Below are positions 1-39,544 of a stretch of DNA of 39,544 nucleotides, in pieces. Numbering within the stretch: position 1 is the first letter of the stretch; each line of letters opens with the position of its first letter. Under the pieces are notes generated by a model. The model had not been told where the DNA came from and did no database searches. It was given only the letters and a program-made list of their open reading frames with translations. The stretch spans positions 1-39,544 of the forward strand of contig NTJT01000008.1 of NCBI GenBank assembly GCA_002457605.1, written 5' to 3'. The position numbers were made by a program, and so were the translations under genes. This stretch comes from Marine Group II euryarchaeote MED-G34 (GTDB lineage Archaea > Thermoplasmatota > Poseidoniia > Poseidoniales > Thalassarchaeaceae).

Positions 1-1140
1 GACGACAACGACGACAATGACCCATACCCCGACACAGAGGACAGTTGCCCCGAAGGTGTGGTGTGGTGGACCAACACTCTGTTTGACCACGACTCCGACG
101 GTTGTCATGACCTCCAGGAGGATGATGATGATGACAATGACCAGATTCTCGACGTCGACGACCTGTGCCCGGTCGGTATGACGGTGTGGTTCTCCGAGCC
201 AGCCAGCGACTACGACTCCGACGGCTGTCATGACGTTGCAGAGGACATGGATATCGACAACGACGGCGTGCTCGATGAGGTCGACCAGTGTCCCCGGGGT
301 ATGTTGGGATGGATATCCACACCGCTCAACGACTGGGACTCGGACGGCTGTCATGACGATTTCGAGGACAATGACGACGACGGTGACGGACTATCTGATT
401 GGTCCGACGACTGCATCCGCAGCTCGACATCACCTCAATCGCACACCGATGCCGACGGTGACGGCTGTGACGACAATACCGAGGACAACGATCTCGATAA
501 TGATGGCATCGAGTCGGCCTTCGACAACTGCGAGGACGACCCCACCTCGGACTGGGTCTCGACTCTCGCATCTGACTACGACTCTGACGGCTGCGAGGAT
601 TCAGTAGACTTCGATGATGATGGTGACGGCGTCTTTGACGTCGAGGATCAATGCCCGACCACTATTTCACTCAACTCTGACTACGACAGAGACGGATGCG
701 ACGATGAGACCGAGGACTGGGACGACGATGGCGATGGAGTTCCTGACACTAGCGACAGCTGCCCATTGGGATTGATTAATTGGGACTCTTCTTCGGGCAG
801 TGATATCGATGGCGACGGGTGCATGGATTCGCTCGAAGACGATTACGTTTCTGGCAAGATATTGCACACTCTGCGCAGTAACGCCTTCATGATGCTAATC
901 ATCGGCAGCGCAGCGGTTCTTATGATTGCAGGAATGGTTCTGACGACACAGCGTGGACGAGGCAGACCCGGGTTCGCAGACCAGACATGGGCTGTCGACG
1001 ATGCAATGCAATCTGAGGCCCCTCTCGACCCTCCTGCAGTAGAGAAGCAGGTCAGGGACCTATCGGATCTAGGCTATTCTCCCGAGGTCGCCCAGGCAAT
1101 CGTGGAAAACGAGGAAAGGGCACGCCGAAGGAGAAACTGA
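1..1140 (+). CDS. Thrombospondin type-3 repeat surface protein, C-terminal part
   Basis: The frame is open from the first base, so the gene is cut at its 5' end; 379 residues are visible. It consists of about seven repeats of roughly 45 residues built on a DxDxDGCxDxxED pattern, each with a Cys-Pro element (for example DSDGCHD, then DQCP). This is the acidic calcium-binding pattern of thrombospondin type-3 repeats, with regularly spaced cysteines that could form disulfides. Near visible residues 294-315 there is one hydrophobic helix (core MLIIGSAAVLMIAG), followed by basic residues and a charged tail of about 65 residues ending in RRRRN. I infer a type I membrane anchor with the repeats outside the cell and the tail inside. 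The tail motif LGYSPEVAQAIVENEE looks like a small helical, UBA-like element; its role is unknown. The N-terminal domain lies outside the window. Confidence 0.85.
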   Translation, partial: DDNDDNDPYPDTEDSCPEGVVWWTNTLFDHDSDGCHDLQEDDDDDNDQILDVDDLCPVGMTVWFSEPASDYDSDGCHDVAEDMDIDNDGVLDEVDQCPRGMLGWISTPLNDWDSDGCHDDFEDNDDDGDGLSDWSDDCIRSSTSPQSHTDADGDGCDDNTEDNDLDNDGIESAFDNCEDDPTSDWVSTLASDYDSDGCEDSVDFDDDGDGVFDVEDQCPTTISLNSDYDRDGCDDETEDWDDDGDGVPDTSDSCPLGLINWDSSSGSDIDGDGCMDSLEDDYVSGKILHTLRSNAFMMLIIGSAAVLMIAGMVLTTQRGRGRPGFADQTWAVDDAMQSEAPLDPPAVEKQVRDLSDLGYSPEVAQAIVENEERARRRRN

Positions 1141-1208
1141 CTACCATTGAGCACTTGTGAAGCATTTTCATAACCTCATCGCGTTACTCGCTAGCGGAGG
1201 GGCGTGAA

Positions 1209-1853
1209 ATGAGGGCAGTCAGAGTCGAGTGCGCCATCCCTTCAATCGAGCACGACCCGAGGGCGCAAGCAGCCCTACGGGCTGTGAGTTGGGATTACCG
1301 CGGAACTCTTGACCAAATCGACGGTAGGATGCGTGTGATGTGTGAGTGCATAACCGTGGATGGAGGGTGCCCAGAACCAGGATTTCGCATAGGCGGCATA
1401 ACGGTCGTCGAGATTCTCGAAGAGTGGACCTCGGACTACCTGACCCATCATCTCGTCGTACTGGACTTCGATTCGGACACGATTGGGAAATTCTTCTGTT
1501 CCAGAGATTTGACTCTATTGGCTGGCACCAACTTCACCTCTAATGGTCTAGTCGTTCAAGTAGCAGGTAGACAGGCTTCGATGGTATCATTCCTGAACGC
1601 AATCAGGGAGGCAATACCAGTAGAGAGAATCACGACAGCGAAGCCCTCTGAGGGACTAGTCCAGAAAGGCCCCACCCTACAGCAGCACAGGATTATCAAA
1701 ATCGCTCACCGACATGGTTGGTATGAGGTCCCGAAGAAAATCTCAATCAGAGGTCTGGCCTCAAAACTAGGTCTGTCCAAGTCAACAGTGGCAGAGCAGT
1801 TGGTCAAGGCCGAGAGCGAGATTGTAGGCGGATTCCTGAAGAAGTCACGATAA
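1209..1853 (+). CDS. Bat-like HTH transcriptional regulator
   Basis: A protein of 214 residues. The last 55 or so (about 157-212) match the bacterio-opsin-activator type helix-turn-helix domain (HTH_10): it begins QQHRIIKIAHRHGWYEVPKK and contains the recognition segment ASKLGLSKSTVAEQL. The N-terminal 150 residues would be a ligand-sensing or dimerisation part, with no family I can name. It includes a CECITVDGGC stretch with closely spaced cysteines that might bind metal or respond to redox; that is speculation. The start ATG has a good Shine-Dalgarno match, GGAGGGG at 1196-1202, and an AT-rich stretch lies near 1163-1172. The stop codon directly abuts the stop of the convergent nreA gene. 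HTH_10 proteins are typical archaeal regulators, abundant in haloarchaea. The target is unknown. Confidence 0.75.
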   Translation: MRAVRVECAIPSIEHDPRAQAALRAVSWDYRGTLDQIDGRMRVMCECITVDGGCPEPGFRIGGITVVEILEEWTSDYLTHHLVVLDFDSDTIGKFFCSRDLTLLAGTNFTSNGLVVQVAGRQASMVSFLNAIREAIPVERITTAKPSEGLVQKGPTLQQHRIIKIAHRHGWYEVPKKISIRGLASKLGLSKSTVAEQLVKAESEIVGGFLKKSR

Positions 1854-3086
1854 TCAGGCGAATGAATCTAATCGCGTCTGCCTCCCTCTTTTGACGAACC
1901 AGCTGTTACGCAAGTCGTCAGGGGCCGATACCCTAGGGGCGACGTAGTCAATGGCGTGTTTGAGTGAGTCAAACTGTCTCGGAGTCTGCTTCATCGCCTC
2001 ACGAACGGTCTCTCTGATCAGCCAGACTCCTACTGGCGCCCAGTATTCGGGACCAATGTCTCGCCAGATGAGGCAGGCCCCAGAGCGCCGCATCGAATCC
2101 ATGTGCTCAAGCACACCCAACCTAGCCGAGTAATAGGCGCCAGTTATCTGGTGCGCGTACTCCTTGCGCGGCTCGAGGTCCTCCCAATCTCCCAGCACCT
2201 TCCCGGTGCCAGTCCAGACGCTACCCCGAGTCCAGGCCTCTAGCATGTTGAATGCCCACAGACCAGGTGTGAGGATAACGTGGAACACATTGTCGAGGTA
2301 GGTGGCCTCGTAGACCAGTACCTTGTCGAGCGAAGGGTGGTCTCTGACCCGATCCCAAAGTCGTTTCCCGAGCATGTCATCGGTAGCCGTGATGCCCCAC
2401 CGTGTGGGAACCAATTTCCTACTATCTTCCCGGCCGAGAAGCCCCGAGGAGAGTAGGCGGGAGATTTGAGCTTCTCCAATTGAAGCCTCAGTCAGTTCAC
2501 CCATCGCATCGGCAGCCAGCAGGTCATCTTCATTGGTTACCGAGTCGACCTTCCTCGGGATGCTGGCGTGACCGACGACTTCGGCTCGTAGCACTTCGCC
2601 GGAGGGGCCAAGAGGAGTACTCATGCTGTCGAAGGTAGGATTCCTTCCCACCATGATTGGCCTAGCGAAGTCAAGCTCCACATCCACGCTCTTCTCAGCC
2701 ATAGCAATCTCCTGTGTGGTCTCCAGCATCGCACTAGGCGAAGCGGTGCTACCGACGGGCATTACACTGCCACCAGTGATGAGATTGGCGTGTCGGGCCG
2801 CAACCTCCTCTAGAGGCCTTCCGAACAGATCGGCAGGGTCGCCGCTGGCCAGAGGCGCGGCATCGGAGTCTTCTGGAATCCAAGCCGCGCTAGGGCCCGC
2901 CCTTACATCAGGGTAGCCGTACTTGCCTACGAACAGCGATGGCGGACTCGGTCCGACCAGTTCGCTGACCGGGCCCGATTGCACCACAGGGAGCCTTCCC
3001 CTGATGTCAGCGAGTAGAGGGCAGGGGGAGATGCCGCACATACTCCGAGTACCCCGGCATTCGATGCATTCCGGAAACATCGCCAT
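1854..3086 (-). CDS. nreA: Archaeal DNA repair protein NreA with C-terminal PIP motif
   Basis: About 410 residues, the normal size for Nre proteins, a family found throughout Archaea. The N-terminus has the family's zinc-type cluster, four cysteines in CIECRG...CGISPC (residues 7, 10, 17, 22 from the chosen start). The C-terminus ends in QTRLDSFA, which fits the PCNA-interacting (PIP) motif that Nre proteins carry at their extreme C-terminus. NreA proteins have been linked to DNA damage tolerance and bind the sliding clamp. The ORF can extend upstream to 3143, but the ATG at 3086 places the start just before the cysteine cluster, as in relatives, so I prefer it. There is no clear Shine-Dalgarno. 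The gene is convergent with and abuts the HTH regulator, and lies one gene away from DUF373-priL, in a replication and repair neighbourhood. Confidence 0.88.
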   Translation of the reverse strand: MAMFPECIECRGTRSMCGISPCPLLADIRGRLPVVQSGPVSELVGPSPPSLFVGKYGYPDVRAGPSAAWIPEDSDAAPLASGDPADLFGRPLEEVAARHANLITGGSVMPVGSTASPSAMLETTQEIAMAEKSVDVELDFARPIMVGRNPTFDSMSTPLGPSGEVLRAEVVGHASIPRKVDSVTNEDDLLAADAMGELTEASIGEAQISRLLSSGLLGREDSRKLVPTRWGITATDDMLGKRLWDRVRDHPSLDKVLVYEATYLDNVFHVILTPGLWAFNMLEAWTRGSVWTGTGKVLGDWEDLEPRKEYAHQITGAYYSARLGVLEHMDSMRRSGACLIWRDIGPEYWAPVGVWLIRETVREAMKQTPRQFDSLKHAIDYVAPRVSAPDDLRNSWFVKRGRQTRLDSFA

Positions 3087-3181
3087 GAAATCGCAATCGG
3101 ATGCTCTTAGGCATACTGCTCTGCGAACGCAGGTAGGCGGCATTCAAAGGGACCATTCCTCTCCGGCAGGCGGGGAGATAG

Positions 3182-3613
3182 ATGACTCGGATTCCAGCAG
3201 TCATACTGCAGCATTTCATCGGCCTTTCGGACTACGAGCGCAAGCTGGCTATAGACAAGGCATCCAGAGAGCTTGGCATGACTGTAGAGCAGATTGAGAC
3301 TGAGATTGAGAATTTCCAGAGCGGTGGCTTCAATCATGATCAACCAACCCACACACTTCCTACCGAAGCGCCGCGTAAGGAGCCGATTTTCAAAAGACCG
3401 AAGAAGCAGAAGGAAGGGGGGCCCGAGTTTGTAGACGACTCCCACAGATACCGATTTCGATACGACCCCAGTGTGGCAGGAAAGGCTCGTCAGGACAAGG
3501 CGACCCAGGCCATTACATGTCCGCACTGCAAGGCCGCGCTCGGAATTCCAGAGAAACGCCCAATCAGGGTCACATGCCCCGCGTGCATGATGGATTCGAC
3601 CTTTGAGGACTGA
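3182..3613 (+). CDS. Small zinc-ribbon protein of unknown function
   Basis: 143 residues, ATG start. The N-terminal 45 residues look helical (GLSDYERKLAIDKASRELG). A basic, Pro/Lys-rich linker follows, then a C-terminal zinc ribbon with two Cys-x2-Cys knuckles: CPHC, about 15 residues, then CPAC (about residues 113-135). This could bind nucleic acid or another protein. I do not recognise a named family. It is divergent from nreA, with less than 100 bp between the starts, and its TGA stop abuts the TAA stop of the DUF373 gene on the other strand. Confidence 0.7.
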   Translation: MTRIPAVILQHFIGLSDYERKLAIDKASRELGMTVEQIETEIENFQSGGFNHDQPTHTLPTEAPRKEPIFKRPKKQKEGGPEFVDDSHRYRFRYDPSVAGKARQDKATQAITCPHCKAALGIPEKRPIRVTCPACMMDSTFED

Positions 3614-4783
3614 TTAGACTCCCCAGAACCGGTTTTCTCCTCTGGCACCCTCGTCCTCAGTAACCGATTGCACAGCTGTCCTCAAGAGGTAGTATCCAAG
3701 TATTGCGAATACGGGCATTCCCCAAGTGTCTGAGACACTCTGGTAGTCGAGACTGAAGTCAGACCCTCCCATCTCTATGAGTATGACCACCAGTGCGGCC
3801 TTGGCGAAGGCGTACACCACCCCTCCTAGGCCCAATAGTAGTACGCTGCGACCAGTAAAACTCCCCTCCTTCCACCTAAGAACTCCCAGGGAGAGTGCGA
3901 AAGAGAAGGCGGAGACGACAATCCAAGTGAGGGCCTCATTGATGGCGATGGCCCAGACGGCTACGTCTCTGTTTACTGCGTCGACATTGAATTCACTACC
4001 CAGCCAGGCTACGTATCCATCGATTTCGATGTTCGTGGCTGAGAACACCTGGTATGCGGTAAGGATGGATAGCAGTACTGAGACAATCGAGAGACCCCAG
4101 AGAAGAGACGACCATATTCCTCCGCTAGCGCTCTCTCGCATATCAATAATCAAACGCTCTAACTGATGTTCCCAACCGAGTCCTTTGGCGAACAACCAGA
4201 TGCCGATGAATAGAGGCATTGCGCCGATGAGAGCCCCACCTCCTGGGATGATGAGGCCGAGCCCGATAATCATCAGGAAGATGGCGACCGGAACCAGCAA
4301 CCTAGCTCGCCAACGTGGATCATCGATGGCCTTAGCAATGTAATAGTAGGTACTCTCGATACCCTTGGACTGTCTTACAATTATCTTCTCAACATGGTCG
4401 ACGCGAACCCTTGAGGTGATGATGGGGAGAGAAGCCTCATCATCCGCTCCGTCGGTGATTAGGACAGCGGAGTCTGGTTGAAACTCTTGGATGACCTCAT
4501 CCAGTTGCATTGCGACGGCTCGGTCACTGCGTGGACCGACCCGAACATCACCTGTAAGTAGGGCGATTTCTATCTCATCATCGCCCTGGGCGTTCTCAAC
4601 TAACCTGTCGTGATGGTGCAGGGCACCAAGGATGGCGTTGGTGTCAGATTCTTCAGGATCAGCTATGCCCAAACGCAGAGCGGCGGTTAGAGTCGCCTTG
4701 CGACCGATGACGGGACCCCTGATGCCAGCCTTTACTCCAAGGTCATTGTCTCGGTCGACAGTTAGTACGAGAGTCCTCACCAT
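3614..4783 (-). CDS. DUF373 family archaeal membrane protein
   Basis: 389 residues with an ATG start. The N-terminal 150 residues form a soluble domain with the DUF373 look: it opens VLTVDRDNDLG, then has GIADPEESDTNAILG, ALLTGD and VLITDGADDE. After that come hydrophobic segments, including LLVPVAIFLMIIGLGLIIPG and several more up to the C-terminus, about six or seven in total. DUF373 proteins are archaeal integral membrane proteins of unproven function. The Asp-rich N-terminal loops suggest a metal- or nucleotide-binding soluble domain on the cytoplasmic side. It lies 43 bp downstream of priL on the same strand, so the two are probably co-transcribed. It is convergent with the zinc-ribbon gene with no spacer. 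Confidence 0.85.
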   Translation of the reverse strand: MVRTLVLTVDRDNDLGVKAGIRGPVIGRKATLTAALRLGIADPEESDTNAILGALHHHDRLVENAQGDDEIEIALLTGDVRVGPRSDRAVAMQLDEVIQEFQPDSAVLITDGADDEASLPIITSRVRVDHVEKIIVRQSKGIESTYYYIAKAIDDPRWRARLLVPVAIFLMIIGLGLIIPGGGALIGAMPLFIGIWLFAKGLGWEHQLERLIIDMRESASGGIWSSLLWGLSIVSVLLSILTAYQVFSATNIEIDGYVAWLGSEFNVDAVNRDVAVWAIAINEALTWIVVSAFSFALSLGVLRWKEGSFTGRSVLLLGLGGVVYAFAKAALVVILIEMGGSDFSLDYQSVSDTWGMPVFAILGYYLLRTAVQSVTEDEGARGENRFWGV

Positions 4784-4826
4784 GCCTACTCATCCGGTAT
4801 GGGCTGCGATGTAATGCTGGCCCATA

Positions 4827-5999
4827 TCAAGAATTGGCCGACTCGACCTCTTCCTCAACGACTTCGGGCTCTTCCGTGGCCTGCGGACCCTCGCGGTAGC
4901 GGCTGCGCTGCTTGGCTCTGATGTACTTTAGTGGATGACTCATCCACTCCTGGTCACAGAGCCTATCATCACCAGGTTGCACCGGACATCTCGCTGAGGT
5001 CTTCAAGGCGGCGCAACCATGCGGTGTGTAGTCGTGCTCATAGACATGATTCACTTGGTATGAGGTAGTATCGGCATTGTAGTCAGGTGCGTTTGCGAAG
5101 AACGAGCATGTCTGTTCCCGCGACATCCCAATTGACTTCGAGAAGGCAGCTAGAAACACCCTTCCGACATGATTTACGTTTATTCCTTGATTTAATTCCG
5201 AGACCGCCGACTCGAAGCATGGCGGCCAGTCATCCCTAACCGCAGCCGTCATTGGCATCTCTGCCTGTACACGCTCTGAGAGCAGCCCGGTGATGCGTTC
5301 AACTGGATCGGCAAACAGAGCCGCGAACTCTTCACTCATCTTGTCCATTCTGTCTGTGCAGGTCTCGTTCAGATTCTCTCTAATTCTCTCTTTCAGTAGC
5401 CTCGCAGTACGCTGCCTACTATTCTCCCCCACAGCCGCATCCATACAGACCCATCCATTGATGACTGGTCGATTGGCCAGATGCCAGTAGGTTCCTGAGA
5501 TTCTCGGGCACAGTTCTATGAAGTCGGCCATCGGAATCCAGTAAACCACCTCGTCAGAACCCGAGCTCATCTCGCTTCTGATTCCTGACAGGTAGGAAGC
5601 AGCCAACAGCTCAAAATTCTCCGAGTCCATTCCAAATAATTGGTCGGCCCTAGTCGCCTCCCCCTCTATCCATCGGGCCAACAACCTCTCGTTGAACGAG
5701 GCGCAGACGACCAGCATAGCGTGTAGGAACGAAAGCACCTCAGTCATCCTGCCCATCTCTGTTGACATGTCGACAGTAGTCGCGATGTCAGCACCGTCTT
5801 TGTGCATCACACTGTCGAGCAAGCGTAGTCGCCCCCGGGTCCTGACGTCATCCAACCAAGGCTCGTCTATCAGACCCTCAACCGAGATTCCATTCTTCTC
5901 TAGCACGCTGCGCATGTGCTCCCTGCCTTGAGGCAGGAAGGGATAGCGAGCTAGTAGGACCTCGTCCTCCACTGGTGGCAGTGCAAGCGGCATCGGCAT
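4827..5999 (-). CDS. priL: DNA primase large subunit (PriL)
   Basis: About 390 residues, in the normal range for archaeal PriL, the regulatory subunit that works with catalytic PriS in making primers for replication. The C-terminal half is the iron-sulfur domain: cysteines near residues 260 (PPCFES), 297 (QTCSFF), 327 (HGCAAL) and 339 (ARCPVQ), with a further one near 347 (LCDQEW). The family segment NHVGRVFLAAF lies between the first two, and YQVNHVYEHDYTPHGC after the second. The ORF opens with TTG at 6005; the ATG codons at 5999 and 5993 are more likely starts, and I use 5999. A charged C-terminal tail rich in Glu follows the domain. Its partner priS is not in the window. It is divergent from mptE with a 65-bp spacer. 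Confidence 0.92.
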   Translation of the reverse strand: MPMPLALPPVEDEVLLARYPFLPQGREHMRSVLEKNGISVEGLIDEPWLDDVRTRGRLRLLDSVMHKDGADIATTVDMSTEMGRMTEVLSFLHAMLVVCASFNERLLARWIEGEATRADQLFGMDSENFELLAASYLSGIRSEMSSGSDEVVYWIPMADFIELCPRISGTYWHLANRPVINGWVCMDAAVGENSRQRTARLLKERIRENLNETCTDRMDKMSEEFAALFADPVERITGLLSERVQAEMPMTAAVRDDWPPCFESAVSELNQGINVNHVGRVFLAAFSKSIGMSREQTCSFFANAPDYNADTTSYQVNHVYEHDYTPHGCAALKTSARCPVQPGDDRLCDQEWMSHPLKYIRAKQRSRYREGPQATEEPEVVEEEVESANS

Positions 6000-6064
6000 T
6001 GGCAAGCAGTGGGCCGCGAGGGTTATTCAACACTCACCGTACCCTTCTACTGGAGTGAGGCCAG

Positions 6065-6820
6065 ATGAACAGACCGACCGACCTGCTTCCAGTCCTCGAC
6101 GAACTGCATGCCATCCAGACGGAGGTCCGCGAGCATTTCGGGTGGGAACTCGACCTCGACTCAGACAGTGCTCTGTCCCTGCTCGAAGTAGTAGAGGCGT
6201 CGGAAATCAATGACTGGACCCGCCCCCGCAGGGCTGCCACAGTGGCAGGTCTGATTCGAAGAATGGTACTCAGGCCTACAGAAGTGGCAGTTCTCGGTGC
6301 GGCTGTAGAGGCCGAAGAGGTTCTGCGAGTGCTAAAGCGACCCGTCTTGCTGGTCGCAGCTGATGGATCCGCAGGCGTACTCTCAACGCTGCCCGACTCC
6401 ACATCAGAACGAGCCTGGTCGCGTCTGGCATGCGTCGTCAGCGATGGTGACGGTGGCCAAGGGATCATCGAAGCGGTCAAGCGGGGCATACCAGTCTTCC
6501 TGCACGCCCACGGCGACAATGTTTCTGAGTGGAAGTCGTTACTGGAAATAGCTGCGGGAGCATCAACACCTTCGCCTCTTGTGCTGACTCATCAGACTCC
6601 TGAAGTGATTCCTGGCATGCACAATCCCGGAGGGTTCACCGACGGTGACCGGGCCGCGTGCGTGGTACGCTCTTTGGGGGTACCTAAGGAATCAATCACG
6701 ATGCTGGGCACTAGGACCGATGTCGTAGGCAGGTGGTCTGGAGTGACTGATGCGGAGGCCAAGATGGAGAAGCTTCAGTGGATGGATAAGGTCCTGCGGA
6801 CACTAGAAATCAATTACTAG
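6065..6820 (+). CDS. mptE: 6-hydroxymethyl-7,8-dihydropterin pyrophosphokinase, MptE type
   Basis: 251 residues. It matches the archaeal MptE-like family (DUF115-type fold), which transfers pyrophosphate from ATP to 6-hydroxymethyl-dihydropterin in pterin cofactor synthesis (methanopterin or folate). Motifs seen: VLGAAVEAE near residue 77, VAADGSAGVL, VVSDGDGGQG, FLHAHGDN, GGFTDGDRAACVVRSLG, and the C-terminal DVVGRWSG...KMEKLQWMDKVL. It is unrelated to bacterial FolK. The ATG is preceded by GGAGTGAGG at about 6052-6060. The gene sits alone on the plus strand between priL and polC. Its TAG stop overlaps the TAG stop of polC in the palindrome CTAG at 6817-6820. The pterin product in this organism cannot be told from the window. 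Confidence 0.85.
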   Translation: MNRPTDLLPVLDELHAIQTEVREHFGWELDLDSDSALSLLEVVEASEINDWTRPRRAATVAGLIRRMVLRPTEVAVLGAAVEAEEVLRVLKRPVLLVAADGSAGVLSTLPDSTSERAWSRLACVVSDGDGGQGIIEAVKRGIPVFLHAHGDNVSEWKSLLEIAAGASTPSPLVLTHQTPEVIPGMHNPGGFTDGDRAACVVRSLGVPKESITMLGTRTDVVGRWSGVTDAEAKMEKLQWMDKVLRTLEINY

Positions 6821-9800
6821 ACGAAGTCGCTGAGTGTCATCACAGTGACTGTGTCGTCATTGAACAGAGAGTCAACGCTGTCAGTCATCCAAGCAACTCG
6901 CTGCTTGGTGTAGTCATCGACGCCGTACCTCTCGATGACGTTCCGAGTAATTTTGATGTACTTTCGAACCGCTCCCTCGGAGACCGTCAGAACGACATTG
7001 CCCCCGCATAGGGTGCTGTCACCGTCTCTTGAGCCGACTAGGCCGCCCCCCACCGAAACGGTCTGGATACATTTGCCCGCTAGCGGCATCCTGCGGTACG
7101 AAGCAGCACATTTGACGCAACGAACTTTCTGACGTGTGAAGGCCATGAGGTTTCCACGTAGGTCAGGAAGGAAGTGAGATTCGATGACCTGCGAGGCTAC
7201 ACGCTGCGCACTGACAGGCCTCAAATCAGTTCCGAGAGCCAGTTGAGCAAGCATCTTGTCCTCCATTGTCTTGAGGGTCTTGTACGACGAATTCTTCGGG
7301 CCAGCGTCAAGTCGGCCCGAGTCATGAGTCCAGCCATACCCACGAATCTCCCCCACAGCGCCAAGCCTGTTACTAACCAAGTCAACGATTCCTTCAATCT
7401 CGCTCGGGTGTGGCTGCGACTTCGTCGCCTCGTAGAATGCTCGGTTGTAGGACCATGAACAATCGACATTGAGGGCCTCCTTGTCAATCTCGCTCGGATT
7501 GATGCGTGTGCTCAGGACTAGAGGGGCGTCCATCCGGCCACCCCTTCCTGCTGGCAAGATTGACCTAGAGAAATTCAACAAACCGTCTAGCAGCATCATC
7601 AAACTGTCCTCATCACCGTCGCAGTTGCGCCTCTTCGCGGCGTGGAACAGAGGGTGAGCATATCCAGCAGAGGCACCGGTCCAGCCGATGATTCGGCACA
7701 GCACACCGCCAGATGTATGCGGTGCGAGCCCGATAGCCAGATGACCAACCAAATCAGACTCGTCAGAAACCTCGTAGAAAGGCTCCATTCCATAGAATCG
7801 CACCAACAAGTCGTCTACGAAGTGGCATGTGCTCAGGAGGTGACTCTTGGCTAGTATGGAAGGCACGAAGTCCTGAGGCAACAACTCAAGCATCTGCTCA
7901 TCCGAGTCGAGAGGTGCACCGAAGATGTCGTGAGAATATCCTAGATCATGCAGCTTATTCCAAGGAGTGCCTATTTCGCTAGGTTTGAAGTGAGTAATCG
8001 GAACATCGCTCATGTCGTAGCGTGAAGTGCCATCTCGGAACACCGAGACCTCATGCTTTGCTCGCAATATCCCCTTTTCGATTGGTTCAGGGGTCTGGTC
8101 TATTGAGACTAGGCCCTTGACCGCCTTGATTCTTTTCGGCACTCTGTCAAGTCCGAGCGCACGTCTCTTAATCTCCAGAATACCACCTAGTGGAACACTA
8201 GTTCTCTGCCCCTTCCTGCGTCTGAACTGCCCTCCTCGGCGCTTGCTCTCCTGAGTGCGTCCTCCGCATTCAACTGCTTCTCCGGAAACCAGTCTGTTGT
8301 GGCATCTCAGATGTGGGGACTCTTGCCCGCACTTGTCGCACAAGCGTGGCCCCATCTCGACTCGGATGACACCCTTGCCGGCGGCCTGCCCTAGCAGTCG
8401 TTGTGGCCCACCGTTCTCACCTATTGGGTATAGAGCGTGAACCATTGGCTTCATCTCGCGCACTCCGGCTTTCTCTGGTCTGCCCATTCGAGATCCCACT
8501 CTACACGGAACCGAGTCCTCCCAGCGGAGTTTCGATAGACGTCTGACTAACCACAGAGAACGGTCAACCTCGTGTTCGTCAATCAGCATCCTGGCTTTCC
8601 TTAAGGCATCCTTGTCTACTGGTCCAAGGTTCTCGATTTCATCTGCCGCAGCTTTTCCCGCTGCATCAGTGTCTCCTATCCCGAGTCCTTCCTGCCTTGC
8701 TGCTGTTTCAGCCTTCATTCTGACGACCGTCCGCCGACCTTCCAAGTCTTCTAGACGAGCATCCTCCTGTGCGATGATGTCCGTTGCTTTGCGAATCCTG
8801 CCTACTCTATCGTCGATATGAGGGCCGGCTTCGACGGCGATACGCACAGACCCACTGTCGACTTCGAGCCCAAGTCCCTCAATCAATCCCTCCCAGTGTG
8901 ATGAGATAACAATGTCATCTCCTTTGTGGTGATGCTCGATACCGAGTGTCATCAGAGCAGATTTCAGGATACCGTGGTTGTGCACCATAGTCCACCGTGG
9001 CCAACTCCCAGTTGAGGAGGCCGGCAGCCCGATGTCTTCGATGTAGGCGTCTGGTGACCAGGCGGTGGCACCATCATGCAGATGTAACGCGCCGTTCTCG
9101 ATGGACGAACTCACTAGCGCCTTGATGACTGTGGGCGCGAAAGACATCGGCATATCTGACCACCAAGGGTTCCATGGTGGCGGAACCGCCGCACCATACT
9201 CTACACTAATCGCTCTTGCAGAGTCCCACTTCATCACCAAGTCCTGCAGATATAGGGACCAGTCTCGCCGGCGCCAACTACGGTCTAGAGAACTCTCTCC
9301 ACCTCGTTCGATAGCGCCATTGAAGGGTATTCCTAAAGGGAGTAAGGACCTATCGATTCCGAGAATATTAGCGAAGACTTCGACCTTGTCCGGATGATCC
9401 AGAGACTCTGCGATATCGGCAGCCCACCAATCCCTGTTGTAGCCCGATGGAACAAGCCTCTTGTTGTTCTCAATGAACTCTCCAAAACCCGAGAGCACCT
9501 CTCCAGAGTCCCATATTGTGATTACTTCAGCAGAGCAGGATTTCCACTCATCTATTGTAGAGATTCTGCGGAAGGAACCATCTCGTAGGAGTACCGTAGG
9601 CCCGTCTATATCGACACACGGAGTGACTGCGCATGCCTTTCCTGGGCGCTCGGTTTTCATCTGAGTACCAACGGAAAGGAATCCACCATGAGCCTGCATG
9701 GATACAGGATTTATCCCAGCGGCGGCAAGACCGGTAGCACGACTCCTTCCATACCTAAGCCGAAACGCACCAGGCTCCCCCGGCTCCCCGAATACCGGCC

Positions 9801-10800
9801 GTCCAGCGATGACATCTTGCATGTATTTGTCATTCTTCGGAATTTCTCTACGGTGAAAATATCCGCCCTCGTCTTCCCCTTCTCCACTTTCTTGTTTTCC
9901 CTTTGAGGAAAATTCTGAGATAAATTCCCATCCTGGGATTTTCAGACGCTCGGTGTGCTTCTGGATCTTTGGAGCTTTCAGGCAGAGTCCTTCTCCGATT
10001 ACGAGCAACACTCCACCCCGAATTCTAGTACGAGGCGAATTGTTGGGATTCACGATGTTGCGAACTTCCTTGTAGCCCGCACACTCCTGCTTCTCAGTCT
10101 CCTCTCCGTTAATCATCACCGGGCACGCTCGCACGATAACCTCTATTTCCTCGGGAGGAGGCTTGTATTGTAGGCCGACACGGTAGAGGCCAAACTCTTC
10201 CTTGACCCGTTCAACTTCCGGCGTCGTCGGGATGTACCTCCCTATGCCGAGCTCACGACGTATCATGTCACCAATTAGGACGCTCAGCGCTTGGCCGGTA
10301 CCGCCCGCCGCTCTTATGGGTCCGGCGAAGTCGATGGATAGAAACTCAGATCCATCGGCGTTGTTCATGATGCGCACTCTTCCAATGCCGTCGAGCGGGG
10401 CAACTAGGATTGCTTCCGTCAGTACTCCGAGACCGACCCTAAGTCCGGAGTCGATGGCCTCGGTAATGTCATTATTCCTTGCATACATCCTCCGTGCTAC
10501 ATCAAGGGCTATCTCGATAGCAGCAGTTTCCCTGTCTGTGGTCAGTAGGAGATTGCGCAAGTCGTCCTCGATACTCATTCCGTCGAGATACTCTTCAAGC
10601 AGTTTCTCTGTTCTACTTGCGAGGTCGGTGGTGCGTGGGATTTCAACCTCATCTGAGAAATCAAGGCCCTTGGCCTTGGCCTCATCAGCGATGAGAAAGA
10701 CCTCGTCCGCGCGCCGGTCCAACCAACTCTGATACGCCGCACGCTCGGCACTCATACGAACCTCGTCGTACTCCGCAACATGCCTTTTATCCGAACTCAT
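6817..10800 (-). CDS. polC: DNA polymerase D large subunit (DP2)
   Basis: About 1327 residues, the catalytic subunit of the archaeal replicative polymerase PolD. The active-site motif RRNCDGDED lies near residues 1056-1063 and is followed by the family block LLDGLLNFSR...GGRMDAPLV. A Cys-rich zinc module occurs around residues 820-845 (CDKCG...C...ECGG) and another near 1225-1260 (CVKCAASYRR...CGG). The N-terminal region has the usual KTERPGK and GFGEFIENN segments. The protein is continuous, with no intein. Its last residues, MTLSDFV, resemble the weak C-terminal PCNA-binding motif known in PolD. The ORF can reach 10875, but the ATG at 10800 (MSSDKRHVAEYDEV) fits the family. The small subunit DP1 is not in the window. 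It is divergent from pyrE, with 135 bp between, and overlaps mptE by 4 bp at the 3' end. Confidence 0.96.
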   Translation of the reverse strand: MSSDKRHVAEYDEVRMSAERAAYQSWLDRRADEVFLIADEAKAKGLDFSDEVEIPRTTDLASRTEKLLEEYLDGMSIEDDLRNLLLTTDRETAAIEIALDVARRMYARNNDITEAIDSGLRVGLGVLTEAILVAPLDGIGRVRIMNNADGSEFLSIDFAGPIRAAGGTGQALSVLIGDMIRRELGIGRYIPTTPEVERVKEEFGLYRVGLQYKPPPEEIEVIVRACPVMINGEETEKQECAGYKEVRNIVNPNNSPRTRIRGGVLLVIGEGLCLKAPKIQKHTERLKIPGWEFISEFSSKGKQESGEGEDEGGYFHRREIPKNDKYMQDVIAGRPVFGEPGEPGAFRLRYGRSRATGLAAAGINPVSMQAHGGFLSVGTQMKTERPGKACAVTPCVDIDGPTVLLRDGSFRRISTIDEWKSCSAEVITIWDSGEVLSGFGEFIENNKRLVPSGYNRDWWAADIAESLDHPDKVEVFANILGIDRSLLPLGIPFNGAIERGGESSLDRSWRRRDWSLYLQDLVMKWDSARAISVEYGAAVPPPWNPWWSDMPMSFAPTVIKALVSSSIENGALHLHDGATAWSPDAYIEDIGLPASSTGSWPRWTMVHNHGILKSALMTLGIEHHHKGDDIVISSHWEGLIEGLGLEVDSGSVRIAVEAGPHIDDRVGRIRKATDIIAQEDARLEDLEGRRTVVRMKAETAARQEGLGIGDTDAAGKAAADEIENLGPVDKDALRKARMLIDEHEVDRSLWLVRRLSKLRWEDSVPCRVGSRMGRPEKAGVREMKPMVHALYPIGENGGPQRLLGQAAGKGVIRVEMGPRLCDKCGQESPHLRCHNRLVSGEAVECGGRTQESKRRGGQFRRRKGQRTSVPLGGILEIKRRALGLDRVPKRIKAVKGLVSIDQTPEPIEKGILRAKHEVSVFRDGTSRYDMSDVPITHFKPSEIGTPWNKLHDLGYSHDIFGAPLDSDEQMLELLPQDFVPSILAKSHLLSTCHFVDDLLVRFYGMEPFYEVSDESDLVGHLAIGLAPHTSGGVLCRIIGWTGASAGYAHPLFHAAKRRNCDGDEDSLMMLLDGLLNFSRSILPAGRGGRMDAPLVLSTRINPSEIDKEALNVDCSWSYNRAFYEATKSQPHPSEIEGIVDLVSNRLGAVGEIRGYGWTHDSGRLDAGPKNSSYKTLKTMEDKMLAQLALGTDLRPVSAQRVASQVIESHFLPDLRGNLMAFTRQKVRCVKCAASYRRMPLAGKCIQTVSVGGGLVGSRDGDSTLCGGNVVLTVSEGAVRKYIKITRNVIERYGVDDYTKQRVAWMTDSVDSLFNDDTVTVMTLSDFV

Positions 10801-10935
10801 GTATACACGCTCCGCCGCTGAACATCCCCGTACTGTGGGAGGCCGTCCAAGAACATTCACCGAAATGCCCGCCAATCTGGCTGTCCGGAGTGCGAACCTT
10901 CATCCGACCCCTGCCGAGCCGAAGCGAAGGAGAAG

Positions 10936-11523
10936 ATGGCGTCAACCAGCGTAGATGAAGCGAGGTCGAGACTTGTCGACAGGGTCCGTGACTTGGCTTA
11001 TCTTCACTCTCCCGATGAACCATTCACACTCGCTAGTGGCCGTCAAAGCACTCACTTCTTCGACATGAAGCCGGTGATGATGGATCCTGACTGTGCCCAC
11101 CTGCTTGGTGTGCTCATCCACGCTGAGATAGAAGACATCGGCAGCGTAGACGCGGTCGGTGGTCTCGAACTCGGCGCAATCCCCCTCACTGGAATTGCCA
11201 TTGCCAAGGCGGGCAAGGGATCTAGCCTACGCGGCTTCCTAGTGCGCAAGGAACCCAAGGGCCGCGGCGGTCGTAAAACCGGTAATCCCCCTGGTATTGA
11301 GGGTTCGAGCCTTGCTGCTGGTGACAGAGTAGTGCTTCTAGAAGACGTGACTACGACTGGGGGTTCTGCTCTGCAGGCCGCAGCCAGACTCAGCGAGATG
11401 GGCTGCGAAGTCGCCGCATGCATCACCATCCTAGATCGCGAAGAGGGCGGGGCGCAGGCTTTCGCCGAGGCTGGAATAAATCTTCGACCTTTGATTCTGA
11501 AGTCGGATGTCGCAGGTGGGTGA
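10936..11523 (+). CDS. pyrE: Orotate phosphoribosyltransferase
   Basis: 195 residues, normal length. It joins orotate to PRPP, giving OMP in de novo pyrimidine synthesis. The PRPP-binding loop VVLLEDVTTTGGSA is near residues 134-147. The KxxxxR catalytic loop region is FLVRKEPKGRGG, and the N-terminal FTLASGRQSTHFFDMK segment is typical. An AAGGAGAAG Shine-Dalgarno stretch directly precedes the ATG. The stop codon is followed immediately by the ATG of the tRNA-binding protein gene, so the two form a transcription unit with likely translational coupling. Confidence 0.92.
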   Translation: MASTSVDEARSRLVDRVRDLAYLHSPDEPFTLASGRQSTHFFDMKPVMMDPDCAHLLGVLIHAEIEDIGSVDAVGGLELGAIPLTGIAIAKAGKGSSLRGFLVRKEPKGRGGRKTGNPPGIEGSSLAAGDRVVLLEDVTTTGGSALQAAARLSEMGCEVAACITILDREEGGAQAFAEAGINLRPLILKSDVAGG

Positions 11524-11919
11524 ATGAGTCAGCACATCATCGACTCGAGCGAACCCTATCATCCCGAGAAGCTCGACAAGAAGGAGTACGTGGGCGCAGC
11601 GACCTACTTCGAGCTCGACATGCGTGCAGGCGTGGTTCTAGAGGTAGAGGAGTTCCCTGAGATGCGTAAACCCTCATACAAGATTCACGTCAACTTTGGA
11701 CCGGTAATCGGGAAACTATGGAGTTCCGCACAGATCACCAACTACTCAAGAGCCCAGTTGATTGGCCGCACTGTGGTAGGAGCAGTCAATCTCGGTGACA
11801 AGACCCTGCCAACGGGATTCGTCTCCCAGTTCCTCGTTCTCGGGGCACTCGACCCCGATGGCACAGTTCGCCTGCTCGAGCTACCCGACGGGGTGCTCCC
11901 TGGCTCCATGGTCGCCTGA
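11524..11919 (+). CDS. CsaA-like tRNA-binding domain protein
   Basis: 131 residues forming a stand-alone EMAP/MetG-C-terminal type OB fold. The segments FELDMRAGVVLEVEEFPEMRKPSYKIHVNFG and SSAQITN are typical of CsaA and related proteins. The C-terminal part has the family pattern VVGAVNLG..., FVSQFLVLGA and VRLLELPDG. Members bind tRNA without sequence specificity; CsaA has also been described as an export-related chaperone in bacteria. The N-terminal 20 residues (SSEPYHPEKLDKKEY) are an extension. The ATG follows the pyrE stop with no spacer. The gene ends 11 bp before the end of the convergent zinc-finger membrane gene. Confidence 0.82.
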   Translation: MSQHIIDSSEPYHPEKLDKKEYVGAATYFELDMRAGVVLEVEEFPEMRKPSYKIHVNFGPVIGKLWSSAQITNYSRAQLIGRTVVGAVNLGDKTLPTGFVSQFLVLGALDPDGTVRLLELPDGVLPGSMVA

Positions 11920-11930
11920 TTTCTTGAGCG

Positions 11931-13142
11931 TCAGGGGGACCATGACCCCGACTCTCGTTGGTGCATGTAGCAGTAACCGGACTTTCGGAATACCATCCGA
12001 CGGCACCTTTTGACAGTCTTCCCATCAATGTGTAGGCAATGGGTCTGTGATTTCAGGTAATCTTCGGTGTTGGTCTTTGACTCAGCATCTTTCTTCCCCT
12101 CTTTGAATGAAACATAATCCGAAGGCGCCGTTGTCCCCCAATCCTCTTCCAATTCCACTCCTTTTTTTCCGGCATGGGTTGTAGATGGAGTGGCGAACTG
12201 AAGGGCCCCCATCTCTTTCTTACATTCCTTGCAGACTAGCAAATCCTCCTTCTCATCTTCGTCGCCGAAAATCCATTCTGCCCCCAAAGCCGCTGGGACG
12301 AACCCCGCCTCTCCTGCAGCCCCCTCTGTGATGATAAGGAGGCCAATGCCAAGCACTCCTCCTGCCACCACCAATGCCCCACCGCCTAGAGTTTTCACGT
12401 ATGTCTCGGCCGGATCGTCTCCCACGGACCTGCAGGTGGTGCAGATGGGGGCCTCACAACCAGCTCTCTGGCAAGTCCAACCAATCGTTTTGTTGAGGCC
12501 GCATCGGCTGCAGGCACCTCCCTCAAGACCAGTCTCCGGGGCGGTGGTAAGGGCGAGAATGCCCCCTCCTATTGCCAATAGTAAGCCTAGGGCCAAGCTA
12601 CAGAAATCCCCACTCACAGCCCAACCAAGACCGATGAGAAGGATTAGTGCTCCCGCCCCCCTCCTCATCGTCACCGGCGTGCTTTCGGGGTTTACATGGG
12701 CCTCCATCTTCATGGCATTTTCCTTCATCTGCACCCGTCGGAGTTTCGGCTTGATGCCGTTCAAGGTGTCTAGCTCACCTGCGTCAAACCAGATTGTGGC
12801 GCAGTCCCCGCAGATGTCTATCTTCACGTCGTGCTCGCTCGCCCGGTCTTCTGATCCGAATGGTTTGGGTACCGCTATTTCCAACATCATAGAGGGGCAA
12901 ACCGGGCAACTGTGCCCTTCTGGGTGCTTTTCTCCCGTGTCCTCTATTTTCTCTCGTACTTCGTCTGGGACGACCCCGTGCATCGTCTTGGCCTGTACTG
13001 CGAGACCCCAGCATTTGGTGCATACTAACAGATCTACACCATCTACTCCCTCGGCTGACTCAACCCTCAGTTTTCTCGAGCATTGGGGGCAGTCGTAGTC
13101 ACTAGCTGCACTCACATTGGACCAGTTGCGAACCCCCATCAT
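11931..13142 (-). CDS. Multi-zinc-finger membrane protein, TFIIB-type ribbon
   Basis: About 403 residues from the ATG at 13142 (ATG at 13139 is equally possible; the ORF opens at 13163). Modules in order: an N-terminal zinc ribbon (CPQC...CTKC); a second of zf-TFIIB type (CPVC...CGDCATIWFDAGEL) around residues 85-125; a hydrophobic pair (ALILLIGLGWAVSG and LALGLLLAIGGGILAL); a third cysteine cluster (CSRCG...C...C...CTTC); another membrane stretch (GALVVAGGVLGIGLLII); a CKEC pair; and a C-terminal C-H-C-H motif (CLHIDG...C...YCYMH). I infer a small membrane protein with cytoplasmic zinc modules. The function is not recognised. It is divergent from the cyclophilin gene with about 50 bp between starts. 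Confidence 0.75.
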   Translation of the reverse strand: MMGVRNWSNVSAASDYDCPQCSRKLRVESAEGVDGVDLLVCTKCWGLAVQAKTMHGVVPDEVREKIEDTGEKHPEGHSCPVCPSMMLEIAVPKPFGSEDRASEHDVKIDICGDCATIWFDAGELDTLNGIKPKLRRVQMKENAMKMEAHVNPESTPVTMRRGAGALILLIGLGWAVSGDFCSLALGLLLAIGGGILALTTAPETGLEGGACSRCGLNKTIGWTCQRAGCEAPICTTCRSVGDDPAETYVKTLGGGALVVAGGVLGIGLLIITEGAAGEAGFVPAALGAEWIFGDEDEKEDLLVCKECKKEMGALQFATPSTTHAGKKGVELEEDWGTTAPSDYVSFKEGKKDAESKTNTEDYLKSQTHCLHIDGKTVKRCRRMVFRKSGYCYMHQRESGSWSP

Positions 13143-13195
13143 TAGGCTTAGGGCGGCACACATATGCTCTTGTGCCTGTGAACGCTCCCGGCTCC

Positions 13196-13681
13196 ATGCC
13201 TACCGTAGTCAAGATGACAACCAACGCTGGAGAGATACTAATCGGACTGTACACCGAAGACTGCCCAGAGACCACTGGGAACTTCCTCAAGCTCGTCGAT
13301 GACGGGTTTTACAACGGCCTGCACTTCCACCGAGTGATCAAGGATTTCATGATTCAGGGCGGTTGCCCCCACTCAAGGGATCCTAACAACGGTCGGGCCG
13401 GTACCGGAGGACCGGGATGGAAGATTCCGTGCGAACCATCCGCCCTAGCCAAGCGTCACGACCGCCCCGGGCTGTTCTCGATGGCGAACGCGGGCCCGAA
13501 CACCGGCGGCTCGCAGTTCTTCCTCACCACCGTGCCCACACCATGGCTCGATGGGAACCACGCGGTGTTCGGAGAGGTCATCGAGGGGATGGAGAACGTG
13601 TACAGGATAGAGAATTGTGACACTAAACCCGGTGACAGGCCACACGACCCCCAGAAGATAATCAGTGTAGAGCGGGTTTGA
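13196..13681 (+). CDS. Cyclophilin-type peptidyl-prolyl cis-trans isomerase
   Basis: 161 residues from the ATG at 13196. The frame extends upstream to a GTG at 13172, but the ATG gives the compact single-domain start MPTVVKMTTNAGEI normal for prokaryotic cyclophilins. Family motifs: NFLKLVDDGFYNGLHFHRVI, FMIQGG, GTGGPGW, FSMANAGPNTGGSQFF, and WLDGNHAVFGEVIEGM. The active-site Arg (FHRVI), the Gln of FMIQGG and the Phe of SQFF are present. No signal peptide is visible, so it should be a cytoplasmic protein-folding factor. It stands alone between the zinc-finger membrane gene and the fumarase gene. Confidence 0.92.
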   Translation: MPTVVKMTTNAGEILIGLYTEDCPETTGNFLKLVDDGFYNGLHFHRVIKDFMIQGGCPHSRDPNNGRAGTGGPGWKIPCEPSALAKRHDRPGLFSMANAGPNTGGSQFFLTTVPTPWLDGNHAVFGEVIEGMENVYRIENCDTKPGDRPHDPQKIISVERV

Positions 13682-13737
13682 GGCCACTAATGGATTTCTG
13701 TCACCAAACAATACGTTGCACTGCAGGCATACAGTCT

Positions 13738-13757
13738 GTGTTTATTAATAACCAATT
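13738..13757 (+). promoter_or_regulatory. Candidate TATA promoter of the fumarase gene
   Basis: An AT-rich stretch containing TTTATTAATAACC lies 10-25 bp before the fumarase start. An archaeal TATA centre near 13745 would put the transcript start close to 13770. That predicts a leaderless or near-leaderless message and would favour the second ATG (13773) over the first (13764). This is inferred from spacing only. Confidence 0.4.
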
Positions 13758-13763
13758 AACGCG

Positions 13764-15374
13764 ATGCGAAATATGGCCAAACATCGTGCTGGAGACCGCC
13801 GAATAGTCAGTATAAGCATACCAGAAGACCTTGCTAAGAGGCTCGATCGCAGAGTAGGCAAGGGTCGAGAGAATGGTCGTTCCGCAACCATTTCAAGAAT
13901 GATCCAGGACTCTATTGATTCGGAGTCTGAGGAGCGCACGGGACAGCCAGCAGCAGCAGCTCGCAGCGCTAGGGCGAAACCCGATGCCATCAGGATAGAG
14001 AAGGACACGATGGGAGAGGTTGAGGTCCCAGCAGACAGGTATTACGGGGCTCAGACCGCACGATCCCTAGTCAACTTCGACATCGGGGATGACATCATGC
14101 CCCGTTCGGTCGTCCGCGCTTTCGGTGTTCTCAAGCAGGCCGCGGCCCAGACCAACGTCGATCTTGGCCAGATGGACCCTAACATCGGCTCGTTGATCTC
14201 AGCGGCCTGTGAAGAGGTCATCACCGGCTCTCTTGACGAGCACTTCCCTCTGAGGATCTGGCAGACAGGCTCGGGTACTCAGACCAACATGAACGCGAAT
14301 GAGGTGATAGCTAACCGAGCGATAGAAATCTCTGGAGGTGCCGTGGGCAGCAAGACCCCGGTGCACCCGAATGACCACGTCAACCGGGCCCAGTCGAGCA
14401 ATGACACCTTCCCAACGGCTATGCACATCGCTGCAGCCGAGGAAACACAACATCGATTGTTGCCCGCAGTACGTCATTTACGAGGTAATCTGGCAAACAA
14501 GGCGCGGGACTTCAAGAGTACGGTGAAGATTGGTAGGACCCACCTGATGGATGCAGTCCCCCTGACCCTAGGGCAGGAATTCAGCGGGTATGTCTCGATG
14601 CTCGACGCCGACATCACACGCATTGAGAGTGCCATGGGAGATTTGCTTGAACTGGCATTAGGAGGGACCGCGGTCGGGACCGGTCTAAACACACATCCCG
14701 AGTTCGCTGACACAGTAGCGGCACACATTGCGGACAACACTGGGATGTCTTTTGTCAGTGCTGACAACAAGTTTGCACAGTTGGCAGGTCACGACGCGCT
14801 GGTAGCCGCCTCGGGAGCGCTGAACACACTTGCAGCTTCTCTGATGAAGATAGCCAATGACATCAGATGGCTCGGTTCAGGTCCGAGATGCGGCTTTGGG
14901 GAACTCTCGCTCCCTGCTAACGAGCCTGGATCAAGCATAATGCCAGGCAAGGTCAACCCCACTCAGGCAGAGGCGATGACGATGGTCTGCTGCCAGGTTA
15001 TGGGCAACCACACCGCTATCTCAGTCGGAGGCAGTCAGGGCAATTTTGAACTCAATGTGTACAAACCGATGATAATTCACAACTTCCTGCACAGTGTGCG
15101 CCTGCTTTCGGACACCTGTCGCTCGTTCACGGACAAATGCGTGGTAGGGCTAGAGGCTAACGAGGACAGAATTGCAACTCATCTAGAGAATTCACTCATG
15201 CTGGTAACTGCACTCAATCCTCACATCGGCTATGACAACGCCGCGAAGATAGCCAAGAACGCGCACTTGAAAGGAACCACACTCAGGGAGAGCGCTCTCG
15301 AACTCGATCTACTGACAGATGAGCAATTCACCAAGTGGGTCAAGGCCGAGGACATGATTGGGCCACGAATCTGA
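13764..15374 (+). CDS. fumC: Class II fumarase with N-terminal ribbon-helix-helix domain
   Basis: 536 residues. Residues about 77-536 are a complete class II fumarase (fumarate plus water to malate, TCA cycle). They show [59 protein letters not shown] and the signature [13 protein letters not shown]. The first 55 residues are instead a CopG/Arc-like ribbon-helix-helix: [20 protein letters not shown], then [16 protein letters not shown]. An Ala/Gln/Ser-rich linker of about 20 residues joins the two in one unbroken frame. The next in-frame ATG in the enzyme part (MGEVEV) would remove the conserved RIEKDT start, so the fusion is not a mis-called start. RHH domains usually bind DNA as dimers; here it could regulate, or only help assembly. 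ATG at 13773 is an alternative start. Confidence 0.93.
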
Positions 15375-15613
15375 AGGAATTGGAAACCCTCAATCAATTA
15401 TTCAGGAGCGAAACGCTCCGCAAACACTGCAAAGAAATCATAGGGGCCGATTACAGGTGGGAGCAGCAGAGGTTTCCGCACATGGGGGAGCTTCCACCCC
15501 TGCATACTCCGCAGGGTCCCAGGTTTCCCTGGGGTCCCGGGTGTCCCCCGGGCCTCTCGGCCCGAGTTTCCCCGGGTAGACTCCTCCAGGACCTCTAGTG
15601 CCCTTTTGTCGCG

Positions 15614-15653
15614 CTCCGCTTCCTTCCCCTTCCTTTCGTCCAGGTCTCTCCAC
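15614..15653 (-). repeat. Purine-rich 40-bp repeat, copy A
   Basis: On the minus strand this begins GTGGAGAGACCTGGACGAAA and continues GGAAGGGGAAGGAAGCGGAG. It matches copy B at 39 of 40 positions. It lies inside the candidate structured RNA. Confidence 0.9.
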
Positions 15654-15699
15654 TTCGCTCATCTTCTCTCTCTAGGGGCGTTTCCCCCCCCTTCGCGTT

Positions 15700-15739
15700 C
15701 TCCGCTTCCTTCCCCTTCCTTTCGTCCAGTTCTCTCCAC
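15700..15739 (-). repeat. Purine-rich 40-bp repeat, copy B
   Basis: It differs from copy A at one base (AACTGG instead of ACCTGG). It begins 86 bp from copy A. On both copies the minus strand ends in GAAGCGGAG, whose GAAGCGG is complementary to CCGCTTC near the predicted 5' end of the candidate RNA. Confidence 0.9.
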
Positions 15740-15794
15740 GGTCCGATACAGCTTCCTCCACGGATCTCTCCGCCCTTGTCCACTCGTGTTTCCC

Positions 15795-15860
15795 TCCGCT
15801 TCCTTCCCGTTCCTTTCCCTTCCTTGCGTCCGGTTCCCGTCGGTCTCTCCACTTCGTTCC
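15795..15860 (-). repeat. Purine-rich repeat, diverged and expanded copy C
   Basis: It keeps the two ends of the unit, GTGGAGAGACC and GGAAGGAAGCGGAG on the minus strand, and the GGACGCAAGGAAGG core. Extra bases between these elements make it about 66 bp. Confidence 0.65.
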
Positions 15861-16005
15861 TCACACCGCTTCCAGGTTCGTTCTCCTCCCCTTTCCACGC
15901 GTATCTCCTCGGGATAGTACTCTGCCTCGGTTTTTGTTTTCCCCGTTGCCGGTTCGGTTACGTTTTCCTCAGCTTCCTCCTCCGTTCTCTCCGGTTTCCT
16001 TCCCC

Positions 16006-16038
16006 TTCCTTCCCCTTCCTTTCGTCCAGTTCTCTCCA
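16006..16038 (-). repeat. Purine-rich repeat, partial copy D
   Basis: 33 bp identical to the matching part of copy B, exactly 300 bp away from it. On the minus strand it starts TGGAGAGAACTGGACG. It is followed by an additional GGAAGG run in place of the AAGCGGAG end. Confidence 0.85.
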
Positions 16039-16236
16039 GTTCTCTCTACCTTCTTTCTCTTCGGTTCTCCCGTCGTCTTCCCGCCCACTTGGCGTTCCGA
16101 CTCTTCCCCGATCTCCTTCCGAATCTCGGGTTCCGCCGCCGCTCTCTCGCGGCTCGGTTTCTGTGGCCCGCAGGTCGCGCCGAAGCGCCCCCACACCACT
16201 CCAGAGAAGCGGCAAGGTTAGCAGGGAGACATGGGA

Positions 16237-16250
16237 TACATAAACCTTTC
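16237..16250 (-). promoter_or_regulatory. TATA/BRE-like promoter for the candidate RNA
   Basis: The minus strand reads GAAAGG then TTTATGTA, the arrangement of an archaeal BRE plus TATA box. It sits between the end of the beta-propeller gene and the purine-rich interval. A start about 25 bp downstream would be near 16215. A second AT-rich match (CTATATTC, 16253-16260) lies just upstream. Assigned by pattern only. Confidence 0.45.
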
Positions 16251-16309
16251 TTGAATATAGCCGCAGTCTACCGGAAACGAGGGTCTCAAATGTTAATTTC
16301 CACTGTATT

Positions 16310-17398
16310 TCATGTACCTCTGAGTCGCCTCAAACGCTCCATCAACCGGCTTCTACGCTCGTTATCGTCAGTCTCTTCCACAATCCCGCTGAGGCGCCTG
16401 GGAAGAACTGCTCCTTCAATCAAGTGAATTCTACCATTGGAGTCACCTAGGGCGATGTTGTCGCCTGTTGATTGGAGGTGCCTTATGCGACAATAGTGTC
16501 CTAGTTCTAGGATTATGGTTCCATCAGCAATCTGCAAGACAGTAACACCTCCTGACTCACCGTTCCACCTCGATCCCCAGATTCCGCTACCATTGGAGCC
16601 AGAGGGACCTATTGCAAGCGACTCTACAGCACCTAGTGCCGTATCTACCCAGCCGCGACTTGAGACAATCTCGCCTGATTCATGCCCGGAGAACCAGGTC
16701 TGTCCGGAACTACAGATTGCTCGAACAGGCGAAGACCGCTCCTCGCTCGGCTCTTCGACTGAGTCAGTCACCACACAGACCCTGCCATCCGAGTGTCCGA
16801 TTAGAAAGCGTCCCTCGAAACCGCACGCACCGGTGGTTACGGGGCTGCTTTCTCCTAAGAGACGATGCAATGCGCTCTCGCCACTTTGGATTCGAAGGAG
16901 CCCGCAACGTGGTCTACCAAGCCCCAGCAACACTCCCCCGTCTTCATGTAGGCCGAAGTACCAGGCGCGCTCGGAAAACGTCCATTGCTCCTGAAGCGAA
17001 CCCTCGTTGTCAAACATCCACACAGTCGACTCGGTGTAGTCTGAGATCTCAATCTCGTACACAGACGAAGCCGCCCAGATGACCTCTCCTTCAACTTGGA
17101 CAAAATCACTTGCCCCCTCCAGCGGACGACTCCAGATGATATCTCCAGTATTTGTGTCAAGGGCTATCAGGTCAGAAGAGGCGGCCGCGTAGACACGATC
17201 GTCAGTCACGGCGAGGTCACTGATTGGCCCATTCATTTCGATTCTCCAACGCTCGTTTCCAGAATCTACCGACCAGCAGGCTAGAACGCCCTCCTGCGAG
17301 CCTGCCAGCAAGTCATCACCATCAATCCTCAGAACGGTGCAGGCGCTGCCGAGCCCCCGCTCGAACGAAGAGACCGTCTCGAGTGTATGCACAGCCAT
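16310..17398 (-). CDS. Cytoplasmic beta-propeller protein (PQQ/WD40-like)
   Basis: 362 residues, ATG start, no signal peptide. The sequence is a series of beta-propeller blades with the recurring pattern of an Ala/Gly-rich strand, a short turn and a Trp-containing strand. Examples are DDLLAGSQEGVLACWSVDSG, DRVYAAASSDLIALDTNTG and GRFLIGHSDGRVCVV, giving about seven blades. The DTNTGDIIWSRPLEG segment is typical of PQQ-like repeats. The C-terminus is basic (RRSRLMERLRRLRG). Such proteins are binding scaffolds; the partner is unknown. It lies 46 bp downstream of the M32 carboxypeptidase gene on the same strand and probably shares its transcript. Downstream, the strand continues into the purine-rich gene-free interval. 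Confidence 0.75.
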   Translation of the reverse strand: MAVHTLETVSSFERGLGSACTVLRIDGDDLLAGSQEGVLACWSVDSGNERWRIEMNGPISDLAVTDDRVYAAASSDLIALDTNTGDIIWSRPLEGASDFVQVEGEVIWAASSVYEIEISDYTESTVWMFDNEGSLQEQWTFSERAWYFGLHEDGGVLLGLGRPRCGLLRIQSGESALHRLLGESSPVTTGACGFEGRFLIGHSDGRVCVVTDSVEEPSEERSSPVRAICSSGQTWFSGHESGEIVSSRGWVDTALGAVESLAIGPSGSNGSGIWGSRWNGESGGVTVLQIADGTIILELGHYCRIRHLQSTGDNIALGDSNGRIHLIEGAVLPRRLSGIVEETDDNERRSRLMERLRRLRGT

Positions 17399-17444
17399 GG
17401 CACCAGACCGTGATGCCCTGCTATCGGGCTTTCGCGTGAACGAG

Positions 17445-18947
17445 TCAGGCTGAAACGCCGTAGAGACGCTCGACCTTATCCTTCAGGTAGTCTACAAAGG
17501 CGTCCGGAGAAGGAGGAGATCCAGTGGCTTCCTCGATTAGATCCGCTGGCTCGAGAATGCTTCCTCGTTGGTGTACGTGCTCACGCATCCAGTCCAGCAG
17601 GGGTGCGAACTCGCCACACCGCATCTGCTCATCATGGTCAGGCAAGTCCTTGCGTGCTGCTGCGAGCAACTGCGCAGCGTACAGGTTGCCAAGCGTGTAG
17701 GTAGGGAAGTAGCCGAACGCACCCATGGACCAATGGATGTCTTGCAGCACTCCAAGAGCTCGGTTCGGCGCTCGAATACCGAGATACTCCTCATACATGT
17801 CGTCCCAGGCGTCTGGTAGATCATCGATTTCAAGGTCCCCTGCGATGAGCTTCTTCTCAATCTCGTAACGAATCATAATGTGCACATTGTAGGTAGCTTC
17901 GTCGGCCTCGACGCGAATCAGACTCGGCTCCACAAGATTGACTGCCTGCCACAGCGCTTCCGAATCGACTCCATCCATGTTCTGGGGGAAGTGCTTCTGC
18001 CATAGTGGCAGGGCCCACTCGCAGAACTCTCGCGAGCGGCCGACTTGATTCTCCCATAACCTGCTCTGACTCTCATGAACTCCGAGTCCGTTGGCCTCAC
18101 CGGCAGGCTGGAAATCGAGGTCGCGCCGACGCCCCTGCTCATAGGTGCCGTGACCCGTCTCGTGCATCGACCCGTACAGCGAGCCGAATGGGTCGGATTC
18201 GCTGTAACGGGTTGTCCAGCGGACATCGTCGGGGTTCGGCCCACCGCAGAATGGGTGGGTCGAAGCATCCCGTCTGCCGGCGGAGAAGTCGAAACCAATC
18301 GCTTCAGACACCCCTTGGCTCAGCGACTCTTGACCCGGCTGCTCCCAAGAGTTATCCTTCACCCACGAGATATCCGGACGGTTACCACTTTCGACAACCG
18401 CCTTGATTAGAGGAGCTACGTTGTCGCGCAATCCAGCGAATAACGGGTCTACTCTGGCTACAGTGAGCCCACTCTCGTAGATGTCGAGGAGTGCGTCGTA
18501 CCGTAGTTCGTCGTAGCCTAGGTAGTCGGCCTTTCGACGAGCGAGATCAATTGATTTGGCGAGATTGTCACGAAAAATCGAAAAATCGTCTTTCGCACGT
18601 GCCTCACTCCACGATATCTGCGCCTTCGAGCGGTGCTTGGCCATCTCCTCAACGAATTCTGTAGGTAACTTCGTTGCCTTGTTGTATGACTCGCGGGCCA
18701 GCCTGACATTAGCGGCCTGTACGTCGTCGAGGCTGTCAATGACCTCTAGCTCGTCGAGCAACTCCCCGATGCGAGGATCGGTCAGCCTCTGGTGACCGGT
18801 CTTGGAAATCCAAGCCAGTTGCTCGGCCCTGAGGCCCGCTGCTTTGGGCGGCATCAGTACCTCCTGATCCCAACTAACTAAGCCACCAATCTGGCCAATC
18901 AGGTCTATGTCTCTCAATCTCTCAAGCAGTTCGTCGTATGCGCTCAT
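17445..18947 (-). CDS. M32 family metallocarboxypeptidase (Taq type)
   Basis: 500 residues, the normal length for M32 enzymes, which remove C-terminal residues from peptides in the cytoplasm. The zinc-binding motif HETGH (in MHETGHGTYEQG) is near residue 270, and the family motif HPFCGG precedes it by about 30 residues. The N-terminal GGLVSWDQEVLMP segment and GVHESQSRLWEN after the HExxH (with the third zinc ligand Glu in HESQSR) are characteristic. The ATG start at 18947 is consistent with the family. It follows the ferritin-like/VIT1 gene by 51 bp on the same strand and precedes the beta-propeller gene. Confidence 0.93.
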   Translation of the reverse strand: MSAYDELLERLRDIDLIGQIGGLVSWDQEVLMPPKAAGLRAEQLAWISKTGHQRLTDPRIGELLDELEVIDSLDDVQAANVRLARESYNKATKLPTEFVEEMAKHRSKAQISWSEARAKDDFSIFRDNLAKSIDLARRKADYLGYDELRYDALLDIYESGLTVARVDPLFAGLRDNVAPLIKAVVESGNRPDISWVKDNSWEQPGQESLSQGVSEAIGFDFSAGRRDASTHPFCGGPNPDDVRWTTRYSESDPFGSLYGSMHETGHGTYEQGRRRDLDFQPAGEANGLGVHESQSRLWENQVGRSREFCEWALPLWQKHFPQNMDGVDSEALWQAVNLVEPSLIRVEADEATYNVHIMIRYEIEKKLIAGDLEIDDLPDAWDDMYEEYLGIRAPNRALGVLQDIHWSMGAFGYFPTYTLGNLYAAQLLAAARKDLPDHDEQMRCGEFAPLLDWMREHVHQRGSILEPADLIEEATGSPPSPDAFVDYLKDKVERLYGVSA

Positions 18948-18998
18948 GGCTTCGCGAGAACGGTCTCAGACACATAGGTTGCGGAGTCGGTAATTGAC

Positions 18999-19880
18999 TC
19001 ATACATCGATTCCAAGCATGCCTCTGAGAGCTATCCCTATGCCGTACGAGATTAGACTGACCACACCGAGAATACCAGCCATTTCCATGAACCTACTCTT
19101 GAAAGAAACCTCTTCGACCACTGAGACATAGAAATTGAACACCGCGACTATTAGCAGACCTATTGCGAAGGTGCATAGCAGAGCTTGAACGTGAGGTTCA
19201 AAACCTTGGAAGTCAGGACTGTCGGCTTGGAAAAACAAATAGGGAGAGACCAGCATAAAGACCGTGACTAGGTAAGAAATCCAGGTGAAGAACGCAGCCT
19301 TGACAGCCGACTCACTTTTCTTCTCCGCACGCGAGGATAGGTACTCGGATGCACCCATGCTGAATGCTGCCGCAATCCCCGTCACTAATCCGGCCAGTGC
19401 TACCAAATTCAGGTCTTGCAGAGCGAAGGTGAGTCCTGCCAGAGCCCCGGTAAGTTCGACCAGGGCGTCGGACATTCCAAGGACTACGCTACCCGAGTAG
19501 CGTAGACGCTCCTCGTCTAGCATACCAATCATGTTCTCTTCGTGAGCCTCCTCTTCATCGGCAATCTCATGCAAGCCGAGTTCGCGATATTCAGCAGCAG
19601 CATCCTGCTCCGTTGCCTCCATCATCTTGACAGAGAAGGTGAAACCGAACAGTCTAGCCAACATAACTTGCCTTCTGACTTTGCCCATGTCAGCCTTGAC
19701 CTGCTCCCCCGTCATCTTTCCTATCACGGCCTCATGCCTCTCCTCCTCCAAGGCGATGCCCTCGAGTATGGATCGGTTCATGGGATTAGACTGCATCTTA
19801 GCGAGACGACGGTAGACTTCCGCTTCGGTGGCCTCCATGCGTTGCAGGTTGAGCAACTTGGACCGCGTGGATTCGTCCAT
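18999..19880 (-). CDS. Ferritin-like domain fused to VIT1/CCC1 iron transporter (MbfA-like)
   Basis: 293 residues. Residues 1-130 are a ferritin-like four-helix region with iron ligands of rubrerythrin type: EATEAEVYRRL, then EEERHEAVIGK, then EATEQDAAAEYREL and DEEEAHEENM, giving two ExxH pairs. Residues about 145-293 are a VIT1/CCC1 membrane domain, with GALAGLTFAL, GIAAAFSMGASEYLSSR and three further hydrophobic segments. This architecture is known as MbfA or Er-VIT1, which exports iron and protects against iron and peroxide stress. I infer the same role, with the ferritin part in the cytoplasm. It is divergent from the STAND ATPase gene with only 37 bp between starts, so they may share a control region. 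Confidence 0.88.
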   Translation of the reverse strand: MDESTRSKLLNLQRMEATEAEVYRRLAKMQSNPMNRSILEGIALEEERHEAVIGKMTGEQVKADMGKVRRQVMLARLFGFTFSVKMMEATEQDAAAEYRELGLHEIADEEEAHEENMIGMLDEERLRYSGSVVLGMSDALVELTGALAGLTFALQDLNLVALAGLVTGIAAAFSMGASEYLSSRAEKKSESAVKAAFFTWISYLVTVFMLVSPYLFFQADSPDFQGFEPHVQALLCTFAIGLLIVAVFNFYVSVVEEVSFKSRFMEMAGILGVVSLISYGIGIALRGMLGIDV

Positions 19881-19983
19881 GAGACGTGCTAAGCCCCCTT
19901 TCTCTTGAATATGACCAATGCGCAGCCGCGCGGGGGCGCAGCCTTACGAACGCTTGATGCACACCGCATCTCTCCCAAGACGC

Positions 19984-21534
19984 ATGGCACGCAGTGATAT
20001 CCGGATTAGTGTCCCTGTAGTCGACCGTATCCTGCTACATCTCTGGGAGCAGGACCACCAAGCTGACCACTACCTCGTCACCCATGAGTTGACTCGTCCC
20101 GGGATAGCCGAGATATGCGCCCTGCACCCCCCAAATGTCTCCCGTTCTATGCGAGATCTGATGTCCAACGGATGGGTCACCGAGCACACTCGGACTGTCA
20201 GGGGTGATGACCGACGCCAGAAGACCTGGCAGTTGACTGATGAGGGCCGCTCCGAGGCGCGAGAGCGGATAGACGAACTCCGCACAACCTCGATACTGCT
20301 GCGCAGCAGGGAGGGTAAACTACTCGAGGTCCGCGCTGACGAGGCTGCAGCGAGGTTGAAGGCCGGCTTGACACTACTTCAGGTGTTAATGCATGCGCAG
20401 CATGAAGGGGTGCTGAACTTCGGTGATATTCGATTCGGAGCAATCGTCAGATCAGACGACGACGCGACTCCACCCCCCGGCTCGCTCACACTTCTCACCG
20501 GTGCACATTCGACATACCACACCCGACCTCCACAGACCCGAACTGTGCACGGCCGTTCGTCAGAGAAAATTCGCTTGGATGACTGGTACGCGTCCAGCGC
20601 CCCGATGTTCGTCCTCTCTGGAATCGCCGGATGCGGCAAGACCACTCTGACCTCGCATTGGCTCGATGGGCTGCTAGGGAGGACCCCCGGTCTCGAAGTG
20701 ATGTACTACCCGTGTCAGCCATGGGACTCGCCTCTGGGAATCGCCACGAGTTTGCTGCATAGACTCGGCATCGGTCTCGATGAAGACTCATCTGACCCCT
20801 ACGGAATACTAGATTCACTCCCACTCAAGCCCGGGGCCCGCCTAGATTTGGACCTCTATCGTCGTCGACTATCCGCCCATATGCTGGACGAGGAGGGGCA
20901 CTGCGGCGTTCCTCCCAGTGAAATGTTGTTGATTCTTGATGACGTTCATAACATCGGATCAGAAGGTACTCATCTGTTAGGGGCCTTACTGCAAGTCGCC
21001 GAGTCAACGTCCATGCGGTTGCTACTGGTCTCGCGGACAAACCTCGCTTTCTATGACAGGCGCGATGTGCACACGCGTGGACGAATCGAGGAGCTTGCGC
21101 TCTCCGGCCTTTCTCTAGAAGAGGTCTCAGCTTGGATAGACTCGCTAGATTTACCCAGTCACGCCCCAGCCGAGGAGATACACCGAGCTACAGGTGGCCA
21201 CCCATTGGCAGTCGAGCTGCTTGAGCTATATGGCCAGACCCTGCACGAAGACTGGTTACGTTTTCTCGATGAGGAGATTCTCGATGTACTACCTGATGAT
21301 CGCAGAGAGACTCTCGCGTTGCTGGCAGTCGCCGAGCGCCCAGTCCCTTGGAATGCCTTAGCGAAGGCCGCTGGAATCGACGGTCCGCCACCAGCCGATT
21401 TGCTCGAGAGAGGACTGATGCTGGAGCTCAGCGACGGCATGTGGTTGCATGAGGCACTACGGGCAAGACTCCTGAGAGAGGTCGGCGCGCCGCATGAGGA
21501 GAGGGCCCGCAGATTGCGCGAGGCGTCCGACTAG
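19984..21534 (+). CDS. Winged-helix STAND ATPase regulator
   Basis: About 516 residues from the ATG at 19984. The frame also has ATGs at 19918 and 19957; the chosen one starts immediately before the conserved part. Residues about 1-90 are a winged-helix DNA-binding domain similar to MarR-type regulators (GIAEICALHPPNVSRSMRDL, then WQLTDEGRSEAR). A helical linker follows, then a STAND-type P-loop domain: Walker A GIAGCGKTT near residue 217, Walker B LLILDDVH near 315, and a sensor-like LLLVSRTN. The C-terminal 150 residues have the GHPLAVELLELYG segment of STAND proteins and a winged-helix-like end. No repeat sensor domain follows. The role could be signal-dependent transcription or defence; no ligand is evident. 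The TAG stop overlaps the thioredoxin stop in CTAG. Confidence 0.8.
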   Translation: MARSDIRISVPVVDRILLHLWEQDHQADHYLVTHELTRPGIAEICALHPPNVSRSMRDLMSNGWVTEHTRTVRGDDRRQKTWQLTDEGRSEARERIDELRTTSILLRSREGKLLEVRADEAAARLKAGLTLLQVLMHAQHEGVLNFGDIRFGAIVRSDDDATPPPGSLTLLTGAHSTYHTRPPQTRTVHGRSSEKIRLDDWYASSAPMFVLSGIAGCGKTTLTSHWLDGLLGRTPGLEVMYYPCQPWDSPLGIATSLLHRLGIGLDEDSSDPYGILDSLPLKPGARLDLDLYRRRLSAHMLDEEGHCGVPPSEMLLILDDVHNIGSEGTHLLGALLQVAESTSMRLLLVSRTNLAFYDRRDVHTRGRIEELALSGLSLEEVSAWIDSLDLPSHAPAEEIHRATGGHPLAVELLELYGQTLHEDWLRFLDEEILDVLPDDRRETLALLAVAERPVPWNALAKAAGIDGPPPADLLERGLMLELSDGMWLHEALRARLLREVGAPHEERARRLREASD

Positions 21535-21848
21535 GACATGTGACGATTCAACCAGTCATCCATACTTGGTTTCGGCATGGCCCCGCCCAATCTGTCGACA
21601 ACCTCACCATTGTGGAATAGAATCAGGTTTGGTATTCCTCTGACTCCGTATCTCCCAGGTGACATTTGATTGACGTCGGTATTGACCTTGGCGATGGTAA
21701 TATCACGCTCGCCGGCGATTTGCTCAAGCACAGGAGCAATCATCCTACATGGTCCACACCAAGGTGCCCAGAAGTCAACCAAGACCCACTCATCACTACT
21801 TGTCACTAAATCGAAGTCCGCATCACTCGCATCCACTATTTTGCCCAT
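21531..21848 (-). CDS. trxA: Thioredoxin
   Basis: 105 residues with the active site WCGPC in VDFWAPWCGPCRMI near residues 28-36, the cis-Pro in RGIPNLILF near residue 74, and the usual GEVVDRLGGAMP ending. It is a cytoplasmic disulfide reductase of normal length. The ATG at 21848 is convincing. It is convergent with the STAND gene (4-bp overlap) and divergent from rpe, 107 bp away. No thioredoxin reductase gene is in the window. Confidence 0.95.
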   Translation of the reverse strand: MGKIVDASDADFDLVTSSDEWVLVDFWAPWCGPCRMIAPVLEQIAGERDITIAKVNTDVNQMSPGRYGVRGIPNLILFHNGEVVDRLGGAMPKPSMDDWLNRHMS

Positions 21849-21955
21849 TCACTCACCCGTAGGCATCCCCCCGCACCCGCATCCTATCAATTTGTGTCTT
21901 AGCATGTACATTTCTGGGCCGAGAGATTGAGAACCGAAAGCCACCCCGTCGGTTC

Positions 21956-22633
21956 ATGGAGATTACGCCGAGCATCCTCACAGCCGACTTCACAAGGCTC
22001 GGCGAGACACTCGAAGAAGCGGTGGCCGCGGGCATTGATTGGATCCACATGGACGTGATGGATGGTAACTGGGTTGTCAATCGAACCGTCACCTTCGGCC
22101 CCGCTCTGATACGTTCTGTGCGAGACCGACTAGGTCCTGAAGTTACCATCGACTGTCATCTGATGACTACCAACGCCGAGGAGACATGGGACCAGTACGT
22201 CGACGCCGGTGTAGACATAGTAATCGCCCACACTGAGGCCGTCGACGACTTCCCAGCGCTGATTGACGACCTGCATGACTCCGGGGTGCAAGCAGGATGT
22301 GTCCTCAACCCCTCTACTCCTGCTGAAGACGTGCTCCCGCTACTCCCTAATCTCGACCTCGTGCTCGTGATGTCCGTGATCCCGGGTAAGGGAGGACAGT
22401 CGTTCATGCCCGAGGTCGAGGGCAAGGTGCGAGCTTTCCGTGACGCCATCGACGAGCAGAAATCCAACGGCGGCCGCGCGGTCAAGCTAATGATCGATGG
22501 TGGCATCAAGGATCACAACGCGGCAATGGTCGCTGAGTGGGGGATTGACATCGCCGTCGTCGGCTCAGGGTTAATCAACGACCGCGGCACAATAGCTGAA
22601 AATCTCGCTGCAATCAATGCGGCACTCGGCTAG
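21956..22633 (+). CDS. rpe: Ribulose-phosphate 3-epimerase
   Basis: 225 residues, normal length. It interconverts ribulose 5-phosphate and xylulose 5-phosphate. Motifs: the start ITPSILTADFTRLG, the metal ligands in HMDVMDGNWVVNRTVTFGP, DCHLMT, the flexible-loop segment MSVIPGKGGQSFMP, and MIDGGIKDHNA. The strand GSGLIND near the C-terminus supplies the phosphate site. It begins a plus-strand run with bolA, the CGFS glutaredoxin and the EamA transporter; bolA follows after 47 bp. Most archaea make pentoses by the reversed RuMP route, so an epimerase suggests a non-oxidative pentose phosphate pathway. The other enzymes of that pathway are not in the window. Confidence 0.93.
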   Translation: MEITPSILTADFTRLGETLEEAVAAGIDWIHMDVMDGNWVVNRTVTFGPALIRSVRDRLGPEVTIDCHLMTTNAEETWDQYVDAGVDIVIAHTEAVDDFPALIDDLHDSGVQAGCVLNPSTPAEDVLPLLPNLDLVLVMSVIPGKGGQSFMPEVEGKVRAFRDAIDEQKSNGGRAVKLMIDGGIKDHNAAMVAEWGIDIAVVGSGLINDRGTIAENLAAINAALG

Positions 22634-22680
22634 TAGTCCCTCAACGAGCATTCAAAGCATTCAGCCCCGAGGGGAGTCTC

Positions 22681-23004
22681 GTGGTCACAGAGCAGTGGAT
22701 GGTCGAAGAAATCCTCAAGGTGGTTTCAGATGCCAAAGTGGAGGCATCAGATTTGCATGGCAGTGGTGATCACTTCCATGTCAGGGTGATTTCAGAGAGC
22801 TATGAAGGGGTGCGACCACTACAGAGGCAGCGACCGATATTGAACCACTTCAAACCGTTTATTGCGCAGAACATCGTTCATGCACTAGATTTGAAGTGCA
22901 TGACTCCTGAGCAGGCTGGAGAGAGTGGAGACACCGCTTTCGACCCGCATGGTGAAGAAGTGGAGTTCTTTGGGGTGCATATCCGCAGGCCGGACAAGGA
23001 GTGA
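22681..23004 (+). CDS. bolA: BolA family protein
   Basis: 107 residues. The BolA pattern is clear: SGDHFHVRVISESYEGV near residues 27-43, the RxRPILNHF helix, then the family signature as HALDLKCMTPEQ (usually HALSLKTxTPEE). The conserved His residues are kept. BolA proteins pair with CGFS-type glutaredoxins to hold and deliver [2Fe-2S] clusters, and the next gene is exactly such a glutaredoxin, 4 bp downstream. The start is GTG at 22681 with GAGGGGAG at 22669-22676 as the ribosome-binding site; an ATG six codons later lacks one. Confidence 0.88.
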   Translation: MVTEQWMVEEILKVVSDAKVEASDLHGSGDHFHVRVISESYEGVRPLQRQRPILNHFKPFIAQNIVHALDLKCMTPEQAGESGDTAFDPHGEEVEFFGVHIRRPDKE

Positions 23005-23008
23005 TGAT

Positions 23009-23338
23009 ATGGCAGAATTCAATTGGACACCAGAGGAGTTGCAAGTGATAGTCGACAACAACAAACTAGTCCTCTTCATGAAAGGGACACCGGAGCAGCC
23101 GCAGTGTGGTTTCTCCAACCGCGCCGCGACGGTGTTACAGCAGCTTGGACAACCATTCGTTAGCGTCAACATACTCTCTGACCACCGAGCAATTCCTTCG
23201 GTTTGCGCGTGGTCAGATTTTCCCACAATGCCCCAAATCTTTGTTCACGGCGAACTCATTGGAGGCTCTGACATAGCTCTGGAGATGTACGAGAGCGGCG
23301 AGCTCCAGCAGATGCTCGTGGACGGCGAATCAGAGTAG
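23009..23338 (+). CDS. Monothiol CGFS glutaredoxin (GrxD/Grx4 type)
   Basis: 109 residues from the ATG at 23009, four bases after the bolA stop. The motif CGFS in QPQCGFSNRA is near residue 34, with KLVLFMKGTPEQPQ before it and the cluster and glutathione-binding elements WSDFPTMPQIFVHGELIGGSD after it. Such proteins coordinate a bridging [2Fe-2S] cluster with glutathione and act as cluster carriers; with BolA they form hetero-complexes. The frame is open upstream to 22925 over bolA, but that part is not glutaredoxin. Archaea often lack glutathione, so the thiol cofactor used here is an open question. Confidence 0.92.
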   Translation: MAEFNWTPEELQVIVDNNKLVLFMKGTPEQPQCGFSNRAATVLQQLGQPFVSVNILSDHRAIPSVCAWSDFPTMPQIFVHGELIGGSDIALEMYESGELQQMLVDGESE

Positions 23339-23348
23339 GTGGCCGACG

Positions 23349-24266
23349 GTGTCGGCCGACTCGGATCGTCGAACCATGCTGATAGCGCTAGCCGGCGCTG
23401 TGGCTATCTCATTCTCTCCTGTGCTCTACGTCTACTCGGACACCAATCCATCTACCGGGGCATTCTTTCGTATGCTGTACGCGCTACCAGCACTTGCATT
23501 GCTAGCATATCTCGTTCGCAAGTCAGACACACGCTCTTCACGCACACGATGGACAGCCTTCGGCGCTGGATTAATCCTCGCGCCAGATATGCTATCTTAC
23601 CACAGTTCGATGATTTTCATCGGCATTGGAATCGCTACACTAATCGGCAACTCACAAGTCATCATAGTCACTCTGGCATCTTGGAAACTGTTCGGAGAGA
23701 AGCCGAATCAAGCTATTCTAGTATCTCTCCCAATAGTCATCATAGGATTGGCACTAATCTCAGGCATCGCCGATACAGATCCATACGGCGAAGATCCCGT
23801 CAAGGGCGTCGTTTTCGGTACGATGGCAGCATTCTTTTACTCCTCATTCCTAATCTTGTTCCGGTATTCTAACAGGGAACTAGCACCATCATCTTCAGTT
23901 CAACTAGATGCTACTGCTGGCGCCGCTCTAGGACTACTAGTGCTCGGCTTACTACCCCTAAGCAGCGTAGCAATAGAACCATTGGAATTACAACCAACCT
24001 GGCCCGGTCACGGATGGCTCATCGTTCTTGCAATGCTTTGTCAGGTAGCTGGTTGGCTGGCCATTGCACACGCTCTGCCTCGCCTACCAGCAGCACACGT
24101 TTCCTTCGCCGTTCTTCTACAGCCTGTATTGACACTCGTTTGGGGTTATGTAATACTGCATCAAGAGGGTCATTCGCAGAACCAAGTCATCGGTATATTC
24201 CTTGTATTGGCCGCTATCATAGCAGTGACTCTGTACGGCTCAACGAGCAGCGTGGAAGCGGACTGA
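23349..24266 (+). CDS. EamA/DMT family membrane transporter
   Basis: 305 residues from a GTG at 23349; ATG at 23376 is an alternative that keeps the first helix. There are about ten hydrophobic segments in two repeats, the layout of the drug/metabolite transporter (EamA) family. The first repeat includes PSTGAFFRMLYALPALALL and GIGIATLIGNSQVIIVTLASW with the LFGEKP loop. The second has VFGTMAAFFYSSFLILF, LPRLPAAHVSFAVLLQPVL and VILHQEGHSQNQVIGIFLVL. The substrate cannot be deduced. It follows the glutaredoxin stop by 10 bp, so co-transcription is likely. The TGA stop abuts the TAA stop of the convergent SAP-domain gene. Confidence 0.85.
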   Translation: MSADSDRRTMLIALAGAVAISFSPVLYVYSDTNPSTGAFFRMLYALPALALLAYLVRKSDTRSSRTRWTAFGAGLILAPDMLSYHSSMIFIGIGIATLIGNSQVIIVTLASWKLFGEKPNQAILVSLPIVIIGLALISGIADTDPYGEDPVKGVVFGTMAAFFYSSFLILFRYSNRELAPSSSVQLDATAGAALGLLVLGLLPLSSVAIEPLELQPTWPGHGWLIVLAMLCQVAGWLAIAHALPRLPAAHVSFAVLLQPVLTLVWGYVILHQEGHSQNQVIGIFLVLAAIIAVTLYGSTSSVEAD

Positions 24267-25148
24267 TTACTCGGTGGGGTCCGGTGGTGCGACCTTTGCC
24301 ATGCTCACTGTATAATCAATGTAAGAAATAGTCAGCCTGACTTCCTCACCATCCTCGCAGTCGCACACTGTGCCCCAGAGTGTGTAAACATCTACGCTAA
24401 CGTCGATACGCCATTCCCCTGTGCCAATTCCGTTGTATTGCTCCCACAGTGCGAGTGCCTCCTCTTGCGTGCCTTCGAAACCGGTCATGTTAGGAAGATC
24501 AAGTGTGTAATGATACCAGATCTTGTCCCATGGCTCTGTCTTATCGGCATCACAGTCCTGACTCATGGCATCAGTACTCGACAGCGAGTACTGATTTGAC
24601 TTGTTGACTGTGGAATCGTAGACCTCCACAGTCACCTTGTCGCATCCCACTATACCTCCAGGCTGCTCGTCTTCCTCCCCCCAGTAGGCCCCGACATAGA
24701 CGCTAGATACGTTACTTGGCAGTGAAATGCTCAGGACTACATTTTCGGTGGCATCGTCATTCACGAAGAAGGACTGAACATCGGTCTGGTTCCGTTCCTG
24801 GAGAGTAAACTCCCACACATTAACCTCGGGTCCGGCCTCCTTGTCTGGTATGAGCATGTCAATTACAGCTGGCCCAGCCACCACGACTGCTGCAACCAGC
24901 ATGACTACGCCAAGCACCGCAGCGATGCCTACACGATTCCTAAGAGCAGCTCCTGTGAATGAGGCCACCATTTCAGATGCGTCGAATCCCGAATCTTCCT
25001 CTTCCCAGTCATCTTCGTCCCAGCCATCATCTCCCTCATATTCGAGCAGACGATTGTACAACTCTTCCTTGTTTCCACCGTTTGAGAGTCCAAGGTCCTT
25101 GAGCTCGGTCTTGAGCTCGGTCACCGTCCACTCGTCTATGGGCTCCAC
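24267..25148 (-). CDS. SAP-domain single-pass membrane protein
   Basis: 293 residues from a GTG. Residues about 6-38 form a SAP domain (WTVTELKTELKDLGLSNGGN, then KEELYNRL), a small helix-extended loop-helix motif that often binds DNA. An Asp/Glu-rich linker follows. One transmembrane helix is at about residues 72-95 (GIAAVLGVVMLVAAVVVAGP). The remaining 195 residues have several N-x-S/T sites, four or five cysteines and beta-rich, Trp/Tyr-containing segments, as expected for an extracellular domain. The topology would place SAP in the cytoplasm and the large domain outside. No enzyme motif is seen. It lies 237 bp downstream of the methionine aminopeptidase gene on the same strand. Confidence 0.75.
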   Translation of the reverse strand: MEPIDEWTVTELKTELKDLGLSNGGNKEELYNRLLEYEGDDGWDEDDWEEEDSGFDASEMVASFTGAALRNRVGIAAVLGVVMLVAAVVVAGPAVIDMLIPDKEAGPEVNVWEFTLQERNQTDVQSFFVNDDATENVVLSISLPSNVSSVYVGAYWGEEDEQPGGIVGCDKVTVEVYDSTVNKSNQYSLSSTDAMSQDCDADKTEPWDKIWYHYTLDLPNMTGFEGTQEEALALWEQYNGIGTGEWRIDVSVDVYTLWGTVCDCEDGEEVRLTISYIDYTVSMAKVAPPDPTE

Positions 25149-25239
25149 GTCGTGAGATGACGGTGGTACGAATGGAACTTTTGCTCGTCAGGAAACCTTC
25201 TCGATTCTTTGCATAGCCTCGCAGCAGTCCGATTGAGGT

Positions 25240-25338
25240 GTACAGGGCGAGAGATAAAAGCGAGGGGATGGGATGCACTCAGCGAGAACCTGTCGTCCCT
25301 GTACGGGGGCTCATCGGAGCCGACGATTGATAATCGTT
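25240..25338. other. Cluster of three inverted repeats in a 237-bp intergenic stretch
   Basis: The interval 25149-25385 between map and the SAP gene holds three inverted repeats. They are GTACAGGG/CCCTGTAC (25240-25247 with 25297-25304), GGCTC-ATCG-GAGCC (25308-25321) and GACGATT-GAT-AATCGTT (25322-25338, including one G-T pair). On the minus strand they would lie in the leader of the SAP gene; on either strand they could be a small RNA. An AT-rich GATAAAAG (25253-25260) between the arms of the first repeat may be a minus-strand TATA element. Confidence 0.4.
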
Positions 25339-25385
25339 GTGAAAAATTCCCGAAATATAGCGAAAAACGATGTATTGCAAGCCTG

Positions 25386-26399
25386 TTAGTGTACAGTGAG
25401 AACTTCCGGGCCACCCTCGGTCACGAACACAGTGTGCTCAAACTGCCCGACGTCTCCTCCGTCAGCGTCGCGTAATGCGGCGTAGACTTCCACGAAACGA
25501 ATTTCAGTGAGTTTCTTGACTAGTGCATCCCACTTTCGCCGGAGCGATTCCTTGTCTTCTTCTGGAAACGGCTTCTCCAGAAGAGGGTACGCCCATCTCT
25601 CTGCGAATGGGAGGGTGCTGTAACGCTCTTCGATGTACCTAGCCATAGTCGCACCAAGCGGCTTGAGCTTGCCCTTTGCTAGCGCCTTTCGAATCTTGAC
25701 ATTACCAGTGACCCTCAGAATGTTCGACGAGTCGGATGGAGAGACGTTTTTCACCATCCCAGATCCACCAGTTGTATTGAAGGGCTCGATGGCGTATATC
25801 CCACCGATTTCGCAAGTTCCCTTGAAGTCAGAGTTCTTGGAACCGCAGGCGTATGATGGAATCGAAGTCCCGGCGTGCAGATTCCAACGCTCTAGTTGAT
25901 GTCCTTGTAGATTCTTAATAGGCTCAAAGCCAGAATCCCTTGCAACTTGTCCTGCAGCCGCCCCTATCTTGTGCCAGGGAGTACCGGGATGCATCATCTC
26001 AATGGCGGCATCGCGTGCCTCCTCAGCTGCACGAATCTGCTCGGTGTGGTTGCCCCCCCCGCCTACTTCGACAGTCAGAGCGTTATCGCCAATGGCGCCC
26101 TTGATATGGACCCCAACATCGAGTTTAACCAAGTCGCCCTTTTCAAAAATCATCTCACCTTCGAACCCCTCGGGTGGATTCAACAGGCTGTTAGTCGTGT
26201 AGTGCGCAGCCATGTCGTTGACTGAGATGGTGACCGGGAATGCAGCATGACCACCATGCCTCCTGATGAAGCGCTCTGCAGAATCAATGACCTCGTTCCA
26301 GTGCTTTCCGGCGGTAATCTCACCCTTGATTCCGTCCAAGGTCCTTCGCGCAACGTGACCGGCGTCCCGCCACTGCTTCAAGTCCTCTTCTTCAACCAT
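25386..26399 (-). CDS. map: Methionine aminopeptidase, type II
   Basis: 337 residues. It removes the initiator methionine from new proteins. Metal ligands are visible as KLDVGVHIKGAIGDNALT (the two Asp), the His in LQGHQLERWNLHAG, and Glu residues in YAIEPFNTTG and near the C-terminus in QFEHTVFVTEGG. The helical insert between the His and Glu motifs, which distinguishes type II from type I enzymes, is present, as expected for Archaea. The ATG start overlaps the end of the upstream Sua5/YrdC-like gene by 22 bp in another frame, so translation is probably coupled. It is the last gene of the helicase - RDD - Sua5-like - map run. Confidence 0.94.
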   Translation of the reverse strand: MVEEEDLKQWRDAGHVARRTLDGIKGEITAGKHWNEVIDSAERFIRRHGGHAAFPVTISVNDMAAHYTTNSLLNPPEGFEGEMIFEKGDLVKLDVGVHIKGAIGDNALTVEVGGGGNHTEQIRAAEEARDAAIEMMHPGTPWHKIGAAAGQVARDSGFEPIKNLQGHQLERWNLHAGTSIPSYACGSKNSDFKGTCEIGGIYAIEPFNTTGGSGMVKNVSPSDSSNILRVTGNVKIRKALAKGKLKPLGATMARYIEERYSTLPFAERWAYPLLEKPFPEEDKESLRRKWDALVKKLTEIRFVEVYAALRDADGGDVGQFEHTVFVTEGGPEVLTVH

Positions 26400-26980
26400 G
26401 ATCTGACCTCTAATTCGCTAACTACTCCTTCTCTGAGAACCTCGATACCCGTTGACTCGGTTGAATCACAGACTGAATACCACACTATCAATGTACTGGG
26501 GCTTCCACCCGGACAGGTTCCAGAGACGCATCCGATATTATCACCGTCGTCTGAAAGGAGTAGTGCAGCCTCGTCGCAATCAGTCACAGGGGGTTCACCA
26601 CTCTTGTTTGCGCTGGTCGCTGTCAGCGGGCCAGTCGCTTCCAATAGACGCTTGGCGAGTGGGTGAGCTACTACTCGGATGGCAATACTGTCGCCACCGA
26701 GTCGGGGATCTAGTGTATTGTGGGCCTTGAGAACCACTGTCAGCGAACCCTCGGGGAAATTACTGAGTAGCTCCCTGACTCCATCAGGGACCTCGACAAG
26801 CGTTTCGGCTTGAGTCAGATTAGCGACACCGATGCTTACAGGCATGTCAGACACCCGCCCTTTCAATCGGTACAATCGGTCGAGACAAGTACGTTCTGGC
26901 ATGCAGCCGAGAGCAGGCTGAGTGGTGGTTGGATAGACGACACAGTCTCCTGCGAGCGCGCACCGCACTGCTTCTTCCAT
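26378..26980 (-). CDS. Sua5/YrdC-type threonylcarbamoyl-AMP synthase homologue
   Basis: 200 residues, the YrdC-domain size. In the family this makes threonylcarbamoyl-AMP for the t6A modification of ANN-decoding tRNAs. Seen here: VVYPTTTQPALGC near residues 14-26, YRLKGRVSDMPVSIGV, SLTVVLKA, SIAIRVVAHPLAKRLL and the nucleotide site TATSANKSGEPP. The N-terminal motif departs from the usual PTxTxYGLG, with Gln-Pro-Ala in place of the Tyr-Gly region, so activity on the usual substrates is not certain. The middle and C-terminal motifs are normal. It follows the RDD gene by 8 bp and overlaps map by 22 bp. Confidence 0.83.
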   Translation of the reverse strand: MEEAVRCALAGDCVVYPTTTQPALGCMPERTCLDRLYRLKGRVSDMPVSIGVANLTQAETLVEVPDGVRELLSNFPEGSLTVVLKAHNTLDPRLGGDSIAIRVVAHPLAKRLLEATGPLTATSANKSGEPPVTDCDEAALLLSDDGDNIGCVSGTCPGGSPSTLIVWYSVCDSTESTGIEVLREGVVSELEVRSWLKKRT

Positions 26981-26988
26981 TCTCTTTC

Positions 26989-27564
26989 CTACCTGATGTG
27001 TTGCCTGCTCGCCGGAGGCAGCGAGTCTGCGTGCACCACAATTGAACCGACGACCAGGTCAACATTGGACTGATGTGTGTGTCGTTGCGATATCCTAGCC
27101 AGATCGTAGGCTCCGAAGTACAAGTTCAGGACAGGTATGAGGTAGAGCAACTTGCGTAGGGCCCTCCTGTCCCACATCTGACTAGTCATGCCTGAACCGT
27201 CTTCGACTACCACCGCGAGACCGAGCATGCGTTGACCCAGAGAACGCGAGTAGGCGATGCCAGTAAGCCGCCAGTATAGCCAGTGGGCTACTAGGACCAC
27301 GAAGGCCTGAGCGAGAGCGTAGTGGAAATCCGCGGAGGACCACAGTGTGAGGTTCCAAGCATCGATGATTCTCCCTCCTGTGACAATCATCAGTATCGTT
27401 GTGACTATCACTACATCCACGGTGAAAGACGCAGTTCTTCTGACTCCTGAAGCCAAAATCGCACCGTCCGGTACTGACCAGTGACTCTGTTCGGACGAGA
27501 CAATTTGTTGGGCCAGCGTACCGCCGCCGGAATTAATCTGTATTGGCGAATCATGGTCCGACAT
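26989..27564 (-). CDS. RDD family membrane protein
   Basis: About 191 residues from the ATG at 27564. The frame extends to 27597, but that would overlap the helicase; the chosen start leaves an 8-bp spacer. RDD features: the GVRRTASFTVDVVIVTTILM first helix with Arg and Asp, a second membrane segment (FHYALAQAFVVLVAHWLYW), then YSRSLGQRMLGLAVV, which is the hallmark loop, and a third helix (LLYLIPVLNLYFG). The family function is poorly defined; some members are linked to ion transport. The N-terminal 45 residues are polar. It sits between the helicase and the Sua5-like gene in a compact operon. Confidence 0.82.
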   Translation of the reverse strand: MSDHDSPIQINSGGGTLAQQIVSSEQSHWSVPDGAILASGVRRTASFTVDVVIVTTILMIVTGGRIIDAWNLTLWSSADFHYALAQAFVVLVAHWLYWRLTGIAYSRSLGQRMLGLAVVVEDGSGMTSQMWDRRALRKLLYLIPVLNLYFGAYDLARISQRHTHQSNVDLVVGSIVVHADSLPPASRQHIR

Positions 27565-27572
27565 AGGCGCCC

Positions 27573-29513
27573 TCAGGACATTCCGAGCAAGTGCCATGCC
27601 TCAAGTTTGCGACTCCGCACATGTTCCAACCAGGCCGCCCAATCTTTGTCACAGCGTAGTGTTCCAGGATCTCCAATGACGATAAGTCCACGCCTAGCCC
27701 TAGTCAGGGCGACATTGAGTCGGCGGGAGTCCGAGAGGAAACCGACGTTGCCATCACTGTTTGAACGCACGCACGAAAACAGGATGACCTCTTTTTCCCG
27801 ACCTTGGTAACCGTCCACGGTACGGACCTCGACCCCATCGTATCTGGCGGGGACACTATCTCGAATTGCCCTGACCTGTCCGGCATAAGGCGTGATGATG
27901 CCAATATCGTCTTGCCCAAGCTCACCACCGTCCATCAGGCCCTCAAGTAGTTGAGCTATCCATGAAGCCTCAGTTGGATTCTCCTTCGAGGTACCATCAG
28001 GGGACCTAACCTCCCCGCCCTCGATTGGCAGGAAAGCTATCGGGCATTCCCAGTCTGGCCACAACAGGCCTGCGGGGGTAACCCTATCTGAGGATTCGAC
28101 ACCATCCTCAAGCCTACCATTGTAGAAACGCTCGTTCGGAAACGCGGAGATTGCCGGGTGCATCCTGTATTGGATCCGCAGTAGATGTGGGCTTATTCCA
28201 ACCTCCACCATACGCTCGAATAGCGAACGACTCAATCCCCCTTCCTTAGCCCGTTGAGAGATGACGGTAGGGGGGAGCTGTCGATGGTCCCCAACCAACA
28301 CAATCTGGCGTGCTCCACGTACCAGCGGCACCAGTGCGGCGGGCTCGGTGGCCTGCGTGGCCTCGTCTATCAGGACTCGCGAGAATCTACGTCCATCAAG
28401 GAGCTCGTGACCCGAGCCGATACAGGTACAGCACAGCACCTGTGCCCGGTCGAGAATATCATCACGCATCTGCGACTCTATTTTGCGGACCTCCTTCCAT
28501 CCCCTGCTGATATCACGATGTGTCAACCCCTTCTCCTTACCTTTCATCCCCTTGACACGGCGGGAGAGTTTCTCATTAGACTCCAGCAAATGATCGAGAT
28601 CGCGTCGAAGTGGATGTTCCTCCATCCGGGCATCCATCGTGGCCTCGCGCAGGCTCTCCCGCACTTTGACTGGCTGTCCAAGACGAACAGCTCGTACACC
28701 GAGGGAAAGTAAACCCTCCAGTAAATTGTCCACGGCTACGTTGGAGTCGGCAACAGCTAGAATGGTCCCAATGTCCTGCTTGGCCCATGCCTCAAGTATC
28801 CGCACTGCAGTGTGGGTCTTTCCTGTCCCAGGCGGTCCCTGAATCAGAGTCATGCGACTGTCCATAGCCGCCTGAGCGGCTTCGCGCTGCACCTCGTTTA
28901 AATCGGAAGCCAGAGAGACTGGGCGCGCCCGGGCGCCCCCGAGCTGAGGGGGTAGTGAGGCGGTGCCAACCGGGTCGTGGACCACACCGAGCAAGAGATC
29001 TCGCAGTGGAGCACCACCGTCCTCCTCGAATAATGAGTTCAGAGCGTCACGCATCCTGTCGTGCGCAATCCTGTTGGCCCCCCTATCTATCCTCCAAGTA
29101 TCCTTTCGTAGGTCCGTTGGGGCCTCTGGGAGGACGATGCGGATGAAGTGTCTGGAACGGTTGCTGACTATTGCGTCAATGGGCTTCTCAGAGAGTGGAT
29201 TCCGACGACTTAGCATGACGATGTCACCCTGCCTGAAGCGATGCATTCCGAAGGCCTGCCGATCTCGACGTTGTAGTTTGACGATGCGCTGACCGAACAG
29301 CCAACCATCGGTTTTCGCAACTAGGTCGAAAAGGGCGATACCATTTGCAGCGAGCCTACCGTCAGTCCACTCTCGCAACCTCTTCTCTGTAATCGACAAC
29401 TCATCCTCTAACTCACATCCTATCAGATTCAGATAGGCTTCATGATGATCCTGACTACGATTGAAGCGTGCAGGCAACTCCTCGGACACGTCTGTCACAT
29501 CCCTGCGGCACAC
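27573..29513 (-). CDS. Superfamily 1 helicase, UPF1/IGHMBP2-like
   Basis: 646 residues from a GTG. The motor motifs are in order: Q-like NEVQREAA, motif I LIQGPPGTGKTHTAV near residue 222, Ia ADSNVAVDNLLEGL, motif II LIDEATQATEP, motif III VLVGDHRQLPPT, motif IV region RIQYRMHPAIS, then IITPYAGQVRAI, VDGYQGREKEVILFSCVRSN (V) and LNVALTRARRGL (VI). This is SF1B, 5'-to-3', UPF1-like. The N-terminal 200 residues have the SH3-like beta-barrel pattern (FRQGDIVMLSRRNP) seen in IGHMBP2-type enzymes. It could act on RNA or DNA; which one cannot be told. It leads a minus-strand operon with the RDD, Sua5-like and map genes. A 121-bp divergent promoter region separates it from the zinc-ribbon/SAP gene. 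Confidence 0.93.
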   Translation of the reverse strand: MCRRDVTDVSEELPARFNRSQDHHEAYLNLIGCELEDELSITEKRLREWTDGRLAANGIALFDLVAKTDGWLFGQRIVKLQRRDRQAFGMHRFRQGDIVMLSRRNPLSEKPIDAIVSNRSRHFIRIVLPEAPTDLRKDTWRIDRGANRIAHDRMRDALNSLFEEDGGAPLRDLLLGVVHDPVGTASLPPQLGGARARPVSLASDLNEVQREAAQAAMDSRMTLIQGPPGTGKTHTAVRILEAWAKQDIGTILAVADSNVAVDNLLEGLLSLGVRAVRLGQPVKVRESLREATMDARMEEHPLRRDLDHLLESNEKLSRRVKGMKGKEKGLTHRDISRGWKEVRKIESQMRDDILDRAQVLCCTCIGSGHELLDGRRFSRVLIDEATQATEPAALVPLVRGARQIVLVGDHRQLPPTVISQRAKEGGLSRSLFERMVEVGISPHLLRIQYRMHPAISAFPNERFYNGRLEDGVESSDRVTPAGLLWPDWECPIAFLPIEGGEVRSPDGTSKENPTEASWIAQLLEGLMDGGELGQDDIGIITPYAGQVRAIRDSVPARYDGVEVRTVDGYQGREKEVILFSCVRSNSDGNVGFLSDSRRLNVALTRARRGLIVIGDPGTLRCDKDWAAWLEHVRSRKLEAWHLLGMS

Positions 29514-29634
29514 ACACCATCACATCACGATTCCCTAGATTGCCCCATCCGCCGTCTGTGACAGCGAGCGACCAACTTCGGGTGAAGATTATACGGAACG
29601 TTTCGGCGAGATTAATCATCCAAGGGGGTTCGGG

Positions 29635-30852
29635 GTGTTCGACCGATTCAAATCATGGCGAAAGCGGGAGGACGAGGGGACCGAGTGTCCGCTTTGCCAG
29701 CAACGCAATCACGAGGAAGCTGAGTCCTGCTCACGCTGCTCCTATCAGTTGCAAAAACCCTCTCACCAACAAGATGCGTCAGTGGGTGAAAAGATTACCA
29801 CCGACCTATTCGATGAGCTTCTAGAGGAAATCGAAGAAGACGATGACGGTGAAATAATCGATTGGAGTAATGCGGCCTTTACTATGGATGATGTTACTAT
29901 AGATGTCAAGCAATACGGCAAGGATGACTCAGTTGTCACGAAGCAGAAGCCAAGCTTCGCTCTCACCGATCTGCCTGGGCCCAGTGACGTTGTGGAGGAG
30001 GAATACGAACTCAAGCCCGAGGACGCCCCCGAGTTCGTCACCAAGTTCGAGGTTCCGGAGGCCGAGGTCGAACCACTCGAGGTCATCGAGGCCCATCAGA
30101 TAGAGTTGATTCAGCCGACTGCGGAAGCTCCTGAGAATGTTGATATCATCTCCGCCAGTGAGGTGCCTGACACTAACGGAGTTGCACCAGAGTCTGTGAG
30201 TGAACCCGAACCAGAACCCGAACCAGAACCCGAACCAGAACCCGAACCAGAACCCGATGAGCCAAGCCTCTCTGATTTTACAGTCGACCAGTTGAAGGCA
30301 ATGGCCAGTGAGCGTGGGCTTTCGGGCTACTCCAAACTTAAGAAATCCGAAATCATAACACTACTTGAGACCGAGCCCGAGACCGAGGGAGAGGCCGAGA
30401 CCGAGGCCGAAATCCCACCTCCTCCAACTGACTTACCTGCCCCTCCGACCCCTCCCACACTACCCTCTCCACCTGAAGTCGAAGAGGACCAAGAGCCGAT
30501 GCCCATCCCACCTCCTCCTGTTATCCCCTCAATCCCACAGATTCCAGAGCCCTCGGAGACTCCGAATTATTGGCCGTGGTCACAACAGGAGAAATGGTCA
30601 GATCGCAAAGTTGCCGGACAGGTGAAGGCTGCGATGGAGGCAGCTCGTTCAAGAGACATAGCACAGGCTACCGTAATTATCGACGAGGTCGGCCCGCACC
30701 TCGGTGACCGTTCCAAACTAATCTATCCAATTGGTGCCCTGCTCCAGCGTATAGGGCGTGGCAAAGCCGTCGACAATTTACTCACGTCTTCCTTAAGCGC
30801 ATTACCGAATGACCCCAATGTGGCCACTGCCAAGGCGAAATTACGACCCTGA
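29635..30852 (+). CDS. Acidic zinc-ribbon protein with SAP-like domain
   Basis: 405 residues from a GTG (MFDRFKSWRKRED). A zinc ribbon comes first: CPLC then CSRC, residues about 18-35. A long acidic, Pro/Glu-rich region follows, including a pure (Glu-Pro)n run near residues 190-207. Then comes a SAP or Rho-N-like helical domain (DFTVDQLKAMASERGLSGYS, ending ITLLE) around residues 213-246. A proline-rich stretch (PPPPTDLPAPPTPP) leads to a C-terminal helical domain of about 90 residues (VAGQVKAAMEAARSRDIAQA), possibly a TPR-like module. No membrane segment. I do not recognise the family. The layout suggests a scaffold that binds nucleic acid or protein. TATA-like ATTATACG lies about 50 bp upstream, near 29587. 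Confidence 0.72.
   Translation: MFDRFKSWRKREDEGTECPLCQQRNHEEAESCSRCSYQLQKPSHQQDASVGEKITTDLFDELLEEIEEDDDGEIIDWSNAAFTMDDVTIDVKQYGKDDSVVTKQKPSFALTDLPGPSDVVEEEYELKPEDAPEFVTKFEVPEAEVEPLEVIEAHQIELIQPTAEAPENVDIISASEVPDTNGVAPESVSEPEPEPEPEPEPEPEPEPDEPSLSDFTVDQLKAMASERGLSGYSKLKKSEIITLLETEPETEGEAETEAEIPPPPTDLPAPPTPPTLPSPPEVEEDQEPMPIPPPPVIPSIPQIPEPSETPNYWPWSQQEKWSDRKVAGQVKAAMEAARSRDIAQATVIIDEVGPHLGDRSKLIYPIGALLQRIGRGKAVDNLLTSSLSALPNDPNVATAKAKLRP
30202..30257 (+). repeat. 12-bp tandem repeat encoding Glu-Pro
   Basis: Four perfect copies of GAACCCGAACCA, then a partial fifth, encode an uninterrupted Glu-Pro run. The strict 12-bp period, with alternating CCC and CCA proline codons, indicates slippage-type expansion, so its length may vary between strains. 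Confidence 0.9.
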
Positions 30853-30896
30853 GAACATCCGTAGCCCTGATTGGTCATGACTCAGCCGCGGGGTGT

Positions 30897-31481
30897 GTGT
30901 TGAGGCGTGCGACTACTACCATCCGGGTCGATGAAAGAATGGTCTTGAGACCGGCATCGAGTGAGTTCCACTCAGATTTGGTAGAAGCATTCGAAGAGAC
31001 CTGGCCCGAAGTTAGCAGGGCGATGCCATGGATTAATCCAGATCTGCCCTTCGACACCCAGATTGAGGATTTCTTGGCCGAGACCGAACGAATGGGCAGA
31101 TCCGGACTATTGCATCATTGGGTGATGGTCAGACCATGGGATGGAGCCCTTCTTGGCTTGATAGGGTTTGACCGGGTGACCCGTTCGGGCAAGGCTGTTT
31201 GGAATCTTGGATACTGGGTACGCAGTTCTGAGCAGCAGCACGGTTTCGCGCGCCGGGCCATCGATGCATCCCTGTGCTGGCTCGGAGAAGCCGAGAAATC
31301 GTCAGTAGAGCTCAAGGTCGATCCCCACAATCCCGCAGGACGCAGCACTGTGATGCGCACTGTCAGAGAATGGAGGGGGGAGCGGTGCGTGGACGGAGAT
31401 TCGGCAATAACTGTCGCCGGAGTCAGAACCCCTCACGAGTGTCACTTGGTAACTATCGGGCCGGGTCTAGGACCGGAATGA
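30897..31481 (+). CDS. GNAT acetyltransferase, RimJ/RimL type
   Basis: 194 residues from a GTG at 30897; ATG at 30939 (MVLRPASSEFHSDL) is an alternative that keeps the whole domain. The fold pattern matches ribosomal-protein N-acetyltransferases: VLRPASSEFHSDLVEAFEE at the start, GALLGLIGFDRV, KAVWNLGYWVRSSEQQHGFA (strand beta-4 plus the acetyl-CoA loop, here QHGFA instead of the common RGxGxA), and VDPHNPAGRSTVMR near the end. It acetylates an amine, possibly a protein N-terminus; the substrate is unknown. It begins 44 bp after the previous gene and ends 77 bp before the aceE start. Confidence 0.8.
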   Translation: MLRRATTTIRVDERMVLRPASSEFHSDLVEAFEETWPEVSRAMPWINPDLPFDTQIEDFLAETERMGRSGLLHHWVMVRPWDGALLGLIGFDRVTRSGKAVWNLGYWVRSSEQQHGFARRAIDASLCWLGEAEKSSVELKVDPHNPAGRSTVMRTVREWRGERCVDGDSAITVAGVRTPHECHLVTIGPGLGPE

Positions 31482-31530
31482 GAGACTAATTGGGTGCGAC
31501 CCATTGAAAAAACCCCCTCGGCTCCGAATT

Positions 31531-31547
31531 CTGCCCCAATGGGGCAG
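31531..31547 (+). promoter_or_regulatory. Perfect palindrome just upstream of aceE
   Basis: CTGCCCCAATGGGGCAG has 7-bp arms around AAT. It ends 5 bp before the GTG and 11 bp before the ATG at which aceE may start. As DNA it could be an operator; as RNA it would be a hairpin over the initiation region. A TGGGT-GCG-ACCCA inverted repeat followed by an A run lies 30 bp further upstream (31491-31503). Confidence 0.45.
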
Positions 31548-31558
31548 GTAGAGTGAGA

Positions 31559-34219
31559 ATGCCCCCATCCGAACCGCGCCAACGCCTGCCGGACAACGAT
31601 CCGGAGGAGACCGACGAGTGGATGGAGTCTCTACGATCGGTAGTATCCTCCCAGGGCGTCGAAAGAGCACGCATCCTACTACACGAACTAATGGCTGAGG
31701 CGAACGCCTTGTCCATCCCAATACGACCGTCTTCGCAGACGCCTTATGTCAATTCAATATCGCTTGAGCAGCAGCCGCCATATCCGGGCGACCTCGCAAT
31801 CGAGTCTTCTATCCAAAACGCAATCCTTTGGAACGCGGCGGTGACGGTTTCCGACGCCAATCGCCGACTCGATGGAATCGGTGGACACATCTCCACCTAC
31901 GCATCAAGCTCGATGCTCTATGAGGTCGGCTTCAACCATGTATTCAGGGGCAAGCAGCACAATGGTATCGGCGATGCCATCTATGTCCAAGGTCACGCCA
32001 GTCCGGGAATCTACGCCAGAGCATTTCTCGAGGGTAGGTTGAGCGAGGAGCAGTTGCGCAACTTCAGACAGGAGGCCTACGGAGTCGGATTGTCGTCATA
32101 CCCTCACCCCAGATTGATGCCAGATTTTTGGGAGTATCCAACCGTCTCAATGGGTCTTGGCCCGCTCGGCGCAGTCATGCACGCCAGATTCTGGAAGTAC
32201 CTACATCAGCGTGGACTCGCAGACACTTCAGAGAGCCGGGTTTTTGCTTTTCTCGGAGATGGCGAAATGGATGAGCCCGAATCGGTTGCCTCTATTGCCG
32301 TTGCAGGCCGAGAGCAACTTGACAACCTCATTGTTGTGGTGAACTGCAACCTACAGCGACTTGACGGCCCTGTTAGGGGTAACGCGAAGATTATCCAGGA
32401 GCTTGAGGGCCTCTATCGTGGTGCCGGATGGACCGTCATCAAGGTGCTGTGGGGCTCCAGTTGGGACCGCGTGCTACAGGGAGATCAGAATGGTGAGTTG
32501 TTGACTAGGTTTGAGGGGATTACAGATGGCGACTGGCAGCGGATGAGTACACTTGCTTCTGCCGAGTTCCGCGCTGAGCTGTTTTCGGGCACCCCGGGTC
32601 TTGAGGCACTGGGTGCTTCACTGTCTGACAAAGACATCGAGGGACTTACTCGTGGCGGGCACGATCCACTCAAGGTCTATGCTGCCTATGAGGCGGCTCT
32701 GGCAGCCGATGGCCCGGCAGTGATTCTCGCTCACACAGTGAAGGGCTGGGGAATCGACTCCTTCGAGGGAAGGAACACGACTCACCAGAAGAAGAAACTG
32801 GAACTCGATGACCTGATTGCTTACAGGGACGCGCTCAAACTAACGATAGCGAACTCGAATCTTGAGAACAGCCCATTCTACAGCCTCGACGACGAGTCCG
32901 ATGAGGCGGAATACCTGATGCAGCGGAGGGCCGCATTGGGTGGCTCACTCCCGTCTCGGAATCCAGCCGAGATTAACCTCGATCTTCCTGGTCAGGATGC
33001 TTACGCCGCCTTTGACGAAGGCACCCCGGAGGGCCAAGAGGTTTCTACCACCATGGCGTTCGTCAGGCTACTTCGCAACCTGATGAAGTCAGACATAGGA
33101 GAGAGAATAGTACCAATCATACCGGATGAAGGCAGAACCTTCGGGATGGACCCACTATTCAGCGAGTTCGGAATCTTTGCATCGCAAGGGCAAAAGTACA
33201 CCCCGGTAGATCACACGATGCTGCTGAATTACAGAGAGTCCGAGTCTGGACAAGTCCTTCAGGAGGGGATTTCAGAGGCTGGAGCCATCGCATCATGGAT
33301 TGCTAGCGCCACCTCTTACTCCCATGCCAACTCGCCAACACTTCCGTTCTACACCTTCTACTCGATGTTCGGCTTCCAGCGTGTCGGTGACCAGATCTGG
33401 AGCGCTGCCGATGCGAGAGCTCGCGGATTCTTGATGGGAGCGACTGCTGGACGCACCACACTCAACGGTGAGGGCCTGCAGCATCAAGACGGGCACAGTC
33501 TACAGATGGCCTCGGCGGTGCCGTACTGCAGGGCATGGGACCCGGCCTACGCCTACGAGGTCGCAGCCATCATTCGGCATGGCATAGACGAGATGTGGGG
33601 CCAGAACCTTGACGTCTTCCACTATGTAATGCTCTACAATGAGAATCAGCAGCAGATGCCCAAGCCAGAGGGTGCGGACGAAGGCATAGTACGCGGCGCC
33701 TACTTACTCGACAAGGCCAAGGGGAAGGAAGCCAAAATCCGACTTCTTGGCTCAGGACCAATCCTGCAGCACGTCAGGGAAGCTGCAGGTATCCTCAGTT
33801 CCGATTATGGAGTATCTCCAGAGGTCTGGTCGGTCACATCTTACGGCGAGATGCGCCGAGACGGTCTAGCCGCAGAGCGACACGCTCGCTTGCATCCGCA
33901 GGATACTCAAACACCCTACGCCACGCAATGTTTCGGCGATGACACCCCCACTGTCGCATCTTCAGACCACATCGCAGCCATCCCTGAGATGATCCAGCGC
34001 TGGGTCGGAGGCCGCTACGTGGTGCTGGGCACCGATGGCTTCGGCCGCTCTGACACCCGCGAGGCACTACGCTCATTCTTCGAGATAGACACCAACAGCA
34101 TCGTTCTTGCAGCGCTCTCAGCCCTCGAGCATAATGGTGCTATGCCAGCTGGTACCGTTGACGATGCTGCAGCCAAATTAGGTGTCGAGCGTGAGAGATA
34201 CGACAAGACGAGTGAATAG
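31559..34219 (+). CDS. aceE: Pyruvate dehydrogenase E1 component, homodimeric type
   Basis: About 886 residues, close to the size of bacterial AceE. It decarboxylates pyruvate with thiamine diphosphate and acetylates the E2 lipoyl group. Motifs: GIGGHISTYASSSMLYEVGF and FRGKQHNGIGD near residues 105-140, the ThDP/Mg site GDGEMDEPES near residue 235 with NCNLQRLDGPVRGN after it, and the second-domain segments PDEGRTFGMDPLF and GATAGRTTLNGEGLQHQDGH. The start could be GTG 31553 or ATG 31559. AceE is a bacterial type; archaea normally use ferredoxin oxidoreductases, or the two-chain E1 in haloarchaea and Thermoplasma, so ancient transfer is likely. The E2 and E3 genes are not in the window. The stop lies 6 bp from the convergent TPM gene. 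Confidence 0.95.
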   Translation: MPPSEPRQRLPDNDPEETDEWMESLRSVVSSQGVERARILLHELMAEANALSIPIRPSSQTPYVNSISLEQQPPYPGDLAIESSIQNAILWNAAVTVSDANRRLDGIGGHISTYASSSMLYEVGFNHVFRGKQHNGIGDAIYVQGHASPGIYARAFLEGRLSEEQLRNFRQEAYGVGLSSYPHPRLMPDFWEYPTVSMGLGPLGAVMHARFWKYLHQRGLADTSESRVFAFLGDGEMDEPESVASIAVAGREQLDNLIVVVNCNLQRLDGPVRGNAKIIQELEGLYRGAGWTVIKVLWGSSWDRVLQGDQNGELLTRFEGITDGDWQRMSTLASAEFRAELFSGTPGLEALGASLSDKDIEGLTRGGHDPLKVYAAYEAALAADGPAVILAHTVKGWGIDSFEGRNTTHQKKKLELDDLIAYRDALKLTIANSNLENSPFYSLDDESDEAEYLMQRRAALGGSLPSRNPAEINLDLPGQDAYAAFDEGTPEGQEVSTTMAFVRLLRNLMKSDIGERIVPIIPDEGRTFGMDPLFSEFGIFASQGQKYTPVDHTMLLNYRESESGQVLQEGISEAGAIASWIASATSYSHANSPTLPFYTFYSMFGFQRVGDQIWSAADARARGFLMGATAGRTTLNGEGLQHQDGHSLQMASAVPYCRAWDPAYAYEVAAIIRHGIDEMWGQNLDVFHYVMLYNENQQQMPKPEGADEGIVRGAYLLDKAKGKEAKIRLLGSGPILQHVREAAGILSSDYGVSPEVWSVTSYGEMRRDGLAAERHARLHPQDTQTPYATQCFGDDTPTVASSDHIAAIPEMIQRWVGGRYVVLGTDGFGRSDTREALRSFFEIDTNSIVLAALSALEHNGAMPAGTVDDAAAKLGVERERYDKTSE

Positions 34220-34225
34220 GTCTCC

Positions 34226-35662
34226 TCAGAATCCGCCGCCGCCGCCACCGCCACCGCCGCCGCCACCGCCGCCGAAGCCGCCGCCGCCACCGCCGCTGCT
34301 AGAACTGGCAGCCGCCGCCGCTCGTTCTGCACTAGTGGATCCTGCAGTATCTCTGAAACTTACACTACTGCCGGCGTAACTCCAGTGATAGTGCGAATGG
34401 TCGTGGCTGTAATCCCCTGAACCCCAGTCCTCAGTGTCCATTGAGAAGAAATCCATCCCATCAACAAGCTGCATTTGCTCTCCTAGATCCTTTTCGACCT
34501 TCGCCATCACTCCACCTCTATTGACGATAGATGAGCCGATTACAAGCACGAGGGGCAAACCGAAACAACACCCAAAGAAACCGAGTCCGGGTTCGGACGA
34601 ACCCCAGACAGTGTTTCCCACAACCGTAATTATTCCGAAAATATTGTAATTCCAGTTATAGTAAAGAGAGATACCAAGGGAATACAGAATTAGGAAAGTA
34701 ATTACAGAAATTATGAACCCTAGGCTGTATACTCCCCCAGCGGATTCCGCAAAGTCTTCCTCAAGTTGTTCCGCGTTTCTGATGTTCTTCATCTCGGCTT
34801 CGTACTTCTCCAGGCTCATTTCGAAATCACTACCGCCTAGGATTTTGTCTAGCTTCCTGAAGGTCTTGACCATCGGGTCACCCATCTCGTCCCCGATCAC
34901 CCCATTCCATTTATTGAGCCGCTCAACCTGCTTCTCAGTCAATCCATCCTCCTTGGAAACGACGATGTTCGAGATGATGGCGCGATTAATCGCGGCGATG
35001 TCTAGAAAAGCACTTGGCGCAGCATCTTCCCACGCCTTCAAGTTAGGTGTGTGAGCTCGCTTAGCTCGGAAAGTAAACACACCCAATACCAAAACCAAGA
35101 GAATTGGTAATGCACCCATCCACATCCATGAATTCCAGTTGAAACCCTCTCCTTTCAGCACCGGCTCCATCCCGTTGACTGCTGCAAGCAACCCCTCGTA
35201 CCAGAGGTCGTCTCCAAGCAGGGGCTTGACGTCGTTGTCGAACACGGACTGAACGTAAGCATCCCTATTCTCTCCGGCATAGCCGCCTCCTAGTTCCGTC
35301 CAGAAACGCCGATCACCTTCAGACATGAACACCAGGATGGCTTTGTCTTGACCCGCATCGTCCATTATTCCATATTCATCGAATGCGAAATTAGCATATT
35401 CTTCTTCACCCCAACCATATGCCCCTTGGCCCCCGAATGATTCTATGGTCAGAACTACAATCGGTCTGCCGGTCTCGAGATACAGGTCGTTACAGACCAT
35501 ATTCAACCAGTCGAACTCAGAGGGAGAAAGGACGTTAGCCGCGTCAATGACCCAGACACCGTCCTCAGCGGGTGCTGGTGGAACTGTGGCAGCCGCTTGG
35601 ACCGATAGAGGAGAGAACAGAACTACTATGATGACGGCAAGTACAACACCACGGGATTTCAT
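34226..35662 (-). CDS. TPM-domain membrane protein with poly-glycine tail
   Basis: 478 residues. A signal peptide is clear (core VVLAVIIVVLFSPLSVQAAA). Residues about 35-165 are a TPM domain (DUF477/YgcG-like): VIDAANVLSPSEFDWLN, IVVLTIESFGG, KAILVFMSEGDRRFWTELGGGY. A transmembrane helix follows (ALPILLVLVLGVFTF), a charged cytoplasmic part, and two further helices (LGFIISVITFLILYSLGISL and FFGCCFGLPLVLVIGSSI). A His-rich YSHDHSHYHW stretch and a Ser/Ala run then lead into about 20 glycines broken only by Phe. TPM proteins have been linked to photosystem repair in plants and to unassigned envelope roles in bacteria. The Gly-rich end is typical of YgcG-like members. Confidence 0.85.
   Translation of the reverse strand: MKSRGVVLAVIIVVLFSPLSVQAAATVPPAPAEDGVWVIDAANVLSPSEFDWLNMVCNDLYLETGRPIVVLTIESFGGQGAYGWGEEEYANFAFDEYGIMDDAGQDKAILVFMSEGDRRFWTELGGGYAGENRDAYVQSVFDNDVKPLLGDDLWYEGLLAAVNGMEPVLKGEGFNWNSWMWMGALPILLVLVLGVFTFRAKRAHTPNLKAWEDAAPSAFLDIAAINRAIISNIVVSKEDGLTEKQVERLNKWNGVIGDEMGDPMVKTFRKLDKILGGSDFEMSLEKYEAEMKNIRNAEQLEEDFAESAGGVYSLGFIISVITFLILYSLGISLYYNWNYNIFGIITVVGNTVWGSSEPGLGFFGCCFGLPLVLVIGSSIVNRGGVMAKVEKDLGEQMQLVDGMDFFSMDTEDWGSGDYSHDHSHYHWSYAGSSVSFRDTAGSTSAERAAAAASSSSGGGGGGFGGGGGGGGGGGGGGF
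34232..34298. repeat. GC-rich trinucleotide tract coding poly-glycine
   Basis: Repeated CCG/CCA/GCC-type triplets on the plus strand encode the C-terminal glycine run of the TPM protein on the minus strand. The triplet regularity makes it prone to slippage and assembly error. Confidence 0.85.
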
Positions 35663-35687
35663 GTCCGAGGATTAGATGTTCGACTAA

Positions 35688-36428
35688 TCAATCCTCTCCC
35701 GGCATCGTGATATGCGCTAAGAAATAGTTGTGCTGCAAAACATCACCCAGACTAATCCAATCCGGAACCTCGCCTCGGAAGTTATCGTATCTGTGTCCGG
35801 GAATCAACCTCCACTCAGCAGGCAGCTCACTGAGAATCTCCTTTGCTCTGATTAGGCTCCTCTGCTGGGCCTGCGGGTTTCCTCCAGGCAAATCGACCCT
35901 GCCAGCACTCCTGACGAAAAGCAAGTCTCCAGCGTGGTAGACCCCGTGTCCGTGGATGGTGACATGGCCCGGCGCGTGGCCGGGTGAGTGAGTCATGACC
36001 AGACTTATCGAGCCGGCAGACCACTCAACTGAATCTCCCGGTTCGCAGTCCCAAGTATTGGTGAAGTCGACCTTCTTGAAAACGACATTACCGAGCAAGC
36101 TGGGAACTCTCGCTTCTTCGTGACCCCAGACCTCCAGATCGGGGAATCTCTTCATCATCCCCGGATAGCCGGCGGTGTGGTCTCTGTGGGTGTGCGTGTA
36201 GAGTAGGTGCGTGGGCTTCAGACCCTCCTTCTCTAGAGCATCAGTCCAACGTCGGGCATCGTAAGGGTCGATTATCGCGACTACTCCGTTCTCCCTGTCG
36301 ATGAATGCCGTGTTCATGTTCATCAGGGTACCCATCTGGGTGACCCAGACCTCTACCCCATCATCCCAGACCGATACATCGAACTCCCCGTCCCCAAGCA
36401 TTGTTGCCCGCACTCTGACCCACCGCAT
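35688..36428 (-). CDS. Metallo-beta-lactamase fold hydrolase, glyoxalase II-like
   Basis: 246 residues. The zinc site follows the MBL pattern THTHRDHTAG near residues 77-86, then HSPGHAPGHV near 148, AGDLLF near 167 and a final PGHRYDN near 210. The short length and the SPGHAPGHV motif place it with hydroxyacylglutathione-hydrolase-like thioester or sulfur-cleaving enzymes; the exact substrate is unknown. A low-molecular-weight thiol ester would be in keeping with the glutaredoxin elsewhere in the window, but that is only a guess. ATG at 36428; an ATG at 36401 is a possible alternative. It ends 25 bp upstream of the TPM gene start on the same strand, so that is not its transcript partner order: this gene is transcribed first, then TPM. 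Confidence 0.85.
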   Translation of the reverse strand: MRWVRVRATMLGDGEFDVSVWDDGVEVWVTQMGTLMNMNTAFIDRENGVVAIIDPYDARRWTDALEKEGLKPTHLLYTHTHRDHTAGYPGMMKRFPDLEVWGHEEARVPSLLGNVVFKKVDFTNTWDCEPGDSVEWSAGSISLVMTHSPGHAPGHVTIHGHGVYHAGDLLFVRSAGRVDLPGGNPQAQQRSLIRAKEILSELPAEWRLIPGHRYDNFRGEVPDWISLGDVLQHNYFLAHITMPGED

Positions 36429-36554
36429 AGGTGTGGCGGCAGCGCTGTCTCGGGGCAGGCTTCAAAGCGTGGCCTCCGAGTCGCGGGGCGTGGCACGAAA
36501 GCCTGCTTCCAACACCCTGCTAGGCGGGCTCGCGCCCGGTCTACTGCTTCTGCA

Positions 36555-36591
36555 GGGAGTCTAATGACTCCCTCCGAAGCCCGTTGGGAGT
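36555..36591 (+). promoter_or_regulatory. leuS leader with mutually exclusive hairpins over the ribosome-binding site
   Basis: The leader reads GGGAGTC-TAAT-GACTCCC (36555-36572), a perfect 7-bp hairpin. The same ACTCCC (36567-36572) is also complementary to GGGAGT at 36586-36591, the ribosome-binding site 7 bp before the leuS ATG. One pairing frees the site, the other hides it. This is the geometry of a translational switch. Function is inferred from the sequence only. Confidence 0.5.
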
Positions 36592-36597
36592 GAAGAA

Positions 36598-39453
36598 ATG
36601 GCATACGACGCTCAAGAAGTAGAGACCCGTTGGCAGAAGGCGTGGGCAGAAGCGGGAGCCTTCGAAGCCGAAGTCGACCACTCGAAGCCGAAGTTCTACT
36701 GCCTCGAGATGTTCCCCTATCCTTCCGGCAGCATGCACATGGGGCACGTGCGTAATTACTCAATTGGCGACGCCATGGCCCGCTTCCACCGACTAATGGG
36801 TAGCAATGTGCTCTATCCAATGGGTTACGACTCGTTTGGGATGCCCGCCGAGAATGCTGCCAAGAAGGAAGGTGGACATCCGCACACCGTAACACACCGC
36901 AACATCGCTAGCATCCGCGCCGACCAGGAGCGGATGGGATATTCATACGACTGGCGACGCTTCCTTGCGACCTCTGATGTCGACTACTACCACTGGAACC
37001 AGGAGATGTTCCTGATGCTGAATGAACGTGGGTTGGTTGAGCGTAGGATGGCACCGGTTAATTGGTGCGTGGACTGCGATACCGTGCTGGCCAACGAGCA
37101 GGTGAAGAACAACCGCTGCTGGCGCTGCGGACTCGAGGTCGTGCAGCGCGATATGGAGCAGTGGTTCGTGCGTATGACAGAGTATTCCGACGAACTACTC
37201 GACGAGATTGACAACATCGCCTTCCCAGAAAACGTCAAGGCGATGCAGCGCAATTGGATAGGACGTTCCCATGGCGCACACATCGACTTCTCTGTGGCTG
37301 GATCCGATGCTGTCATAGGAGCTTTCACCACAAGACCGGATACCATCTTCGGTGTGACTTTCGTCACACTCTCTCCTGAACACCCTCTGTGTGAGGAGTT
37401 GTGCACGGGCTCCGAATGGGAGGCCGACTGGCGCGAGTTGCGCGATGAGTGCTTGCGGATGTCCGAGTTTGAGCGAATCAACATGCTGAAGGAGAAGAAA
37501 GGCGTTTTCCTTGGGCGCCATGCGATTAATCCCCTGAATGGAGAGGAGGTGCCAATTTACGCGGGTAACTTTGTGGTTGCTTCCTACGGTACTGGTGCTG
37601 TCATGGCGGTACCCGGTCATGACCAGCGCGATTACGACTTCGCAGAGAGATACGGTATAGAGATTCGTAGAGTCCTTATCGAGGGCGAGGGTGAAGATCC
37701 AGCAGCACCATTGAGCGCAGCTTTCGAGGGTTACGGTCCTATGGTTAACTCAGGCATAGGCGACTTCGACGGCCTATCTGGTGAAGTTGCCAAGGATGCG
37801 GTCATTTCCGCGCTAGAGGCTGCCAAAGCCGGTCACGGGACTGTCGAGTACAGACTGAAGGACTGGCTGCTCAGCCGCCAGCGCTTCTGGGGGACGCCAA
37901 TTCCTATGATTCACTGCGGGGTCTGTGGCGTCGTCCCCGTTCCATCCTCTGACCTACCTGTCGAACTACCTCTTGACGTCACCTTCAGCGAGGAACAGAG
38001 TGGAAACCCACTGGCAGCCCACGACACCTTCGTCAACACCTCCTGTCCATCCTGCGGAGAGGCTGCCAAGCGCGAGACCGACACTATGGACACCTTCTAT
38101 GACTCATCATGGTACTTCATGCGCTTCTGCGATGCCAACAACAACTCAACCCCATTCTCTCGCGAGACGGTCGATTACTGGATGGATGGAGGTGTTGATC
38201 TCTACATCGGCGGTATCGAGCATGCCGTCATGCACCTACTGTATGCCCGCTTCTTCACTAAAGCTACCCGCGACGCTGGGATGAACAAGGTTGGTGAGCC
38301 GTTCGGCACACTGGTTTGCCAAGGCATGCTCAACGCACCCGCTCCGTTCTGCGCCGACTGCAACGCAGAGTACCATGTCGACAACTTCGACGCCGACTGC
38401 CCAACCTGCGGCAAGCCGCTCGGGACGCGCTCGGTCAAGATGGGCAAGTCACTGGGCAACACGGTTAGTCCTGAGGATATGGTCGGGCGATATGGTGCAG
38501 ACACGGTCCGGTTGTTCATGCTCTTCGGCGCCAACCCAGAGGCGGGCATGGATTGGTCTGACAGCGCTGTCGAAGCCAATCACCGTCAGATGTACTCAAT
38601 CATCGACGCCGTTGATTCCGCCTTGGCTATGGATGACTCTCCCGGACCTATGGACGAGTGGTTGAACGCAAGACTGCGAGCCAATCAGAGAGCTTGGCAC
38701 CAAGCAATGTCAAATGTCAGCCTACGTGAGGGTGTGATGATTAGCCACTTTGAGATACTGGCCGATTGGAATTGGTACCGCCGCCGAGGAGGGTGCGACA
38801 AATCCACCGCTAAGGCATTCCTACAGCAATGGGTCCCTATGCTCGCACCTGCGACACCTCACATCGCCGAGGAGTTCTGGCAGCGCATGAGGGGAGAAGG
38901 ACTTCTTGCGACCCACGTCTTGCTCGAGCCTGGTGACTCCTCAGGGGATGCGCCTATACTGGCTCGCGAGGCGTATCTGCGAAATCTCATCGCCAGCGGG
39001 CGCAATCTGCGTGAGCTCGCCGAGCGTCACATGGAGGGGCCAATCAGTCGCATTGTCATCCAGACAACGGCATCTTGGAAGTCCGATCTTGCGCGCGACG
39101 CGCTACGACTCCAATCGGAGGGATTTGACTTCAAGACTGGAGGCCAAGCGTACGTCCAATCGCTAGAGATATTCGAGAATGAGGCACTAAGAGGCGATAT
39201 TTTCCAGACTTGGATGGCCTTGACAACTGGTAGCAAAAAGAAGCGTGGACGAGTCCATTCGTGGTCAGTCTCTGAGAGGGCACTGATTTCCGATGGCTTC
39301 GATGAGACTGTAGTAATCGAGGCCAACTCCGCCTTCATCGCCGCAGAACTCGGAGTTTCGTCACTCGAGACCTATCCGGCCGGCGAGGGTGATGACGTAG
39401 CTGGAAAGGCCGGCTTGGCGTTCCCGCTGGAGCCAGGCATCGCGTTCCTGTAG
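36598..39453 (+). CDS. leuS: Leucyl-tRNA synthetase, bacterial type
   Basis: 951 residues. It charges tRNA-Leu. The N-terminal catalytic signature is EMFPYPSGSMHMGHVRNYS, with the HIGH motif as HMGH near residue 47. A zinc module WCVDC...CWRC lies at 156-178. The editing domain (CP1) includes TTRPDTIFGVTFV and YGTGAVMAVPGHDQRD. Then come DWLLSRQRFWGTPIP and, near residue 615, KMGKSLGN as the KMSKS motif. Just before it is a second compact zinc ribbon (FCADCN...CPTCG, residues 585-606) in the place of the leucine-specific domain of bacterial enzymes. The overall arrangement is bacterial, not archaeal/eukaryotic. ATG 36598 has GGGAG seven bases upstream. Confidence 0.96.
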   Translation: MAYDAQEVETRWQKAWAEAGAFEAEVDHSKPKFYCLEMFPYPSGSMHMGHVRNYSIGDAMARFHRLMGSNVLYPMGYDSFGMPAENAAKKEGGHPHTVTHRNIASIRADQERMGYSYDWRRFLATSDVDYYHWNQEMFLMLNERGLVERRMAPVNWCVDCDTVLANEQVKNNRCWRCGLEVVQRDMEQWFVRMTEYSDELLDEIDNIAFPENVKAMQRNWIGRSHGAHIDFSVAGSDAVIGAFTTRPDTIFGVTFVTLSPEHPLCEELCTGSEWEADWRELRDECLRMSEFERINMLKEKKGVFLGRHAINPLNGEEVPIYAGNFVVASYGTGAVMAVPGHDQRDYDFAERYGIEIRRVLIEGEGEDPAAPLSAAFEGYGPMVNSGIGDFDGLSGEVAKDAVISALEAAKAGHGTVEYRLKDWLLSRQRFWGTPIPMIHCGVCGVVPVPSSDLPVELPLDVTFSEEQSGNPLAAHDTFVNTSCPSCGEAAKRETDTMDTFYDSSWYFMRFCDANNNSTPFSRETVDYWMDGGVDLYIGGIEHAVMHLLYARFFTKATRDAGMNKVGEPFGTLVCQGMLNAPAPFCADCNAEYHVDNFDADCPTCGKPLGTRSVKMGKSLGNTVSPEDMVGRYGADTVRLFMLFGANPEAGMDWSDSAVEANHRQMYSIIDAVDSALAMDDSPGPMDEWLNARLRANQRAWHQAMSNVSLREGVMISHFEILADWNWYRRRGGCDKSTAKAFLQQWVPMLAPATPHIAEEFWQRMRGEGLLATHVLLEPGDSSGDAPILAREAYLRNLIASGRNLRELAERHMEGPISRIVIQTTASWKSDLARDALRLQSEGFDFKTGGQAYVQSLEIFENEALRGDIFQTWMALTTGSKKKRGRVHSWSVSERALISDGFDETVVIEANSAFIAAELGVSSLETYPAGEGDDVAGKAGLAFPLEPGIAFL

Positions 39454-39461
39454 GTGATACG

Positions 39462-39544
39462 ATGACTCAGTCCACCGTACTCTTCGACGACGCATGTGGC
39501 AAGTGCAGTCGCTGGGCTGCCTTCATCGACAAGCGTAACTCCAG
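39462..39544 (+). CDS. DCC-family thiol-disulfide protein (DUF393), N-terminal fragment
   Basis: Only the first 27 residues are inside the window; the gene is cut at the window end. They read as the DUF393 start: TVLFDDACGKCSRWAAF, where the family has a VLFDGxCxxC motif with a Cys-x2-Cys pair. The ATG lies 8 bp after the leuS stop, so it is probably co-transcribed with leuS. Confidence 0.6.
   Translation, partial: MTQSTVLFDDACGKCSRWAAFIDKRNS

Follow-up and report, generated by a model that had tools for sequence, protein, structure and literature searches.

The window analysed here comprises 39,544 nt of contig NTJT01000008.1 from the Marine Group II euryarchaeote MED-G34 and encodes, among other proteins, the large subunit of DNA polymerase D. 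The stop codons of fumC (15374) and of a gene for a PQQ-type beta-propeller protein (16310) enclose 935 nt without a credible gene, in agreement with a first-pass annotation made from the letters alone, which had marked the interval as gene-free and proposed one long, structured, non-coding minus-strand transcript of no recognised family running from about 16216 to about 15400. The features of the locus are collected in Table 1. Homologues were compared within the window's own family (f1), which we take to be Thalassarchaeaceae (MGIIb), and its sister (f2), presumably Poseidoniaceae (MGIIa), the latter name by inference. Elsewhere in the window tandem repeats lie inside long reading frames, at 30202-30257 (12-nt unit, GAACCCGAACCA) and at 34233-34296 (CCG triplets).

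Table 1. Features at the RNA locus, in positions of the window.
Feature	Position	Strand	Remarks
fumC	13764..15374	plus	converges on the RNA gene; not beside it in genus g21 (L216/L217)
Hairpin GGAGCGAAACGCTCC	15405..15419	unassigned	downstream of the conserved RNA; in only some relatives
Predicted RNA gene	15444..16217	minus	from homologues and covariation; predicted 5' end 16215-16218, conserved 3' limit ~15444
3' hairpin, UGCGGAG-long stem-CUCCCA	15458..15513	minus	recognisable in both families
Stem CCGGGG..CCCGG with apical hairpin	15518..15575	minus	helices 41-43; 8 compensatory pairs, one significant
Four purine-rich repeat units	15601..16039	minus	15601-15653, 15687-15739, 15781-15833, 15987-16039
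Hairpin ACGCGAAGGGGGGGGAAACGCCCCUAGAGAGA	15667..15698	minus	helices 35-37
Long-range helix, GAUAC (15901-15905) with GUAUC (15745-15749)	15745..15905	minus	encloses hairpin 15756-15778
Stem-loop GUCGGAACGCCAAGUGGGCGGGAAGAC	16075..16101	minus	helices 11-12; 7 pairs with compensatory change
Hairpin CCGAGAUUCGGAAGGAGAUCGG	16108..16129	minus	helices 8-9; 5 compensatory pairs, one significant against the tree null
Hairpin ACCGAGCCGCGAGAGAGCGGCGGC	16135..16158	minus	helix 7; 3 pairs with compensatory change
GGGCC, 5' strand of closing helix	16165..16169	minus	pairs with GCCC at 15444-15447; 91-97% of cells paired
Hairpin H2, UUCG loop	16170..16194	minus	segment up to 97% shared with paralogue L241
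Hairpin H1, GCCGCUUC-UCU-GGAGUGGU	16195..16213	minus	97.9% of cells paired order-wide; 4 pairs with compensatory change
BRE/TATA element GAAAGGTTTA	16241..16250	minus	precedes the conserved 5' end by ~25-30 nt
Upstream element AGTGGAAA-N19/20-TTTCC	16273..16304	minus	near-fixed spacing
Beta-propeller gene (PQQ-type)	16310..17398	minus	lies upstream of the RNA in f1 and f2; conserved basic C-terminal tail

The two strands of the interval differ clearly. Plus-strand skews of about -0.3 to -0.5 (GC) and -0.6 to -0.8 (AT) bear out the earlier remark that the minus strand is purine-rich, and when folding was compared with shuffled sequences the minus strand gave z -2.85 and the plus strand z -0.06. 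Stable tetraloops had been noted on one strand only, and GNRA/UNCG hairpins with stems of at least 4 bp are indeed found six times on the minus and never on the plus strand of the window, while the RNA strand of 40 homologues has 165 of them (35.6±6.2 in shuffles) and the opposite strand 12 (25.5±5 in shuffles). Between relatives that are 92-96% identical, the gaps are mostly not multiples of three, and therefore no reading frame is kept in the RNA.

Covariation was analysed in alignment A3 (40 f1 sequences; RNAalifold structure of 158 pairs) and in an independent alignment of 20 sequences from the sister-family genus g13 (mean identity 73%). An initial test on all column pairs lacked power and gave no pair at E<0.05; the two-set test took its place. 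In A3 89.6% of the cells were paired, a share in which, above all other measures, a structure derived from the same alignment is favoured over its controls. Ninety-two pairs changed on both sides, and there were 635 compensatory cells as compared to 189±14 in shuffled and 63-124 in slid structures. With a null model that replays the substitutions on a tree, 15 of the 158 pairs reached E<0.05 (0-1 when slid), and 16 of the best 60 among 242,556 column pairs fell in the structure. The g13 alignment gave 10 significant pairs out of 229 (none when slid), 18 of the top 60 in the structure, and 116 pairs with compensatory change against 34-59 in slid structures. Since the result was replicated in two families and the ranking included all column pairs, we consider the bias of alignment-derived structures to be answered. 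Hairpins H1 and H2 alone showed 46 compensatory cells order-wide (12.4±2.9 expected). In Watson-Crick-dominated pairs departures to G-U outnumbered those to A-C (266 vs 139), as expected for a minus-strand RNA and with the same caveat on alignment-derived structures. The check proposed with the first-pass annotation, covariation among aligned homologous intervals next to fumC, thus gave strong compensatory changes in two independent alignments. As the covarying helices extend over the whole length, the remainder beyond the 5' module (promoter, H1 and H2) is under selection as well.

The predicted architecture consists of conserved, folded 5' and 3' ends and a fast-changing, hairpin-rich middle. 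In the GGGCC/GCCC helix that would close the molecule the changes are only one-sided, mostly from G-C to G-U. The repeat units of the middle contain CCGGAC-GNAA-GGAAGG-like hairpins and differ in copy number among species, and the long-range helix together with its enclosed hairpin (helices 23 and 32) has six pairs with compensatory change. A long-range pairing of the 5' CCGCTTC with the GAAGCGG of the repeats had been suggested; the letters are there, but covariation instead pairs CCGCUUC with the adjacent GGAGUGG in H1. Three g9 loci (L194, L198, L203) have the 3' module duplicated inside the RNA, which gives intervals of ~1,450-1,490 nt.

Upstream of H1 the element GAAAGGTTTA, recognised earlier as TATA/BRE-like, is conserved in position and sequence (A3 and A4) with near-fixed spacing, and variants of it occur in all genera read. 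The upstream element (AGTGGAAA-N18-21-TTTCC) is locus-specific in the genus, with eight of nine exact matches in 13 congeneric genomes at the RNA locus; it was not seen at the RNase P and SRP loci inspected, and was rejected as a general promoter element of stable RNAs. Together the two elements mark the RNA's own predicted promoter. From the position of the TATA box we infer a 5' end at ~16217, so the start near 16216 given in the first-pass annotation agrees with the TATA spacing, while its end near 15400 lies beyond the conserved 3' limit; the true 3' end is probably somewhere between 15444 and ~15400. The hairpin at 15405-15419 (GGAGCG-AAA/UUU-CGCTCC), regarded before as the RNA's own end, lies outside the conserved part and could equally serve fumC. 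A stretch like TAATCAATCATTGCGG at 15400-15425 is conserved beyond the 3' hairpin in several genera, possibly as a terminator or as part of the RNA 3' end; a U-rich terminator after the 3' hairpin was not above shuffles. The predicted RNA measures ~775-780 nt in the window and ~600-1,450 nt between genera. Taken together, covariation in two alignments, separate promoter signals and the lack of a kept frame make it almost certain that the minus-strand interval is a real structured RNA gene, as had been proposed, with transcription itself deduced from sequence.

A BLAST search with 15380-16240 (minus strand) gave matches in 11 of 13 congeners and 95 of 148 family members, and in the genera it missed (g2, g4, g9 and g10) homologues were found at the same place, in intervals of 700-1,490 nt. 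The 41 loci read show, as far as their contigs reach, one and the same succession of genes: peptidase M32 - propeller - RNA - fumC - cyclophilin. Sister-family homologues were located by a TATA-plus-hairpin pattern; in g13, g21 and g22 they directly follow the propeller gene, and in g21 (L216 and L217) fumC is not beside the RNA. A model from seven genera (R1) missed diverged homologues at genome scale, and these were recovered by an order-wide model built from 41 sequences of both families (R3). With R3 the RNA was found in 127 of 148 f1 genomes, covering all 11 genera, and as strong matches in 26 f2 genomes (21 in g13, three in g21 and two in g22), which makes 153 genomes in all. Weak matches were seen in g13 (two) and in g17 and g20 (three, E 0.004-0.1), with no convincing match elsewhere in f2 or in genomes of the class that fall outside the order. 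A pattern taken from the RNA 3' end has 46 matches in GTDB, each of them either named as Thalassarchaeaceae, Poseidoniales or Marine Group II or listed simply as a Euryarchaeota MAG. The RNA is thus a Poseidoniales (Marine Group II) RNA. The f1 absences inspected are missing or broken assemblies, three genomes (G006, G011, G020) being without any true fumC match and a fourth (G022) having a contig that ends inside the RNA, and absence in f1 therefore reflects at least partly assembly gaps. The first-pass annotation would have been contradicted by close relatives with fumC and the propeller gene directly adjacent; this arrangement, with the two genes adjoining within a few bases, was found only in some sister-family genera (g12, L207; g20, L208). 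Several sister-family genera are without detected RNA and therefore it is not essential to the order. A FumC tree, weak at its deep nodes, did not separate an RNA ancestral to the order from one that has moved.

As to function, we favour, with not quite an even chance, a stand-alone, independently transcribed and trans-acting RNA whose role would be that of a structural scaffold comparable to OLE, GOLLD and ROOL. The 5'-3' closing helix would hold a compact body, to which the GNRA-capped purine-rich repeats, variable in number, would add arms, and the RNA may form a particle by self-association or in combination with proteins. In both families the gene beside the RNA encodes the propeller protein, whose basic tail is conserved and which we take as no more than a candidate partner; since its gene persists in genera without adjacent RNA (L207, L208, L211, L212), it would not be an obligate one. 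Its basic C-terminal motif, of the type LRxRLRxLR, is seen in nearly all genera of both families, and the remainder of the protein diverges to ~30% identity.

Alternatively, and possible if rather unlikely, the molecule is a trans-acting regulatory RNA (6S-like, or sequestering ribosomes or proteins), in which the 5' module would be active and the rest a carrier, perhaps processed to pieces such as Tan1, an abundant Marine Group II RNA (PMC5069720). No other part is shared as widely as the 5' module, which is found without the remainder in two other places. On a chromosomal island of one g11 genome (L241) the TATA box is present together with a lengthened H1 and an H2 whose identity reaches 97% over 37 nt; a different, shorter sequence follows, and the locus has no propeller gene. 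This paralogous short RNA (L241:2937-3500) adjoins a small minus-strand gene without Pfam match, and nearby are moaA-like and purM-like genes and, two genes on, a weak SprT-like match. A second match in G138 (L240) was rejected as a paralogue, since it is the same locus again, truncated where its contig ends. The other place is the 72-kb magrovirus-like IMG/VR contig L245 (IMGVR_UViG_3300007514_000005), where the TATA box, H1 and part of H2 lie at L245:1533-1604 (contig position ~64147) and R3 scores 42.5 bits (E 9e-13 in 16 kb, 3.9e-12 over the whole contig). Covarying helices across the whole length speak against a carrier, as the remainder too is under selection.

Contig L245 encodes a family B polymerase (PolB), a clamp loader, cpn60 and a tail protein, all reported for magroviruses (PMC10768690). 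An RNA of virus-host conflict, either a host defence or a host RNA exploited by viruses, whose 5' module magroviruses mimic, would account for this match, but we consider it improbable: a single viral contig is involved, the related virus L251 is without the RNA in the stretch examined, and the shared part is short and includes the promoter letters. We regard the L245 segment as real though short, and functional mimicry as putative. The gene-poor surroundings of the viral segment have further BRE/TATA-like elements at ~2457 and ~5753, each followed by foldable sequence.

In the loci that were read the RNA follows the propeller gene immediately and in the same orientation, as it would if it were a long, structured 3' UTR of the propeller mRNA, yet that reading is very improbable given the conserved BRE/TATA at a near-fixed distance from a conserved 5' end, the TATA box kept at L241, where the propeller gene is missing, and in the viral copy, and the propeller genes that exist without the RNA. 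More doubtful still is a role in cis for fumC, as an antisense or terminator element; in nearly every locus read the RNA and fumC converge, and the hairpin at 15405-15419 would fit such a role, but the covariation is internal to the RNA, and a general antisense role is contradicted by the g21 loci that have the RNA with no fumC beside it. A non-functional purine-rich low-complexity spacer or an overlooked coding gene, to which the repeats and, on the opposite strand, long frames without stops (180 aa on average) might point, has next to no chance, contradicted as it is by the two-set covariation, the strand-specific tetraloops and the frame-breaking indels.

Returning to the scaffold RNA, we tentatively extend it to an ancestral Marine Group II RNA particle, apparently a new ornate class in archaea, whose 5' module, serving in assembly or recognition, would have been copied by magroviruses and by the short paralogue, so that virus and host may compete for or share an RNA machine of novel function. 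Large ornate RNAs (OLE, GOLLD and ROOL) have been reported in bacteria and bacteriophages. A comparable RNA across Poseidoniales, abundant archaea of the surface ocean, adds a separate example from a second domain of life, offering clear boundaries, a promoter and a structure model, with a possible viral copy as a functional hint. It also shows that a long RNA conserved in a dominant marine lineage is missing from Rfam.

No relevant Rfam match was obtained in the window, in 11 homologue loci or at the viral locus, at gathering thresholds or permissively (E<5; E<1 for diverged homologues), which upholds the view that the RNA belongs to no recognised family; the covariance models of OLE, GOLLD and ROOL likewise do not match it. 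RNaseP_arch (RF00373) and Archaea_SRP (RF01857) are also large structured archaeal RNAs, but the RNA is neither in disguise: RF00373 matches lie at other loci (G000:C29), and RF01857 matches elsewhere in G001 and G009, both of which also carry the RNA. OLE, like our RNA, is large (~600 nt), with an elaborate covarying fold, a stand-alone chromosomal gene and a biochemical role unknown in both cases. The OLE gene adjoins that of its protein partner OapA, and our RNA differs in its archaeal host, its more variable length and, apparently, its flanking genes (by Pfam propeller, fumC, M32 and cyclophilin), which do not seem to be those associated with OLE. GOLLD, found in marine samples, resembles it in having several hundred nt with a conserved end and a variable remainder, but here both ends are conserved and the chromosomal place is fixed in the loci read. 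GOLLD is borne by phages and prophages, often near tRNA islands; no tRNA lies near the RNA in the window or in eight loci. ROOL is similar in size and hairpin-rich architecture, and unlike our RNA is found in bacterial phages and prophages. Among Marine Group II RNAs of unknown function our literature search found only Tan1 (Thalassoarchaea ncRNA 1; PMC5069720), which shares the archaeal lineage and differs in size, with 229 nt as reported; it could be a fragment of the RNA described here. OLE, ROOL and GOLLD form RNA-only oligomers (PMC12286853).
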